Source of the DNA: Wujia chipingensis
Lineage (GTDB): Bacteria; Bacillota; Clostridia; Lachnospirales; Lachnospiraceae
Direction of reading: 5' to 3'
Assembly: GCF_014337155.1 (NCBI RefSeq)
Contig: NZ_CP060632.1
Span: forward strand, 124,001-188,000
DNA: 64,000 bases
The notes below the pieces were generated by a model. It did not search any database. It was not told the DNA's origin and saw only the letters and a list, made by a program, of their open reading frames with translations. Below are positions 1 to 64,000 of this stretch, piece after piece. The position numbers and the translations under genes were made by a program. Within the stretch, counting starts at the first letter, position 1. Every line of letters begins with the position of its first letter.

Positions 1-678
1 CTCCTGGAAGACAGTGATGTAGTCGGCACCGCACTCATGCAGATAGTGGTATTCGTCAGTATTGACCGGGTAGATCTCCAGACCGATATTCCGGAAATAT
101 TTCCGCGCCAGCTTGCACGCTTCGCCGATGTATTTCACGTCACTTACGGCGCGGCTCTCGCCGGTCAGCATCAGTATTTCCTCAATGCCGGAATCTGCGA
201 TGACCTTCATCTCTGCTTCCATTTCTGCTTCGGTAAGCTTCTTTCTGTGAATGTGGTTGTAGCAGTTGAAACCGCAGTATACACAGTAATTCTCGCAATA
301 GTTTGCAATGTATAGCGGGGTGAAAATGTATACACAGTCGCCGAAATGTGCCAACCGCTCCTTCTGTGCCAGAGCAGCCATTTCCTCCAAATGTGGAAGT
401 GCGGCAGGGGATAAAAGTGCTTTGAAATCTTCAATGCCACAGTGTCCCTGCTTCGCATTTGCAAGGGCTGTGCGGACATCCGCATCAGTGTAAGCGTTGT
501 AATCATAGGACTGCATGGCTGCGCGCACCTTGTCCTTGATATCAGAATCCAGCACTTCCATGCCGTCCATATATTCCATATGGTTGGTACGGGATGCCGG
601 GTTTTCCTCCAAGTCCTTCTTGCGCTTCTGCGCTTCCGGGGAGAGGTAGGAATTATCTATTGTATATTCTTGTTCCAT
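1..678 (-). CDS. thiH: ThiH, 2-iminoacetate synthase (5' part only)
   Basis: Radical SAM tyrosine lyase that supplies dehydroglycine for the thiazole ring of thiamine. The 226 residues in the window are the N-terminal part; the gene runs off the left edge. Residues near 130-140 carry the CxxxCxxC cluster motif in the context ENYCVYCGFNC, which is characteristic of ThiH. The ATG at 678 follows a GGAGG ribosome-binding site. The gene lies 14 bases downstream of thiG and is surely co-transcribed with it. The upstream extension before the cluster motif resembles the longer clostridial ThiH form. Identity is firm; nothing can be said about the C-terminus. Confidence 0.93.
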   Translation of the reverse strand, partial: MEQEYTIDNSYLSPEAQKRKKDLEENPASRTNHMEYMDGMEVLDSDIKDKVRAAMQSYDYNAYTDADVRTALANAKQGHCGIEDFKALLSPAALPHLEEMAALAQKERLAHFGDCVYIFTPLYIANYCENYCVYCGFNCYNHIHRKKLTEAEMEAEMKVIADSGIEEILMLTGESRAVSDVKYIGEACKLARKYFRNIGLEIYPVNTDEYHYLHECGADYITVFQE

Positions 679-692
679 TCGTTATTTTCCTC

Positions 693-1466
693 CTATCGCA
701 AAAATCCGGTCAGAGGATCGGAAGCTGCGCCGCCCTTGTCGAGTACGCGCCCAGGTCCTGCCAGATAAGCTTTACGACCGGCGATGATCGCATCCTTAAA
801 TGCGCTTGCCATCATCGGGATATCACCGGCAGTTGCAATCGCGGTATTTGCCATGATGGCAGCGGCACCCATTTCCATTGCTTCACAAGCCTGTGAAGGG
901 CGTCCGATACCGGCATCGATGATGATCGGGAGGTCGATCTCATCAATCAGAATCTGGATGAAATCTTTCGTTGCAAGACCCTTGTTGGAACCAATCGGCG
1001 ATGCGAGCGGCATGATACAGGCGGCGCCTGCATTTGCCAGATCACGGGCAACATTCAGGTCTGGATACATGTAAGGCATAACGACAAAGCCTTCGTTCGC
1101 GAGGACTTCTGTCGCTTTGATCGTCTCCTGATTGTCAGGAAGCAGGTATTTGGAATCGCGCATGATCTCGACCTTGACGAAATCAGTGCCAGCCATTTTA
1201 CGGGCGAGGCGGGCGATATGGATTGCTTCCTCTGCATTTCTTGCGCCGGATGTGTTCGGCAGCAGCGTTACGTTCTTCGGGATAAAGTCCAGAATATTCT
1301 CTTCTGGTCTGGTATTGGCACGGCGCAGGGCGAGCGTGACGATCTCGGCATCGGCATATTCGACTGCCGCACGGATCAGGTGGGAATTGTATTTTCCGGA
1401 ACCCAAGATAAAGCGGGAATGAAACTCATGTCCGCCAAGCATGAAAACATCGTTGTTATTCTCCAT
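693..1466 (-). CDS. thiG: ThiG, thiazole synthase
   Basis: Forms the thiazole phosphate of thiamine from deoxyxylulose phosphate, dehydroglycine and ThiS-thiocarboxylate. The 257 residues match the usual full length. Recognisable segments are the N-terminal LGSGKY, the central VKVEI strand (family Schiff-base lysine region), PIGSNKG, and the phosphate-binding [12 protein letters not shown]. The start follows a GGAGG site nine bases upstream. thiH follows at once. No thiS is present between the promoter and thiG, although many thiG operons begin with thiS, so the sulfur carrier must be encoded elsewhere. Confidence 0.96.
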
Positions 1467-1493
1467 ATTTGAAACCTCCGTTTATAAAATATC

Positions 1494-1547
1494 AAAAAAG
1501 CCACGCGAAAAAACCACACCCGTGGTGGTGTGCCCCTTCGCGCAGCC
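1494..1547 (-). terminator. Intrinsic terminator/attenuator in the thiG leader
   Basis: On the minus strand a GC-rich stem-loop (outer arms around GCTGCGCGAA and TTCGCGTGGC, inner arms CACACC and GGTGTG) is followed by six Ts. It sits between a consensus promoter and the thiG ribosome-binding site, so it must be read through for thiG to be expressed. That suggests transcription attenuation. No TPP riboswitch core is visible in the short leader. Confidence 0.7.
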
Positions 1548-1571
1548 ATATATGACAAACACTCTGCTATT

Positions 1572-1599
1572 ATTATAGACATTATACGGAATATGTCAA
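1572..1599 (-). promoter_or_regulatory. Sigma-A promoter of thiGH
   Basis: On the minus strand, TTGACA (1599-1594) and TATAAT (1577-1572) are separated by 16 bases. Transcription would start near 1565, about 100 bases before thiG. Confidence 0.85.
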
Positions 1600-1692
1600 G
1601 CCGGAAGCAATCGCGAGCACACATACAAAAATACAGCATGCTGCTCCGCGTTTGTACATATAATAAAACGAGCAAGAAAAGGGTTGTTGTAT

Positions 1693-2142
1693 ATGAAAGT
1701 ATTTCCATATATTTTAGTGGCGGTTGTCTGTGCAATCGTGGTGCCGTGTCTCGTCACATTCTGCGTGAATGGAAAGCAGGGGGACGGGACTGTCTCGCTG
1801 GAACGCATTTCAACCGGGAGAGATGTGCTGGTGCAGACGAAAGCGGGAAATGAGCTGGTGGATGTGGAAAAATATGTAGCGCATATCATGCCGGGAATCG
1901 TGGATGCAAGCGCGGATGACAGCTATTTGCAGGCACAGGCGGTCGCGCTTCGGACGAAGGTGTATTATGCGATGGGAGACGCGACCGTAATACAGGCGTC
2001 AGATCTGGAATTTCAATATTATACGGAAGGAGATTATATCGCAAAATGGGGCAGGGAGAATTACAAATCCGTCAAGGCGCGTTATGAGCGTGCGGTGATC
2101 GCCACCAAAGGAAAAATAATCGAGCAAAAAGAAAATAATTGA
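1693..2142 (+). CDS. Short SpoIID-like sporulation protein
   Basis: 149 residues with one N-terminal membrane segment (residues 4-23). The SpoIID/LytB-like segment includes VDVEKYVAHIMPGI, the QAQAVALRTKVYY motif and a final region ending VIATKGKII. SpoIID is a lytic transglycosylase that cuts peptidoglycan during engulfment of the forespore. Family members normally continue for another 150 or more residues beyond the ATxGxII motif, and that catalytic C-terminal half is absent here. The ATG at 1693 follows AAAAGGG; an in-frame TTG at 1684 is less likely. The next gene is a SpoIIQ-like protein, which supports an engulfment role. Whether the short form is natural for this lineage or a truncation is unknown. 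Confidence 0.65.
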   Translation: MKVFPYILVAVVCAIVVPCLVTFCVNGKQGDGTVSLERISTGRDVLVQTKAGNELVDVEKYVAHIMPGIVDASADDSYLQAQAVALRTKVYYAMGDATVIQASDLEFQYYTEGDYIAKWGRENYKSVKARYERAVIATKGKIIEQKENN

Positions 2143-2198
2143 ATAAAAGGAAAATAATGTGTCCATACTAGCATTAGCAAATCAAAAGGAGGCAGAGT

Positions 2199-3062
2199 AT
2201 GGACCGATTCAAAGAATTTTTGCGGACAAAGGGACTGTATATTGCGATAGGCACAGGCGTTCTGGCGTTCGTTGGTCTGATGGTAATCTATAATTACAAT
2301 ACTTACAAAAGCGAGTTTGGAGTAGACAAGCAGACGGTGGATCTGAATGCACCAGAGGTAACAGAAACAACGGAACAGGTTGCTGAGACAAAGGTGGAGA
2401 TGCCGGAAACAGCAGAGGCAAATTCCGATGAAGCAGTTGCTGGTGATACCGATGCGGACAATCAGACAGCACAGGAAATAGCTGCAAATAAAGATGCACA
2501 AAGTGTGGATACAGAAAACAGCACAAATGAAAGCGCACAAAATACAGATGAAAGTACAAGTGACAGCAATGCATCATCTGAAGCGACTGCAGAGACAAGC
2601 AGTGATGGCGTGATCGTCAATGAAGATGGTGTGGTTGTTGCGAATGCCTACAACGAAGGTGGCACGCTCGTATGGCCAGTAGATGGAAAGGTCATCTTGC
2701 CATACAGCATGGACACAACCGTATACTTCAAGACACTTCGTTCTTATCGTTGCAATCCGGGTATCCTGATCGCTGCAGATGAGGGAGAAAATGTATTGGC
2801 AGCCTATGAGGGCGTTGTCGAGTCTGTCAGCGAGGACAAAGAGCATGGAACGACGGTGACTGTAATCATGGGAAATGGATTCAAAGCAATCTACGGACAG
2901 TTGATGAATGTCACTGTCGCCGAGGGTGATACGATTACAACCGCGCAGAATATCGGCGAGGTTGCTCCTCCAAGCAGTTACTATACCGAGGAAGGTACAC
3001 ATGTATTTTTCGAGCTGATGAAGAATGGCGTGCCAATCAACCCAATGATTCTGATGCAGTAG
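2199..3062 (+). CDS. SpoIIQ-like LytM (M23) protein
   Basis: 287 residues: a short cytoplasmic N-terminus, one membrane helix (about 12-30), a long acidic Thr/Glu/Asn-rich linker (45-145), and a LytM/peptidase M23 domain (about 150-285). This is the architecture of SpoIIQ, the forespore-membrane partner of SpoIIIAH in the engulfment channel. The zinc site is degenerate: the HxGxD motif reads NPGIL, and the last HxH reads HVF, so endopeptidase activity is unlikely and a structural role is expected, as for B. subtilis SpoIIQ. A strong AAGGAGG precedes the ATG. Two hairpins follow the gene. Confidence 0.75.
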   Translation: MDRFKEFLRTKGLYIAIGTGVLAFVGLMVIYNYNTYKSEFGVDKQTVDLNAPEVTETTEQVAETKVEMPETAEANSDEAVAGDTDADNQTAQEIAANKDAQSVDTENSTNESAQNTDESTSDSNASSEATAETSSDGVIVNEDGVVVANAYNEGGTLVWPVDGKVILPYSMDTTVYFKTLRSYRCNPGILIAADEGENVLAAYEGVVESVSEDKEHGTTVTVIMGNGFKAIYGQLMNVTVAEGDTITTAQNIGEVAPPSSYYTEEGTHVFFELMKNGVPINPMILMQ

Positions 3063-3108
3063 TACTGATTATTGGGTGACTGTTGGGTAAAAAATGCAGT
3101 AGAATAAA

Positions 3109-3152
3109 AATTCCCCAGTTGGAAGCTGGCTAGAAAGTGGCTGATTGGGGAA
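3109..3152 (+). terminator. First of two tandem hairpins after the SpoIIQ-like gene
   Basis: Arms ATTCCCCA and TTGGGGAAT enclose about 28 bases. There is no T-run, so this copy may be weak or relic. The arm and loop starts (CCCCA..GGAAGCTG) resemble the second hairpin 60 bases on. Confidence 0.5.
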
Positions 3153-3171
3153 TAAATTCATATAACAAAAA

Positions 3172-3222
3172 ATTCCCCAACCGGAAGCTGCTTGAGAGCG
3201 TAAATGGTTGGGGATTTTTTTG
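3172..3222 (+). terminator. Intrinsic terminator after the SpoIIQ-like gene
   Basis: ATTCCCCAACC pairs with GGTTGGGGAT and is followed by seven Ts. It ends the spoIID-like/spoIIQ-like unit and lies upstream of the convergent perR gene. Confidence 0.85.
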
Positions 3223-3339
3223 TTTTTACGTATAATTTACCCAGTAAAACAGACACAGAAGTCAAATATTGGGGAAATTGTTATGAACCGGCGATTTTTC
3301 ATCAATTACAGTTCAACACCAATTATGATTTATCACCCA

Positions 3340-3741
3340 TCAAAGTTCATCGTCGACACAGTCTGCGCACTCTTCACACAAACCAGTAAACAATACAGAT
3401 ACGCCATCCACGCGGCATGGTGAGATTTCTGCAGCCTGTGCAATCAGATCATCCTCGAAATTCATATGGATATCACGCACGGCACCGCATTTCGTACATA
3501 AAAGGTGGGCATGTGGGTCGGTGCAGGCGTCGTAGTGATCGGTTTTTCCGTCTACATGCAGACGCAGAATCCTGCCGGACGCTGCCATCTGGTTTAAGTT
3601 CCGGTAGACCGTACCGAGACTGATCGTTGGGAGGTCGTTCCGCAAATACTGGTAGACAGCATCCGCAGTCGGGTGATCGGTTCTGCCCGTCAGAAAGTTT
3701 ATAATTGATTCTCGTTGATGACTATATTTGCTTGTTGCCAT
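3340..3741 (-). CDS. perR: PerR-type Fur family repressor
   Basis: 133 residues from the ATG at 3741, which follows GGAGG. Winged-helix DNA-binding half (residues 1-75, with HPTADAVYQYL and ISLGTVYRNL) and a dimerisation half with HYDACTDPHAHLLC. The His/Asp set there and the two CxxC zinc pairs (CTKC; the CEEC of GLCEECADC) fit PerR, the peroxide sensor that uses Fe(II)-catalysed histidine oxidation. Other Fur paralogues cannot be excluded completely. The longer open frame upstream lacks a ribosome-binding site. The promoter region holds a Fur/PerR-like box and a tandem 26-bp repeat, suggesting autoregulation. Confidence 0.82.
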   Translation of the reverse strand: MATSKYSHQRESIINFLTGRTDHPTADAVYQYLRNDLPTISLGTVYRNLNQMAASGRILRLHVDGKTDHYDACTDPHAHLLCTKCGAVRDIHMNFEDDLIAQAAEISPCRVDGVSVLFTGLCEECADCVDDEL

Positions 3742-3780
3742 AGATACCTCCGTTACTATATATACTAATACACTGTATGC

Positions 3781-3832
3781 ACAATATATGAGCTGACACA
3801 CTCTGAACAATATATGAGTTAACGTACTCTGC
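3781..3832. repeat. Tandem 26-bp direct repeat upstream of perR
   Basis: Two adjacent copies beginning ACAATATATGAG and ending ACTCTG, differing at a handful of positions, lie between the perR start and the candidate PerR box. On the minus strand each contains CATATATTGT, which could act as a -10-like element or as a repeated operator. Confidence 0.7.
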
Positions 3833-3877
3833 ACATTATCTGTATACGAATAGTATTGATACTATATCATAAAATAG

Positions 3878-3892
3878 TAATAATTCTTATTA
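3878..3892. promoter_or_regulatory. Candidate PerR/Fur box
   Basis: TAATAAT-T-CTTATTA is a 7-1-7 inverted repeat with one mismatch, resembling the PerR/Fur consensus. It lies in the perR upstream region. Confidence 0.5.
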
Positions 3893-4008
3893 TTTAGTAT
3901 AGTGAATAATACACATTCTGTCAACCAAAAAATTATATAAAACGAGGAAAAGAATCTAGTAAAAACATAGAAAATCACAAGTATTTGTAAGTATTTGACT
4001 GATTTCGA

Positions 4009-4037
4009 TTGACATAAAATTCCATCATTGTTATAGT
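4009..4037 (+). promoter_or_regulatory. Sigma-A promoter of the EAL-domain gene
   Basis: TTGACA (4009-4014), 17-base spacer, TATAGT (4032-4037), about 50 bases before the start codon of the gene at 4091. Confidence 0.8.
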
Positions 4038-4090
4038 AAATCTGTGTTGTTTACTAAATAAATATTTACCTGATAAAAGGAAGCGAATAT

Positions 4091-5770
4091 ATGAATTTCG
4101 GTATGATAACCGATGAATTAAACATGCAGGAGACGAAGCAGGTCATTCACTCCATTTTAAATGCCGGATGTGAGGCAAGCATCGTCATTGACCGTTCCAG
4201 CTTTGAGATTCTGTATCAGAATGACAAGGCGATTGAATTGATGGGAAATCGTGTCGGCATGATTTGTCATGAGGTGCTTTGTACGAAGGAAACTCCGTGT
4301 ATGGACTGCCCGATGCAGCATATCAAGACACAGGCACCGCTGGTGCGGGAGCGTTATGAGGAGCTGCTTGATGGCGTGGCAACGTGGCGTTATCATGATA
4401 TTGCATGGTTTGACGGTAGAGACGCTGTGCTTGCAACATTGGTCGCACTTGGCGACAATGAGCAGGTAGTTATGCAGAATATGATGGAGCAGGCAGTCAA
4501 GCTGATGGATCATACACCAGACGAGGTGGACAAGCTGACTGGCATTTCGAACCGGATTCGGTTTTATGATCAGACGCAGGTTGCGATTCAGGATTTATAC
4601 AATAATTATGCAATTGTGTTGTTAGACATTGAGCGTTTTAAGAATATTAACGATATCCACGGTATTGCGGAGGGCGATCAGGTGCTCCGTTTTGTAGCGC
4701 GGGTATTGCAGGAGACATATGGCAATCAGAACAATTACGCAAGATTGCATTCGGATATGTTCGTCTTTTATATGAGCTATGATAAAAAGGGCGAGATCAT
4801 CAAAGAGATTGAGAAGCTGCGCAAGAAGATCAGCAACAATCCATTCCAGTATGATATCGTGACAAAGTTCGGTATTTATCTGGTGAATGACCGAAGTATT
4901 CCGGTGAATCTGATGTGCGACCGTGCGATGATGGCAGAGCGTACCGTAAAGGGTAATATCATGAAGTTCTGTGCATTTTATGATGAGCATTACCGCGAGG
5001 AGATGCTGCGTGCCGGACAGATCGAGCAGGATATGGAGAAGGCGCTGACCGAGCATCAATATCAGATGTATCTGCAGCCGAAGTATCGTTTGAAGGACAA
5101 CTCCCTGTGTGGTGCCGAAGTGCTTTGCAGATGGCAGCATCCAGAGAAGGGCTTGATCCCGCCGAACGATTTTATTCCGTTATTTGAGAAGAACGGCTTT
5201 ATTTTGAAGCTGGATGAATACATGTGGGAAGAGGCGTGTAAGAATATCCGCCGCTGGTTGGATCAGGGACGTTCGGTTGTGCCGATATCCGTGAATATAT
5301 CGAGATATCATATTCAGCACAACGATCTGGAAAAGGCGTTGATGGAGCTGATCCACAAATACGATCTCACACCGGATATGCTGAATCTGGAGATTACAGA
5401 ATCCCTGTTTTTAGACAAGCCGGAGGAGCTGAATCGTGTGCTTGACCGTCTTCAGAAGCTGGGATTTAAGCTGGAGGTGGACGATTTCGGTTCCGGATTC
5501 TCCTCATTGAATCTGATTCGAAATATCTCGGTCGATACGATCAAGATCGACAAGGAATTCCTTGATAGTGAGATCGCTTCGGAGAAGGGCAAGATTGTGG
5601 TAAATCACACCATCGGTATGGCGAAGGATCTGCATTTGCAGGTAATCGCGGAAGGCGTCGAGACAAAGGCACATGTGGATTTCCTGAAGAATTCCAACTG
5701 TGATATCGCGCAGGGATTTTATTTTGCAAAGCCAATGCCTGTACCAGAGTTTGAGCGGATTGCTTTTTAA
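4091..5770 (+). CDS. EAL phosphodiesterase with degenerate GGDEF domain
   Basis: 559 soluble residues: an N-terminal PAS-like sensor (1-140, with a cysteine-rich CxxxxxxPCMDCPM stretch), a GGDEF-fold domain (150-300) and an EAL domain (310-559). The GGDEF signature is replaced by RLHSDMF (about 218-224), so cyclase activity is not expected. The EAL side looks catalytically complete: E343-V-L with the RWQHP context, SVNIS, EITES, DDFGSG at 464-469, KIDKEF and EGVET. The likely role is c-di-GMP hydrolysis, which would favour motility over adhesion and fits the large flagellar locus nearby. ATG follows AAAAGGAAG. Monocistronic behind its own promoter. Confidence 0.9.
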   Translation: MNFGMITDELNMQETKQVIHSILNAGCEASIVIDRSSFEILYQNDKAIELMGNRVGMICHEVLCTKETPCMDCPMQHIKTQAPLVRERYEELLDGVATWRYHDIAWFDGRDAVLATLVALGDNEQVVMQNMMEQAVKLMDHTPDEVDKLTGISNRIRFYDQTQVAIQDLYNNYAIVLLDIERFKNINDIHGIAEGDQVLRFVARVLQETYGNQNNYARLHSDMFVFYMSYDKKGEIIKEIEKLRKKISNNPFQYDIVTKFGIYLVNDRSIPVNLMCDRAMMAERTVKGNIMKFCAFYDEHYREEMLRAGQIEQDMEKALTEHQYQMYLQPKYRLKDNSLCGAEVLCRWQHPEKGLIPPNDFIPLFEKNGFILKLDEYMWEEACKNIRRWLDQGRSVVPISVNISRYHIQHNDLEKALMELIHKYDLTPDMLNLEITESLFLDKPEELNRVLDRLQKLGFKLEVDDFGSGFSSLNLIRNISVDTIKIDKEFLDSEIASEKGKIVVNHTIGMAKDLHLQVIAEGVETKAHVDFLKNSNCDIAQGFYFAKPMPVPEFERIAF

Positions 5771-5799
5771 CCCCGCTTATTAAAAATACGAATACTAGC

Positions 5800-5829
5800 T
5801 TGACATATAGTATAGGGCTGTTGTATATT
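5800..5829 (+). promoter_or_regulatory. Sigma-A promoter of acpP
   Basis: TTGACA (5800-5805), 18-base spacer, TATATT (5824-5829), upstream of the acyl carrier protein gene. Confidence 0.75.
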
Positions 5830-5900
5830 TTCTGTATGAGAGTCACTTAGCCGATATGCAAGTGCAGTTATAAAATGAAATGTAAAAGGAGACTAATAGT

Positions 5901-6134
5901 ATGTTAGAAAAGTTAAAGGAAATTATTGCAGACCAGCTTAGCGTTGACGAGAGCGAAATCGAACTCTCAACATCTTTCAAGGATGATCTTGGCGCAGATT
6001 CTTTGGATCTTTATGAGCTTGTTATGGCTTTGGAAGAGGAGTATGGTTGTGAGATCCCTGCAGATGACGTAGCTGCTATGGCAACTGTAGAGGATGTTGT
6101 TAATTACCTTAAGAACAACGGTATCGAGGACTAA
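5901..6134 (+). CDS. acpP: Acyl carrier protein
   Basis: 77 acidic residues in the usual four-helix ACP pattern. The DSLD motif near residue 37 holds the serine that receives 4'-phosphopantetheine. It carries acyl intermediates in fatty acid synthesis. A GGAGA ribosome-binding site precedes the ATG. The gene stands alone between its own promoter and terminator, away from other fab genes, so it may be either the main ACP or a second copy. Confidence 0.93.
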   Translation: MLEKLKEIIADQLSVDESEIELSTSFKDDLGADSLDLYELVMALEEEYGCEIPADDVAAMATVEDVVNYLKNNGIED

Positions 6135-6162
6135 TCGAGACTTAGAACCGAATTTCTACATA

Positions 6163-6195
6163 TGAGGGCATCACCCAACGGGTGGTGCCTTTTTT
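6163..6195 (+). terminator. acpP terminator
   Basis: GGCATCACCC pairs with GGGTGGTGCC, followed by TTTTTT. Confidence 0.9.
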
Positions 6196-6211
6196 ATGTG
6201 GTGACTGCATA

Positions 6212-6244
6212 CAAAAACAGCGGCTGCACATCGTGCAGCCGCTG
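6212..6244 (-). terminator. Terminator of cellobiose phosphorylase
   Basis: A perfect 12-bp stem, CAGCGGCTGCAC with GTGCAGCCGCTG (6218-6244), is followed on the minus strand by a T-run. It lies just past the stop codon of the minus-strand gene. Confidence 0.85.
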
Positions 6245-6280
6245 CTATTTTTACCTGTGAATTGTTTCGTTAGTTATCAA

Positions 6281-8764
6281 TTAACCAAGAACAACCTCAA
6301 CCTTGTGAGCCTTGCCATCACCAGCAACAGGGATTACATTTCCGTCGATTGCCTTGCCATCAACAGTCATGCTCTTAACACCCTTGCATACGTGATCTGG
6401 GTTCTTAACCTCGATATCATATGTGTCGCCACGGAACTGACGGGAAGCCTTCAAACCATCCCAAGCAGAAGGGATAGAAGGATCAATCTTCAAACCGTCG
6501 AAGTCAGGCTGTACACCAAGGATGTACTGGGAGATAGCTACCATGTTCCAAGCAGCAGTACCTGTCAGCCATGAGTTCTTACCCTGACCGAAGTTCTTAC
6601 CTGTCTGACCGATATCAGAACCAGCATCCTTACCACCGATCATCTGTCCATATACATATGGCTCAGTCTTGTGGATATCAGATGTCTCTTCTGTGAATGC
6701 AGGAGCGATCTCTGAGTAATACTTGAATGCCTGATCACCCTGACCAGCGTAAGCTGCTGCACAGATGATCCATGCATTGTTGTGTGTGAAGATACCAGCG
6801 TTCTCCTTGTATCCGCCCGGATATGTAGAGATCTCGCCGTACTGGATGTAGTACTTTGTATAAGCAGGGTTGTTCAGTACAAGACCATGCTTTGTATTCA
6901 GTCTCTCATCGATGGCTGCAAGTGTCTTCATATCACAGCCCTGATCCTTACCGATCTCAGACATGATTGCGAAGCCCTGTGGCTCGATGAATATCTTACC
7001 TTCTTCACATTCCTTAGAACCCATCTTCTCGCCGTTTGCATCGTATGCGCGGATGAACCAGTCGCCATCCCAAGCGGATTCCATGATATTTGCTTTCATC
7101 TTATCGATCTCAGCCTGAGCAGCTGTTGCCTCGTCATCCTTACCGAGGTGCTTCAGGATAGATACATAGTTTGGACCTGCATAGGTAAAGAGTGTAGCAA
7201 CCATAACAGACTCAGCAACCTTAGAGTAACCGCCTTCAGCAGCGAACTTAGGGTTTGTATATGTCTGGAAGCTCTCACCTGGTGTGTCAGAGTAGCATGA
7301 CAGGTTGATACAGTCATTCCAGTCTGCACGCATTGCAAGTGGAAGTCCGTGAGGTCCAAGGTTATTTACGATCTTGTAGAAGGAAACCTTCAAGTGATCA
7401 AGCATTGGCTTTGCCTTAGACTCGTCATTATCATAAGGAACCATCTCATCGAGGATACCCCAGTCGCCTGTCTCCTTGATGTAAGCGGAAACAGAAAGGA
7501 TCATCCACAATGGATCATCGGAGAAGTCACCACCGATATCGGAGTTACCCTTCTTGGTCAGTGGCTGATACTGATGGTAGCAACCGCCATCCTCAAGCTG
7601 AGTAGAAGCGATATCAATAATTCTCTCTCTTGCACGGTCTGGAATCTGGTGAACGAAACCGAGGATATCCTGGTTTGAATCACGGAATCCCATACCACGA
7701 CCGATACCTGATTCGAAATAGGAAGCAGAACGTGAAAGGTTGAATGTAACCATACACTGATACTGATTCCAGATATTAACCATACGGTTAACCTTGTCAT
7801 CTGGTGTGTCAACATTTAAGATGCCAAGGAGATTATCCCAAGTAGCCTTCAGCTCTGCAAGACCAGCAGCAACCTTCTCAGGTGTGTTGTACTTGTCCAT
7901 CATAGCAAGAGCCTTTACCTTATTAATAGTCTTACCATCTGCTTCGAACTTCTCCTCAACTGGCATCTCTACATAACCAAGGATGAAGATGAGTGTCTTA
8001 GACTCGCCCGGAGCAAGTGTGATCTCTTTATAATGAGAAGCGATGGGTGACCAGCCATCTGCAAAGGAGTTGTTAGCCTTACCAGCTTCAACTGCCTGTG
8101 GATTGTGGAAACCATTGTACAAACCGATGAATGCATCACGGTCTGTATCGTAACCATCGATGGTGTCATTTACAGAATAGAATGCGTAATGATCACGTCT
8201 GTCTCTGTACTCAGTCTTGTGGTAGATGGTAGAATCCTTTACCTCTACACGACCAGTACTGAAGTTTCTCTGGAAGTTTGTGCAGTCGTCCTGTGCATCC
8301 CACAGACACCACTCAGCAAATGAGAAGAAGGAGAATGTCTTAGCTTTGTTGCTCTCATTTGTCAAAACTACCTGCTGTACTTCTCCGTCGTAATTCTGTG
8401 GTACGAAGAATGTTACTTCAGCCTTCAGGTCGTTCTTCTTACCTGTGATCACTGTGTAACCCATACCATGACGGCACTCGTAAGCATCCAGCTCTGTCTT
8501 CACTGGAGACCAGCCTGGATTCCAGATGGTGCCATTCTCGTTAATATAGAAGTAACGGCCACCCATATCAATAGGTACGTTGTTGTAACGGTAACGAGTG
8601 ATTCTTCTAAGACGAGCGTCTTTGTAGAAGGAATATCCTCCTGCTGTGTTTGAAATCAAGGAGAAGAATCCCTGTGTGCCTAAGTAGTTGATCCATGGAT
8701 ATGGAGTTCTAGGCGTTGTAATGACGTACTCACGATTTGCGTCATCAAAGTAACCAAATTTCAT
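6281..8764 (-). CDS. Cellobiose phosphorylase, GH94
   Basis: 827-residue cytoplasmic enzyme that phosphorolyses cellobiose to glucose 1-phosphate and glucose, saving ATP in cellulose- or glucan-oligosaccharide use. The length and the order of an N-terminal beta-sandwich domain and an (alpha/alpha)6 barrel match GH94. Family signatures include YPWINYLG at the N-terminus, [14 protein letters not shown], the catalytic aspartate in ADWND (D481 or D484), [17 protein letters not shown] and the late WLTGTAAW. The start MKFGYFDD at 8764 follows AAGGAAGG; the open frame extends further upstream without a ribosome-binding site. No transporter is adjacent. Codon use is biased like a highly expressed gene. 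Confidence 0.93.
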
Positions 8765-8798
8765 GTATAATACCTTCCTTTCATAAAACACTGCCCTC

Positions 8799-8827
8799 AT
8801 TATATAATAAAAATAGTCAAAGCACAA
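8799..8827 (-). promoter_or_regulatory. Promoter of cellobiose phosphorylase
   Basis: On the minus strand, TTGTGC (8827-8822), 17-base spacer, TATAAT (8804-8799), about 30 bases before the start codon. Confidence 0.65.
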
Positions 8828-9044
8828 CAAAAATTCTCGCATTCAGGCAACAAATTGCACAAACGAAAAATGCAGAAAGTATGCCAGAAAACTCCCTATT
8901 TACAAGGACGAATACCAATTATGACAGATTAAGTGTCAATTTTGCAAGGTCTATTGCAATTCACAAATTGCTATACTATATTTTTGGAGATGAATGGTAA
9001 CAAAAGATAAAATTTCCGGGCGTGGCGTCCGGTGACAGGGAGAA

Positions 9045-10344
9045 ATGGGAAACATGGGAGAGAAAAAGTTCAAAATTCAGCACTGGCATATTGTCGCAGT
9101 GATGCTTATGGTGTACGATACAATTGTAGTTAATTTTGCGTATGCGGTTGCATTGTGGTTGCGGTTTGACTGCCGGTTCTCAGCAATTGATATCAAATAT
9201 CTGGAAGCGTGGATCGCATATATACCGGTTCGAACGGTTATCACGCTGACAGTCTTCTGGCTCACAAGTATGTACAAACGAATATGGCGGTTCCTTGGCA
9301 TCCGTGAATTACTGCCAATGACGAACGCGACATTGATCGCAGGACTGATCAACCTGTGTGGAATCACGATCTTCCTGCAGCGTATGCCGATTTCCTACTA
9401 TATATTAGGATTTGTTCTGGAATATGTATGTGAGATCGGACTGCGGTATTCGTATCGTATCTTTGTCACAGAACGAAACCGGGCACATGGCAAGCAGGTG
9501 GACAATGTCATGGTTATTGGAGCCGGTGCGGCAGGACAGACGCTGATGCGGGAAATCCAGCGGTCATCCAAGCTCAACAACATGCTTGTGAAATGTTTTA
9601 TTGATGACAATAAGAACAAGAATGGACGTTTTATTGAGGGTGTTCCGGTAGCAGGAACAAGAGACGATATATTTGCTGCATAAGATCGATCAAATCATCT
9701 TTGCTATTCCAACGGCAACAAAGGATGAGCGTCGGGAGATACTTAATATATGTAACGAGACGGATTGTGTTGTGAAGACCGTGCCAGGTATCTACCAGAT
9801 TGTGGATGGTGATGTGAAGCTGAGTAAGCTCCGGCCGATCTCTATGGAAGATCTGCTCGGAAGAGAACCGATCAAGATAGATCTTGCTAGTATAACCGGC
9901 TATATCGAGGGCAAACGTGTGCTGGTAACCGGTGGAGGCGGCTCGATCGGAAGTGAGCTTTGCAGACAGATCGCGGCAAGCCGGCCGGAACGACTTATCA
10001 TCTTTGATGTATATGAGAACAATGCATACGAGATTGAACAGGAATTACGACATAACTTCCCGAAACTGAATCTGACTGTACTGATTGGATCGGTACGTGA
10101 CAGCTGCAGAATCGAGCGTGTGTTTGAAGAGTATAAACCGCAGATCGTCTACCATGCGGCGGCACACAAGCATGTGCCACTCATGGAGGGAAGTCCTTGC
10201 GAGGCGATCAAAAACAACGTATTTGGCACTTATAAAACCGCACTTGCGGCAATCCGAAATCACTGCGACCGTTTTGTGCTGATCAGTACAGATAAAGCAG
10301 TCAATCCGACAAATGTCATGGGTGCGAGCAAGCGTATGTGTGAG
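9045..10344 (+). pseudogene. Broken capD-type nucleotide-sugar dehydratase/epimerase
   Basis: Two frames together encode most of a membrane nucleotide-sugar 4,6-dehydratase/epimerase of the CapD/WbpM/PglF family, used in polysaccharide or glycan synthesis. Frame 1 (9045-9683) holds the membrane helices and the first Rossmann motif VIGAGAAGQ. Frame 2 (from about 9676) holds IIFAIPTA, the second motif VTGGGGSIGSEL, YHAAAHKHVPLME and STDKAVNPTNVMGASKR. A short deletion near 9680 breaks the frame after DDIFAA. The reading frame then passes straight into UDP-glucose dehydrogenase sequence after KRMCE, so the last 100 or more residues expected of the family are missing. It cannot make a functional dehydratase as it stands. 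Confidence 0.88.
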
Positions 10345-11290
10345 AAGATCAATCATCACATAAGTCCGATTCAGGATGAATATATTGAGAAGTATGGTAA
10401 TTAAGTCCACAATTCCGGTGGGATATACGAAATCCATCCGGAAGAAATATTGTTGTGAAAACATTATTTTCAGTCCGGAATTTCTGCGGGAATCAAAGGC
10501 GTTGTATGATAATTTATACCCAAGCCGTATCATTGTTGGAACGGATATGGATGATGAGAGACTGGTTGCGGCGGCACATACATATGCGGGGCTGTTGCAG
10601 GAAGGCGCAATCAAGGAGAATATTGACACGCTGATCATGGGGTATACGGAAGCAGAGGCGGTCAAGCTTTTTGCAAATACATATCTGGCACTGCGTGTAT
10701 CGTATTTCAACGAGCTCGACACATATGCGGAGATGAAGGGCTTTGATACGCAGCAGATCATCAATGGTGTGTGTTTGGATCCGCGAATCGGCACACATTA
10801 CAATAACCCAAGTTTTGGTTATGGAGGATATTGCCTGCCGAAGGACACAAAGCAGTTGTTGGCGAACTATCAGGATGTGCCGGAGAACCTGATTGAAGCG
10901 ATTGTGGAATCAAACCGGACGAGGAAGGATTATATTGCGGATCGAGTGCTGGAGATTGCTGGAGCGTATGGACCGAATGAAGACTACGATGCTTCGAAGG
11001 AAAAGGAAGTTGTCGTTGGTGTGTACCGCTTGACGATGAAAAGTAATTCGGATAATTTCCGGCAGAGTTCCATCTAGGGAGTCATGAAGCGGATCAAGGC
11101 GAAAGGCGCAACCGTGATCGTGTATGAGCCGACTTTGGAGGATGGTAGCACATTCTTTGGCGGCAGAGTTGTGAATGATCTGGCGCAGTTCAATGATCTG
11201 TCGCAGGCGATCATTGCGAACCGGTATGATGCTTGTCTGGATGATGTGGCGGACAAGGTGTATACGAGAGATATATTTAGGAGAGATTAG
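10345..11290 (+). pseudogene. ugd: Remnant of UDP-glucose 6-dehydrogenase
   Basis: Sequence closely matching bacterial UDP-glucose dehydrogenase, with at least three lesions. First, the N-terminal NAD-binding GxGYVG region is gone and the sequence begins in frame with capD at [17 protein letters not shown]. Second, a deletion at about 10397 removes roughly 50-60 residues and shifts frame into [13 protein letters not shown]. Third, a TAG at 11075 interrupts the last part, which resumes at once as [10 protein letters not shown] and ends FRRD at 11290. The catalytic segment with [13 protein letters not shown] is still readable at 10376-11074. The enzyme would oxidise UDP-glucose to UDP-glucuronate for capsule. 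Confidence 0.92.
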
Positions 11291-11299
11291 GGATGGGAG

Positions 11300-11334
11300 A
11301 CCGTCGGGAGCGTAGTGCTTTCGGCGGTTTTTTT
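11300..11334 (+). terminator. Terminator of the decayed ugd
   Basis: ACCGTCGGGAGC pairs with GCTTTCGGCGGT (some G-T pairs), followed by seven Ts. Confidence 0.85.
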
Positions 11335-11496
11335 ACGTTTTTAAAATTTATTTTCGCCTGTACCCCGCATTCTTGCGTGCTTTTCCTAAATGTTCCAAAC
11401 TTACGCTTTACAATGTATTTTCACCTGTGATATGGTTTTTGTGTCGACAAGGTTGGATGGATGAACCATCACCCCGGGGCAATACAGGAGGAGTGT

Positions 11497-11697
11497 ATGG
11501 CGAAGATGGAGTTGAACAGGCAGGAAGAGTATCTGAATCGGATTGACAGACTGAAGCTGATGGATGATGACTTCTTTTCCGAGGCGCTGGATGGAAAGGT
11601 TGAAGCGGTAGAATTTATTTTGCAGGTGGTGCTGGAAAAAATTGTAGATTTGTGTAGAATAATGGTTATAAGACATGTGTGGGAGCATGACTTATAG
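11497..11697 (+). pseudogene. Fragment of an Rpn-like PD-(D/E)XK nuclease family gene
   Basis: Encodes MAKMELNRQEEYLN then RLKLMDDDFFSEALDGKVEAVEF as adjoining stretches, after a clear AGGAGG site. This start is typical of clostridial Rpn/PD-(D/E)XK transposase-like proteins of about 250-300 residues. Here the match stops after about 50 residues and the tail to the stop is unlike the family, so the rest has been lost. Identification rests on the N-terminal pattern only. Confidence 0.45.
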
Positions 11698-11934
11698 GGG
11701 TGAGGGGAATTCTATATAGTTATCGTTCTTATTGCAAATTCTTTTTTCTAGAAAAAATGTCGATAGTTGAGAACCTCTGAAAAATTCCCATGTACGAAAG
11801 TGAGACAAAATTCGCATTTAAAATTGTGATGATGATTTGTCTGTCGTATGCAGCACAGTAGTTGTTACTTTTGTTTGATACACGGCGGGAATAGTAGAGC
11901 TGAATAGTTTTGAAGATTATACAAGGGGGATAAA

Positions 11935-12789
11935 ATGACTTTATTTTTGATTGGAAATGGTTTTGATTTAATTGTGGTATGAATACGAGATTCTCGGATG
12001 GTTAATTCAGATTCGAAATCTCCTATTATTGAGGCATTCAAAAGAGAAATATCATTGGATATAGATCGTTGGGGTGATTTCGAGATGGAGATGTGTGATT
12101 ATGCGCAATCCCTAAAAACGGAAAAAGAGTTTGTTGAATGTGTCAGGGATTTTTCTGTATATATGAGAGAATATCTAGATAGAGAACAGAAACTTTTTTT
12201 CAAAAGGATAAATGATGAAGCAAAAGAAAAAATAATTCATGATGAGATGGTGGATTCGTTTTCTGGGTTTTACAAAGGAATATCTCATAATGTGAATTCT
12301 ACAATGAGTATAAGAGATGCAGGGCTGCGTAGAAATATCCAGGCGATTTCGTTTAATTACACAGAGGTTTTTGATTATGCTATGGAGAAAGCGTTTGATC
12401 AATATTCATATCGGGCACCTCAGATAATCCATATTCATGGTAAATTAGGGGATGATCCAACGTTAGGAATTGACAATGAAAATCAATGGAAAGCAGCATA
12501 TCCTCTATCAAGAAATGGAAAAAGAGCGTTTGTTAAACCTTTTTTTAATGAAGAATATGACAGGATGCGGGTTGTTGAGGCGGTGAATATAATCAATTCT
12601 GCGGATACGATTTGTACATATGGTTTGGCGCTGGGAGAGTCGGATTTAACATGGAGAAATGTGTTGATTGATTGGCTTCAGAGAAACACGAAAAATCATT
12701 TATTTGTTTATAGATATGGGATATCTCAGAAAACTTATTTATTAGGAAATGTGGAGAAATGTATTCTTTGTCACAGGATAGTTTGTTAA
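11935..12789 (+). pseudogene. Frameshifted AbiH-family abortive-infection gene
   Basis: The start MTLFLIGNGFDL (ATG 11935, after AAGGGGG) is the AbiH N-terminal nucleotide-binding-like motif. It hits a stop at 11980 after a one-base loss; the next frame reads NCGMNTRFSD and then also stops. A third frame from 11998 continues for 263 residues with WGDFEMEM, FNYTEVFDY, HIHGKLGDD and YGLALGESD, all AbiH-like. The C-terminus also looks shortened, after SQKTYLLGN. AbiH proteins confer phage resistance by abortive infection. The third frame has no good ribosome-binding site, so the gene is probably dead. It is AT-rich and borders an intact toxin-antitoxin unit. Confidence 0.8.
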
Positions 12790-12892
12790 CGCAGGCAAAT
12801 CTTGTTATGGTAAAGTGTGAGGAGGCGAGTAGAGAAAGTTTATCAAATTGAATATAAAATAAAGTTTTGAATATAATAAATATAAAAAACTG

Positions 12893-12924
12893 TTGAAAAT
12901 ATTACTTATAAGTTATATTATAAC
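12893..12924 (+). promoter_or_regulatory. Promoter and palindromic operator of the TA-chaperone operon
   Basis: TTGAAA (12893-12898), 17-base spacer, TATTAT (12916-12921). Two perfect palindromes overlap it: ACTTATAAGT (12904-12913) in the spacer and GTTATA-T-TATAAC (12912-12924) over the -10 box. This is the expected position for repression by an XRE antitoxin. Confidence 0.65.
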
Positions 12925-12948
12925 AATACGAAGGAGGAGACTTGGGGT

Positions 12949-13326
12949 GTGGAATTAGAACAATTACTTATTGAAGAATTAGAAGAGACAATTTCAAGTG
13001 TAAAGAAAGAGTTTCGAAAAGCAGTTGATGAGGCGTGGAGGGAAAATGCGCCTTGGCAGAGATATCAGAAAAAGTTGATTGCAGATCTGGCAGTTTTAGA
13101 ACAGGAAAAAGATCGAGCGATTGATTTGCCGCAATTTGAAAAGTTAACGGGATTTGACAAACTATATAGTATTAGACATCCAGAATCCAGGAAAAATGTA
13201 AGAGTACTTTATACGATTGAAGATGACACCATAATACTGCTTACTGCCTTTTTAGAGAAAAATGCTGGAGATTATCAAAGAGCAATTGAAATTGCTCAAA
13301 AGAGGCTAAAGTGGTTGTTTAGTTAA
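12949..13326 (+). CDS. HigB-like toxin (RelE/ParE superfamily, Gp49-like)
   Basis: 125 residues from a GTG start preceded by AAGGAGGA. After an acidic N-terminal helix, the pattern is that of phage-derived Gp49-like/HigB toxins: PWQRYQKKLIADLAVLEQE, LPQFEKLTGFDKLYSIRHPES, NVRVLYTIEDDTIILLTAFLEKN, then QRAIEIAQKRLKW. Members of this family cleave mRNA at the ribosome. The toxin comes first, before its antitoxin, which is the HigBA order. The 40-residue N-terminal extension is longer than in minimal RelE toxins but usual for the Gp49-like branch. The gene is AT-rich relative to the flanks. Confidence 0.87.
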   Translation: MELEQLLIEELEETISSVKKEFRKAVDEAWRENAPWQRYQKKLIADLAVLEQEKDRAIDLPQFEKLTGFDKLYSIRHPESRKNVRVLYTIEDDTIILLTAFLEKNAGDYQRAIEIAQKRLKWLFS

Positions 13327-13342
13327 TTTAAAAGGATTATAG

Positions 13343-13756
13343 ATGGAGGATATGAAAATGGGAATTGCAGAAAAGATTGCAAATGCAAAGAAGTCAAATT
13401 GGGTTTCAGAAGGTATTTCTAAGTCTGAAGTAAAAACGATTGTTGAGTTAGCAAAGATTTCTGCGCAGATTGAAAGATGCAGACTTGACATGGGCATGAC
13501 ACAACAAAAGTTTGCTGAATATATGGGCGTAACGCAGGCGATGGTTTCTAAGTGGGAAAGTAGGGAATATAATTTCACGATAAGAACATTAAATGAAATT
13601 TGTCAAAAGACAAACTTGAAATTATTTGTTAGTTTGGATAAACCATGTGTAAAATCTGATTATAATATTGTGGAATGGGAGAGCGAAAAGGTAGGAAAGA
13701 AAAGACGGGATAATGGTTATTTACGACTTGTATATGATAAGGGGGCGATTGCATAA
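13343..13756 (+). CDS. HigA-like XRE antitoxin with C-terminal extension
   Basis: 137 residues from ATG 13343; ATGs at 13352 and 13358 are also possible, the last being best spaced from GGAGG. Residues about 45-100 form a helix-turn-helix XRE domain with MTQQKFAEYMGVTQAMVSKWES. The last 40 residues or so (from LFVSLDKPCV) lie beyond the DNA-binding domain. In TAC systems, the antitoxin carries a C-terminal chaperone-addiction segment bound by the SecB-like chaperone; this tail is in the right place to be one, which is inference. It lies 16 bases after the toxin, and its stop overlaps the next start (TAATG). It probably represses the upstream palindromes. Confidence 0.85.
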   Translation: MEDMKMGIAEKIANAKKSNWVSEGISKSEVKTIVELAKISAQIERCRLDMGMTQQKFAEYMGVTQAMVSKWESREYNFTIRTLNEICQKTNLKLFVSLDKPCVKSDYNIVEWESEKVGKKRRDNGYLRLVYDKGAIA

Positions 13757-14187
13757 TGGAGTTAAATCGAATTGCAACAGGAATAAAGTTAGTTGGTACA
13801 ACGATTAAAGAGATTTCTGTTGAAAATAACATAGTGAATGTTCAAAAAGAGGCAAAAAGAAGTTTTGGTCTTAATATTAATGAGCCTAGTTTTGAAAATA
13901 TTGACGAAGGCCTTTTTTCGCAAATGGCTATAGATTTTGAAGTAGAGATAGAGCAGACAGAAGATCGAAATTTTAAATTAGAACTATCTTTAGAAGGAGC
14001 ATTCCTATCAGAAAAAAATACTGAGGAAGAAGATTTTAAACAGCTTGTAATCATAAATGGAGCTGCAGCTCTGATTAGCATTGCAAGAGGAAAAATAGAA
14101 TCGATAACATCTAATATTTTTGACAGCGGAAAAGTTGTTATTCCGTTTGTAAACGTAATTGATTACTATAAAGGTTTGTCAGAATAA
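13756..14187 (+). CDS. SecB-like chaperone of a TAC module
   Basis: 143 residues, acidic. The C-terminal half follows the SecB pattern: a beta strand KLELSLEGAFL, then FKQLVIINGAAALISIARGK, corresponding to the SecB helix after the conserved N, then ITSNIFDSGKVVIPFVNVIDYYK, corresponding to the segment ending in PxxNF in SecB. Firmicutes generally lack the canonical export chaperone SecB, but SecB-like proteins occur as third genes of toxin-antitoxin-chaperone systems, best known in Mycobacterium tuberculosis. Its start overlaps the antitoxin stop by one base, and a terminator follows. The expected job is to fold or protect the antitoxin. No enzymatic motif is seen. Confidence 0.78.
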   Translation: MELNRIATGIKLVGTTIKEISVENNIVNVQKEAKRSFGLNINEPSFENIDEGLFSQMAIDFEVEIEQTEDRNFKLELSLEGAFLSEKNTEEEDFKQLVIINGAAALISIARGKIESITSNIFDSGKVVIPFVNVIDYYKGLSE

Positions 14188-14237
14188 TATTTGACTAAGT
14201 TATAGATCAAGACACATCAAATTAAAACAGTAACGCA

Positions 14238-14273
14238 AAATACCGTGTGGATTCCCCAATCCACACGGTATTT
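14238..14273. terminator. Terminator of the TA-chaperone operon
   Basis: A perfect 15-bp stem: AAATACCGTGTGGAT, loop TCCCCA, and its complement, with A- and T-rich flanks. It could work in both directions, although only the plus-strand operon needs it. Confidence 0.85.
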
Positions 14274-14560
14274 CTATATAAAACACACATCTGAGCTGCT
14301 TCCGAACATCAGCAACTCATCCTCTCCCCAAGATGTCCAAAGGTGTTTGCTTTGAACACATTTATCGTAACATAAGTGGAAGAAAAAACAAGGGGGGTGG
14401 CACAATTGACGCGCAGGAGAGCATACTTTTTCACTTTCGTGCATTTTCTGCTATATTTCATGCAGAATCGTCAAGTCCGGTTTTGTAATTTTGATAAAAA
14501 ATACAGGTTATATCTGAGGATAAAAACTTGTGCTATACTACACAAGGAAAGGGGAAACAT
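14274..14560. other. Gene-free stretch before the VanZ-like gene
   Basis: No supportable gene. A 69-codon open frame here lacks a ribosome-binding site and family resemblance. The last 60 bases presumably hold the promoter of the VanZ-like gene (a TATACT at 14534-14539), but no convincing -35 was found. Confidence 0.5.
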
Positions 14561-15133
14561 ATGGATCTCAATCAGATATTTATAAAATATTATCCAGAGT
14601 GGACCGCGTTTGAAGCGGTTGTATTTTTCTCGGTTTTGATAGGAGTAACAGCCATTTTATTGATACAAGTGCTACGCAAGCATATTCGTTGGGTGCGGGC
14701 GGTTTCTGTGTTATTGCTTGTGACATATCTGATGCTTGTATTTGGTTCGACTGTGTTTATGCGGCAGCCAGGGACAAGGCAGGCGGAGTATGAATGGTTC
14801 TGGTCGTGGAAGGTAGTGTATCATGCCTTTGAAGAGGGATATACACATAGCTTGTTTTGGGAGATTCTGCTGAATATTGCGTTGTTTGTTCCGATTGGTG
14901 CATTGCTGCCGCTTGCGAGTGGACGGAAACGAGGTATTTGGCTGGCGTTGGTTACTGGAATTCTGATTTCTACAAGTATTGAAGGCTTGCAGCTTTGGCT
15001 GTGCCGGGGCTTGTTTGAATTTGATGATATCTTTGATAATACACTTGGGTGTGTGTTGGGACAAGCAGTGATTGGAAATCCTGTTACATATCTTCTTATG
15101 AAAATTTCCGCCCCACCCAAATGTAAAAATTAA
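14561..15133 (+). CDS. VanZ-like membrane protein
   Basis: 190 residues from ATG 14561 after GGAAAGGGG. Four to five membrane helices with the VanZ pattern: LLNIALFVPIGALLPL, then STSIEGLQLWLCRGLFEFDDIFDNTLGCVLGQ as adjoining parts. The conserved E and the DDIxxNTxG motif are present. VanZ-type proteins are widespread; VanZ itself gives low-level teicoplanin resistance, and the function of most others is unknown. Nothing here suggests a glycopeptide resistance cluster. The gene converges on the M23 peptidase gene. Confidence 0.85.
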   Translation: MDLNQIFIKYYPEWTAFEAVVFFSVLIGVTAILLIQVLRKHIRWVRAVSVLLLVTYLMLVFGSTVFMRQPGTRQAEYEWFWSWKVVYHAFEEGYTHSLFWEILLNIALFVPIGALLPLASGRKRGIWLALVTGILISTSIEGLQLWLCRGLFEFDDIFDNTLGCVLGQAVIGNPVTYLLMKISAPPKCKN

Positions 15134-15162
15134 ATTATTCCAATCAAATACCCCCTGCCATT

Positions 15163-15921
15163 TTATTGTAGCTTCACGTATTCCAATGGATCAACAACCT
15201 CATCATTCACCCGCATTTCAAAATGCAGATGTGGTCCGGTGCTGTTTCCGGTGTTGCCGGAGAGTCCGAGCAGATCGCCTTGTGCGACGGTCTGTCCGAC
15301 TTCGACAGAAGTTTCAGACAGATGTCCGTAACGGATGACCATGCCATCGCCGCAGTCCACATAGACACTGATGCCGTAGCCGCCGTTCCAACCGGATTGT
15401 ATGACGGTTCCGGCGGTGCTGCTCTTGACAGGCGTGCCGACATTGACCGCGAGGTCGATTCCGTTGTGCGTTCTGCCCCAGCGCGGACCGACGTAAGAAG
15501 TGATGACGTAATCATCGACCGGAATCAGAAAGTCCGGTCGCTCCTTTGTTCCGACATGTACCTCGCGGGCAATCGCGGGCGTGATGACGCGGGAATCGAT
15601 GATCTCCTCGGACACAGCGTGTCCATTTAAATAGGTGATCAAAGCAGTTGTTTCCTGCTTGCCAGCGGTGCCTTCCTGTGTGACGACGATCTCGCCCTGA
15701 TAGAGGGAATCATCGTAGACGGTGTTGCAGGAATCATAATAAGGAACGATTTCCTTTACACTTTGCAGGGATGTTCCGGTTAGTCTGTATTCTTTTTGCG
15801 GTAATTTGATCGATGGAAATTCGCGTGCCTGACTCATCAGACAGACGAGCAGACTGCTTCCCACCAAAGTAAATGTCAGTAATTTTTGTCTTTTGTAGGA
15901 AAACTGAAATTTATGTTTCAT
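15163..15921 (-). CDS. G5-domain M23 peptidoglycan endopeptidase
   Basis: 252 residues from ATG 15921, which follows TAGGAGA. A signal-anchor helix (about 14-30) is followed by a G5 domain (about 75-130: GEIVVTQEGTAGKQE to the conserved hydrophobic VGTKERP end) and a LytM/M23 domain (135-250). Unlike the SpoIIQ-like protein at 2199, the zinc site is complete: HNGIDLA, GHLS and HLHFE. It should cut peptide cross-links in peptidoglycan outside the membrane, in growth, division or germination. The role cannot be narrowed from context. Confidence 0.9.
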   Translation of the reverse strand: MKHKFQFSYKRQKLLTFTLVGSSLLVCLMSQAREFPSIKLPQKEYRLTGTSLQSVKEIVPYYDSCNTVYDDSLYQGEIVVTQEGTAGKQETTALITYLNGHAVSEEIIDSRVITPAIAREVHVGTKERPDFLIPVDDYVITSYVGPRWGRTHNGIDLAVNVGTPVKSSTAGTVIQSGWNGGYGISVYVDCGDGMVIRYGHLSETSVEVGQTVAQGDLLGLSGNTGNSTGPHLHFEMRVNDEVVDPLEYVKLQ

Positions 15922-16213
15922 GATTTGCTCTCCTACGGAATATGTACTTGCAGTCAGTGTTCCCATATATGGCATACGCTATTCAAATATATGGAAAATG
16001 TGACGATATATTGAAATGTACGATAACAAATTCGTAACAATTTTATTGTAGTGTTACAAATCTGTGATGTAAAGAAAATGCGTGTACAAAATTCTGACAG
16101 ACAGCGGCAAAATTCTTGTTCGCGCATGCGCTTTGTGATAAACTAAAACATGAGTGAGTACAGAAGATGGATGCTGGAAATGCGGCATTGGATTACGACA
16201 GAGGGAGTTGCAA

Positions 16214-16555
16214 ATGGCAAAAAATTTGATTGATATAGAAGATATTCCACCACAGCTTGCGAACAAGGTCAAGCAGGATCTGCGTTTTAAGACCGGGAAT
16301 TTTGTGTGGCGCGTGCGGTTCAATATTCCGCTGGACCCGCATACGGTGAACAAGGATACGATGTATGTGACGAATTCGCAGAACCAAAAGCTGCGATCCT
16401 ATATCCGTTATGATACGAAAAATGAGATTATCGAGGTGGAACCGCTGGAGCCGTATTCGACGAACGAATACTATTTCCTGACGATCACAAAAAATGTGAA
16501 GTCGAGAGGCGGACAGTCGTTGAAGGAGCCAGTGCAGATCAAATTCAAATTATAA
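16214..16555 (+). CDS. Small SbsA-type Ig-like (Big_5) protein
   Basis: 113 residues from ATG 16214 after GAGGGAG. After a 25-residue helix, the rest (VRFNIPLDPHTVNKDTMYV to YYFLTITKNVKSRGGQSL) follows the bacterial SbsA-like Ig fold usually found in repeats on surface proteins. Here it stands alone, with no signal peptide or membrane segment, so it would remain in the cytoplasm. Its function is unknown. The gene is monocistronic with its own terminator. Confidence 0.7.
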   Translation: MAKNLIDIEDIPPQLANKVKQDLRFKTGNFVWRVRFNIPLDPHTVNKDTMYVTNSQNQKLRSYIRYDTKNEIIEVEPLEPYSTNEYYFLTITKNVKSRGGQSLKEPVQIKFKL

Positions 16556-16575
16556 AAGTACAAATAATAAATTAC

Positions 16576-16604
16576 AGGGACCGAAACAAATCGGTCCCTT
16601 TTTA
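16576..16604 (+). terminator. Terminator after the Ig-like gene
   Basis: AGGGACCGA, loop AACAAA, TCGGTCCCT, then five Ts. Confidence 0.9.
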
Positions 16605-16845
16605 TAAAAATGCAACCGCGCGGGTGGTATCTTAGCAAGGGGGAGAAATGGATGGTAAAACTCGAAAAGACTTGTGAATAATCGGTTGCATGCGTGCCTA
16701 TCCATATCATACGCAAAAAGCATGTCTTGTGTTCTTTTTTCCTAGACATAGTATGGTCGATGTGCTATTATTTTATGTGATTTGAAATGAAATTTTTTGA
16801 GTGAAACTGCACGAAAGGTGCAGTCTTGAAAAGGAGGAAAAAACA

Positions 16846-17847
16846 ATGAGTTATTCCGCAGAGATTATTGATTATAAAGGGAAAGAGGCAGTTGCACTGA
16901 CAGCAGGAAAGTACAAAGCAATCGTGGCACCTTTTTTAGGCAGTAATGTCATCCGTATGCAGGATGTTGAAAATGACATTGAGATTTTCCGTTATGACGA
17001 ATCCCTTTCTGTTGAGGATCTGAAGAAGAGCCCGGAGGTGTATGGACTTCCGACCCTGTATCTTCCAAACCGCCTTGCAAATGGCGTGCTGAAGGTAAGC
17101 GATGCAACCTATCATTTTCCATTGAATGATCCGCTTGGCAACCATATTCATGGTTTCCTGCATAAGCGTGAGCATACACTTGTGAGTGCAGCCGTGGACG
17201 GCAAGAAGGCAATCGCAAAGACAGAGTACATATATGACAAGAACGATGAATTTTTCGAAACATACCCAGTCAGCTTCAAGGCAGAGTTCACATTTACTTT
17301 GTCTGATGACGGTCTGGAGTATGCATTTACGATGACAAATACATCTGACAAGCAGATGCCATATGGTATGTGCAACCATACAACGATTAACGGACCTTTC
17401 ACAAAGGATGGAAATGGTCTGGATATGCGTTTGTATATCCCGGTTGGCGAGAAGTGGGAGCTTTCAAAGTCCTGCATTCCGACAGGTGACATGCTCGTAC
17501 AGACAAATCACGACAGACAGTATCTGACTGGTTCACAGGTTCCAGTGCTGCATGATATTGACAATGACGTATTCTTTGCAGAGGAAGGAAGTCTGGATGG
17601 CAAGCCATTCTATGGCGCAGTGGCAACGGATGCTGCAACAGGCAAGCGTATCTGCTATGAAGTATGTAAGGACTTCAAATTCTGGGTTGTATGGAACGAT
17701 CATGGAGACAAAGGATACTTCTGTCCAGAGCCTTGCACATGGATCATCGATGCACCAAACCAGCCAATCCCAGCAGAGGAATCTGGTTACAAGGAGCTTG
17801 CACCGGGTGAATCTCATACGGTGACAGAGAAGATCTATACCGCGTAA
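16846..17847 (+). CDS. Aldose 1-epimerase family protein (GalM-like)
   Basis: 333 residues from ATG 16846 after AAAAGGAGG. Beta-sandwich mutarotase family: the HGFLHKREH motif with a catalytic-type histidine (about 101-109), MPYGMCNHTTING with a second histidine, and a late acidic PEPCTWIIDAPN segment. The family interconverts alpha- and beta-anomers of aldoses; the exact sugar cannot be told. A small hairpin (CTGCACGAAAGGTGCAG, 16807-16823) precedes the ribosome-binding site. The secreted ChW protein begins 28 bases downstream, so the two are probably co-transcribed. Confidence 0.85.
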   Translation: MSYSAEIIDYKGKEAVALTAGKYKAIVAPFLGSNVIRMQDVENDIEIFRYDESLSVEDLKKSPEVYGLPTLYLPNRLANGVLKVSDATYHFPLNDPLGNHIHGFLHKREHTLVSAAVDGKKAIAKTEYIYDKNDEFFETYPVSFKAEFTFTLSDDGLEYAFTMTNTSDKQMPYGMCNHTTINGPFTKDGNGLDMRLYIPVGEKWELSKSCIPTGDMLVQTNHDRQYLTGSQVPVLHDIDNDVFFAEEGSLDGKPFYGAVATDAATGKRICYEVCKDFKFWVVWNDHGDKGYFCPEPCTWIIDAPNQPIPAEESGYKELAPGESHTVTEKIYTA

Positions 17848-17875
17848 GCGTGCGGTGACAAGGGAGGGGTTATTT

Positions 17876-20497
17876 ATGAATAAGAGAAGAGTATGGGCAC
17901 TTGTGCTTTCAATCGTGATGGTGCTGTCTGTATTTGCATATGCCCCGGTTCAAAATGTGGAAGCCGCAGGGGTTTCGGTACAATACAAATCACACGTTCA
18001 GACATTTGGCTGGGAATCTGCCTGGAAGCGTGATGGAGAAGCCTCCGGAACAAGCGGAAAAGCAAAACGGCTGGAAGGAATCCGGATCACCGTCTCCGGA
18101 GATAATCTGGGGGTCCGTTATACAACACATTGCCAGACATATGGCTGGCTCCCGTGGGTTTCGAATGGTGAGATGAGCGGAACACAGGGCGAAGCAAAGC
18201 GTCTGGAAGCGATTAAAATTGAGTTAACCGGTGCAAATGCACAGAATTACGATATTTATTATCGTGTGCATGCACAGTCATATGGCTGGCTTGCCTGGGC
18301 AAAAAATGGACAGGCAGCCGGAACAGCAGGGCTTGCTAAGCGGTTGGAGGCAATTCAGATTGTTGTTGTCGCAAGGGGAACAACGGTTCAGAATAATGTC
18401 AATGGTATCGTAAGCAGGTATGGGAGAAACTACGTATCGCTCAATGGCGCCTCTGATGTGAATGTCGGAGGTCGGGAGACGACCAACATTACATATCGTA
18501 CGCATGTACAAAGCTATGGCTGGCAGGGATGGAAGAACAACGGAGTGATGGCAGGTACAAGCGGACGTGCAAAACGCCTGGAAGGTATAGAGATAAAACT
18601 TACCAATCAACAATATACGGGAAATATTGTGTATCGCACACATGTACAAAGCTATGGCTGGGAGTCCCGCTGGAGAATGAATGGCGAGATGTCCGGAACA
18701 AGCGGGCAGGCAAAACGGCTGGAGGCAATCCAGATTTACCTTACTGGAGAACTTGCCAATCACTATGATGTTTATTACCGCGTACATGCACAGTCGTATG
18801 GCTGGCTTGGATGGACAAGAAATGGAGCAGCAGCTGGAACGGCCGGATATGCAAAAAGGTTAGAGGCAATCCAGATCGTTCTTGTTCAAAAGAACGGGGC
18901 GGCTCCGGGAAATGTTGCAGGTATCGTATCTACAGTTGGAACGGGTTTTGTGAACCGGCCTGAAATTGCTTTGCCGGAAAATCCGGTATCAAACGGAAGC
19001 ACCGGTTCAAACGGAACATCGGGTTCAACGGGCTCAACCGGAGCAAACAAGAACGATGTTACCAGATATTCATATGAAATCGTTCCTCTGCTGGAGCCTT
19101 TCAATGAGTATTTCTATGTGAAGACGAATAATCCGGATGTTTCCTATGTTCGTTTTGAGGATAAAAACAGTAAGTATAAGGCCGGAAAAGGAGCTTATCT
19201 TATCCCGACGACCCGGAGATTTTTCGATGTCAAATACGAGAATAAAGAAACCGGACGTGTGAAGGGCGGATATATATTCGAGATGTCTGAATCGGGTTCC
19301 GATGGCGGAGCATATACATTGCAGCAGGCTGATCGTGCCTATAAAGTCACTTATTCGGGAAATGTGTCGTATTCAACAATGCCGGTTTATACGGATACAC
19401 CGGTTCAGGTTTCCTGCAAATCGGTGGAGAGTCTGACCGATTATCTGATTAACAATTACACGGATAAATCAAAAGGCTTGTTCGACAATCTGCAAAGTGT
19501 GAACTCAGCGTTGGGGCGGCTTTCTGTCTATCCGAAAAACATCGTTGACACATCGAAGCCGGATCCGAATCGCCCGTATCCGCTGCTGGCAACATCTCCA
19601 TACCCGGAATTGTCTTTGAATGAACACTATTCGATGTGGCAGTCGGCGGATGAGATGATGTTCCTGGAATACCTTCATCCGATGGTGTTGTCATCCGTAG
19701 GAGTTCCGGGCGTTATGGCGAATGTAGCGAAAGCGTTGCAGCCGGATTGTACGGTTTCGTCAGGCTCGGCGCATTATCTGGTCGATGTAACATGGAACGG
19801 AACAACGAAATCATATGGTGGTGCCGGAAACGGAAATACGGATCCGGTTATGTCCAAATATATTGAAAGTTTATTTACCTTTGACGGTGGAGCGAATGAT
19901 TACGCATTTTCTTCGTCCCTCGATAAACTGGAAAGGAAAATTCATCAATATGAGAAACAATCGACCGATGAGTTACAGACATATCGGAATCAGTTGTCCG
20001 GAGATGAATTTGAGAAAAAGATTGGCGCAGGCAATTGGCTGAAGGTTGCTGCTGAGGGCTGGGGATATGGAACGGCATATACGTATGTGAGTGCATATAC
20101 AGGTGTTGGAAACGGCGTCTACCATATGGAGGATGTATGGGTGGACGGAAGATATGTCAATAAGAATAACTGTATTGACCTGAAGGCAACTTATGCACAG
20201 CATCCGACTTCGGATATTCTTGTCCGGAATAAAACATTTACAAATGCATCCGGCAAAACCGTCACACAGGATGTCCTGTATGAATATGATGCGCAACGAG
20301 GTGGCTGGTATGCAGTGCAGTCGTATTACGGAAGAAACTGGTGGCATTCAGATTCATATGATAAGCTTCCGGCTGACATGAAACTATCCAAAGAACAGGT
20401 CGCAAATATGCGGGTTGATAGCAACGCAGGGAAGCTGCCGGAAACCGGTCTGATCTATGATGGGACAGTAGCACCCGGGACACCATTTTTCAATTAA
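17876..20497 (+). CDS. Secreted protein with six ChW repeats
   Basis: 873 residues from ATG 17876 after AGGGAGGGG. A signal peptide (1-31, ending VEAAG) is followed by two groups of three ChW repeats (clostridial hydrophobic, conserved W): about 34-165 and 205-345. Each repeat has the pattern H-Q-(S/T)-(Y/F)-G-W, about 10 residues, G-(E/A)-x-(S/A)-G-T-x-G-x-A-K-R-L-E-(G/A)-I-x-I. A Ser/Gly/Thr linker (about 375-400) leads to a C-terminal region of about 470 residues that I do not recognise. It has no transglutaminase or protease signature that I can defend. ChW repeats are thought to mediate surface or substrate interactions in clostridia. Confidence 0.88.
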   Translation: MNKRRVWALVLSIVMVLSVFAYAPVQNVEAAGVSVQYKSHVQTFGWESAWKRDGEASGTSGKAKRLEGIRITVSGDNLGVRYTTHCQTYGWLPWVSNGEMSGTQGEAKRLEAIKIELTGANAQNYDIYYRVHAQSYGWLAWAKNGQAAGTAGLAKRLEAIQIVVVARGTTVQNNVNGIVSRYGRNYVSLNGASDVNVGGRETTNITYRTHVQSYGWQGWKNNGVMAGTSGRAKRLEGIEIKLTNQQYTGNIVYRTHVQSYGWESRWRMNGEMSGTSGQAKRLEAIQIYLTGELANHYDVYYRVHAQSYGWLGWTRNGAAAGTAGYAKRLEAIQIVLVQKNGAAPGNVAGIVSTVGTGFVNRPEIALPENPVSNGSTGSNGTSGSTGSTGANKNDVTRYSYEIVPLLEPFNEYFYVKTNNPDVSYVRFEDKNSKYKAGKGAYLIPTTRRFFDVKYENKETGRVKGGYIFEMSESGSDGGAYTLQQADRAYKVTYSGNVSYSTMPVYTDTPVQVSCKSVESLTDYLINNYTDKSKGLFDNLQSVNSALGRLSVYPKNIVDTSKPDPNRPYPLLATSPYPELSLNEHYSMWQSADEMMFLEYLHPMVLSSVGVPGVMANVAKALQPDCTVSSGSAHYLVDVTWNGTTKSYGGAGNGNTDPVMSKYIESLFTFDGGANDYAFSSSLDKLERKIHQYEKQSTDELQTYRNQLSGDEFEKKIGAGNWLKVAAEGWGYGTAYTYVSAYTGVGNGVYHMEDVWVDGRYVNKNNCIDLKATYAQHPTSDILVRNKTFTNASGKTVTQDVLYEYDAQRGGWYAVQSYYGRNWWHSDSYDKLPADMKLSKEQVANMRVDSNAGKLPETGLIYDGTVAPGTPFFN

Positions 20498-20562
20498 ATG
20501 ATGAAATATTATACATGTGCTTGTACCGGTAAGCAGTGACAGATGCGCATGAGATAGTAATG

Positions 20563-20603
20563 AAAAAGCATGGTTGGTTCATAATGAGCCGTCCATGCTT
20601 TTT
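20563..20603. terminator. Long hairpin after the ChW gene
   Basis: AAAAAGCATGG and CCATGCTTTTT close a stem that continues inward as GGTTCAT/ATGAGCC. A/T tracts on both sides allow termination on either strand. Confidence 0.85.
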
Positions 20604-20642
20604 GCATTTAATCTTCATGCAAACACCAAGCTTTGCGTCTTG

Positions 20643-20670
20643 GACATTGCGTTTCAGACATTGTGCTTCA
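20643..20670. repeat. Tandem 14-bp repeat upstream of a sigma-28 promoter
   Basis: GACATTGCGTTTCA is followed immediately by GACATTGTGCTTCA (12 of 14 identical). It lies 18 bases upstream of the -35 of the promoter at 20688. The rest of the 20498-20811 gap holds only the hairpin and the promoter. Confidence 0.45.
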
Positions 20671-20687
20671 GGCACCATGCAGCTTCT

Positions 20688-20714
20688 TAATGATTGAGCG
20701 GACTGTGCCGATAT
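20688..20714 (+). promoter_or_regulatory. Sigma-28 (FliA/SigD) promoter
   Basis: TAAT (20688-20691), 16-base spacer, CCGATAT (20708-20714), preceded by G as in the consensus GCCGATAT. It drives the 1093-residue gene at 20812. Confidence 0.75.
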
Positions 20715-20811
20715 AAAAGACAGAGAACCGGTTCGGGCAACTGGAACGCAAGATCGGAACAATGCAAGATAGAAATAATATTATACAAATTAATGATGCA
20801 AGGAGCATTTT

Positions 20812-23800
20812 ATGCAGAATATCAATATCAAAAATTCACAGGATGCCATCAAAGCGTATAGTGACAGTGCAAATGCTTACAGTGGAACAAAGATGAAGAC
20901 TGCTTCGGTCGATCAGCTCGATGCCTTCGAGAAGGTCGAGCAGGTGCAGTACGACAGGAATTCTTCGGTCGATACGAACGCGCAGATGGTCATGGATAAT
21001 TTCAATGAGTACCGCAAGGACATGCAGGAGAAGGCGAAGCAGGAACAGCAGGAAGAGACAAGCGACGAAGAACAGGCGCGTGCAGATGCACGGGAGATTG
21101 CGCGTTCCCTTACTTCCGAGGAGATAAAGAAGCTTCGCATGATGGGCGTGGATGTTGCTTCGGCATCGCTTTCGGACATAGAAGGGCTGGTTACTTCCAT
21201 GCGTGCAGATGCGCATAAGGACGCGCTTGCAAATGTGCTCGCACAGGCGCAGATCGAGGAGGGAGACGTCTCGAATCTGGTTTTTACAAGCAGCGGGGCG
21301 CAGATAGCCGGGACAGATGTGAAGCTGCAGGTGGGGAACAAGGACATTCTGTACCTGCTGAAGAATCGGCAGCCACTCACGCAGGAGACACTCTACAAAG
21401 CGCATTACAGTGGACAAAGAGCGATTGCCGCGGTGGAGGAATTCGGAGGAGACACCGCATATGCGGCGAAACAGGCTGCACAACAGACAATATCCAAGCT
21501 GCAACAGAGCGCTGGACAATCGGTGTATATTCCCGGGGAAGATGGAAATGCAGATTCCGGCTTGCAGGCGCAGCTCGCACATGTGATCATGCAGGCTGGA
21601 TTTGCCGTGGATGAAACAAGCATGGCCGGGGCAAATCTGCTTCTGGCAAATGATATTCCGGTCACGACGGATTCCGTGCGGGCTTATATGCAGATGCAGG
21701 CGCAGATCGGGAAGGATATCGGTGAACTGCCGACGGCACAGCAGGCAGAGAAGCGGCAGACACAGGAGCTTGAGACGAGAGCGGCAAAGCTCAGACAGGA
21801 TGCAGCTTCGATTACAGCAGAGGATGTGGCACAGGCAGTACGTACAGAGCGGCCGCTTACAATCGCTGCGCTGGTGGCGGCGCATTATGATGGGGTACGG
21901 GATGGACAGACCGGTGGACAGCCGGTGGGAGCATACGACGAAACCGCGGATAAGGGTACACAGTTACAGGATGGCCGGAGCGCAGGTTCCGACATACAGA
22001 ATCAGACGCTGCGGGAGGTAACGGCACTGCGGCAGTTAGAGGAGATCCGGCTCTCCATGACACAGAGTGTTGCGGTACGGATGCTCTCCGTGGATATCAA
22101 TATTGATACTCGTGAACTGGCGCAGGTGGTGGCGAAGCTGCGAAATGCAGAGGCACAGCTTACGCAGGAGATGTTTGCGAAGCAGGGTGTTGCGCCAACC
22201 GAAGAAAACAAGGCAATCTATCAGCAGATGCAGGCAGATCTGCAGACGATTGGCACGGCACCGGCAGCAAGGCTTGGCGTGTTGGCGGGTACGGACGCGC
22301 TGCAGTCGGTGACGGTACATGGATTTGCGAAGCTTGTACAGGAAGAACACCAGATCGGTGGACAGGCGGGTGATATGCAACGCCGGATGTCCGATAACAA
22401 TGTGCCGGATGGGGTGGCAGATATATCGACACAGACGATCCGGCGTTCCGTTGATTTCGCAGCGATGGAGCGCGGATATGAGGCACTTGGTACAGCCCCG
22501 CGTGCGGATATGGGAGATAGTATCCGCAAAGCATTTTCAAATATCGAAGATATACTGACAGATATGGAGCTGCCGGTGGATGAGGAACATACACGAGCGG
22601 TACAGATTCTCGGGTATAACCGCATGGAAATCACGGAGGAAAATATCGCACAGATCATAGAGTATGACAGAGCGGTCAATGATATGCTTGCCGCATGCCA
22701 TCCGAATGCGGTGCTGTCTATGATCCGGGATGGTATCAACCCGCTTGATATGACAGTCGATGAACTCAATCAGACACTGCGGGACAAAAATTACAAAGCA
22801 GGTGTGAAGGAGACAGACGATTTTGCAACGTATCTGCGTGATGTAGAGAAGCGTGGACAGATCAGCAGCGAGGAACGCGCAGGATATATCGGGTTGTACC
22901 GGGTATTTAAGCAGTTAGAGAAATCCGGCGACCGGGAAGCCGGGTATCTGTTCGCGAACAACAGCCGGCTTACCGTGCGTAATCTGATTACTGCGATGCG
23001 AAGCCGGAAGGCCGCCGGGATGGAGGCTGTGGTCGATGATTCGTTCGGTATGCTTGCGGATCTGCAGACACGTGGGGAGAAGATGGATGATCAGATCGCG
23101 CGTGCATATGCGGGACGGGTTGGTGCGGATGGTAACTGGACCGGACAGCTCCGCATGGGAGAGAAAGATGAATATATGAGCCGAAATGAACCGATGGCTG
23201 CGCAGGAAGAATATAAAAACCCATGGGAGAAAATCTCTGATTCTCCGATGCTTGCACAGGCAGAACAGCTTCTGCAGGCAAATGATATTGAAGAGAGCGC
23301 ACAGAATCTGGAAGCGGCGGATTATATACTGCAGGGAATGTCGGTAGGACCGGAAGCAGAAGCTGTCAATCATCAGGCGTCCATGAATTTCTATACATTT
23401 GCATCACAGGTATGGAAGCAGATTAGATGGCAGGACCATACGAAGGAGGATGCAGTTGACGCAGAGACGGATGCTATGGCGAAGTCCCTCACAGGAGAGG
23501 AGATTGCGTTGCCGTTTGAATCGGAGATGCTGCTGAAACAGATCGAAGCAGACGCAGATCTGGCGCAGATGTATGCGGATATCCGGCAGCAGATGGTAGA
23601 GCAGATGTATGATCGGGCAGAAGAAGGAAATATAACATCAGATCAGCTGCAGGGCATGAAGGTCGTGCAGGCAGGATTCCGAATATTGGGAGCCATGGCG
23701 GGCAGAAGGCAGTATCAGCTCCCGGTTGAGACAGAGTCAGGTATGAAGGTAGTGAATCTGACGATGCAGACGGGCGGAGTAGAAGCCCGCGGCATCACGA

Positions 23801-24093
23801 TCCGGATGGCGGCAGGGGTGCATGGTATGCTGCAGGCGCAGATCCGGATGGACGAAGCGGGAACATGCACGGGTGAGATTCTTGGCGGTTCCTCGGAGGC
23901 GAATACATGGCTTGCCGGGCGGACGGATGCGTTCCGGGAACTGCTTGCCGGAAGTGAATATGCGGATGCGGCAGTTGCGCTTGGAGAAAGCCGTACAGCG
24001 GCGCGTGGAACGAACGGGGGAGCGGACACACAAAAACTGTGTCGGGCGGCAATATTCTTCGTTAAGGCTATGGCGAAACTTACCGATATATAA
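20812..24093 (+). CDS. Large flagellar-locus protein with FliK-like C-terminus
   Basis: 1093 residues, soluble, Gln/Ala/Glu-rich and mostly helical; it begins with polar INIKNSQDAIKAYSDSANAY. The middle has several related segments: an L-T-x-E-E/D-I start, a stretch like LLANDIPVTTDSVRAYM, LLKNRQPLTQETLYKAHY, VRTERPLTIAALVAAHY and MTVDELNQTL. This suggests an internally repeated alpha-helical unit. The last 130 residues (LPVETESGMKVVNLTM, ITIRMAAGVHGMLQAQIRM, then LAGRTDAFRELLAG) have the strand-helix pattern of the FliK hook-length-control C-terminal domain. I recall similar Lachnospiraceae proteins annotated only as DUF6240. The sigma-28 promoter and the flagellin gene next door support a flagellar role. 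Its true function is unknown. Confidence 0.7.
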   Translation: MQNINIKNSQDAIKAYSDSANAYSGTKMKTASVDQLDAFEKVEQVQYDRNSSVDTNAQMVMDNFNEYRKDMQEKAKQEQQEETSDEEQARADAREIARSLTSEEIKKLRMMGVDVASASLSDIEGLVTSMRADAHKDALANVLAQAQIEEGDVSNLVFTSSGAQIAGTDVKLQVGNKDILYLLKNRQPLTQETLYKAHYSGQRAIAAVEEFGGDTAYAAKQAAQQTISKLQQSAGQSVYIPGEDGNADSGLQAQLAHVIMQAGFAVDETSMAGANLLLANDIPVTTDSVRAYMQMQAQIGKDIGELPTAQQAEKRQTQELETRAAKLRQDAASITAEDVAQAVRTERPLTIAALVAAHYDGVRDGQTGGQPVGAYDETADKGTQLQDGRSAGSDIQNQTLREVTALRQLEEIRLSMTQSVAVRMLSVDINIDTRELAQVVAKLRNAEAQLTQEMFAKQGVAPTEENKAIYQQMQADLQTIGTAPAARLGVLAGTDALQSVTVHGFAKLVQEEHQIGGQAGDMQRRMSDNNVPDGVADISTQTIRRSVDFAAMERGYEALGTAPRADMGDSIRKAFSNIEDILTDMELPVDEEHTRAVQILGYNRMEITEENIAQIIEYDRAVNDMLAACHPNAVLSMIRDGINPLDMTVDELNQTLRDKNYKAGVKETDDFATYLRDVEKRGQISSEERAGYIGLYRVFKQLEKSGDREAGYLFANNSRLTVRNLITAMRSRKAAGMEAVVDDSFGMLADLQTRGEKMDDQIARAYAGRVGADGNWTGQLRMGEKDEYMSRNEPMAAQEEYKNPWEKISDSPMLAQAEQLLQANDIEESAQNLEAADYILQGMSVGPEAEAVNHQASMNFYTFASQVWKQIRWQDHTKEDAVDAETDAMAKSLTGEEIALPFESEMLLKQIEADADLAQMYADIRQQMVEQMYDRAEEGNITSDQLQGMKVVQAGFRILGAMAGRRQYQLPVETESGMKVVNLTMQTGGVEARGITIRMAAGVHGMLQAQIRMDEAGTCTGEILGGSSEANTWLAGRTDAFRELLAGSEYADAAVALGESRTAARGTNGGADTQKLCRAAIFFVKAMAKLTDI
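24063..24089 (+). promoter_or_regulatory. Sigma-28 promoter of the larger flagellin gene
   Basis: TAAG (24063-24066), 16-base spacer, CCGATAT (24083-24089), overlapping the end of the upstream gene. The roughly 105-base leader that follows has several GGA motifs (around 24108, 24122, 24134 and 24152) besides the AAGGAGG site, so CsrA control is possible. Confidence 0.75.
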
Positions 24094-24202
24094 CATAGTA
24101 AAACCGGGATGCGGACGTATAATGTGCCGCGGACATGATGCCGGATAAGAAGCAGACATTTGGATAGCTGAAGCATAACGAACGGGTTTAAGGAGGCAGA
24201 CC

Positions 24203-25633
24203 ATGAGAATTAATTATAATGCGCTGGCGATGAATGCCACGACGAATTTCGGTAAAATAAATAATAAAGTTGCAAAGTCGATGTCCAGACTTTCTTCTGG
24301 TTATAAGATTACAAGCCCGGCAGATGATGCGGCAGGACTTGCGATTTCAAAGAAGATGAGTGCACAGATCCGGGGACTTGACCGCGCGGCTTTGAATTCT
24401 AACGATGGTATCTCTGTGATCCAGTCCGCAGAGGGCGGCATGGAGGAGATGCACAGCATTTTAGGACGTATGCGGGAACTGGCTGTGCAGGCGGCAAACG
24501 ATGTCAATGATGAGGTCGATCGTGATGCGATTCAGGAGGAGATTGATTCCCTGGCGGCTGAGCTGACACAGATTTCCGATACGACCGCATTTAACGGACA
24601 GACACTGCTGAATGGGGATCTGACGAGACGTTCCCTGTCCAGTGTCAATGGTGTGAAAGCAACATACATTTCATCAGAGGTAAGCACGGGTGTTTATTCG
24701 ATCAATGTCACAGCCGATGCAGAGCAGGCATCTATGACGACAGGATTTACCTATTCTACAGCCGTGATCACAAAAGAGCAGGCAGGAACTTTGAAGGTAA
24801 ATGGATTTGCAATCGAGATCGAGGAGGGCATGTCGATGGAGGATGTATATGGAAAGATCCAGACCAGCCTTGCCAAGATCAATATTGATATCTTTGCGTC
24901 GAATGACGGAACGACAGAGGAGAGCTTTGACAGTGGAGCACCGGTGGTGTTCCGCACAAAGGGATATGGCAGCAGTGAGAAAATCAGCATCTCTGTGGGA
25001 AATCCGGAGCTGGCAGCGGTGTTTGGAGTGGCAGATGGCACGATGATGCAGGGCAAGGATTGTCAGGCAGCTTTGAACATCACAGAAGATGGATTTTCTA
25101 CGACTGCAACTTTGAAGACAAATGGAAATAAGATTGAAGTCACAGACCGAAGCGGCTTCTCTATGACGATTGAAGCAGATCCGGGCGCTGTTGCCGAAAA
25201 TGGTGGAGCTGTAACAGCAGAGATCGAAGTGCTGTCGGCTGGAACGATGGTAATACAGACAGGTTCCAACGAGGGTGAGCAGTTAGCCATCGACATTCCA
25301 GAGCTGAATGCAAAATCACTTGGCGTGGATGAGTTGATCATGTACACACATGAATATGCAAGTCAGGCAGTTGATATCATTGATGAGGCAGTGAAGAAAG
25401 TTTCGGCTGCACGTTCGAAGCTGGGTGCGTATGAGAACCGGCTGGATGATGTGCATTCGAATCTCGAAGTGCAAAGTGAGAGTATCACGGAGGCTTATTC
25501 GCGGATCATGGATACGGATATGGCTGAGGAGATGACAGAATATACGCAGCAGGAGGTTTTGTCGCAGGCGGCAATCGCGATGATGCAGAAAGCAAATGAT
25601 CGTCCGGAATCTATCTTGCAGTTGTTGCAGTAG
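24203..25633 (+). CDS. Flagellin with inserted variable domain
   Basis: 476 residues. The N-terminal D0/D1 helices (1-140: LSSGYKITSPADDAAGLAIS, DGISVIQSAEGGMEEM) and C-terminal helices (from about 385 to LQLLQ) are typical flagellin. The 240 residues between them form D2/D3-like variable beta domains. The TLR5-contact segment reads GRMRELAVQAAN, keeping the key arginine and leucine. Only one tyrosine-rich or cysteine feature stands out: a cysteine in GKDCQAALN, rare in flagellins. A FliS paralogue follows 55 bases downstream, and a second, compact flagellin lies at 56284, so the filament may be composite. Confidence 0.93.
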   Translation: MRINYNALAMNATTNFGKINNKVAKSMSRLSSGYKITSPADDAAGLAISKKMSAQIRGLDRAALNSNDGISVIQSAEGGMEEMHSILGRMRELAVQAANDVNDEVDRDAIQEEIDSLAAELTQISDTTAFNGQTLLNGDLTRRSLSSVNGVKATYISSEVSTGVYSINVTADAEQASMTTGFTYSTAVITKEQAGTLKVNGFAIEIEEGMSMEDVYGKIQTSLAKINIDIFASNDGTTEESFDSGAPVVFRTKGYGSSEKISISVGNPELAAVFGVADGTMMQGKDCQAALNITEDGFSTTATLKTNGNKIEVTDRSGFSMTIEADPGAVAENGGAVTAEIEVLSAGTMVIQTGSNEGEQLAIDIPELNAKSLGVDELIMYTHEYASQAVDIIDEAVKKVSAARSKLGAYENRLDDVHSNLEVQSESITEAYSRIMDTDMAEEMTEYTQQEVLSQAAIAMMQKANDRPESILQLLQ

Positions 25634-25688
25634 ATAGTATAGGATAACGTGGAATATATTGATAAAATCGGAATACGAGGAAATTATC

Positions 25689-26168
25689 ATGACACAGGAA
25701 CAAAAACAGGAATTCACACGGCGCATTAGTCAGGAAAACCACAGCGGTCTGATTCTGGTGCTGTGTGATATCTTTCATACATATGGTAACGACGCGATCG
25801 CCGCGTATGAGGCGGATGACGCGACCGCATATCTGCAGAATATTGGGCAGGCGCGGCGTGCGATGCAGGAGCTGATTGAATGTTTCTCGAAGGAAGATCC
25901 GCTTGGAAGAAATGTGATTGCCATTTTGCGATTTATCTATGGGAAGCTTGTGCGCTCGGAAGTACGCAGACAGCCGGATGAACTGGATCGATGTGTGCAG
26001 ATGGTCGATGACTTACGTGTCGGATTTGTACATTTACACGAACTTGACAACGAGGGCGCTGTGATGCAGAATGTACATCAGGTGTACGCTGGACTTACCT
26101 ATGGGAAAGGAACCCTGAACGAGAGTATACAGGGTGTAAACTACGAAAAACGTGGATACCAGGTCTAA
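25689..26168 (+). CDS. FliS paralogue
   Basis: 159 residues from ATG 25689 after GAGGAAA. Helical, with the FliS-like core YEADDATAYLQNIGQARRAMQEL and a second part with RFIYGKLVRSEVRR and VDDLRVGFVHL. FliS is the export chaperone that binds the flagellin C-terminus. The canonical FliS lies at 55211, so this divergent copy next to the larger flagellin may be its dedicated chaperone (inference). It is probably co-transcribed with that flagellin. Confidence 0.72.
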   Translation: MTQEQKQEFTRRISQENHSGLILVLCDIFHTYGNDAIAAYEADDATAYLQNIGQARRAMQELIECFSKEDPLGRNVIAILRFIYGKLVRSEVRRQPDELDRCVQMVDDLRVGFVHLHELDNEGAVMQNVHQVYAGLTYGKGTLNESIQGVNYEKRGYQV

Positions 26169-26240
26169 GAGCAAAACGATGCCATGCTTTATCAGAAATG
26201 GTAAAGTATAAGTAGTTAAAATAAAAAGGAGTAAGTAAAG

Positions 26241-26657
26241 ATGAAAAAAGATGATTGTATTTTCTGCAAGATCGCAAATGGAGAGATTCCATCTGCAACG
26301 GTATATGAGACACCAGAGTGCCGTGTAATTCTGGATCTGGCACCAGCCAATCAGGGACATGCGCTGATTCTGACGAAGGAGCACTACGATAATATCTACC
26401 AGCTTGATGAGGAGACTGCAGGCAAGGTATTTTCGCTTGCAACCCACGTTGCGAAAGCGGTACAGGAAGAGACTGGCTGCGAGGGCCTGAATATCGTGCA
26501 GAACAATGGCGAAGTAGCCGGTCAGACCGTGCATCATTTCCATATGCATGTGATTCCACGTCACGCAGGGGATGACGTACAGGTGACATGGAAGCAGGGC
26601 GAGACAGAATCAGAATCCTTGAAGGCACTGGCAGATGCAATCAAGAAGCATATCTAA
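26241..26657 (+). CDS. HIT family nucleotide hydrolase (HinT-like)
   Basis: 138 residues after AAAAGGAG. N-terminal zinc-type CIFCKI, the GHALILTKEHY segment and the C-terminal histidine triad HHFHMHVIPR are all present. HinT-branch enzymes hydrolyse purine nucleoside phosphoramidates such as AMP-lysine. The stop codon lies inside the start of the next gene, so translation is probably coupled. Confidence 0.95.
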   Translation: MKKDDCIFCKIANGEIPSATVYETPECRVILDLAPANQGHALILTKEHYDNIYQLDEETAGKVFSLATHVAKAVQEETGCEGLNIVQNNGEVAGQTVHHFHMHVIPRHAGDDVQVTWKQGETESESLKALADAIKKHI

Positions 26658-27171
26658 GGATAAACAGACGCAGTCGGGGAGGCTGTCGAAACGGCAGATT
26701 GTGTTTCTTGTATTGTCGGTACTGTTCGCGATTATGATCTTCTGTTTCTCTGCCAGAAATGGCGAGGAATCGACGGAGGACAGTTATACGGTCGGTATGG
26801 AGTTTGGACGCATTGTACATCCGGATTTTAAGAACTGGTCGGAGGAAGCACAGCTTGCGTTTGCAGCGAAGGTCGATCATCCGATCCGAAAATTGGCACA
26901 TGCGACGGAGTATGCCGTCTTTGCAATGCTGCTCTGTGGTGTATGGCTGGATGTCCGAAGAAAACGAAAGGTGTCTGCGTTATTCGCGTGGGGAACTGCG
27001 ACGGTGTATGCGGCGACGGATGAGTTTCATCAGTTGTTTGTCCCTGGACGGAGCGGACAGGTAAAGGACGTGCTACTCGATAGCTGTGGCGCAGCAGTGG
27101 GCGTGCTGATTCTGATGCTTGTTGCGGCGCTGATTCGATTTATCCGTAAAAAGCATGGCACACAGGAATGA
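26635..27171 (+). CDS. VanZ family membrane protein
   Basis: 178 residues, overlapping the HIT gene by 23 bases. A helix at about 23-42 ends in CFSARNGEES. Then follow KLAHATEYAVFAMLL, AATDEFHQLFVPGRSGQVKDVLLDSCGA and a final helix: the full VanZ signature (H-EY, DE-HQ, D-LLD). The function of the family outside glycopeptide clusters is unknown. This is the second VanZ-type protein in the window and is closer to the typical family than the one at 14561. Confidence 0.88.
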   Translation: MQSRSISKDKQTQSGRLSKRQIVFLVLSVLFAIMIFCFSARNGEESTEDSYTVGMEFGRIVHPDFKNWSEEAQLAFAAKVDHPIRKLAHATEYAVFAMLLCGVWLDVRRKRKVSALFAWGTATVYAATDEFHQLFVPGRSGQVKDVLLDSCGAAVGVLILMLVAALIRFIRKKHGTQE

Positions 27172-27219
27172 AAATCGCCAGAATATGCGCAAATACAACG
27201 AGATTAGCAAATAAAACCA

Positions 27220-27248
27220 TTGACAATTAGAAATATATGATATATGTT
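27220..27248 (+). promoter_or_regulatory. Promoter of metK
   Basis: TTGACA (27220-27225), 17-base spacer, TATGTT (27243-27248), just before the riboswitch. Confidence 0.7.
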
Positions 27249-27259
27249 AAACATGTCTC

Positions 27260-27420
27260 TCTTATTCAGAGTGGTGGAGTCATAAGGGACGAAGAAGCCA
27301 CGGCAACCCCGGAGACGGAAGGTGCCGACCTGAGCGATACTTAGATTAAGTTGTCGAGCAATAAGAAGATTTGATAACGACTTTCAAATCCGGTTGCTTG
27401 CAGCCGGATTTATTTTTTAT
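27260..27420 (+). ncRNA. SAM-I (S-box) riboswitch with terminator, upstream of metK
   Basis: P1 is formed by TCTTATT (27260-27266) and AATAAGA (27360-27366). Between them are the S-box hallmarks CAGAGTGGTGGAG, a GAAGCC(A)CGGCAACC-like core and GGTGCCGACCTGAGCGA. The expression platform is a terminator, AATCCGGTTG paired with CAGCCGGATT and a T-rich tail (27386-27420). High SAM should stop transcription before metK. Confidence 0.92.
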
Positions 27421-27480
27421 GAATTGCCGCTGAAAAAGAGACAAAGAACCATAGACAAATGCATTCCAAAGGAGGAACAA

Positions 27481-28668
27481 ATGGAGAAGTTATTATTTAC
27501 TTCAGAATCAGTAACCGAAGGCCATCCTGACAAAATCTGTGATCAGATCAGTGATGCCGTATTAGATGCGCTTTTAGCGCAGGATCCTATGAGCCGTGTT
27601 GCCTGTGAGACAGCCGTAACAACCGGACTGGTACTTGTTATGGGTGAGATCACAACAAAGGCACAGATCGATATTCAGACAATCGTACGTGAGACAATTC
27701 GTGAGATCGGTTATGACCGTGCAAAGTACGGATTTGACTGTGATACCTGTGGTGTGATCGTTGCACTTGACAAGCAGTCAACCGATATCGCAATGGGTGT
27801 TGACAAGGCACTCGAAGCAAAGGAAAATCATATGTCCGATGAGGAGATTGAGGCAATCGGCGCTGGCGATCAGGGTATGATGTTCGGCTATGCAACAAAC
27901 GAGACACCAGAGCTTATGCCATATCCAATCTCATTGGCACACAAGCTTGCAAGAAAGCTGACAGAAGTTCGTAAGAACGGCACACTTCCTTATTTAAGAC
28001 CAGATGGTAAGACACAGGTATCGGTAGAGTATGACGAGAACGGAAAGCCTTGCAGATTAGAGGCAGTTGTACTTTCTACCCAGCATGACGAGAATGTATC
28101 GCAGGAGCAGATCCATGCGGATATCAAGAAATATGTATTTGATCCAGTCCTTCCACAGGATATGATCGACGATGAGACGAAGTTCTTCATCAACCCAACC
28201 GGACGTTTTGTTATCGGTGGACCAAACGGTGACTCTGGTGTAACCGGACGTAAGATTATCGTAGACACTTACGGTGGATATGCACGTCACGGCGGCGGAG
28301 CCTTCTCTGGAAAGGACTGCACAAAGGTAGACCGTTCCGCAGCGTATGCCGCACGTTATGTAGCAAAGAATATCGTAGCAGCCGGACTGGCTGAGAAGTG
28401 TGAGATCCAGCTTTCTTATGCGATCGGTGTTGCAAGACCAACTTCCATCATGGTAGATACATTTGGCACAGGTAAGCTTGCAGATGATAAGCTCGTAGAG
28501 ATCATCCGTGAGAACTTCGACCTGCGTCCAGCTGGTATCATCAAGATGCTTGATCTGCGCAGACCAATCTACAAGCAGACAGCCGCTTATGGACATTTCG
28601 GAAGAACCGATATCGACCTTCCGTGGGAGAAGACCGACAAGGTAGACGACTTAAAGAAATATTTGTAG
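27481..28668 (+). CDS. metK: S-adenosylmethionine synthetase
   Basis: Makes SAM from methionine and ATP. 395 residues from ATG 27481 after AAAGGAGGAAC. Full family signatures: [19 protein letters not shown], the [12 protein letters not shown] hexapeptide region, [21 protein letters not shown] across the active site, and [16 protein letters not shown]. It lies under an S-box riboswitch, which is the expected feedback control. Codon use suggests high expression. The next gene starts 19 bases on. Confidence 0.98.
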
Positions 28669-28687
28669 AAAACAGGAGGAAGATATC

Positions 28688-29623
28688 ATGAAGAATATGT
28701 TGAACTTCAAGAATTTCTCTGCGGAAGAGCTGCAGAAGATTCTTGATCTTGCACTGGATATGAAGAAGAATCCGGAGAAGTACAGCCACGCATTGGAGGG
28801 CAAGAAGCTCTATACGTTGTTTGAGAAGACAAGTACCCGTACATTCCTTTCTTTCACGACAGGAATGACAGAGCTTGGCGGAACCTACTACAACCAGCTC
28901 TGGAAGGACAGCAACTTTGTTCTTGGCGAGCCGGTTTCTGAGATCAAATATGTATGCCGCAATGTGGACATCATCATGGCACGTCTCGTGAAAAATGAGA
29001 CCGTTGAGCTGTTCGGTGACAATGTAACGGTACCATTTATCAATGGCTGCGATAACTCGTACCATCCTTGCCAGATTCTGGCAGATGCACTGACGATCAT
29101 CGAGAAGTTTGGTAGTCTGAATGTCAAGTTCTTATATATCGGTGCAAAGAACAACGTATTCAATTCACTGGTAGAATTCTTCTCCAAGATGAAGCAGGGA
29201 ACTTTGTACGGACTTACCCCGCTTGTAAATGATACTGCCTGCGGTCCAGACTTCTATGAGGAAGCAAAGAAGACTGGTTACTATGTAGAGCTTGATCCGA
29301 ACATGCCGATGGACGAAGTGAAGAAATATGTCAAGGATATGGATATCTGCTACACCGATACATGGCTTGACATGGAGTTCTTCAACGATCCTGCATATCA
29401 GGATAAGAAGAAAGAACTCATGGATAAGATGATGCCATATCAGTTGAACGATGAGTTCTTAGAGGGCAGTCATGCACTTGTCTTCCACGACATGCCAATG
29501 CATGTAGGCTTCGAGATTTCGAAGGACGTGGAGATGAAGAACCTTGATCATATTCTCGATCAGGCAGAAAACAGAAGACACGCAGAAAAAGCTGTCATGT
29601 ATACATTGATAAAAGGAATTTAA
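28688..29623 (+). CDS. Carbamoyltransferase, ornithine-carbamoyltransferase-like
   Basis: 311 residues after AGGAGGA. The carbamoyl-phosphate half is recognisable (FEKTSTRTF, SYHPCQILADALTI) and the C-terminus ends ENRRHAEKAVMYTL, as in ornithine carbamoyltransferase. Three motifs are unusual: STRTR reads STRTF, the ornithine-type D-V-W-x-S-M-G loop reads TDTWLDMEFF, and HCLPAxRGxE reads HDMPMHVGFE. The amino substrate may therefore not be ornithine. Neighbours are metK and, one gene on, pyrBI, none of which identifies the pathway. An arginine biosynthesis role is only one possibility. Confidence 0.75.
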   Translation: MKNMLNFKNFSAEELQKILDLALDMKKNPEKYSHALEGKKLYTLFEKTSTRTFLSFTTGMTELGGTYYNQLWKDSNFVLGEPVSEIKYVCRNVDIIMARLVKNETVELFGDNVTVPFINGCDNSYHPCQILADALTIIEKFGSLNVKFLYIGAKNNVFNSLVEFFSKMKQGTLYGLTPLVNDTACGPDFYEEAKKTGYYVELDPNMPMDEVKKYVKDMDICYTDTWLDMEFFNDPAYQDKKKELMDKMMPYQLNDEFLEGSHALVFHDMPMHVGFEISKDVEMKNLDHILDQAENRRHAEKAVMYTLIKGI

Positions 29624-29635
29624 GTGGTATAATAT

Positions 29636-30124
29636 ATGGATGTGTGGCTTTCGGTACTGGCGTTTGTGCTTTTCCTTGGCTTTGGTACGGGCGCGCTTGT
29701 CTGCGTCTCTGCCGTGAAAAAACAGTCTGGGATCGTCATAAAGAGCCGGCTGCATCACAAATTAAATATCTCTGAGGTCGTCTATGCGAACCTTGGACTT
29801 GTGGGACTTGTTGTGTTGGTATATTTTAAGATCTACATATTTGTGCCTGCGGTATTGATGTTTGTGTTGTTCATCGTGCTGTCCACCCGGATACAGAGTG
29901 GCATCACAGAAGATGGAGTGCTGGTCGGAACCACATTTATCGAATGGGAATTCATGCGGTCTTTTCTCCTGGAGAACCAGGGGGAGGACAGCAATGTAAT
30001 CGTACTGAAGATTCGTGCGAATCGAAAAACATATATCCTCGTTTGCAACCGGGAAGACCGGTTTGCAATCGATGAGATATTCCGAAAAAACAACGTGCGT
30101 TCAATGGGAGGAAACCAGAAATGA
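29636..30124 (+). CDS. Small membrane protein of unknown function
   Basis: 162 residues: helices at about 4-25 and a hydrophobic pair at about 47-82, then a soluble C-terminal domain with [22 protein letters not shown] and [13 protein letters not shown]. This pattern resembles small clostridial membrane proteins with a PH-like C-terminal domain (DUF5673-type), but I would not name a family firmly. The start has no strong ribosome-binding site; AAAAGGA lies a little far upstream. The stop overlaps the pyrB start (ATGA), so it is translated with pyrB. Confidence 0.6.
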
Positions 30125-31083
30125 AACATGTAATTGATTCAACAGACCTGACCGTAGAAGAAATCGATGGCATTTTGAAGCTGGCACAGGATATCATCGA
30201 CGACAAAGAAGCGTATAGCGAAGCGTGTAAGGGCAAAAAACTTGCAACATTATTTTTTGAACCAAGTACAAGAACAAGGCTTAGCTTTGAATCAGCAATG
30301 ATGGAGCTTGGCGGAAATGTACTTGGTTTTTCTTCGGCTGATTCTTCGTCAGCAACGAAGGGCGAGAGCGTGGGCGATACAACAAGAGTGGTAAGCTGCT
30401 ATGCAGATATCATCGCAATGCGTCATCCGAAGGAAGGTGCGCCGATGCGTGCTTCCATGGTGAGTGGCGTGCCGATTATCAATGCGGGGGATGGCGGACA
30501 TAACCATCCGACACAGACATTGACAGACCTGCTTACAATCCTGCGGGAGAAAGGAAGACTGGATAATTTCACGATTGGTCTGTGTGGCGATCTGAAGTTT
30601 GGACGTACCGTACATTCCCTGATCAAGGCATTGTCCCGTTATGAGAACATCAAATTCATCCTGATTGCACCGAAGGAACTCCGCGTGCCGGAATACATTA
30701 TTTCCGAAGTGCTCGAAGCAAAGAATATTCCATATGAAGAAGTAGAGTCGATGGAAGAAGTGATGAGCGAGCTGGATGTGCTTTATATGACAAGAGTACA
30801 GAAGGAACGTTTCTTCAACGAGGCGGATTATGTCAGATTGAAGGATACATACATTCTTGATGGAAAGAAGCTGAAAAATGCAAAGTCTGACCTTGCAATC
30901 CTGCATCCGCTTCCACGTGTGAACGAGATCTCTGTGGAAATCGATGACGATCCACGTGCCTGCTATTTCCGTCAGGTTATGAATGGAAAATTCGTGCGTA
31001 TGGCACTGATGCTGACACTGCTCAAGGCGAATGGTGCGAAGCTGAATCTGTCTGCGGACAAGCTTGCCAAGATCCCAGAGTAA
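30121..31083 (+). CDS. pyrB: Aspartate carbamoyltransferase, catalytic subunit
   Basis: Second step of pyrimidine synthesis: carbamoyl phosphate plus aspartate to carbamoyl aspartate. 320 residues after GGGAGG. The motifs [26 protein letters not shown] with the active-site lysine, [15 protein letters not shown] and [10 protein letters not shown] are all intact. pyrI follows 31 bases downstream, so the enzyme is the allosteric, PyrI-bearing type. Confidence 0.97.
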
Positions 31084-31114
31084 GGAAATGGATTTGCATT
31101 AAGGAGGAAAAATC

Positions 31115-31528
31115 ATGAAGATAGATAGTATTCAAAATGGTATTGTGCTGGATCATATTACTGCTGGCAAGGCACTTCAGGTATATCACGACCTCGAACT
31201 TGACAAGCTCGACTGTTCCGTTGCCATCCTGCAGAACGTCAAGAGCAGCAAGATGGGCAAGAAGGACATCCTGAAGATTGATAAGGAGTACGATGTGAAT
31301 CTGGATGTGTTGGGTTACATCGATCCAGATATCACAGTCAGCATCATCAAGGACGGACAGACGGTCGAGAAAAAGAAGCTGGCATTGCCCAAAAAACTGA
31401 TCAATGTGAAAAAATGTAAAAATCCTCGCTGTATCACATCGACAGAACCAGGAATTGTGCATATATTTAAATTAGCCGATGAAAAAAATCGTATTTATCG
31501 ATGCATTTATTGTGAGGCAGACAAGTAA
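31115..31528 (+). CDS. pyrI: Aspartate carbamoyltransferase, regulatory subunit
   Basis: 137 residues after AAGGAGGA. The N-terminal nucleotide-binding domain begins IDSIQNGIVLDHITAGKAL. The C-terminal zinc domain has CKNPRC and CIYC, which hold zinc and contact PyrB. PyrI makes the enzyme responsive to CTP and ATP. Confidence 0.97.
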   Translation: MKIDSIQNGIVLDHITAGKALQVYHDLELDKLDCSVAILQNVKSSKMGKKDILKIDKEYDVNLDVLGYIDPDITVSIIKDGQTVEKKKLALPKKLINVKKCKNPRCITSTEPGIVHIFKLADEKNRIYRCIYCEADK

Positions 31529-31533
31529 AATGC

Positions 31534-31561
31534 TTTACAAAATAATGGAATGTGTTATAAT
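31534..31561 (+). promoter_or_regulatory. Promoter of murA
   Basis: TTTACA (31534-31539), 16-base spacer, TATAAT (31556-31561). Confidence 0.7.
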
Positions 31562-31616
31562 TATTAAGATTATGGGCTAGTAGCGTAAAAAATAACTGGC
31601 AGCACAGAGGTGTGAA

Positions 31617-32921
31617 ATGGAAAAATATGTTATAAAAGGCGGCAATGTTCTGGAAGGTGAAGTTTCGATTGCCGGTGCGAAAAACGCCGCACTCGGTATC
31701 CTTGCAGCAGCAGTCATGACAGACGAAGAATGCATTATTGAGAATGTACCATATGTAGAAGATACAAAGACATTACTTCGTGCAATCGAGACAATTGGCG
31801 CTAAGGTAAAATACATTGATAACCATACAGTTTCTATCTGCGGCGGAACAATCAGAACCGGCGAGGATGTCTGTGTGGATGATGAATATATTCGGAAGAT
31901 ACGAGCATCCTACTATCTGCTTGGAGCTTTGCTTGGTAAATACAACTATGCACAGGTTGCTTTGCCGGGCGGCTGTGATATTGGACTGCGTCCGATCGAC
32001 CAGCATATCAAGGGCTTTGAGGCACTTGGTGCGAAAGTAGAGATTGTAAATGGCGGTAAGGTTGTTGCGAAAGCAGACCAGTTGATTGGAAATCATATTT
32101 ATCTCGATGTGGTAACGGTTGGTGCAACCATCAATATCATGATGGCAGCCGTGCTTGCAGAGGGAAAGACGACGATCGAGAATGCTGCGAAGGAGCCACA
32201 CATTGTAGATGTAGCGAACTTCCTGAACAGTATGGGTGCAAATATCAAGGGCGCCGGAACGGATGTCATCCGTATCCGTGGTGTTCAGAAGCTGAGAGGA
32301 ACGGAGTATTCGATCATTCCGGATCAGATCGAGGCGGGAACATTTATGACGATGGCGGCAGCGACAAAGGGAAATGTTCTCATCAAAAATGTAATTCCAA
32401 AACACTTAGAGGCAATCTCTTCGAAGCTGAATGAGATTGGTGCACGCGTAATCGAATACGATGATGCAGTTCGTGTTATGGCGGACGGCAGATTCAAGGC
32501 AACACAGATTAAGACACTTCCATATCCGGGATTCCCGACAGATATGCAGCCGCAGATGGCGGTAACACTTGCATTGTCACAGGGAACGAGCGTGATTACG
32601 GAGAGTATATTTGAAAACCGGTTTAAATATGTAAGCGAGCTTTCCCGCATGGGAGCACGCATCAAAGTAGAAGGTAATTCCGCAGTGATTACTGGCGTGG
32701 ATGGATACACAGGCGCGAATCTGGTAGCACCGGATCTGCGTGCAGGTGCCGCACTTGTCATTGCAGCATTGGCAGCGGAAGGATTCAGTACGATCGACGA
32801 TATCAAGTATATTTTGCGTGGTTACGAAGATTTCGATGGAAAGATCCGTGGACTTGGCGGTCAGATCGAGGTAGTTGATGACGAGCGCGATGTCCAGAAG
32901 TTTAAATTAAGAGTGGGTTAA
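31617..32921 (+). CDS. murA: UDP-GlcNAc 1-carboxyvinyltransferase
   Basis: First committed step of peptidoglycan synthesis, adding enolpyruvate to UDP-GlcNAc. 434 residues. Signatures: IAGAKNAALGILAA, LPGGCDIGLRPIDQHI with the phosphoenolpyruvate/fosfomycin-binding cysteine (C120), PYPGFPTDMQPQ and GYEDFDGKIRGLG. The cysteine is retained, so the enzyme should be of the fosfomycin-sensitive type. Many Firmicutes have two MurA paralogues; which one this is cannot be told. It has its own promoter. Confidence 0.96.
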   Translation: MEKYVIKGGNVLEGEVSIAGAKNAALGILAAAVMTDEECIIENVPYVEDTKTLLRAIETIGAKVKYIDNHTVSICGGTIRTGEDVCVDDEYIRKIRASYYLLGALLGKYNYAQVALPGGCDIGLRPIDQHIKGFEALGAKVEIVNGGKVVAKADQLIGNHIYLDVVTVGATINIMMAAVLAEGKTTIENAAKEPHIVDVANFLNSMGANIKGAGTDVIRIRGVQKLRGTEYSIIPDQIEAGTFMTMAAATKGNVLIKNVIPKHLEAISSKLNEIGARVIEYDDAVRVMADGRFKATQIKTLPYPGFPTDMQPQMAVTLALSQGTSVITESIFENRFKYVSELSRMGARIKVEGNSAVITGVDGYTGANLVAPDLRAGAALVIAALAAEGFSTIDDIKYILRGYEDFDGKIRGLGGQIEVVDDERDVQKFKLRVG

Positions 32922-32947
32922 AAACAAAAATAAGGGAGGGGTTTCAT

Positions 32948-34936
32948 ATGCCTAAAAAACCGTACTACATTACAACCGCAATCGCATACACATCTGGTAA
33001 GCCTCATATAGGCAATACGTATGAGGTTGTACTTGCAGACAGCATTGCCAGATACAAGAGATACGTCGGATACGACGTACGTTTCCAGACAGGAACTGAC
33101 GAACATGGTCAGAAGATCGAGATTAAAGCATTTGAGAATCTCTCCACACCGAAGGAATTCGTGGATGAGACATCGGCTGAGATCAAGCGTATCTGGGATC
33201 TGATGAACACTTCTTACGACAAATTCATCCGTACAACGGACGATTATCATGAGAAGCAGGTACAGAAGATTTTCAAGAAATTATACGATCAGGGCGATAT
33301 CTACAAGGGTCAGTACGAAGGCATGTACTGTACACCTTGTGAATCCTTCTTCACGAAAGCACAGCTTGTGGACGGCAAATGCCCGGACTGTGGCCGTGAG
33401 GTACAGCCGGCAAAGGAAGAAGCATATTTCTTCAAGCTCAGCAAATACGCTGACCGTCTGATCGAGCATATCAATACACATCCGGACTTTATCCAGCCGG
33501 AGTCCCGCAAGAACGAGATGATGAACAACTTCCTCCTTCCGGGACTGCAGGATCTGTGCGTATCAAGAACATCCTTCAAATGGGGTATTCCTGTAGATTT
33601 TGATCCGGGACATATCGTATATGTATGGATCGACGCGTTGACCAACTATATCACAGGTCTTGGCTATGATGTGGATGGCAATTCGGACGAATTGTACCAT
33701 CGTTACTGGCCTGCAGATCTGCATCTGATCGGCAAGGATATCATCCGTTTCCATACCATTTACTGGCCATGTATCCTCATGGCGCTTGGCGAGCCGCTTC
33801 CGAAGCAGGTGTTCGGACATCCTTGGCTCATCCAGAGTGATGGAAAGATGAGTAAGTCCCGTGGAAATGTAATCTATGCAGATGATATGGTAGATTTGTT
33901 CGGCGTGGATGCGGTCCGCTACTTCCTGTTGCATGAGATGCCATTTGAGAACGATGGTGTTATTTCATGGGAGCTTGTGATTGAGCGTATCAATTCAGAA
34001 CTTGCAAATACACTTGGAAACCTCGTGAACCGTACGATTTCCATGTCGAATAAATATTTTGATGGCGTTGTGACAAATGCCGGTGCACATGAGCCGGTCG
34101 ATGATGACTTGAAGGCTGTTGTAACCGACACCAGACTCCGTGTAAATGCATGCATGGACAAGCTCCGCGTGGCAGATGCGATCACAGAGATCTTCGCTTT
34201 GTTTAAGCGTTGCAATAAGTATATCGATGAGACAATGCCTTGGGCACTTGCCAAGGATCCGGAGAATGCAGATCGTCTGAACACCGTTCTTTACAATCTG
34301 GTAGAGAGCATCGTGGTTGGCGCAAGCCTTCTGGAGCCATATATGCCGGAGACGTCTGAGAAGATCTTAAAGCAGCTCAATGCAGAAAAGCGTCGTGTGA
34401 CAGAACTTTCGAACTTTGGCCTGTATCCATCCGGGAATAAGGTAACGGATCAGCCGGAGATTCTCTTCGCAAGAATCGATGCACCAAAGATGCTCGAGGA
34501 GATCGAGAAGCGTTTCCCATCCAAAGTGGTTGAAGAAGAGCCAAAGCCGGAGAAGAAGGCAAAGAAGGAAGAAAAGGTTGAGATTCCTACACTTGATGCT
34601 GTAGTGAAAGAAGAGATCACAATTGATGAGTTTAGCCGTATGCAGTTGCAGATGGGTGAGATCATCTCCTGTGAGGAAGTTGCAAAGTCCAAGAAGCTGC
34701 TTTGCTCACAGGTAAAGGTACAGGGCAGAACCCTGCAGATCGTATCAGGAATCAAGCATTACTATACACCAGAGCAGATGGTTGGTAAGAAGGTTGTTGT
34801 TATCACGAACCTGAAGCCGACAAAGCTTGCAGGTGTGTTATCCGAAGGTATGCTTCTTTGTGCAGAGGATTTCGATGGAAATCTGGCACTGCTTACCGCA
34901 GAGAAGGATATGCCGGCTGGAGCAATGATCAGCTAG
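32948..34936 (+). CDS. metG: Methionyl-tRNA synthetase
   Basis: 662 residues after GGGAGGGG. Class I catalytic domain with HIGN (PHIGNTYE, about 20-27) and KMSKS at 300-304. A single-knuckle zinc insert CTPCESFF ... CPDCG is present. The anticodon-binding helical domain is followed by a Lys/Glu-rich linker (about 530-550) and a C-terminal EMAP/Trbp111-type tRNA-binding domain (560-662) that supports dimerisation. A strong terminator follows. Confidence 0.97.
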   Translation: MPKKPYYITTAIAYTSGKPHIGNTYEVVLADSIARYKRYVGYDVRFQTGTDEHGQKIEIKAFENLSTPKEFVDETSAEIKRIWDLMNTSYDKFIRTTDDYHEKQVQKIFKKLYDQGDIYKGQYEGMYCTPCESFFTKAQLVDGKCPDCGREVQPAKEEAYFFKLSKYADRLIEHINTHPDFIQPESRKNEMMNNFLLPGLQDLCVSRTSFKWGIPVDFDPGHIVYVWIDALTNYITGLGYDVDGNSDELYHRYWPADLHLIGKDIIRFHTIYWPCILMALGEPLPKQVFGHPWLIQSDGKMSKSRGNVIYADDMVDLFGVDAVRYFLLHEMPFENDGVISWELVIERINSELANTLGNLVNRTISMSNKYFDGVVTNAGAHEPVDDDLKAVVTDTRLRVNACMDKLRVADAITEIFALFKRCNKYIDETMPWALAKDPENADRLNTVLYNLVESIVVGASLLEPYMPETSEKILKQLNAEKRRVTELSNFGLYPSGNKVTDQPEILFARIDAPKMLEEIEKRFPSKVVEEEPKPEKKAKKEEKVEIPTLDAVVKEEITIDEFSRMQLQMGEIISCEEVAKSKKLLCSQVKVQGRTLQIVSGIKHYYTPEQMVGKKVVVITNLKPTKLAGVLSEGMLLCAEDFDGNLALLTAEKDMPAGAMIS

Positions 34937-34956
34937 GAATAATAAAATAATATATC

Positions 34957-34997
34957 AAAAACGACCGGTTGGTTTAAAACCAATCGGTCGTTTTTAT
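34957..34997. terminator. Bidirectional terminator between metG and the lipoprotein gene
   Basis: AAAACGACCGGTTGGTTT pairs with ACCAATCGGTCGTTTTT around a TAAA loop. A- and T-tracts on both sides suit the two convergent genes. Confidence 0.92.
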
Positions 34998-35032
34998 ATG
35001 TTGTTTCATATATTACCTGCATGCTTCATTAT

Positions 35033-35749
35033 TTAGTTCGCATCTGTTGAAGTTGCAGTCTCAGTCACGATTGCGGAACTGATCATAGCAGCATCAATCT
35101 GCATGAAATCGCGGTCGCTGATGTAATATTTATTTCCATCTTCAATAATTTCAACAGTTATAACTTGCGGGTCGGCATAACTCATATTTTCACAACCGGC
35201 ATTCAGGATGTCAATCAAGCCCTGCGAGAATAATGTTTCGTAATCAGTGAGAGAATAATCGTTATAAGTTCCAGCCTTCACATCGTTGTTAAATGTGTCG
35301 ACATAAGCAGTTACTTCAGAAGAGGTCTGTGCGAACAGGTTGATCGGGTAAATCGTGACATCTACCAGATAAACACTGCCGTCTTTTCTTGCTTTATCTA
35401 CCTTGTAATTAACCTTGCTGTAAATATTTTTGGCAAGAGACTCGAACTGCTCCCGCATCTCTGGCGCATCGTCAATATTCACACTGTAATAGGTGAGGAT
35501 ATTGTCAGTGAGCAGGTCAATGTTTGCCTGATAAAGGGCATCTGCATCCTCCTGATTGGCACCGGACGCCGCAATGTAATCCTTGGTTGCACCAAGATAA
35601 TTGATTGCGATCAAACTCTTGATGTAGGTCTGATACCGCTTCTCCACATTCGCTGTACATGCGGTTAATGAAAAAATTAACAGCATACAAATCGGCAAAA
35701 GAGAAAATCGTTTGTATTTTTTTGCATGAATTTTCATGAAAAAGTTCAT
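35033..35749 (-). CDS. Putative lipoprotein of unknown function
   Basis: 238 residues from ATG 35749, which follows GAGGTG. A lysine-rich start and a hydrophobic segment end in the lipobox LTAC (cysteine about 31), so the mature protein should be lipid-anchored. The rest is soluble and helical-to-mixed, with repeated Tyr/Asn/Asp residues. A C-terminal stretch ends QIDAAMISSA. I do not recognise a family beyond secreted clostridial lipoproteins with a DUF-type domain. Monocistronic. Confidence 0.75.
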   Translation of the reverse strand: MNFFMKIHAKKYKRFSLLPICMLLIFSLTACTANVEKRYQTYIKSLIAINYLGATKDYIAASGANQEDADALYQANIDLLTDNILTYYSVNIDDAPEMREQFESLAKNIYSKVNYKVDKARKDGSVYLVDVTIYPINLFAQTSSEVTAYVDTFNNDVKAGTYNDYSLTDYETLFSQGLIDILNAGCENMSYADPQVITVEIIEDGNKYYISDRDFMQIDAAMISSAIVTETATSTDAN

Positions 35750-35861
35750 TTAAAGATCACCTCGTAATAATTTTTATATGATTAAACATACCCTTAGTGT
35801 ATCATAAAGTGAAAGCAAATATCAATACACACATACTTTTTATTGAACCTTTTAATGCATA

Positions 35862-36003
35862 GTTTGAATTGACGATAATGGTTCACTCCGGGACCGCTTC
35901 CGCTTAGTTGCTCCGCGCAGCGGTACTAAATTCGTGTTTCACACTCATTAAGTACCGGCGGTCGCAAATGTCCCTTCGTAAATCCATTATCGTCAATTCA
36001 AAC
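35862..36003. repeat. 142-bp palindromic intergenic element (MITE-like)
   Basis: Perfect 20-bp terminal inverted repeats, GTTTGAATTGACGATAATGG at 35862-35881 and its complement at 35984-36003. Inside are GGGAC/GTCCC and a second pair around CGGTACT/AGTACCG. No clear target-site duplication flanks it. It fills most of the gene-free 35750-36080 stretch. It could be a non-autonomous mobile element or a structured RNA. Confidence 0.75.
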
Positions 36004-36080
36004 GTCCGTTAAAGTAATTTGTATATAGATTGTTAATCATAAATCCCGTGTAAAAAAATGATGCATAAACGAAGTTCTTA

Positions 36081-36089
36081 TGATATAAT
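36081..36089 (+). promoter_or_regulatory. Extended -10 promoter element
   Basis: TGATATAAT (TGn plus TATAAT), 45 bases before the DivIVA-like gene. No good -35 is visible. Confidence 0.5.
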
Positions 36090-36134
36090 TAAGAAACATA
36101 TTGGATAATGGACATTCGAAAGGAGAATTGCAGA

Positions 36135-37022
36135 ATGGATGTAACGTTGAAGACCACATCGTTTGGTGGATATGACAAGAAGGCAGTAGAAAATTATATA
36201 GACGAATTGACAGCAGAACACGAGAAAGAGGTTGCAGATTTAAAGGCAAACGTATTGAAGCTGTCAGAGACAGTAAAGAATCTCCACACGATGAGAGAGG
36301 TTAACTTGAACGAATCTTCCAGCACGATCGAGAACCTCAAGAAGGTAAACGATGAGCTGCAGGTAGAAGTGACACAGCTCCGTGACAAGATGACAGCGTA
36401 CGAGACAAGAGAAGAAGAGTCAGCGAGCCGTTACGAGTCAATTTCCAGAACTTTGCTGGAGGCACGTGAGAGTGCAGATGCATTGACAAAGCAGACACAG
36501 AAGGAGTGCGGGGAGCTGCGCGCAAAGACAGAGGAAGAATGCGACAGACTGACACAGGAGACAAGTGATGCCTGCCGTCAGATGTCAGAGGAGACAACCG
36601 CAGAGTGCCAGCGTATGCATGCAGAGACAGTTGCAGCCTGTGAGAGACTCGATGCAGAGACAAAGAGCAAATGTCAGGAGCGCAAGGAATCCACATATGC
36701 AGAGTGTGAGCGCGTGAAGCGTGAGACAAGAGAAGAGACAGACAACCTGCGTGCAGAGACGGAGAGCGCATGTCAGTCTTTGAACGATCATACAGAGGAA
36801 ACCTGTGCAAATATGCGCGCAGAGGCAACTGCAGAGTGTGAGGAGATGCGGAATCAGGCAAGAACAGAGGCATACAATACACGTATGTCTGTGAAGCGTG
36901 AGTGCGAGAGTGTAAGCGAATATATGGCACAGATGAAAGCAGCACTTGATAATGTAGTTATTTCCGTAGACAATACGATTAAGGTTGCAGATCAGGCATT
37001 CCCTGAGATCAGCAACAATTAG
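36135..37022 (+). CDS. DivIVA-like coiled-coil protein with Cys-rich repeats
   Basis: 295 residues from ATG 36135 after AAAGGAGA. The N-terminus, TTSFGGYDKKAVENYIDEL, matches the membrane-curvature-binding start of DivIVA/GpsB proteins. The rest is a long coiled coil. Residues about 120-255 hold an 11-residue-like repeat, ExxAECxRxxxET, in which a cysteine follows E/A-E at regular intervals; there are about a dozen cysteines in all. Such regular cysteines on one face of a cytoplasmic coiled coil are unusual. The role is probably scaffolding at poles or septa, possibly related to the flagellar and MreB genes that follow. Confidence 0.72.
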   Translation: MDVTLKTTSFGGYDKKAVENYIDELTAEHEKEVADLKANVLKLSETVKNLHTMREVNLNESSSTIENLKKVNDELQVEVTQLRDKMTAYETREEESASRYESISRTLLEARESADALTKQTQKECGELRAKTEEECDRLTQETSDACRQMSEETTAECQRMHAETVAACERLDAETKSKCQERKESTYAECERVKRETREETDNLRAETESACQSLNDHTEETCANMRAEATAECEEMRNQARTEAYNTRMSVKRECESVSEYMAQMKAALDNVVISVDNTIKVADQAFPEISNN

Positions 37023-37047
37023 TCCGATTCAGAAAGCAGTATAGACG

Positions 37048-37081
37048 GGGCTGTCGCACATTGCGTGTGACAGCCTTATTA
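37048..37081 (+). terminator. Hairpin after the DivIVA-like gene
   Basis: GGCTGTCGCAC and GTGTGACAGCC form a stem with a short, weak T-rich tail. Partial readthrough into the next gene is likely. Confidence 0.55.
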
Positions 37082-37120
37082 GATACCGAGGCTTTACGAT
37101 ACGATAAGGGGGCGAGTGGC

Positions 37121-38935
37121 ATGGTAATTGAAAACAAATACCTCAGAAAAGCGATTGAAAAGACAAAATATATTGTGCTTGTAAAACGATATATTATCGA
37201 TATGCCGGGTTCCAGTCTGGTATATGTTTCACCGAACGCATCCGAGATTGGTATGAATGTCGAGATGCTGAACAAAGGAATGAAATTGTCCGAGGATTAT
37301 ATCTATCCGTCGGATCGTGAGATGGTAATGAAGACCATTCATAATGCGATTGACAATCGTGTTCAGGATTACGTGCACGAATATCGTATGGTTGGAGACG
37401 ATGGGGTGCTTCGACAGGTGCGGGTCAATATCTGTATCGAAGTTGTGTCAGAAGAAGAAAATACATATGAAGTAGAGTTTTATATCCGCGATATCTCTGC
37501 GGAGAAGGAAGAAGAAAAACAGGCGGAGATCAAACGGGCGATTGAAGAGCCAAACAGACGCATGCAGATTTCGCCGACGGGATCCCTGGTAATCAGCAAG
37601 CTGGATAATCCGGGCATGATTCCGCAGATTCAGAAGATGGAAATGATCATGAGTGGATTTTCACAACTCACTAATTTGTATTCTGTGTTTGTTGATGAGA
37701 ATGGCAAGGTGGAATCTACACCAGTCGGACCTGCGACGGATCTGGGTGATTTCTATGATCTGTTTGAGACGCCAACCTACAAAGAGTTTTTCAAAACGAT
37801 GAAGGAAGAAGTACTGGCAGAGATGAAGCCACATATCTTTGACCGCGAGGAAGGCGGTTATGGAAAGCTGGCAATGGCACCGATCTTCGTCGGTGATAAT
37901 TTGCAGGGGTTCTGGGTGCTTGGCTCTTATACACCGGATGAGACAGAGCATCTGGAGGAAATTTACGAGCTTCATTGGACGACAGCAGAACTGGTATCGG
38001 ATTTCCTGCTGCAAAGCTATAATTCTATTGTGGAATCTGCGAAGTCACGTGGCGCGGGCAAGAAGCTGCGTGAGGAGCTTGCACGACAGAGCATTGTCAA
38101 CAATGCATTGTCGAAGATCAACAGCAAATTAAGCGAAGATGTAGAACAGGTCATTGGCGAGACGTTGCGTGAGGTCGCGCTGCATATGGATTTGGACCGC
38201 ATGTTCTTATATACATTTGACAAGGACAATCCAAAAGCATTCAGTCTGCGAAGTTATTTCGATGTATCCGGTGAGATGCCGAGTGACGATATATTGACTT
38301 TGCTTCCGGAGCGTTTGTATCTTGTGGTAGACGCGATCAAGCGCGGCAATGGCTGTTGTATGCTTGACCGTACCAATATGACACAGCGCGATGTAATCAA
38401 CCTGATGCGGTATAATTTCCGGGCGGAGATCGCATATCCGATTTATCTGGAAGGAAGATTGTACGGTATTTTGATTTTTGCAGAGTCGAAATCGGAACGA
38501 ATCTGGACAAAAGAAGAACTTCGTTTCTCACAGAGTATCTCTCTGCTGATCCAGAATATGCTGGAAAATGCAGATGGCGATGATAATGTGCGAAATGTGA
38601 ATAAACATCTGATAGAAACATACAATAGTTTCCATGAGGGCATTTTTATCCGGGATCTGTACACGGGTTATGTATTCTTCTCCAACAAGGCACTCAATGA
38701 CATGCTTGGATATGATCTGACTGGTGGCGACAGCCGCAAGATCCTGAAGAATCTGCGCGATAAATTTGAGCATATGGATGGTGTCCGCAAGGATATTGCC
38801 GGACGGAAGATCACAAACTGGTGCAGCTATGTGCCAGCATTGGACGAGATCATGGATATCACGGAAGTGCCGATTGAATGGTTACAGGGAGGCGCTGCAA
38901 CCATGATTATTATGAAAAAAGCTAAGGATAATTAG
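37121..38935 (+). CDS. PAS/GAF sensor protein without recognised output domain
   Basis: 604 residues from ATG 37121 after AAGGGGG. The order appears to be an N-terminal PAS domain (about 25-130, ending YIRDISAEKEEE), a GAF-like or PocR-like ligand domain (about 150-300, with FSQLTNLYSVFVDENGK), a helix, a second GAF domain (about 330-500) and a C-terminal PAS domain (about 510-600). No kinase, GGDEF, EAL or methyl-accepting signature is seen. It may signal by protein contact. A sigma-28 promoter overlaps its last codons and serves the next gene. Domain borders are approximate. Confidence 0.65.
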   Translation: MVIENKYLRKAIEKTKYIVLVKRYIIDMPGSSLVYVSPNASEIGMNVEMLNKGMKLSEDYIYPSDREMVMKTIHNAIDNRVQDYVHEYRMVGDDGVLRQVRVNICIEVVSEEENTYEVEFYIRDISAEKEEEKQAEIKRAIEEPNRRMQISPTGSLVISKLDNPGMIPQIQKMEMIMSGFSQLTNLYSVFVDENGKVESTPVGPATDLGDFYDLFETPTYKEFFKTMKEEVLAEMKPHIFDREEGGYGKLAMAPIFVGDNLQGFWVLGSYTPDETEHLEEIYELHWTTAELVSDFLLQSYNSIVESAKSRGAGKKLREELARQSIVNNALSKINSKLSEDVEQVIGETLREVALHMDLDRMFLYTFDKDNPKAFSLRSYFDVSGEMPSDDILTLLPERLYLVVDAIKRGNGCCMLDRTNMTQRDVINLMRYNFRAEIAYPIYLEGRLYGILIFAESKSERIWTKEELRFSQSISLLIQNMLENADGDDNVRNVNKHLIETYNSFHEGIFIRDLYTGYVFFSNKALNDMLGYDLTGGDSRKILKNLRDKFEHMDGVRKDIAGRKITNWCSYVPALDEIMDITEVPIEWLQGGAATMIIMKKAKDN

Positions 38936-38949
38936 GAAATTTCCGATAT
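38923..38949 (+). promoter_or_regulatory. Sigma-28 promoter of mreB/mbl and rod genes
   Basis: TAAG (38923-38926), 16-base spacer, CCGATAT (38943-38949), 20 bases before the GTG start. Same elements as at the larger flagellin gene. Confidence 0.75.
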
Positions 38950-38969
38950 ATAGATAGGAGGAACAAGAC

Positions 38970-39959
38970 GTGGCAAGTTCAGACATTGGAATCGACTTAG
39001 GAACCGCCAGTATATTAGTCTATGTCAAAGGAAAGGGCGTCGTATTGAAGGAGCCGTCCGTAGTTGCCTATGACAGAGATACCGAACAGATCATGGCAAT
39101 CGGGGAAGAGGCAAGACTGATGCTCGGAAGAACACCTGGGAATATCGTTGCGGTGCGTCCGCTCAGACAGGGTGTTATCTCCGATTATAAAACGACAGAA
39201 AAGATGTTGAAATATTTTATCCAGAAGGCAGTGGGCAAGAGCTTCTTCGGTAGAAGACCACGTATTAGTGTATGTGTGCCATCCGGTGTTACGGATGTAG
39301 AGAAGCGTGCTGTTGAGGATGCGACCTATCAGGCGGGTGCCAGAGATGTCTATATCATTGAGGAGCCGGTTGCAGCCGCAATCGGAGCCGGTATTGACAT
39401 TTCCAGACCATGCGGAAATATGATCGTAGATATCGGAGGCGGTACTTCGGATATCGCAGTTATTTCACTGGATGGCGTGGTTGTATCATCGTCCATCAAG
39501 GTAGCGGGCGATGATTTCGACGATGCGATCGTTCGTTTTATGCGGAAACGTCATAATCTGTTGATCGGTGAGCGTTCGGCAGAGGAGATCAAGATCAATA
39601 TTGGAACCTGTTACAAACGACCAGAGAATATCTCCATGGATATCCGTGGACGAAATCTGGTAACCGGACTTCCAAAGACGGTAACGGTATCTTCGGATGA
39701 GACCGAGGAGGCGCTGCGCGAGGTGACATCCCAGATCGTGGATGCAGTACATTCGGTATTGGAGCGTACACCACCAGAGCTGGCAGCTGATATCGCAGAC
39801 CGTGGAATCGTGTTGACTGGTGGCGGTGCATTGCTGCACGGACTCGAAGATCTGATCGAGGAGAACACCGGAATCACAACGATGACAGCCGAGGAACCAC
39901 TGACTGCAGTGGCAATCGGTACAGGTAAGTATATTGAGTTTTTGAGTGAGCGAAAGTAG
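38970..39959 (+). CDS. mbl: MreB/Mbl actin-like cell-shape protein
   Basis: 329 residues from GTG 38970 after AGGAGGAAC. Actin-fold motifs: DIGIDLGTASI, VRPLRQGVISDY, EEPVAAAIGAG, DIGGGTSDIAVISL and VLTGGGALLHGL. It forms membrane-bound filaments that steer cell-wall synthesis. The next two genes are flhO/flhP-type rod-hook genes, the same order as mbl-flhO-flhP in B. subtilis, which favours Mbl over MreB. The closely spaced sigma-28 promoter ties it to flagellar gene expression. Confidence 0.9.
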   Translation: MASSDIGIDLGTASILVYVKGKGVVLKEPSVVAYDRDTEQIMAIGEEARLMLGRTPGNIVAVRPLRQGVISDYKTTEKMLKYFIQKAVGKSFFGRRPRISVCVPSGVTDVEKRAVEDATYQAGARDVYIIEEPVAAAIGAGIDISRPCGNMIVDIGGGTSDIAVISLDGVVVSSSIKVAGDDFDDAIVRFMRKRHNLLIGERSAEEIKINIGTCYKRPENISMDIRGRNLVTGLPKTVTVSSDETEEALREVTSQIVDAVHSVLERTPPELAADIADRGIVLTGGGALLHGLEDLIEENTGITTMTAEEPLTAVAIGTGKYIEFLSERK

Positions 39960-39973
39960 AAAGTAGGAAAACG

Positions 39974-40756
39974 ATGGTAAGAGGGTTGTACACGGCATGG
40001 ACCGGACTTCGCAACGAGGAAAAGAGAATGGATGTTGTGACAAACAACATGGCGAACGCGGACACGACCGGCTACAAAAAGGTGGACGTTACATCGCAGT
40101 CTTTTGACCGCCAGCTGGCAGTCAAGATTGACGATCCAACGATCGGACCGAACATAAAGCAGGGCATCGGCGGCGTGAACCTCGGCGTGAAGATCGGAGA
40201 GACGTATTATGATATGTCTCAGGGAAATTTCAGACAGACAGAAGACCAGTACAATTTGGCATTATCCGGCAGCGGATTTTTTACCATCAGCACAACAGAC
40301 AAGAGTGGAACGACAACGACACGCTACACGCGCGATGGCGATTTCACTGTAACCAGGGACGGTTATCTTGTGACAAAGGATGGCGATTATGTGCTGGCGG
40401 AAGGCGGTAATCGTATACAGATTCCGAATGCAAATCTGGTCAAGATCAGCGTAAATCAGGCGGGAGAAATTTACTCTGGCAATACGTATGTTGCGAAATT
40501 GCAGTTGGTTGATTTTCAGAGCTACGACGCATTATCCAGCTATGGTGAGAATATGTACGAAGCCGTGGATGGCGCCGTACAGACACAGGCGGATGCAACA
40601 GTCAATCAGGGATATCTGGAAATGTCAAATGTCAATATGGTCACAGAGATGGTTGATATGATCGCGGTCACAAGAGCGTATGAGACAAATCAGAAGATGG
40701 TTCAGACGATCGACCAGACCTTGGACAAGGCAGTCAATGAAATCGGACGGTTATAG
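39974..40756 (+). CDS. flhO: Flagellar basal-body rod/hook protein FlhO (FlgF/FlgG family)
   Basis: 260 residues, 14 bases after mbl. N-terminal VTNNMANADTTGYKK and C-terminal MVDMIAVTRAYETNQKMVQTIDQ are the FlgF/FlgG-type signatures that form the coaxial rod helices. The middle has the GSGFFTI beta domain. By synteny with mbl-flhO-flhP it is FlhO, a distal-rod protein. Confidence 0.92.
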   Translation: MVRGLYTAWTGLRNEEKRMDVVTNNMANADTTGYKKVDVTSQSFDRQLAVKIDDPTIGPNIKQGIGGVNLGVKIGETYYDMSQGNFRQTEDQYNLALSGSGFFTISTTDKSGTTTTRYTRDGDFTVTRDGYLVTKDGDYVLAEGGNRIQIPNANLVKISVNQAGEIYSGNTYVAKLQLVDFQSYDALSSYGENMYEAVDGAVQTQADATVNQGYLEMSNVNMVTEMVDMIAVTRAYETNQKMVQTIDQTLDKAVNEIGRL

Positions 40757-40782
40757 TGGAAGATAATAGGAGGTAGTAGCGT

Positions 40783-41613
40783 ATGATGCGATCACTTTGG
40801 ACGGCTGCATCCGGTATGCGGGCACAGCAGGTCAATGTAGATACAATTGCAAATAACGTAGCAAATATTAATACGATTGGTTATAAATCACAGCAGGCGA
40901 GCTTCAAGTCACTGCTGTATCAGAACCTGCAGTCGACATCGACGAACAATGCAGGCGAGAACAAGCCGGTTGCGGCAGAGGTAGGTCTTGGCAGCCGTGT
41001 GGCAGCGATTACAAGTACATTTACACAGGGAAACCTGACGCATGTGGAGAATCCGTTCAGTGTAGCGCTGGAAGGGGATGGTTTCTTCCAGATTCGCACG
41101 GAGAGTGGAGAATTGCAGTACACAAGAGATGGTTCGTTTGAAATCTCGCCGGTTGCAAATGGAAACATGCTTTGTACATCTGACGGAAATCCGGTTCTGG
41201 ATGCATATGGAAATCAAATCATATTGCCATCTAATCGTGTGGCAACGGATCTGGTAGTTAATCAGGATGGCACTCTGGCATTCCCGGATGGTACAGGGAA
41301 CCCAGCAGTGATTACAGATGCGAATGGACGTCCGGTCAAGTTTGGTATTTACCAGTTTAATAATCCGGCAGGTCTTTCCAAGGAAGGCAGCAACAATTAT
41401 TCGGTAACCGTCGCAAGTGGCGCGGCAGTTGCGGAGAATGGAAATGCGGCAGTGAAGCAGACAAAGACGCATCAGTATTACACGGAGGCATCGAATGTCG
41501 ATGTGGCAAATGAGATGGTTAACCTGATCGTGGCACAGCGTGCATACGAAATGAATTCCAAAGCAATTCAGGCATCCGACGAAATGATGCAACAGGCTAA
41601 CGCTCTTCGTTAG
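40783..41613 (+). CDS. flhP: Flagellar rod/hook protein FlhP (FlgG family)
   Basis: 276 residues; a double ATG (40783 and 40786) follows AGGAGG. DTIANNVANINTIGYKS at the N-terminus and EMVNLIVAQRAYEMNSKAIQASDEM at the C-terminus are FlgG-type. The central GDGFFQI and beta-rich region are complete. It should form the distal rod next to the hook, after FlhO in the operon. Confidence 0.93.
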   Translation: MMRSLWTAASGMRAQQVNVDTIANNVANINTIGYKSQQASFKSLLYQNLQSTSTNNAGENKPVAAEVGLGSRVAAITSTFTQGNLTHVENPFSVALEGDGFFQIRTESGELQYTRDGSFEISPVANGNMLCTSDGNPVLDAYGNQIILPSNRVATDLVVNQDGTLAFPDGTGNPAVITDANGRPVKFGIYQFNNPAGLSKEGSNNYSVTVASGAAVAENGNAAVKQTKTHQYYTEASNVDVANEMVNLIVAQRAYEMNSKAIQASDEMMQQANALR

Positions 41614-41632
41614 GTAGAGGAAAGGTGACCTT

Positions 41633-42037
41633 ATGGAAAACATCACAAACCTTACAAATAAAGATTATTCATCCTATGTGACACAGGCACAGACGAGCAA
41701 CTTAACCAATCAGATCAAGAAATCAACCTCCTCGGAAGCAACCGATGAGGAGATGCTTGCGGCATGCAAGGAGTTTGAAGCATATCTGGTCGAGCAGGTG
41801 TATAAGCAGGTACAGGCAACGATCAAGTCCGACAGCGATGAGGACGACAACCCATATGCAGACTACGCATATGACCTGCAGGCGCAGCAGTATGCAAAGC
41901 TGGTCAGCGATCAGGGCAAGCTTGGTCTGGCACAGCAGCTATACGAATCTATGAAGAAACAGAATGCGGCAATCACGCCGGAGGAGCTGCATGAGCAGGA
42001 ACAGGCTGCGGCAACTACGCAGACACAAAATGCATAA
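41633..42037 (+). CDS. FlgJ-type rod-binding protein
   Basis: 134 residues. The central CKEFEAYLVEQVYKQVQATIKS and the following YAKLVSDQGKLGLAQQLYESM match the N-terminal rod-binding domain of FlgJ (rod-binding family). The muramidase domain of enterobacterial FlgJ is absent, as is usual in Firmicutes. The Gln/Thr-rich tail is unstructured. Last gene of the mbl-flhO-flhP operon, 19 bases after flhP. Confidence 0.85.
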   Translation: MENITNLTNKDYSSYVTQAQTSNLTNQIKKSTSSEATDEEMLAACKEFEAYLVEQVYKQVQATIKSDSDEDDNPYADYAYDLQAQQYAKLVSDQGKLGLAQQLYESMKKQNAAITPEELHEQEQAAATTQTQNA

Positions 42038-42057
42038 AATACAAATAGGATCATGAC

Positions 42058-44406
42058 ATGATTAGAGAAGGCTACATAGAAAAAATCGTATATAAAAGCG
42101 ACGAAACGGGCTATTGTGTGATGTCCGTGGAAGGCGAAGAAGGTGAAGAGATCTTCGTTGGCACCCTGCCGGGTGCCGGTGAAGGTCTCTATGTGATTGC
42201 AGAGGGAGAATACGTGAATCATCCGCAGTATGATATTCAGTTCAAATTCTCCTCCTGCGAGATTCAGATGCCGAAGGATACACTTGGAATCGAGCGGTAT
42301 TTAGGCTCTGGTATCATCAAGGGCATTGGTGCCGTTTTGGCGAAGAAGATCGTCAAGAAATTCAAGGATGACACCCTTCGGATCATCGAGGAGGAACCAG
42401 AGCGGTTGGCGGAGATCAGTGGAATCTCTGAGCGAAAGGCACAAGCGATCGCGACCTCGTATCTGGAGAAGAAGGAATTTCAGGAGGTTGCCATTTTTCT
42501 GGCGCAGTATGGAATTTCGGTGAATCTGGCAATTCGCATCTTCAATACATATGGAAATAAAGTCTATGACATTCTGCGCGGCAATCCATATAAACTGGCG
42601 GAGGATATTTCCGGTATCGGATTCCGGATCGCGGATGATATCGCAAAGCGCATGGGAATTGCACAGGATTCTGAATTCCGTTTGCGGTCGGCTGTGCTGT
42701 ATGTGCTGAATATGGCAGGCGGCGAGGGACATATGTATCTGCCGAAGCAGCTTTTGCTGCGCCGCTGTGTGGAGCTGACGCGCGACACTGCAACGGATGT
42801 CGAAGGCATCTATGGACAGTCGGCGCTTGGTTATGCAGAATACGCGGATGCGACAAGTGCGGAATCGGCGTACGAACAGACGGTTTCCCTGTTTGAACAG
42901 CAGTTGATGGAGCTGCTGATCGCAGGCAAGATCATGATCAAGCAGATCGATGAAGAAGATGTCGTCTATCTGGCATCGAATTATTATGTGGAGCTGAATT
43001 CTGCAAGACTGCTTACCGATCTGCAGCTTCGCTATGATATGGAACAGGACGAGCTGGAACGGGAAATTCAGAAGATTGAAAAAGAAGAAAAACTGACATT
43101 GGATGAGCTGCAGCGGGCAGCTGTAAAATCGGCGATCAAAGCCGGGGTGGCAGTTATTACCGGTGGTCCCGGAACCGGAAAAACGACGATCATCAATGTT
43201 ATTATCAAATATTTCTCCAAGAAAGGTATGGAGATCAAGCTTTGTGCACCGACCGGGCGTGCAGCGAAGCGTATGACCGAGTCGACCGGATGGCCGGCAC
43301 AGACGATTCATCGTCTGCTGGAAATCAGCGGTGCGATGGATGAGGACAGCAAAAATCAGGACGATCACGGCATGCATTTTTCACGAAATGCAGACAATCC
43401 ACTCGAATGTGATGCGATCATCGTGGATGAGATGTCGATGGTTGATGCGTATATCTTTTATTCACTCGTGCAGGCGGTTCCATATGGAACGAGACTGATC
43501 TTCGTCGGGGATGTAAACCAGCTTCCTTCCGTGGGTGCCGGAAATGTGCTGAAGGATATTATCAATTCGGGCTGCTTCCCGGTTACGACGCTGAACAAGA
43601 TCTTCCGGCAGGAGGATGGCAGCGACATCGTATTCAATGCGCATAAGATCCAGCGTGGCGAGCATCTGATCCTGACGAACAAGAGCAAGGACTTCTTCTT
43701 TATCCCACAGCGGACAGCATCGCAGATCATCGAGGAAGTACAGATACTCACGATGAAGAATCTGCCGAATTACTATGGATTTTCACCGCAGGAAATCCAG
43801 ATCCTGTGTCCGATGCGGAAATACGAAGTCGGCGTGGAGAATATGAACCAGAAGCTGCAAAACCGTCTGAATCCGAAGGCGAAGGACAAGCCCGAGCATG
43901 TGCGTGGCGATGTGACCTTCCGAAAGGGCGACAAGGTCATGCAGATCAAGAATAATTACCAACAGGAGTGGAAGATTTACGGTGTTTCCAAGACAGGTAC
44001 CGGCAGAGGCTATGTGCTGGATGAAGGTGTCGGTGTATTTAACGGAGATATGGGCGTGATTACCGATATCAGTGATTACGATGAGGAGCTGACAATCCTG
44101 TTTGACGACGGACGAGAGAGTGTTTATAACTATAAAGAGCTGGATCAGATCGAGCATGCATTTGCCGTGACGATTCATAAATCACAGGGTAGTGAGTATC
44201 CGGCAGTTATCATTCCGCTGCTTGGCGGAAACCGGAAACTGATGAACCGGAATCTGATTTACACAGCAATCACGCGTGCGAGACAGCTGGTTATTATCGT
44301 CGGTGATGTGAATCTGGTAAACCAGATGGTTGATAATTCCGAGGAGCAGAAGCGGTACACGTCGCTGGCACTTCGGTTAGAGGAGTTAAATGAGAGTATG
44401 GAATAA
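42058..44406 (+). CDS. recD2: RecD2-type ATP-dependent helicase
   Basis: 782 residues. N-terminal OB-like domain and helix-hairpin-helix region (GIGAVLAKKIVKKF, ISGISERKAQAI), then an SF1B helicase core with Walker A GGPGTGKTT (about 369-377), DEMSMVD, GDVNQLPSVG, and motif VI-like YTAITRARQLV. RecD2 is a 5'-3' helicase for replication and repair in bacteria without RecBCD-type RecD. The comF gene starts inside its last codons, so the two are translationally coupled. Confidence 0.95.
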   Translation: MIREGYIEKIVYKSDETGYCVMSVEGEEGEEIFVGTLPGAGEGLYVIAEGEYVNHPQYDIQFKFSSCEIQMPKDTLGIERYLGSGIIKGIGAVLAKKIVKKFKDDTLRIIEEEPERLAEISGISERKAQAIATSYLEKKEFQEVAIFLAQYGISVNLAIRIFNTYGNKVYDILRGNPYKLAEDISGIGFRIADDIAKRMGIAQDSEFRLRSAVLYVLNMAGGEGHMYLPKQLLLRRCVELTRDTATDVEGIYGQSALGYAEYADATSAESAYEQTVSLFEQQLMELLIAGKIMIKQIDEEDVVYLASNYYVELNSARLLTDLQLRYDMEQDELEREIQKIEKEEKLTLDELQRAAVKSAIKAGVAVITGGPGTGKTTIINVIIKYFSKKGMEIKLCAPTGRAAKRMTESTGWPAQTIHRLLEISGAMDEDSKNQDDHGMHFSRNADNPLECDAIIVDEMSMVDAYIFYSLVQAVPYGTRLIFVGDVNQLPSVGAGNVLKDIINSGCFPVTTLNKIFRQEDGSDIVFNAHKIQRGEHLILTNKSKDFFFIPQRTASQIIEEVQILTMKNLPNYYGFSPQEIQILCPMRKYEVGVENMNQKLQNRLNPKAKDKPEHVRGDVTFRKGDKVMQIKNNYQQEWKIYGVSKTGTGRGYVLDEGVGVFNGDMGVITDISDYDEELTILFDDGRESVYNYKELDQIEHAFAVTIHKSQGSEYPAVIIPLLGGNRKLMNRNLIYTAITRARQLVIIVGDVNLVNQMVDNSEEQKRYTSLALRLEELNESME

Positions 44407-45103
44407 ACTTGTGAATTGGATATATCCGCCGACCTGTCCGCTTTGTGGCGATGTGACAGGGAGACAGGCTGGACAGGTGTGTGACGAGTGCAGACCGATG
44501 ATTGATTATCCGGCACAGCCAGTTTGCATGCGGTGTGGGTGCGAGATCACTGATGAGGAAGCGGAGCTGTGTGAGGATTGTACGCGGCATACACGGACAT
44601 ATATACAGGGCTTTCCGGCGATGAAATACCAGTATCCACTTGATGAGAGTCTGGCGCGGTTCAAGTATCACAATCAGCGTGATTATGCAGCATTCTATGC
44701 AGGACAGATCGTGAAACGGCATGGACTCACATTGCAGAGTCTGGGGATTGATGCGCTGATTCCGATCCCAATCCATAAGCGCAAGCTGGAGAAGCGTGGT
44801 TACAATCAGGCGGAGCTTCTGGCAGATGCACTTGGAAAGAAACTGGATATACCGGTTGAACGGGAGCTGCTTGCGCGTGTGGTAAATACAGAACCGCAGA
44901 AAAGTCTGGACCCGGAGCACCGCGAGCAAAATTTAAAAAAGGCTTTTCAATGTATAGAAAAAAGTGTAAGCTATAAGAAAGTATTGTTGGTCGATGATAT
45001 TTACACGACGGGGGCTACGATCGAGGCATGTACGAAGAGTCTGCATGCGGCGGGAATCCCGGATGTTTATTATACAAGTGTAGCAATCGGAACCGGAAGA
45101 TGA
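44390..45103 (+). CDS. comFC: ComF family protein (ComFC-like)
   Basis: 237 residues, overlapping recD2 by 17 bases. N-terminal zinc ribbon (CPLCG, CDEC, CMRCGC, CEDC) and a C-terminal phosphoribosyltransferase fold with VLLVDDIYTTGAT (about 198-210). ComF proteins act in uptake of transforming DNA, but the family is also widespread in non-competent species. The next gene is yvyF-like, as in B. subtilis. Confidence 0.92.
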   Translation: MRVWNKLVNWIYPPTCPLCGDVTGRQAGQVCDECRPMIDYPAQPVCMRCGCEITDEEAELCEDCTRHTRTYIQGFPAMKYQYPLDESLARFKYHNQRDYAAFYAGQIVKRHGLTLQSLGIDALIPIPIHKRKLEKRGYNQAELLADALGKKLDIPVERELLARVVNTEPQKSLDPEHREQNLKKAFQCIEKSVSYKKVLLVDDIYTTGATIEACTKSLHAAGIPDVYYTSVAIGTGR

Positions 45104-45150
45104 AAGTGATATAGAGATTGTGTCAGAATAGATAGAGGGAGGAACAAATC

Positions 45151-45546
45151 ATGGAACTGATGAATTGCAGAAACTGTAAGAAGTTATTTAATTATATTGC
45201 GGGCGAAAAGCTGTGCCCTGCATGTAAAGAAAAGCTGGAAGAGAAGTTTCAGAAAGTAAAGAAATATATCGAGGAGAATCCACGCGAGAATATCAATCAG
45301 GTAGCGGAAGCGTGTGATGTTACGATCAAGCAGATCAAATACTGGGTGCGCGAGGAACGTTTATCCTTTACCGATGATTCTCTGGTTGGTCTGGAATGTG
45401 AGCGCTGCGGCAAGATGATCCACAGCGGAAGATTCTGTAAGGAGTGTGCAGGCGGACTGGCAGATGCGATGACAAACGCTTACAAGCGGGAACGCCAGCA
45501 GGCGGTTCGGAAGAGTTCCGCTGGTAAGATGCGATTTCTTGACTAA
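45151..45546 (+). CDS. YvyF-like flagellar operon protein
   Basis: 131 residues after GGGAGG. N-terminal CRNCKKLFNYIAGEKLCPAC zinc knuckle, a MerR-like helix-turn-helix segment VAEACDVTIKQIKYWVREERL, then a second CERCGK/CKEC pair. This matches the TIGR03826/YvyF family found between comF and flgM. Proposed roles include regulation of or assistance to flagellar gene expression; none is settled. Confidence 0.88.
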   Translation: MELMNCRNCKKLFNYIAGEKLCPACKEKLEEKFQKVKKYIEENPRENINQVAEACDVTIKQIKYWVREERLSFTDDSLVGLECERCGKMIHSGRFCKECAGGLADAMTNAYKRERQQAVRKSSAGKMRFLD

Positions 45547-45605
45547 TCCAGTGGATGAAAAGCAGGCAGGGATTGCTTCTGTATAAAATACATAAAACAG
45601 AGAAG

Positions 45606-45643
45606 AGACATATGCACAAATGCTGGTGCATGTGTCTTTTTTT
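45606..45643 (+). terminator. Terminator after the yvyF-like gene
   Basis: AGACATATGCAC pairs with GTGCATGTGTCT, followed by a run of Ts. It separates recD2-comF-yvyF from the flgM operon. Confidence 0.85.
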
Positions 45644-45656
45644 ACATAAAAAGGGT

Positions 45657-45682
45657 TATGATACAGGGAAAACTTCCGATAT
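45657..45682 (+). promoter_or_regulatory. Candidate sigma-28 promoter of flgM
   Basis: CCGATAT (45676-45682) matches the sigma-28 -10. The -35 (TATG or TTAT, 15-16 bases upstream) is poorer than at the flagellin genes. Confidence 0.5.
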
Positions 45683-45750
45683 TCATATTGAAGAATCGTA
45701 ATTGCAGGAGACTGCGGCTTGCGAAAGATAAGAAAAAGGAGGGAGAAGCA

Positions 45751-46038
45751 ATGAGAATAGGAACCTATAATATGATCAGTCAGATCTATGGCAACACAGG
45801 CACCAAGAAGACGAAGACTTCTGGAACAACCGGATCAGGAAGCTTTTTGGATCAGGTATCTTTCTCAAGCATGGGAAAAGATATGCAGACAGCAAAGACA
45901 GCACTGGGCAATACACCAGATGTCAGAGAGTCCAAGATTCAGGATCTGAAGCGCCGGATTGACAACGGCACATATGATGTGAGCGTGGATGATTTCGCAC
46001 AGAAATTACTGGACAGTTACAGCAAGACAAATATCTAA
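45751..46038 (+). CDS. flgM: FlgM, anti-sigma-28 factor
   Basis: 95 residues from ATG 45751 after AAAAGGAGGGAG. The C-terminal ESKIQDLKRRIDNGTYDVSVDDFAQKLLDSY is the sigma-binding FlgM domain; the N-terminal half is Ser/Thr/Gly-rich and unstructured. FlgM holds sigma-28 until the hook is complete and is then exported. An in-frame upstream extension has no ribosome-binding site. Confidence 0.93.
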   Translation: MRIGTYNMISQIYGNTGTKKTKTSGTTGSGSFLDQVSFSSMGKDMQTAKTALGNTPDVRESKIQDLKRRIDNGTYDVSVDDFAQKLLDSYSKTNI

Positions 46039-46051
46039 AAGAGGATGCGAC

Positions 46052-46579
46052 ATGGCAAGTATAATTGAGAATCTGATTACGGAATTGAATGATGAGTATG
46101 CATTGTATGAGCAGCTTCTGCAGGTGTCGATGGAGAAGACGGGTGCGATTGTATCGAACAATCTTGACCGTCTGTCTGAGACAACCGAGAAGGAGCAGCG
46201 TCTGGCAGATGCGCTTGCAAGCGTGGAACACAGACGGCGCGAGACAATGACAAATGTAGCGAATATCTTAGGCAAACGACCAGATGATGTCAAGGTGATG
46301 GACGTTGTTACATTTCTGGAAGGACAGCCGGAATTCCATGATCCGCTGCTTGCGATCAACGAGAAGCTGGCGAAGCTTGCACGGAAGGTGCGGGAAGTAA
46401 ACGGACATAATCAGAATCTGATTCAGGATGCACTTGAAATGATCGAGTATAACATCAATCTGATGCAGAATTTAAACCGGGCGCCGGAGACGGCAGAGTA
46501 TTCGAAAGAGATGTTCAAGAGCAACGCTGCATATGCAGGCGGTGCCGATGTACCGGGCAGATTTGATGTACAGAATTAA
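46052..46579 (+). CDS. flgN: FlgN, hook-filament junction chaperone
   Basis: 175 residues from ATG 46052 after AGAGGAT, 13 bases downstream of flgM. An all-helical protein with NLITELNDEYALYEQLLQV at the start and the FlgN-like QDALEMIEYNINLMQNL near the end. FlgN escorts FlgK and FlgL to the export gate. Its position before flgK supports the call. Confidence 0.87.
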   Translation: MASIIENLITELNDEYALYEQLLQVSMEKTGAIVSNNLDRLSETTEKEQRLADALASVEHRRRETMTNVANILGKRPDDVKVMDVVTFLEGQPEFHDPLLAINEKLAKLARKVREVNGHNQNLIQDALEMIEYNINLMQNLNRAPETAEYSKEMFKSNAAYAGGADVPGRFDVQN

Positions 46580-46600
46580 CGGGAATAAGGGAGTAAACGT

Positions 46601-48418
46601 ATGGCAGGAACGATGGGACGGTTGACGGTTGGCGTAACAGGACTTCAGACAAGTCAATATGCGTTAAATGCAACCGCACATAATTTAATAAACACACAGA
46701 CTGAGGGCTATACCAGACAGCAGGTACTCCTGACAGACCAGTCATATAACAGAGTCGCAACGGACTCATATTATATCAATAACGTAGGTATGGGAGTTGT
46801 AACGGCGCAGATCCGACAGGTGCGCGACCAGTTTGCAGATGATACCTACCGCACAGAGAGCGGGCGTATGAGCTACTACAAGGCGCAGTATGAAACCGTC
46901 TCAGAGATAGAGAATTATTTCGGTGAGTTAGAGGGTAAGGATTTTAACACGACGTTAAACGATATGTGGACATCCATGCAGGAGCTGCAGAAGGAGTCGA
47001 ACAGTATCGTAACGCGGAGCTCCTTTATCTCCAATGCACTCACCCTGATCGATCGTGTGCAGACGATACGTTCCAGTCTGATCGAGTATCAGCGGAATCT
47101 GAACACGGAGATCAAGGATCAGGTCAAGACAGTCAATGATCTTGCATCTACCATCTATGAACTCAACCAGCAGATCCGTGCGGTTGAGGCAGGAAATGTG
47201 GAAAAAGCAAATGACTTAAAGGACAAGCGGAATCAGGCACTTGATAAGCTTTCTTCTATTGTGAATACCGAAGTTGTAAACAACGAAGACGGTACGGTAG
47301 AGGTGTATCTGGAAGGACATACACTGGTTACGCTTGGAAGAACCTACACACTGACGACACAGAAGGTGTGTGAGAATGAGAAATATCAGCAGAATTACGG
47401 ATTCACAGGTTCTTCGACGGACTTCCTGATGCCGGTATGGGAGCAGGATGGCGATCCTTTGTTTAATATAAACCGGGTACCGACCGCGGACAGTAACAGC
47501 GATATCGGTTCTCTGAATGGTCTTATGATGTCGCGGGGTTATTTTATCAGTAACTACACGGACGTACCGACAAAGCCGACGAAACCGCTGGAGAAAGATT
47601 TTGCTAACAATGCGGATTATCAGACGGCGATGGCGCAGTACGAGCAGGACGTCAAAGATTATGTAAAAGATCTGGAATATTTTAATACGTATGTGGAACC
47701 ATACACGATTACGAATCTGGAGGCACAGTTTGATGTGCTGATTCATGCGATGGTGACACAGATCAACGATACGTTGTGTCCGAACAAAACCGTGACGCTG
47801 GCAGATGGTTCTACCGTAAAGGTGTTGGACGAGGATACTGCAGGTATCGGCATGGGTTCAGGTAATGAGTATCCGGGCACCGAGTTGTTTACGCGAAACA
47901 GCGTGGAGCGGTACACAGAGCGTACACTGACGTTGGCAGATGGAACGACACAGACGTTCAAGGTATATAACGAAGAAAATCCGGACGATTTCTATTCGCT
48001 TTATACGATCGGAAACCTGAAGGTGAACGAGAAGCTGTTACAGAATCCGTCCCTGCTTCCACTCTCCCGTGTATCGGGTGAGGAGGCACAGACGATCGCA
48101 GATGAGTTGCTGGCACGGTGGAACGATAAGTTTGCAACGGTCAGTCCGAATTCTCTGGTGCAGTGCAATTACAAAGATTATTACAGCGGTATGATGGATG
48201 ATCTGTCAGACCGTGGTTACACATACAAATCCATGATGGAAACCGGACAGCAGGCAGTGTCCGACGCCGAGAATACGAGACAGCAGCTGCTTGGCGTATC
48301 CTCTGATGAGGAGTTATCCAGCATGATCAAATTCCAGCATGCATATAATGCGTCCTCCCGATATATCAACACCGTATCCGAGATGATTGCTTATCTGATC
48401 GAGAAGCTGGGTGCATAA
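46601..48418 (+). CDS. flgK: FlgK hook-associated protein 1, first copy
   Basis: 605 residues. N-terminal TAHNLINTQTEGYTRQQVLL and C-terminal SSMIKFQHAYNASSRYINTVSEMI are FlgK-type rod-hook signatures. The variable middle (about 230-470) includes a Pro/Lys-rich VPTKPTKPLEK stretch. FlgK joins the hook to FlgL and the filament. A second, divergent flgK-like gene follows directly. Confidence 0.93.
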   Translation: MAGTMGRLTVGVTGLQTSQYALNATAHNLINTQTEGYTRQQVLLTDQSYNRVATDSYYINNVGMGVVTAQIRQVRDQFADDTYRTESGRMSYYKAQYETVSEIENYFGELEGKDFNTTLNDMWTSMQELQKESNSIVTRSSFISNALTLIDRVQTIRSSLIEYQRNLNTEIKDQVKTVNDLASTIYELNQQIRAVEAGNVEKANDLKDKRNQALDKLSSIVNTEVVNNEDGTVEVYLEGHTLVTLGRTYTLTTQKVCENEKYQQNYGFTGSSTDFLMPVWEQDGDPLFNINRVPTADSNSDIGSLNGLMMSRGYFISNYTDVPTKPTKPLEKDFANNADYQTAMAQYEQDVKDYVKDLEYFNTYVEPYTITNLEAQFDVLIHAMVTQINDTLCPNKTVTLADGSTVKVLDEDTAGIGMGSGNEYPGTELFTRNSVERYTERTLTLADGTTQTFKVYNEENPDDFYSLYTIGNLKVNEKLLQNPSLLPLSRVSGEEAQTIADELLARWNDKFATVSPNSLVQCNYKDYYSGMMDDLSDRGYTYKSMMETGQQAVSDAENTRQQLLGVSSDEELSSMIKFQHAYNASSRYINTVSEMIAYLIEKLGA

Positions 48419-48460
48419 AAGAAACGATAATTCGCAATTGACAAAGAAGGAGTGGAAGCG

Positions 48461-50329
48461 ATGCCATCTACATTTTTAGGACTCAATACAGGTCTTTCGG
48501 GACTGACATATTTCCAGACGGCGCTGAATACAACCGCGCACAATATATCCAATGCGGATACAAAAGGATATTCCAGACAGAACGTGCAGGCTTCCGCATC
48601 GGACGCCTTACGTCTGAACAAGACGTATGGTATGATGGGAACCGGTATTACCGCTTCAGCCGTAGAACGTCAGAGAAATGCATATTACGACACGAAATAC
48701 TGGTCTGCAAATTCCAAGTACAGTCAGTACAATTCACAGCATGCCAATCTCGAACAGTTACAGACGTATATGAACGAAATGACTTCCGAGGCAGGCTATA
48801 CAAAATGGATGGCAGAGATGTCCGATGCCATGCAGGATCTCTCGACAAAGCCAGCCGATTATACAACGCGAATCTCCTTTGCGCTTACGGCAGATTCTTT
48901 CACAGACATGGTGAATGAGCTTGCAAGCAATTTCCAATCGACGCAGAAGACGATCAACGATGAGGTTGAACTTGCAGTCAGCGAAGTGAACTCGCTTGCA
49001 AAGCAGATCTACGAGTTGACACAGGAGATTATCACAGTCGAATTAAAGGGTGGAAATGCAAACGACCTGCGTGATAAGCGGGGCGTATGTATCGACACAT
49101 TATCCGAATATATCAATGTTGATGTGGACGAGCGAAGCATCATGTATGGTGTGGGAAATGATCAGGTCGAAGCAAATGCCAAGACTCTGACGATCCGTAT
49201 TAATGGTGAAATCCTGGTCGATGAGCTTGGTTACAATGAACTGACCATAGTTCCACGGGAGCAGAAGGTGAACCAGAATGATCAGGATGGTCTGGTTGAT
49301 ATTTATTGGAAGAACGCGGATGATACTGCGGGAGAATTCTTCAATACGGCGAATACAACCGGAAGAATCGCAGGTCTGTTCAACATCCGTGACGGCAACA
49401 ATGGTGAGGTATTTTCCGGAAAAACAACTGCTGTATCGGACAATCCACCGGAAGTGACAGTATCGCTTGCAGAGAGTGTTGCCATGAAAGATCTGAACAT
49501 TCCAAGCGAGGGAACAATTACCCTGAACGGTAAAGATTATCTGTACGACGGCTGGACGGCCGAGTATGATGCAGCCGGAAAGCTGAATAACTTTACATTT
49601 AAAAATATGACGATGATTGATGAGAAGAATGCGGAAGTAACAGCTATCTTCCCGACAGGTATCGACGGACGTCAGGCACAGATTGGCGTCAAAAATATGA
49701 CAAAGGGTATTCCGTATTATCAGGCAAAGTTAAACGAGCTGGTGCGTGTATTCTCCAAGTACATGAACGACCTGACAGGCGCGGGTGCCGATGCCGATGG
49801 AAATCCGGGACTTGATGCATTTACCGCACAGGCACCGGATGGACACGATTTCGTATTGAAGGGCAGCATGCAGGGAACTGGAACGATTTCTTCCGGCGAC
49901 GACAGCTATTACCGTCTGAACGGACTGAACTGGGAGCTGAACCAGCAGTGGAAGACCGATCCGAAGAAGATTGTTGTGTCTTACAAGGAAGATATCGATC
50001 AGGGCAACATAGAGGCAAGGGGCATCTTAGAAAAGATGATGGCTGGACTGACGGATACATCGATGTTCCAGCAGGGTAATGTCTCACATTTCCTGCAGGC
50101 AATCACAACAAACATGGCGGTCGATACAAAGAAAAATGAGGTATTTGCAGCAAATCAGGATGATATCCGATACACGATTGATAACCAGAGAGCATCTATT
50201 TCCGGTGTCGATAAGAACGAGGAAGGTTCGAATCTGACGAAGTTCCAGGAACTGTACCGGCTGGCATCCAAGGTGATATCTGTATTAAATGAGGTGTACG
50301 ATAAGTTAATTAATGAGACTGGCGTGTAA
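48461..50329 (+). CDS. FlgK hook-associated protein, second copy
   Basis: 622 residues from ATG 48461, eight bases after AAGGAG; a GTG at 48452 overlaps the ribosome-binding site. N-terminal TAHNISNADTKGYSRQNVQ is again FlgK-type, while the C-terminus ends LTKFQELYRLASKVISVLNEVYDKL. The C-terminal helix differs from the first copy, and the middle domain differs in sequence and length. Both copies are intact, so the junction may hold two kinds of subunit, or they are used alternately. Confidence 0.9.
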   Translation: MPSTFLGLNTGLSGLTYFQTALNTTAHNISNADTKGYSRQNVQASASDALRLNKTYGMMGTGITASAVERQRNAYYDTKYWSANSKYSQYNSQHANLEQLQTYMNEMTSEAGYTKWMAEMSDAMQDLSTKPADYTTRISFALTADSFTDMVNELASNFQSTQKTINDEVELAVSEVNSLAKQIYELTQEIITVELKGGNANDLRDKRGVCIDTLSEYINVDVDERSIMYGVGNDQVEANAKTLTIRINGEILVDELGYNELTIVPREQKVNQNDQDGLVDIYWKNADDTAGEFFNTANTTGRIAGLFNIRDGNNGEVFSGKTTAVSDNPPEVTVSLAESVAMKDLNIPSEGTITLNGKDYLYDGWTAEYDAAGKLNNFTFKNMTMIDEKNAEVTAIFPTGIDGRQAQIGVKNMTKGIPYYQAKLNELVRVFSKYMNDLTGAGADADGNPGLDAFTAQAPDGHDFVLKGSMQGTGTISSGDDSYYRLNGLNWELNQQWKTDPKKIVVSYKEDIDQGNIEARGILEKMMAGLTDTSMFQQGNVSHFLQAITTNMAVDTKKNEVFAANQDDIRYTIDNQRASISGVDKNEEGSNLTKFQELYRLASKVISVLNEVYDKLINETGV

Positions 50330-50380
50330 CATAGAAAAGTAAGGAATGAGTATAGCTGGTAATTGCGGAGGAGGCGTATT

Positions 50381-51910
50381 ATGCGAATTACAAATCAGAT
50401 GATCTCCAATAACTCTCTGCGGAATATGCAGAAAACCATGGCAAATGTGGATAACCGCACAACGCAGATGGAGACAGGAAAGAAAATTACAAAGGCATCC
50501 GAGGATCCGGTTGTTGCCGTGCGTGCCCTGAAGCTTCGTACGATGGTAACCCAGCTGGAGCAGTACAAGGACAAGAACATCGGCGATGCAGAATCGTGGT
50601 TGAAGATTACAACAACCTCTCTGGACAACATCACTTCACGACTCGAAGATATCCAGAGCTATTGTACACAGGGCTCGACGGATTCGTTCAATACCTCCGA
50701 CCGAAGCGCGATCATTGATGTGTTAAAAGAGATGCAGGATATGATCAACAGTGAGGGAAATTCAACCTACGCTGGACGTTATATCTTCTCAGGTTATAAA
50801 ACGGATCGCTCCCTTGCATTTAATGAGACAGAAGATATCAAGAAATATTCATACAAGATTACACAGCATTTAAACGCGGATAATCTGGATATGAAAACGG
50901 TCGTATTAAACGGCGTGAACAATGAAGATGTAGATGGGATTCTGGCAGGCACAAGTACCTATGTAAAGCCGGACAAGGAACAGGTTTACCGCCTGAATCT
51001 GGCATATGAGGGCATTTCAAGTAAGGATAGTCAGGGCAATGTAGCACTTTCCCTGAAAGCACTGGATGCAAATGGTAACACAATCGATTTAAGCGGATTT
51101 AAGCAGACGATTAAGACTACTGCGGATGCAGACACCTATTATCAGGTTGGACCGGATGATATCAATATCATTGAGGAAACCGGCGAAATCATCTTTGGTG
51201 AAAACGTGTACAATACACTCAAACAGGCGGACGATATCGTAGTTGACTACGCAAAAAATAAGTTTGAGGCAGGTGACCTCCGCCCGGAGCACTATTTCGA
51301 TTGTACGCAGTACACGGAGCAGTCGGATGGAAGTATTAAGACTGTGGACTACGATACATATGACCGGACGCAGGCGATTTATTATGAAGTGAATTTCAGC
51401 CAGAGTATTCAGGTTAATACGGAAGGCAAAAATATTATCAACGATGATATGAGCAACAACATCAATGATCTGATCTATACATTACAGGAACTGGATGCGG
51501 CAGAAAAGACGCAGACAAAGCTCAAGAATATGCTTACAGATACCCAGTATGCATCGAATGATGATGCAGTAAAGCAGATCAACGCCATGCTGGAAGATAT
51601 CAACGTCGAAATCGCTATTAAGAAAGAGACGATGCAGAAGACATTTGCGAAGAACATCACGAACTTTCAGGGATATATGGATCAGGTATCTGCAATCCAG
51701 TCCGATGTCGGAAGCCGTATGACAAAACTTGACATGATCAGAACTCGCGTGACAGAACAGTACAGCACATTCAAGGAATTGAAGTCTGAAAATGAGGATG
51801 TGAGCACGGAAGAGGCAGCATTGAACTTTAAGGAAGCGAATGTCGTATATGAGGCAGCGCTTGCAGCTACAAGCAATCTGGTCAGAGCGTCGTTGTTGGA
51901 TTACCTATAG
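50381..51910 (+). CDS. flgL: FlgL, hook-associated protein 3
   Basis: 509 residues from ATG 50381 after GGAGGAGG. N-terminal MRITNQMISNNSLRNMQ and KKITKASEDPVVAVRAL, and C-terminal EANVVYEAALAATSNLVRASLLDYL, are FlgL/flagellin-like helices. The middle is longer than in the roughly 300-residue FlgL of other Firmicutes, with an inserted domain of about 200 residues. FlgL connects FlgK with the flagellin filament. Confidence 0.93.
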   Translation: MRITNQMISNNSLRNMQKTMANVDNRTTQMETGKKITKASEDPVVAVRALKLRTMVTQLEQYKDKNIGDAESWLKITTTSLDNITSRLEDIQSYCTQGSTDSFNTSDRSAIIDVLKEMQDMINSEGNSTYAGRYIFSGYKTDRSLAFNETEDIKKYSYKITQHLNADNLDMKTVVLNGVNNEDVDGILAGTSTYVKPDKEQVYRLNLAYEGISSKDSQGNVALSLKALDANGNTIDLSGFKQTIKTTADADTYYQVGPDDINIIEETGEIIFGENVYNTLKQADDIVVDYAKNKFEAGDLRPEHYFDCTQYTEQSDGSIKTVDYDTYDRTQAIYYEVNFSQSIQVNTEGKNIINDDMSNNINDLIYTLQELDAAEKTQTKLKNMLTDTQYASNDDAVKQINAMLEDINVEIAIKKETMQKTFAKNITNFQGYMDQVSAIQSDVGSRMTKLDMIRTRVTEQYSTFKELKSENEDVSTEEAALNFKEANVVYEAALAATSNLVRASLLDYL

Positions 51911-51966
51911 AGAAGTCGTTATTATTTTGTAGAACGTGGTTCCTAAATTTTGAGGAGGGATAAAGC

Positions 51967-52431
51967 ATGGTAGCAGAAACAAGATTATTTGGCACAGTCG
52001 ACATCGCGGAGGACAAGATCCTGGAGTTCCCGATGGGACTGATTGGTTTCGAGAATTTAAAGAAATTTGCGATTATTTATGACAGCGACCGCGAGGAGCG
52101 TTCGAAGATCAGCTGGTTACAGTCCATGGAGGAGCCTGCATTGGCACTTCCGATCATCCATCCATCGGAACTGATTGATGATTACGGTCCGATCGTGGAG
52201 GACGAGCTGATGAAGAACATCGGTGATCCTGCAGATGCGGATATTCTGATGTTTGTCACATTGTCGATTCCTTCGGACTTAACGAAGATGACAGCGAATC
52301 TGAAGGCTCCGATCATCATCAACACAGAGGGCAGAAAAGCCATTCAGGTGATCGTAGAGAACGAAGATTACAAGGTGAAATTCAATGCCTACGAGGCAAT
52401 CCAGAAGATGAAAGAAAAGGCAGGTGAGTAA
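51967..52431 (+). CDS. fliW: FliW, CsrA-antagonist assembly factor
   Basis: 154 residues after GAGGAGGGA. FliW pattern: [32 protein letters not shown] and a late [19 protein letters not shown]. FliW binds free flagellin or CsrA; when flagellin is exported, FliW releases to inhibit CsrA. It directly precedes csrA, with one base between stop and start. Confidence 0.96.
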
Positions 52432-52432
52432 T

Positions 52433-52648
52433 ATGTTAGCACTATCCAGAAAACAAGGCGAATCCATCGTGATAGGCAATAACATTGAGATCACTGTGCT
52501 CGAGGCGAAGGGCGATCAGGTCAAGATCGGTATCTCCGCACCGAAGAGCGTGCCTGTCTACCGCAAGGAAATCTACGCACAGATTCAGAAAGAAAACCGC
52601 GAAGCTGTGGCGAATCTCGACGTAGAAAGTTTGAAAAAACTCTTATAA
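52433..52648 (+). CDS. csrA: CsrA, translational repressor
   Basis: 71 residues from ATG 52433; the family-typical start [15 protein letters not shown] favours this over an in-frame GTG nine bases upstream. The core [31 protein letters not shown] is complete. CsrA dimers bind GGA in hairpin loops and block ribosome binding, classically on hag. Candidate targets are seen before flaG and hag. Confidence 0.96.
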
Positions 52649-52702
52649 AGTGGTAAAGTATGAGTGATTAGTTGACGATACAACTAGTAGGAAACTATAG
52701 GC

Positions 52703-52750
52703 GTATGCCGTTCATGGATGGAAGGCATACAAGGTTCACGCAAGGAGGCG
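52703..52750 (+). promoter_or_regulatory. Candidate CsrA-binding hairpin before flaG
   Basis: GTATGCC (52703-52709) pairs with GGCATAC (52724-52730) around a 14-base loop that contains GGATGGA. The ribosome-binding site CAAGGAGGCG lies just downstream. A loop GGA plus a Shine-Dalgarno GGA is the classical CsrA arrangement. Confidence 0.55.
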
Positions 52751-52758
52751 TATAGATT

Positions 52759-53220
52759 ATGGGAATGGATGGAATCGGAGGCGTAGGAGCCTTAAATGTA
52801 AGTTCACAGACAAGAGTGACACGTCCGCAGTCTGAGACGGTGGATGTGAACACAGGCAGTACTGCTAACCAGCAGGTGCAGGCTGCGACTTTGCCACCGG
52901 TTTTTGGAAAAGGCAGTAGCGGCGATAATAATAGCAAGCCGGGTCAGCAGGATCGAGGTGCGGTACAGACCGATAAGGAAGTTGCACCGGACAAGATCAA
53001 GGCAGCGGTCGATGATCTGAACAAGACTGTAAAGCAGGCAAGTCCACTTCACCACACCCAGCTTAGCTTCAAGTATCATGAGGATACAAACCGGATTTCG
53101 ATTACCGTTACAGATAGTGATACCGATGAAGTAATCCGTGAGATTCCGCCGGAGAAGACACTCGATATGCTTGCAAAGGCATGGGAGATGGCAGGACTTC
53201 TGGTTGACGAGCGTCGTTAA
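52759..53220 (+). CDS. flaG: FlaG-like protein
   Basis: 153 residues after AAGGAGG. A disordered Gly/Ser/Gln-rich first half and a conserved C-terminal half with LSFKYHEDTNRISITVTDS, EVIREIPPEKTLDML and AGLLVDERR, typical of FlaG. FlaG influences filament length in several species. It lies in the usual place between csrA/hag and fliD. Confidence 0.9.
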   Translation: MGMDGIGGVGALNVSSQTRVTRPQSETVDVNTGSTANQQVQAATLPPVFGKGSSGDNNSKPGQQDRGAVQTDKEVAPDKIKAAVDDLNKTVKQASPLHHTQLSFKYHEDTNRISITVTDSDTDEVIREIPPEKTLDMLAKAWEMAGLLVDERR

Positions 53221-53268
53221 AGGAGAACCCCATCACGAACGAAGAGAGTGATATAGGAGGTATTAGTT

Positions 53269-55170
53269 ATGGCAATGCGTATGACAGGTCTCGTATCCGG
53301 CATGGATACCGAGAGCATGGTGAAAGAACTGGTCAGCGCCAGCTCTGAAAAAGTAAATAAAATCAAACAGAAAAAGCAGGATGTTGAGTGGAGGAAGGAG
53401 ATCTGGAGCGGACTCAATACGAAGATTTATAACTTCTACAAGACAGAGCTTTCTGCATTCAAGACTGTAAGTAGCTACAATGCGAAGAAAGCGGTGGCAA
53501 GTGATGAGACAAAGGTGTCTGTCAGCGTCGGAGCAAATGCTTCAAACGGTACACATTCGGTATCCGTAGAGCAGACCGCATCTTCTGCATATCTGACGGG
53601 GGACAATATCAAGATAAAAGGGAATTCCTATACCAGATACAATGACGCAGGACTTGCTACAAAGTTTGCGGATATGATAGATGCGTCCGGACAGAATCTG
53701 AGTCTGGCAGGACAGAAGATCTCTATCTCCGATGGAACCAACACGGTGGAATATGAGCTTGGCGGAACCGGGACAGATGGTGTTGCATCCCTTTCCGAAT
53801 TGAACGAGAAGCTTGCGAAGGAAGAGAACTTCAAAGGCTTGTCTGCAAGCATTAAGGACGGAAAGCTGACATTCACGAACACAACCGCGGAAACAGCAGA
53901 TGATGGCAGCAAGAGTGGAACAACTTATACTGTGAAGGCAGATGCACTTGGCATCGACGGTACCGTCGGTTACGACAAGGATGCAGCAGCCGGAAATACC
54001 GTGAGCGCTGCATTTACCGCGAAGGTGGCAAATAACTTTACAAGCGCAGATATCTCGGGGACTACGAAATTAGCGGATCTTGGAATCAAGGTTGGAACAA
54101 CATTTTCAGTCAATGGCAAGGATTTTGTCGTGGATGACAAGTCAACGATCAATGATTTCACGACAGCTGTCTCCAAGATGGGTGTCTCCGCAAGCTTTGA
54201 TGCCGCACAGGGAAGATTCTATGTCAATGCATCGAAGACCGGTGCTGCAAATGATTTCAATATCACATCGAGTGATAAGAGTGCATTGGAGGCACTTGGA
54301 CTTGGCAGTGGTTCTAAGAAGGTGGATGCAAGAGATGCCATCATCTATTATAATGGCGTCAAATACACGGGCGACAGCAACACGATGACCATCAACGGCA
54401 TGACCATCACTGCAAAGGCAAAGACAGATACAGCGGTGAATGTCGAAGTATCCGCAGATACAGATGCCGCTTATAATAACGTCAAGAAATTCGTGAAGGC
54501 TTACAATGAGCTGATCGATGAGATGAACAAATACTATAGTGAGAAGGATGCCGGATATGATGCCTTAACAGAGGATGAGAGAAGCAAGCTGTCCGACACG
54601 CAGATCGAGAAGTGGGAAGAGAAGGCAAAGCAGGGATTGCTGCGCCGGGATTCTACATTGCAGACATTGCTTTCTGACATGCGTACCATGCTGAACAAGG
54701 GCGTACAGGTGACACTTGCAGACGGTAGCACAAAGACGATGTCGCTTGCATCGATCGGTATCGTGACAGGTGATTATACGGAGAACGGTAAATTGCACAT
54801 TATGGGTGACGAAGATGATGAAAATTATGCGTCACAGGAGAACAAGCTTCGTGCAGCCTTGGAAGGAAATGACAACTTAGTCAGTCAGATCATTGGTGGA
54901 ACGACAGATAACAAAGGCGTCGGAACACAGATGTATGATTATCTCAGAAAATCCATGACACGTATCGAGGGTGTCCGGAGTACACAGACCTTCTACAACG
55001 ACAAGACACTTGACAGCGAGATCGACGATTATGATGATGAGATTGATAAGTGGGAAGAGAAGCTGCAGAACTTAGAGGATAAGTATTACAATCAGTTCTC
55101 CAAGATGGAAGCTGCGATGGCGAAGATGCAGAGCCAGCAGTCATATCTTTCGTCTTTATTCGGAGGCTGA
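53269..55170 (+). CDS. fliD: FliD, filament cap protein
   Basis: 633 residues. N-terminal MTGLVSGMDTESMVKELV and C-terminal YYNQFSKMEAAMAKMQSQQSYLSSLFGG are FliD signatures, and FVKAYNELIDEMNKYYSEKDAGYDAL is the conserved FliD_C entry. The middle domains (about 70-390) are beta-rich and variable. The cap pentamer folds flagellin at the filament tip. An AGGAGG site precedes the start, and fliS follows. Confidence 0.95.
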   Translation: MAMRMTGLVSGMDTESMVKELVSASSEKVNKIKQKKQDVEWRKEIWSGLNTKIYNFYKTELSAFKTVSSYNAKKAVASDETKVSVSVGANASNGTHSVSVEQTASSAYLTGDNIKIKGNSYTRYNDAGLATKFADMIDASGQNLSLAGQKISISDGTNTVEYELGGTGTDGVASLSELNEKLAKEENFKGLSASIKDGKLTFTNTTAETADDGSKSGTTYTVKADALGIDGTVGYDKDAAAGNTVSAAFTAKVANNFTSADISGTTKLADLGIKVGTTFSVNGKDFVVDDKSTINDFTTAVSKMGVSASFDAAQGRFYVNASKTGAANDFNITSSDKSALEALGLGSGSKKVDARDAIIYYNGVKYTGDSNTMTINGMTITAKAKTDTAVNVEVSADTDAAYNNVKKFVKAYNELIDEMNKYYSEKDAGYDALTEDERSKLSDTQIEKWEEKAKQGLLRRDSTLQTLLSDMRTMLNKGVQVTLADGSTKTMSLASIGIVTGDYTENGKLHIMGDEDDENYASQENKLRAALEGNDNLVSQIIGGTTDNKGVGTQMYDYLRKSMTRIEGVRSTQTFYNDKTLDSEIDDYDDEIDKWEEKLQNLEDKYYNQFSKMEAAMAKMQSQQSYLSSLFGG

Positions 55171-55210
55171 TGAAACATGGAAGACAAAATGGTATCTGGA
55201 GGGTTAGAAC

Positions 55211-55603
55211 ATGGCATATAACATGGCGGCAAAAGCATATGGAACGGGTAAGGTAGAGACAGCAACACCGGCGGAGCTTACCCTGATGCTCTATGAGGGT
55301 GCCGTAAAATTCTGCAATATCGCAGTGGTAGCACTCGAGAAGAAGGATTATGAGAAGACGAATACGAATATCCAGAAGTGCCGGAATATTATAGTAGAGC
55401 TTACCTCAACGCTGGATATGAAATATCCGGTGGCAGAGGACTTCAAGCGGATGTATGACTATATCTTTGCACTTCTGACCGAAGCGAATATGAACAAGGA
55501 TATGGAGCTTTTGAATCGTGCGCTCGGAGAGCTGCGCGATATGCGTGATATCTGGAAGGAAGTTATGAAACGTGCGCGGGGACCGCAATTTTCTTTGAGT
55601 TAG
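55211..55603 (+). CDS. fliS: FliS, flagellin export chaperone
   Basis: 130 residues. AYGTGKVETATPAELTLMLYEGAVKF at the start and NIQKCRNIIVELTSTLDMKYP are canonical FliS. It binds the flagellin C-terminus and, in complex, FliW-flagellin regulators. Ten bases before the FliT-like gene. Confidence 0.95.
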   Translation: MAYNMAAKAYGTGKVETATPAELTLMLYEGAVKFCNIAVVALEKKDYEKTNTNIQKCRNIIVELTSTLDMKYPVAEDFKRMYDYIFALLTEANMNKDMELLNRALGELRDMRDIWKEVMKRARGPQFSLS

Positions 55604-55612
55604 GAGGCAGAC

Positions 55613-56095
55613 ATGGATCAGATCGGAACTTATGTGAGGATTCTGCGGGAGTCTCTAGAACGCAAGAGGCGGTATCTAGAGGAGATACTCGCGCTTACAA
55701 ACAAACAAGCAGAGCTTGCCGCGGAAGAGAAGTTTCGGGAAGATGCGTTCACTGAGCTGGTAGACCAAAAGGAGATACTGATTGGTAATATCAATGAAGG
55801 AGATAAAGGATTTTCTTCTGTATATGACCGTGTGAGGCAGGAGATACAGGCGGATCCAATGCGTTACCGGGAAGAATTGCAGGCAATCCAGAATCTGATC
55901 CGTCAGTGCGTAGATCTGGGAATGCAGATTGAGGCAGTCGAGGAACGGAACCGTGCGGCGATGGAACAGGTCTTTGCCATGAAGTTTCAGGGCGTGCGTC
56001 AGGTCAAGCAGTCGAAGACGGTTGCGAACAAGTATTATAAATCGATGGCGAATGGCATGGTGAATGATTCCCTGCTTTATGATCAGAAAAAATAA
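55613..56095 (+). CDS. fliT: FliT-like chaperone
   Basis: 160 residues, all helical and charged, after TAGGAGG. It has no strong motif, but the ILRESLERKRRYLEEILALTNKQ start, the size and the place after fliDS are those of FliT/FlgN-type chaperones. FliT binds FliD before export. The call rests mainly on position. Confidence 0.72.
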   Translation: MDQIGTYVRILRESLERKRRYLEEILALTNKQAELAAEEKFREDAFTELVDQKEILIGNINEGDKGFSSVYDRVRQEIQADPMRYREELQAIQNLIRQCVDLGMQIEAVEERNRAAMEQVFAMKFQGVRQVKQSKTVANKYYKSMANGMVNDSLLYDQKK

Positions 56096-56122
56096 TTTTT
56101 ATAAAAATAATAAAAAGAGGGT

Positions 56123-56148
56123 TAAGGATATGAATCCTTGTCCGATAT
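56123..56148 (+). promoter_or_regulatory. Sigma-28 promoter of hag
   Basis: TAAG (56123-56126), 15-base spacer, CCGATAT (56142-56148), with a leader of about 130 bases to the compact flagellin gene. Confidence 0.75.
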
Positions 56149-56155
56149 ATAAGGT

Positions 56156-56283
56156 GTAAGGAACAAACAAGTTCCTATGAACAAGGTTATTACCCGAGCG
56201 GGTTCTAACATATATACTATTCACGGGGCGGTGCCCCAGTACTTCTCGCAAGGACGCGGGAATAAATTCAAGGAGGAATTATT
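56156..56283 (+). promoter_or_regulatory. Structured hag leader with candidate CsrA site
   Basis: Several short hairpins: AGGAAC/GTTCCT (56159-), ACCCGAGCGGGT and GGGGCGGTGCCCC. The last is CTCGC (56245-56249) pairing GCGGG (56256-56260) with a hexaloop AAGGAC. That loop GGA lies 12 bases before the Shine-Dalgarno AAGGAGGA, the arrangement of the two CsrA sites known on B. subtilis hag mRNA. Confidence 0.65.
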
Positions 56284-57096
56284 ATGGTAGTACAGCACAA
56301 TTTGCAGGCAGCAAACACAAACAGAATGTTGGGACAGAATGTTAAGGCAGTATCTAAGTCAACTGAGAAGTTGTCTTCCGGATACCAGGTTAACAGAGCA
56401 GCAGACGATGCAGCAGGTCTTTCCATCAGTGAGAAGATGAGAAATCAGATTCGTGGTATCAATCAGGCTGTTAAGAACTCTGAGGACGGTGTTTCCCTGA
56501 TTCAGACAGCAGAAGGTAACATGAACGAGATCCACAGCATCCTTCAGCGTATGGGTGAGCTTGCTACAAAGGCAGCCAATGATGTAAATGCTTCTGATGA
56601 TCGTCAGGCTATCGATGATGAGATGACACAGCTTAGAGATGAGATTAATTCTATTGCTAAGAAGGCAGCGTTCAACGGTACAAAGCTTCTGACAGGTTCT
56701 TTCAAGGACAAGCAGCTTCAGGTAGGTGCAGTTGCAGGTGAGAACATGTCAATCACAATCAGCTCTATGACAGCTACAAGCATCGGTGTAAATGCTCTTA
56801 AAGTATCTTCACACGAGGTTGCAGCATCCGCAATGACAGCTATTTCAAAGGCTATCAAGGATGTATCTACAGCTCGTTCTAAACTGGGTGCTATTCAGAA
56901 CCGTCTGAACTACACGATCAACAATCTGGAGAACTACTCTGAGAACCTGACAGCAGCTGAATCACAGATTCGTGATACAGATATGGCTACTGAGATGACA
57001 AACTACACGAAGAACAACATTCTTCAGCAGGCAGCTCAGTCTATGCTGGCTCAGTCAAATCAGTCTACACAGGGCGTACTCTCATTACTTCAGTAA
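56284..57096 (+). CDS. hag: Compact flagellin (D0/D1 only)
   Basis: 270 residues. The N-terminal half (VVQHNLQAANTNRMLGQN, LSSGYQVNRAADDAAGLSIS) and C-terminal half (ARSKLGAIQNRLNYTINNL to GVLSLLQ) meet with only a short middle, so no D2/D3 domain is present. The TLR5-contact segment reads LQRMGELATKAAND, keeping the arginine and leucine but with R-to-G and V-to-T changes compared with the first flagellin. Codon use suggests very high expression, so this is probably the major filament protein. Confidence 0.96.
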   Translation: MVVQHNLQAANTNRMLGQNVKAVSKSTEKLSSGYQVNRAADDAAGLSISEKMRNQIRGINQAVKNSEDGVSLIQTAEGNMNEIHSILQRMGELATKAANDVNASDDRQAIDDEMTQLRDEINSIAKKAAFNGTKLLTGSFKDKQLQVGAVAGENMSITISSMTATSIGVNALKVSSHEVAASAMTAISKAIKDVSTARSKLGAIQNRLNYTINNLENYSENLTAAESQIRDTDMATEMTNYTKNNILQQAAQSMLAQSNQSTQGVLSLLQ

Positions 57097-57165
57097 TTGA
57101 AATATTATTGACAAAATTCGGCTGGCTCTATATGGGCCAGCTTGTTTTGTTTCAGGAGGAATTAT

Positions 57166-59487
57166 ATGCAGTTTCCACATACATATTTTGAAGATGAAAT
57201 CCGGGAAGGATTCTATATTACGGGAGCCATGAAGCGTGCATGGGCAGCGCAGCTCGAGGTGCTCGAAGAGATTGACAAAGTCTGCAAGAAACACAATATC
57301 CGTTGGTTTGCAGACTGTGGCACGCTGCTTGGAGCAGTCCGGCACAGAGGTTATATTCCTTGGGACGACGATATGGATATCTGCATGCTTCGCCCGGATT
57401 ATATCAAGTTCAATCAGGTGGCAGAACAGGAGCTTCCGAAGAGTTTTGTTGTATTGAATATGCATAAAGAGGAACTGTATCTCGAATATATGACGCGCGT
57501 GACGAATGGACATCGTCTGAATTTCGACTCGAATTATCTGGAGAAATATCATGACTGCCCATATGCAACCGGTATTGATATATTTGTGCTTGATTATATA
57601 GCAGAGGATGAGGAAGAAGAGAAAGAACGGAAAGCTTTAGCAACTTTGATCATGGCAGCAGGGGATGAAATAAAGGAAGACAACAGTAATATAGGAGAGT
57701 ATGAAGATGTTTTGAAGCAGATAGAAGAACTCTGCTTAGTAGAATTTGATTATACACAGTGTATCAGGCAGCAACTGTTTCAGGCAGGAGAGAAAGTATT
57801 TTCCCTGTATGCAAGCAAGGGTGGCAGCCATGTAGCGCTCATGCCATATTGGGTATACTTCGATAATCACCTATACCCGGCAGAATATTTCGATTCGACA
57901 GTTATGGTTCCGTTCGAGATTACGAAGCTTCCGGCACCGGCATCCTATGATGGTGTCTTGCAGATTGAATATGGGGATTATATGAAGATTGTAAAAAGCG
58001 GGGGTGTACACGATTATCCGTTCTTTACAGGGCAGGAAGAGCATTTGAAAGCACTGGTATCGCCATATCCGTTTGAGTATCATTTCTCCAAGGATGATTT
58101 AGATCTAAGTCACAGACAGAAGAAGGAGAAGCCGTATGAGGCAGCGATACAGCTCGCAGGCCTTATGGAAGAGGCTCATAACATGCTTCTGAAAGTAGTT
58201 GCGGGGAGACAATATACGGAAGCGGTACAGCTTCTGTCAGTCTGCCAGGAAGGCGCTGTCCAGATAGGTAATCTGTTGGAAGAACGATTGGGCGAAGGGA
58301 CAGAACCTGTAAAGCTTCTGGAGCAGTATTGTGAATTGCTATATCAGATAGACGAATTGACAGGTCAGGCCGTGGAACAGGGTGTTGGAATTGATGTGGA
58401 TGATCTGGCAGGTGTATTGACAGAAATCGCAGATGGGTTCAAAGAATGTGTGGAGCGATGTGTACCGAAGAAGCGTGTGTTGTTCCTGACATACAAAGCA
58501 TCCAACTGGAAGGCGTTTGACAGTGTATGGCGGAGAGAAAAAGAGGAAGCAGGGACGGAAGTGACGGTGCTTCCAATTCCGTATTATCTGCGGGATGCGC
58601 AGGGTGCGATAAAGGAATCGTATTATGAGGGCAATCAATATCCGGACTATCTCGATGTGCAGGATTATCAGACCTATGATATCGAGAAGGTGCATCCGGA
58701 TATCATCTTCATACAGAGTCCGTATGATAGCTATAACTACACGACTTCCGTGGCTCCGCAGTATTATTCTTCTGTGATCAAGAATTATACAGACAAGCTG
58801 ATCTATATCCCGTGGTTCAAGGTGGATGTGCCAAGTGAAGAGAATCAGAAGGCACGGAAGGTAATGGATTATTACTGTCGTATGCCGGGTGTTGTGCATG
58901 CAGACCTGACGATTGTACAGTCAGAGGCTATGCGGCAGGCGTATATTGATTATCTGACAGAGTTCGCCGGGGAAGATACACGGGGAATCTGGGAGACTAA
59001 AATTCGCGGAGATGGCTCCCCGCTTGATGATGCCGAACGATATGAGCGGGAGCAGGAACGGGAAGAATATCTGCGGAATATGCCATCGAACTGGAAGAAC
59101 ATGATCTGTCGTGCAGATGGCAGCAGGAAGAAGATTATCCTGTATGGTACGAATGTCGCAACGTTGATGCAGCATGGTGGCGCAGCGATTGACAAGATTC
59201 ACAGAAGTTTGAAAATATTTGAAGAAAGCAAGGAAGATGTGGTACTATTATGGAGACCGCATCCGCTCTTCGGGCAGGCGGTCGAGAAGGCGTGTCCGGA
59301 GCGAATCGAAGAATATCGGTCGATTGTCCGAAATTATCAGGAACAGACATGGGGGATCTACGATAATACACAGGATAGTGACTGCGCGGTATATGTATGC
59401 GATGCATATTATGGAGATTCCGATAGCCTGGCGCATAAGTGTGAAGTGCTGAAGAAACCGGTTATGATAGAGAATGTAGATATATAA
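57166..59487 (+). CDS. LicD-family transferase fused to a glycosyl/glycerophosphotransferase-like domain
   Basis: 773 residues from ATG 57166 after CAGGAGGA. The N-terminal third (about 25-290) is LicD-type: DCGTLLGAVRHRGYIPWDDDMDI holds the nucleotidyltransferase-fold acidic residues. A helical linker (about 310-430) leads to a C-terminal domain (about 435-770) with KKRVLFLTYKASNW and WRPHPLFGQA, like CDP-glycerol glycerophosphotransferases or GT-B enzymes. LicD-family enzymes move phosphocholine or ribitol phosphate from CDP donors onto glycans. Position right after flagellin and before a cytidylyltransferase suggests decoration of flagellin or another surface glycan (inference). Confidence 0.75.
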   Translation: MQFPHTYFEDEIREGFYITGAMKRAWAAQLEVLEEIDKVCKKHNIRWFADCGTLLGAVRHRGYIPWDDDMDICMLRPDYIKFNQVAEQELPKSFVVLNMHKEELYLEYMTRVTNGHRLNFDSNYLEKYHDCPYATGIDIFVLDYIAEDEEEEKERKALATLIMAAGDEIKEDNSNIGEYEDVLKQIEELCLVEFDYTQCIRQQLFQAGEKVFSLYASKGGSHVALMPYWVYFDNHLYPAEYFDSTVMVPFEITKLPAPASYDGVLQIEYGDYMKIVKSGGVHDYPFFTGQEEHLKALVSPYPFEYHFSKDDLDLSHRQKKEKPYEAAIQLAGLMEEAHNMLLKVVAGRQYTEAVQLLSVCQEGAVQIGNLLEERLGEGTEPVKLLEQYCELLYQIDELTGQAVEQGVGIDVDDLAGVLTEIADGFKECVERCVPKKRVLFLTYKASNWKAFDSVWRREKEEAGTEVTVLPIPYYLRDAQGAIKESYYEGNQYPDYLDVQDYQTYDIEKVHPDIIFIQSPYDSYNYTTSVAPQYYSSVIKNYTDKLIYIPWFKVDVPSEENQKARKVMDYYCRMPGVVHADLTIVQSEAMRQAYIDYLTEFAGEDTRGIWETKIRGDGSPLDDAERYEREQEREEYLRNMPSNWKNMICRADGSRKKIILYGTNVATLMQHGGAAIDKIHRSLKIFEESKEDVVLLWRPHPLFGQAVEKACPERIEEYRSIVRNYQEQTWGIYDNTQDSDCAVYVCDAYYGDSDSLAHKCEVLKKPVMIENVDI

Positions 59488-59648
59488 AGGAGATATACGG
59501 TCGGTGCAGATGTAGAAATATATGGGATTCGCATATGACCGGCACAGATACAGGATTAATATGTTGTGGCAGAATATATAAGTATCAGTATATGGCAGGA
59601 ACATAGAGAAGTATGGTTGGGGAACAGGTGAGAAAGGGGTTATGTATT

Positions 59649-60305
59649 ATGTTTGAATTGAATGCATCCATGATGTGTGCGAATTTTGGAAATCTGGAGA
59701 AAGAAGTAAAGGAACTGGATACGGCAAGAATCGATTCCTTCCATATTGACATCATGGACGGACGTTATGTAGGGAACTTCGCGATGTCACTCTATGATAT
59801 GGCATATATCGCATCGGCAACGACAACGCCGCTGGATGTCCATCTGATGATCGAGCATCCGAACAACAATATCCAGATGTTCCTGAATCGCCTTCGAAAA
59901 GGTGATACGGTATATATCCATCCGGAAGCGGAGTATCATCCATCTACGACACTACAGAAGATCATAGATGCGGGTATGGTGCCGGGGATTGCAATCAATC
60001 CGGGAACAAGTATCGAGACGGTATATGAGATGTTACATATTGTGGACAAGGTGCTTGTCATGACCGTGAATCCGGGGAATGCCGGACAGATGTACCTGCC
60101 TTATGTCGGTAAGAAAGTAGAACGTCTGGTATCTATGAAAGAGGAAATGGGCATCAAGGTCTACTGGGATGGTGCCTGTGGCAAGGACAAGATCGAGGAA
60201 TTTGCGCCGAAGGGCGTCGATGGGTTCGTGCTGGGTACGACGGTTCTGTTCGGAAAGAACCGCCCGTATGGCGATATCCTGCGCGAGATACGGGAGATTG
60301 GATAG
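59649..60305 (+). CDS. Ribulose-phosphate 3-epimerase family protein
   Basis: 218 residues from ATG 59649, eight bases after AAAGGGG. TIM-barrel Rpe pattern: NASMMCANFGNLEKEV, HIDIMDGRYVGNF, DVHLMIEHPNN, VMTVNPGNAG and WDGACGKDKIEE. The metal and acid residues (H, D in DIMDG; H in DVHLM; D in WDGAC) are kept. The N in NPGNAG and the D of the last motif suggest activity. Standing between LicD and a cytidylyltransferase, it probably makes a pentulose phosphate for a CDP-linked precursor rather than serving central metabolism. Confidence 0.82.
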   Translation: MFELNASMMCANFGNLEKEVKELDTARIDSFHIDIMDGRYVGNFAMSLYDMAYIASATTTPLDVHLMIEHPNNNIQMFLNRLRKGDTVYIHPEAEYHPSTTLQKIIDAGMVPGIAINPGTSIETVYEMLHIVDKVLVMTVNPGNAGQMYLPYVGKKVERLVSMKEEMGIKVYWDGACGKDKIEEFAPKGVDGFVLGTTVLFGKNRPYGDILREIREIG

Positions 60306-60308
60306 AGT

Positions 60309-61025
60309 ATGAACATTGCAATTATATTAGCAGGAGGAACCGGAACCAGGCTTGGTGCAGATATTCCGAAGCAGTATATAAAAGTAAATGATAAGATGAT
60401 TCTGACATATGTGCTTTCAACCTGTGTGCAGGCACCGGAGATCGATGGAATACGGATAGTCTGTGCAGATATGTGGGAGGACGATATCGAAGCGGATGTC
60501 CGGAAACATCTGACAGCTTCGATCTGGAAAGAAATATTCATAGGATATTCCGAGCCGGGTGACAACCGGCAATTGTCCATCTTGCATGCATTAGAAGATA
60601 TTGAAGAGGATATTAGAACCGGACGCATAGTGTCCGAAGATGTCAATGCCATGATCTGTGATGCTGCGAGACCGAATCTGACGATGCAGATGATAAGCGA
60701 TTGCTTTGCTGCATTACCTGAAAACGATGGTGTAATGCCGGTACTTCCGATGAAGGATACGATCTATCAAAGTGTGGATGGAAAGATAATCACCAGTACG
60801 CTTCGCAGAGAGGAGTTATTTGCCGGACAGGCACCGGAAGTCTTTCGATTCACACCATATTATGAGGCGTGCAAAGCGTTACTCCCTGATGATATCTACA
60901 CAATCAATGGCTCGTCTGAACCGGCAATTCTGGCAGGAATGAAGATTGCTATGATACCGGGGGATGAGAAGAATTATAAGGTCACAACACAGGGGGATCT
61001 GGAACGGTTTCGGGAAGATCGATAA
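60309..61025 (+). CDS. IspD/TarI-type cytidylyltransferase
   Basis: 238 residues, four bases after the epimerase gene. N-terminal IILAGGTGTRLGADIPKQYI is the CTP-binding signature of IspD/TarI. DAARPNLTMQMI and PMKDTIYQ fill the conserved D-x-A-R-P and later K positions. IspD makes CDP-methylerythritol; TarI makes CDP-ribitol. Operon position with Rpe-like and LicD-like genes favours a CDP-pentitol or related precursor. The last bases overlap no other gene. Confidence 0.8.
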   Translation: MNIAIILAGGTGTRLGADIPKQYIKVNDKMILTYVLSTCVQAPEIDGIRIVCADMWEDDIEADVRKHLTASIWKEIFIGYSEPGDNRQLSILHALEDIEEDIRTGRIVSEDVNAMICDAARPNLTMQMISDCFAALPENDGVMPVLPMKDTIYQSVDGKIITSTLRREELFAGQAPEVFRFTPYYEACKALLPDDIYTINGSSEPAILAGMKIAMIPGDEKNYKVTTQGDLERFREDR

Positions 61026-61056
61026 TATTAGGTATAAGTTTATAGATATGTGTATG

Positions 61057-61089
61057 AACGCTGGAGAAGATATCGAATTCTCCGGCGTT
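61057..61089 (+). terminator. Terminator of the LicD/epimerase/cytidylyltransferase unit
   Basis: AACGCTGGAGAA pairs with TTCTCCGGCGTT (one G-T). The T-run is weak. Confidence 0.7.
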
Positions 61090-61266
61090 TGTTGGTTAAG
61101 CATTATATGTAAAATGTCGATATATCATATAGATGTATCGTGATTCATGACATGGAGGTCGGATGAGATATAATAAGGCTGATTCTGTGAGATTGTGCGC
61201 GGAGTTGGCCTTTTTTGTTGTAAATATGTAGTTCATAAATAATGAAAGATATAGAGGTCTAAGTAA

Positions 61267-62310
61267 ATGAAAAAAATCGCAGTATCGTCATCGTGTGTAT
61301 TTTATGAAAAGGATGGGCTATGGCTTGTGCACGCAAAGTTGCCATTGCTGATGCATGTAAATTTAGAAATAAATAAGGTCGATTTTGTTAAGGTAATCCC
61401 GAACGAAGAACAAGTGAGATTGTTCCTTTTTCGAGGAATTTTTGTAGATGATAATAAAATAATACTTATTCCGTGTAATGCAAAACATTTGGTTATTTAT
61501 TTGAAAGATGAGGATAATTTTAAATATTATTCTATCGAACAGACATGCTCAAATATGTTTCGAGGATATATGATAGAAGGGGATTTTTTAACCTTTATTC
61601 CCAATATGTATAATAAAATAGTCAAATTCAATTATAAAACTAATCAAATAAGATACGAAGCAGAGTGGAAATCGGAAGGTGAGAATACATCAGTAATTGG
61701 TAGTGGATGTAGGGATGAAGGAAAGTATTTGTTCGCGATTTGGGAAACCCCGTATATGTTAGTATATTGTACAGAAAAATATAAATTTGAAAAAAAACAA
61801 CTTGATGATAACCTTAGAGTCTCGCAAATTGTAGCGATGGGAGATAAATATTATATATATGATATGAACAGCCAAGCAATAATTAGCTATGATAAAGTGA
61901 AATTAAAGAGATGTAAAGCAGTAGCAGTGGGTTATAAAGATGCATGGATGTTTCGATACAAAGACAAATTGGTGTTAAGTGCGGTTGAGAAAGATAGCTG
62001 GAATTTATATGATGAAAATTTGAACGAATATTTTAAAGAAGAAAATGAAGGATATAATAATTTTGTTTTAATGAATGATTATTATTGTATGGAATGGACA
62101 GAAGGAAACAACATATTATATGGAATTAATAGAAGTGGCCAATTGGTAAGTATACAAAATAATAGACCGATGTATTGGGATATAAATATTGATCAAAACA
62201 AATGGGATGCAATTTCAAAAAAAATAATGACTGAGTACGGAGATAGTGTTTTGACGGAAAACGCATTGATGAAATTGAATGGTTATATAAAATATATCAT
62301 GAAGAGGTGA
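61267..62310 (+). CDS. Unrecognised AT-rich protein, probably beta-propeller-like
   Basis: 347 residues after AGAGGT. I do not recognise a family. Strand-turn patterns recur about every 45 residues with short hydrophobic stretches (FLTFIPNMYNKIVKFN, YLFAIWETPYMLVY, YYIYDMNSQAIISYD), which suggests a beta-propeller. There is no signal peptide or membrane segment. Base composition is much more AT-rich than upstream. The gene ends 9 bases before the radical SAM gene, so the two are probably partners, perhaps in peptide or glycan modification. Confidence 0.6.
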   Translation: MKKIAVSSSCVFYEKDGLWLVHAKLPLLMHVNLEINKVDFVKVIPNEEQVRLFLFRGIFVDDNKIILIPCNAKHLVIYLKDEDNFKYYSIEQTCSNMFRGYMIEGDFLTFIPNMYNKIVKFNYKTNQIRYEAEWKSEGENTSVIGSGCRDEGKYLFAIWETPYMLVYCTEKYKFEKKQLDDNLRVSQIVAMGDKYYIYDMNSQAIISYDKVKLKRCKAVAVGYKDAWMFRYKDKLVLSAVEKDSWNLYDENLNEYFKEENEGYNNFVLMNDYYCMEWTEGNNILYGINRSGQLVSIQNNRPMYWDINIDQNKWDAISKKIMTEYGDSVLTENALMKLNGYIKYIMKR

Positions 62311-62584
62311 AGTGGATCATGGATAAAAGAGAAGTGATTAATTTGGCGGCAAAATTTATTCCAAGAAGGACATTATTTTTTGATGTGATAGTGACAGAAC
62401 ATTGTAATTTGAATTGCAAAGGGTGCGGAAGTTTTATGCCTTTGGCGGATGAAGAATATATAGATTTAGAAGATTTGGAAAAAGATTATAAAAGACTAGT
62501 GTACTGTATCATTGATATTTAATTAATTTTATGGTCTGACAAACCGTTTCATGATATACTAAAAAGAAACGGCGGTGATTTTAG

Positions 62585-63049
62585 ATGGCAAGACCAAAAA
62601 AATATAATATTTCATTAACGGATGACGAACTCAAGGAACTAAAATCTGTTATGCGTAAAAAGCAAACAACCAAAACTGTTCGAAACAGATGCCAGATTAT
62701 CATTGATCTAGATGAGGCACACGGTAAAGTTCTTACCCATGCACAGTCTGCCAAAACAAATTGCGTATGTATGGCTACTATCATGAATACTGTAAAGCTT
62801 TATTCCGAAAAAGGCATCCAGGGTATCCGTACAATGAACCGGAATGTCAATTCTGATAATGCACGCAGAAAATTTGATGGGCGTGCTGAGGCTCGTATTA
62901 TTGAAATTGCGTGCAGTCCTGCACCGGAAGGACATTCCCGCTGGACACTCCGTCTGCTGGAAGAACAGGCAAAAATTGTACTTGATGTTCCAGTCAGTAA
63001 AGATACCATCGGCAGGGCTTTAAAAAAAATAAACTTCGACCTCACATGA
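62585..63049 (+). CDS. IS630 transposase, N-terminal frame (OrfA)
   Basis: 154 residues with a helix-turn-helix DNA-binding part (ISLTDDELKELKSVM, AKTNCVCMATIMNTVKLY) and a second HTH before the DDE domain. The frame ends TGA just after an A-tract. The stop overlaps the OrfB start by four bases (ATGA). A -1 frameshift at the A-tract (63022-63029, A AAA AAA) would join OrfA to OrfB. Confidence 0.9.
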   Translation: MARPKKYNISLTDDELKELKSVMRKKQTTKTVRNRCQIIIDLDEAHGKVLTHAQSAKTNCVCMATIMNTVKLYSEKGIQGIRTMNRNVNSDNARRKFDGRAEARIIEIACSPAPEGHSRWTLRLLEEQAKIVLDVPVSKDTIGRALKKINFDLT

Positions 63050-63735
63050 ATGACTACTGGTGTATTCCGTCAAAAGAAGATGCTGATTTTGTAGCCTGCA
63101 TGGAAGATGTCCTTGATGTTTATGAACTCCCATATGACCCGATGTACCCTGTTGTCTGTATGGATGAAAAGCCATACCAGCTTTTGGATGATGTAAGGCA
63201 GCCACTGCCTGTTCGTCCGGGTGACAACCAGAAAACGGATTCCGAATATAAGAGGAATGGCACCTGCAGCATATTTGCTTTTGTTGAACCACTTGGCGGC
63301 AGACACCATGTGAGTGTCCATGAACACCGTACTGCAATTGACTGGGCAATGGAAATCAAATATCTGTCAGATGAAATGTTTCCAGATGCAAAGAAAATCA
63401 TACTGGTAATGGACAATTTAAACACCCATAAAGCTGCTTCACTTTATAAAGCATTTCCACCATCAGAAGCAAGAAGGATCATAAAACGACTGGAAATCCA
63501 CTATACGCCTAAACATGGAAGTTGGCTTGACATGGCTGAAATTGAGCTTAATGTAATGACACGCCAATGTCTTTCGCGTCGAATATCCACCCTTGACAAA
63601 CTTAAATGTGAGTTATCAGCATGGGAAATGGAACGTAATTGGGATACAGCTAAGATACAGTGGCATTTCCAAACAGGGGATGCACGGGAAAAACTGATAT
63701 CACTGTATCCGACACTATCATCTGTCACTTTTTAA
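63046..63735 (+). CDS. IS630 transposase, DDE catalytic frame (OrfB)
   Basis: 229 residues with the DDE triad: CMDEKPYQLL, VMDNLNTHKA and HGSWLDMAEIELNV. Upstream of the ATG, the same frame reads KKNKLRPH, which belongs to the protein, so the natural product is probably the OrfAB fusion made by -1 frameshifting. The domain looks intact. Confidence 0.92.
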   Translation: MNDYWCIPSKEDADFVACMEDVLDVYELPYDPMYPVVCMDEKPYQLLDDVRQPLPVRPGDNQKTDSEYKRNGTCSIFAFVEPLGGRHHVSVHEHRTAIDWAMEIKYLSDEMFPDAKKIILVMDNLNTHKAASLYKAFPPSEARRIIKRLEIHYTPKHGSWLDMAEIELNVMTRQCLSRRISTLDKLKCELSAWEMERNWDTAKIQWHFQTGDAREKLISLYPTLSSVTF

Positions 63736-64000
63736 TTAAAGTGGCAGATATACTAAATATCAATGATACAGTACACTAGCGGACTTGTCTGGCGGTGTGA
63801 TGCATCATATAAATTTATTGGGGGGGGAGCCGCTTTTACATAAAGATATCAAAGACATCATAAAAATGACAAGAAGATACTTCCCGATAGGTGTAATTAA
63901 TTTGGTCACAAATGGTATACTATTACCAAAAATGGATGAAGAATTTTGGGATATTTGTCATGCTCAACAGATAGATGTATGTCCTACGAAATATCCGATA

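Follow-up and report, generated by a model that had tools for sequence, protein, structure and literature searches.

In the papers cited here, toxin-antitoxin-chaperone (TAC) systems have been elucidated in mycobacteria and proteobacteria. HigBAC is an Escherichia coli TAC with a HigB toxin (Mets et al. 2024, as described in the available portion of PMC11980606), and that description gives it three components: a Gp49/HigB toxin, an antitoxin and a SecB-like chaperone. CmdTAC, or PD-T4-9, is also found in E. coli, and its toxin is an ADP-ribosyltransferase (PMC11618068, available portion). The TAC of Mycobacterium tuberculosis comprises HigB1, HigA1 and SecB-TA (Rv1955-1957). SecB-like genes were already reported in Firmicutes in 2014, when 44 of 70 SecB genes linked to toxin-antitoxin (TA) loci lay outside the alpha-, beta- and gamma-proteobacteria (PMC4257090, available portion).

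Here we analyse a stretch of 64,000 nucleotides from the Lachnospiraceae member Wujia chipingensis (contig NZ_CP060632.1, positions 124,001 to 188,000), hereafter the window. An ORF scan found three tandem open reading frames on the + strand within 12893-14273. They encode a toxin from an established TA family, an antitoxin of the HTH class that carries a long C-terminal tail, and a SecB-fold protein. We are highly confident that this is a TAC architecture, as the original prediction had it, given the Gp49 and HTH_3 matches, the 41-residue tail, the SecB fold, and the association of the antitoxin's terminal residues with a SecB-like neighbour. Taken as a whole, the locus is very probably a tripartite TAC module of the HigBAC type; the two share their three components and a Gp49/HigB toxin, their hosts belong to different phyla, and the likeness is drawn from the description in the available portion of PMC11980606. 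The accompanying claim that a TAC would be new in such a host is not fully supported, given the Firmicutes genes known since 2014 (PMC4257090, available portion) and a protein 99% identical to the window's SecB-like protein (P0077) that JGI had already named SecB. A 99% identical protein is named from Clostridium sp. CAG:127. A search of the available literature returned no paper joining Lachnospiraceae, toxin-antitoxin and SecB. The kind of system is already known, and what appears to be new is this subfamily and the finding that some of its relatives lack chaperone and degron alike.

Components of the module

The third gene (13756-14187, + strand) encodes a SecB-fold chaperone of 143 aa, as judged from profiles, a structure model and the reading of its junction. 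A match to Pfam SecB (PF02556) was found at 20.8 bits and E 3.8e-4, below the cut-off of 26; the NCBIfam SecB match is likewise weak (18 bits against a cut-off of 143). The PADLOC profile PD-T4-9_C, which describes the CmdC-type chaperone of PD-T4-9/CmdTAC, matches the protein at E 3.6e-6. At E <= 0.01 this profile matches all 12 aligned relatives of the third protein, against 2 of 12 for Pfam SecB. PDB sequence searches yielded nothing useful for the chaperone or for the toxin (whose only match was a designed repeat protein), so structure comparison was needed. The model of the third protein has SecB topology, and structure comparison pairs it with SecB proteins, among them the chaperone of the M. 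tuberculosis TAC, to which it is 8-12% identical in structural alignments. Among the closest known proteins are the streptococcal SP1558-like proteins (2hng, 2o2a), solved as proteins of unknown function. The predicted SecB-like identity is therefore upheld by the fold, and the outcome named beforehand as refuting it, a third gene with no SecB-fold match, was not seen. A chance open reading frame was rejected on the strength of 61-76% identity in eight relatives and 25-47% in three more.

The second gene (13358-13756, + strand) encodes a Cro/C1-type HTH antitoxin of 132 aa that matches Pfam HTH_3 at 43.5 bits (cut-off 23). The start at 13358 is more likely than the alternative at 13343 (137 aa), because GGAGG lies 8 bases upstream and the relatives begin at the same Met. 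Comparison with the relatives' tails marks the C-terminal 41 residues (13631-13753, + strand), which end in Gly-Ala-Ile-Ala, as a candidate chaperone-addiction (ChAD) region; the median tail in 25 Gp49-linked controls is 8 residues. Antitoxins of the close group have D-Y-x-I-x-x-W in common, usually with a second W, and end in E/G-A/G-I-A. At the relatives' junctions the final Ile is encoded by ATT, ATC or ATA and the final Ala by GCA, GCG or GCT. Since the codons vary, the terminal Ile-Ala residues themselves appear to be conserved, beyond any constraint that the junction places on the DNA.

This antitoxin end goes together with a neighbouring SecB-like gene. A terminal X-Ala, in which X is A, V, I, L, S, G or C, is present in 16 of 21 antitoxins with an adjoining SecB-like gene and in 0 of 32 without one; for any terminal Ala the counts are 16/21 and 3/32. 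Fisher's test gives P 1e-9, a value that overstates the association because the rows are related, and the controls without a SecB-like neighbour come mostly from HigBA subfamilies other than this one. The 32 comprise seven loci from our searches, judged by ORF reading, and 25 Gp49-linked controls, the latter being what remained of 30 loci after removal of three repeats of counted loci and two without an HTH ORF; a profile search found no SecB-like ORF in the control loci. The five SecB-linked antitoxins without X-Ala are those of L006 (tail frameshifted), L023, L025, L033 and L034. Four further SecB-linked loci fall outside the 21: L078 ends in Ala-Ser, L036 in Ala-Tyr, and L035 and L037, which are CmdA-like, in Ala-Ala. 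With these included, X-Ala ends number 18 of 25. The X-Ala end resembles a ClpX degron, and the terminal Ile-Ala would fit the ClpX C-terminal degrons described in the available portion of PMC8165232.

The first gene (12949-13326, + strand, GTG start) encodes a toxin of the Gp49/HigB (RelE-superfamily) type, 125 aa long. It matches Pfam Gp49 (PF05973) at 33.9 bits against a cut-off of 23.9, and Gp49 and ParE_toxin are the only Pfam families matched. Its predicted structure has a pLDDT of 72.7, with the N-terminal third below 50; Foldseek returned no match at E <= 0.001, and HigB/RelE structures top the VIA-align list. The family assignment is therefore mostly Pfam-based. Membership of CmdTAC was rejected, the toxin having no match to PADLOC PD-T4-9_A. 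A GTG start is found in the window and in six of eight other printed starts (L004 and L010 differ), and its recurrence suggests that low toxin translation may be a repeated feature.

The description of the module as intact is unproven, because the toxin lacks two residues that are present in each of 22 aligned relatives (chosen among the 120 matches listed), and one of the two is a nearly invariant Tyr, kept in all 22. These missing residues raise the possibility, rather unlikely in our view, that the locus is a TAC by descent but decaying in this strain, with a weak or dead toxin and an antitoxin and chaperone that persist as a repressor pair. Such decay would be in keeping with the low-confidence N-terminal third of the toxin model, with the relic state of the neighbouring genes, and with the broken toxins of L006, L011 and L018 and of L008 and L017, the last two retaining open antitoxin and SecB-like genes. 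It sits poorly with the open frame of the window toxin, with an identical SecB-like protein (P0001) listed on 1000 contigs, and with the retention of R76, R85, F101 and K104, which by spacing match R68, R77, F93 and K95 of the M. tuberculosis TAC toxin. Like the two other readings weighed below, it is compatible with a TAC and not an exclusive alternative to it.

Operon layout and control region

The antitoxin and SecB-like genes meet in a TAATG junction with a one-base overlap, a layout shared by 10 of 12 printed junctions, the window's included (L004 and L031 differ), and their co-transcription is predicted. Of the tight operon originally described, the overlap stands; the 16-base gap between toxin and antitoxin is the distance to the ATG at 13343 and grows to 31 bases at the likelier start, 13358.

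A promoter, TTGAAA-17-TATTAT, lies at 12893-12921 (+ strand). Promoter scanning of the window found 14 candidates against 11.7 expected, which is near chance, and the scan was rejected as evidence by itself. When upstream regions were aligned, promoter and palindrome recurred in 11 of 11 loci compared, namely those with a placeable toxin start (toxin identity to the window 56-73% where measured), and the single promoter originally proposed is thereby borne out. The window palindrome, AATATTACTTATAAGTTATATT (12898-12919, + strand), has 92% complementary arms, lies between and over the promoter hexamers, and is a probable antitoxin operator. The other ten loci carry a like palindrome 40 to 61 bases upstream of the toxin start, perfect in four of them. 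Its typical form is ATATTACTTATAAGTAATAT, placed in all 11 loci between TTGAAA/TTGCAA-like and TATAAT/TATTAT-like hexamers, and it is present also in L010 and L011, both of which have no chaperone gene. We infer that it would be a natural autorepression site for the HTH antitoxin.

Downstream, at 14238-14273 (+ strand), a hairpin with a 16 bp stem and a 4 base loop is a probable terminator, with a folding energy of -23.1 kcal/mol, which corresponds to z -8.6 relative to 200 shuffled sequences. It is absent from the list produced by a terminator pattern scan of the window, probably because few T follow it. The strong hairpin of the proposed single terminator is thus present, and termination there is likely.

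The same layout bears on whether the locus is a plain higBA pair, next to which an unconnected SecB-like gene works in general protein export. In favour of this, the family that Pfam matches is that of the export chaperone, and SecB binds many clients. An independent gene would not be expected to share the TAATG overlap so widely, nor to be preceded, in every locus read, by an HTH antitoxin, by a CmdA-like gene (L035, L037) or by the larger HTH protein of L036, nor to be missing jointly with the tail end in L010 and L011; we consider this reading highly improbable. A solitary export SecB was rejected, the window gene sitting in a TA operon.

Distribution and relatives without a chaperone

Peptide patterns drawn from the toxin alignment gave 107 matches in 84,980 species genomes, from which 12 loci were confirmed. 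An antitoxin relative follows the toxin in 11 of the 12, and a SecB-like gene follows the antitoxin in nine (L001-L009). Some of the nine are incomplete: L006 and L008 have broken toxins, the contig ends within the toxin of L009, L006 also has a frameshifted antitoxin tail, and the SecB frame of L004 contains stops. A SecB-like profile was positive in 4 of 397 Lachnospiraceae-family genomes and, when widened, in 8 of 391 genomes of the class; G001, the centre genome and positive by construction, is part of each count, and both are lower bounds, since G021 and G071 were missed among the 397 despite holding distant SecB-like genes. Toxin relatives occur in 10 of the 397 genomes, with an adjoining SecB-like gene in six (G001, G021, G071, G150, G228 and G374), a plain toxin-antitoxin pair in G051, G101 and G160, and a fragment in G396.

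PF02556 finds the family's SecB-like gene in 2 of 16 genomes positive by the family profile, once above the cut-off; the comparison left out G673, G713 and G733, which also have family matches. Surveys with Pfam SecB would therefore largely miss the family. In G007 (Gemmiger) the PF02556 match lies on another gene, a second, Pfam-detectable SecB away from the TAC (C62:87208-87513).

More distant modules were also seen. L025 (1363-2606), from a Lachnospiraceae-family genome, is TAC-like, with a third protein that matches PD-T4-9_C at 7e-11 and an antitoxin ending in PTN. The class sample holds two CmdTAC-like modules with a SecB-like third gene, L035 (524-1938) and L037 (- strand), whose first gene is ADP-ribosyltransferase-like (PD-T4-9_A, E 8e-4 and 2e-9) and whose short second protein ends in RAA and EAA, respectively. 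In L036 (- strand) the gene ahead of the SecB-like one encodes an HTH protein of 234 aa that has N-terminal cysteines and, in our view, resembles MqsA.

Two relatives have no chaperone gene. In L010 the toxin frame is open and an antitoxin is present, its tail keeping DHRIIQWDE and ending in ELIEL; the genome record shows no SecB-like match by the family profile, a profile that overlooked distant SecB-like genes elsewhere. L011 has neither a SecB-like gene nor an Ile-Ala end, and the middle of its toxin is lost. When antitoxins were placed on a tree with their tails removed, L010 and L011 fell inside the 14-row window group among chaperone-bearing relatives (support 92/90, not starred), L011 beside L001 (83/84); 13 of the 26 inner branches of this tree are open and four are starred. 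This placement is most simply explained by two losses. That chaperone and degron end are missing together agrees with chaperone addiction, under which an antitoxin could keep its degron only as long as the chaperone is there. L004 is an exception, with an open toxin, an Ile-Ala tail and stops in its SecB frame, all of them within 70 bases of the end of a low-coverage contig (6.6).

Genomic context and proposed mode of action

The window TAC lies between an AbiH relic and a VanZ-like gene. The relic (11935-12789, + strand), noted in the original prediction, is confirmed by Pfam AbiH (62.6 bits) and by an in-frame TGA at 11980, which interrupts the frame 15 codons downstream of its ATG (11935), and we treat it as context only. 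AbiH was found in 2 of 11 relatives' genomes (E <= 0.001), on contigs other than the TAC's; although this is a weak test of a link, the adjacency is probably local. Further upstream, the polysaccharide genes at 9045-11290 are degenerate. They comprise a sugar dehydratase of the FlaA1/CapD type that is split (CoA_binding_3 and after it Polysacc_synt_2, spanning only 1-156 of 293) and a partial UDP-glucose dehydrogenase that follows it. In L001 a 637-aa relative of this dehydratase (Polysacc_synt_2 1-289) begins about 600 bases downstream of the TAC.

Some related modules have a mobile setting. The wider-family TAC L019 adjoins an integrase, and two TACs lie on viral contigs: L046 (4842-6211), found with the toxin alignment, flanked by a repressor-like gene on one side and an endopeptidase/holin set on the other, and L078 (4150-5459), found with the distant-SecB alignment, beside an integrase, an amidase and a holin. 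A search of named phages gave no match to the L046 chaperone. Searched against viral contigs, the window SecB-like protein gave 15 pattern matches and its alignment 39, none of them confirmed, and no relative was found among plasmids. The protein also hits PHROG 21664 (E 1.1e-7), a family of phage proteins without an assigned function, whose members may therefore be phage SecB-like chaperones. A weak relative (45.5% over 46%) is encoded by Marinitoga camini virus 1 (KP836355.1, 35776-35973).

In the mechanism that we propose, the antitoxin, alone or with the toxin, would repress the operon promoter at the palindrome. Two elements would lie in its tail: a stretch around D-Y-x-I-x-x-W that binds the chaperone, and the terminal Ile-Ala as a degron of the ClpX type. 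A tetramer of the SecB-like protein would cover the nascent tail, allowing the antitoxin to fold and to block the toxin, a putative ribosome-dependent mRNase that would cut mRNA on the ribosome. Unfolded clients, for example newly made phage structural proteins, would draw the chaperone off the tail; ClpXP would then destroy the antitoxin by its exposed Ile-Ala end, and the freed toxin would stop translation and abort the infection. The chaperone and degron steps have been shown for M. tuberculosis HigA1 (PMC8165232, PMC5105189 and PMC6377645, available portions) and for CmdTAC (PMC11618068, likewise), and E. coli HigBAC is triggered by a lambda tail protein (PMC11980606, likewise). Dependence of the window antitoxin on its chaperone is probable, the chances that the module senses phage proteins are about even, and a role in phage defence is a plausible inference.

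The M. tuberculosis TAC is described as stress-responsive in the available portions of PMC4257090 and PMC8165232, and no phage trigger is known for the window TAC. It is accordingly possible, if doubtful, that the module is a stress or addiction module without a role in phage defence, its chaperone sensing general protein stress such as heat or an export jam. Activity against phages is described for CmdTAC, MqsRAC and HigBAC of E. coli in the available portions of PMC9519451, PMC11618068 and PMC11980606, and the two related TACs beside phage genes, L046 and L078, point the same way. Returning to phage sensing, we tentatively envisage a TAC lineage of Lachnospiraceae and other Clostridia, mostly missed by Pfam SecB, that acts as a decoy sensor of phage structural proteins and travels on prophages. 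As part of the same tentative reading, chaperone addiction would be reversible in nature, loss of the chaperone having been accompanied twice independently by loss of the antitoxin's degron end.

The family points to a putative class of growth arrest in gut Firmicutes that phages would trigger. Because some of its modules have the chaperone and others, otherwise matched and under a similar promoter, naturally lack it, the family makes the evolution of chaperone addiction testable.
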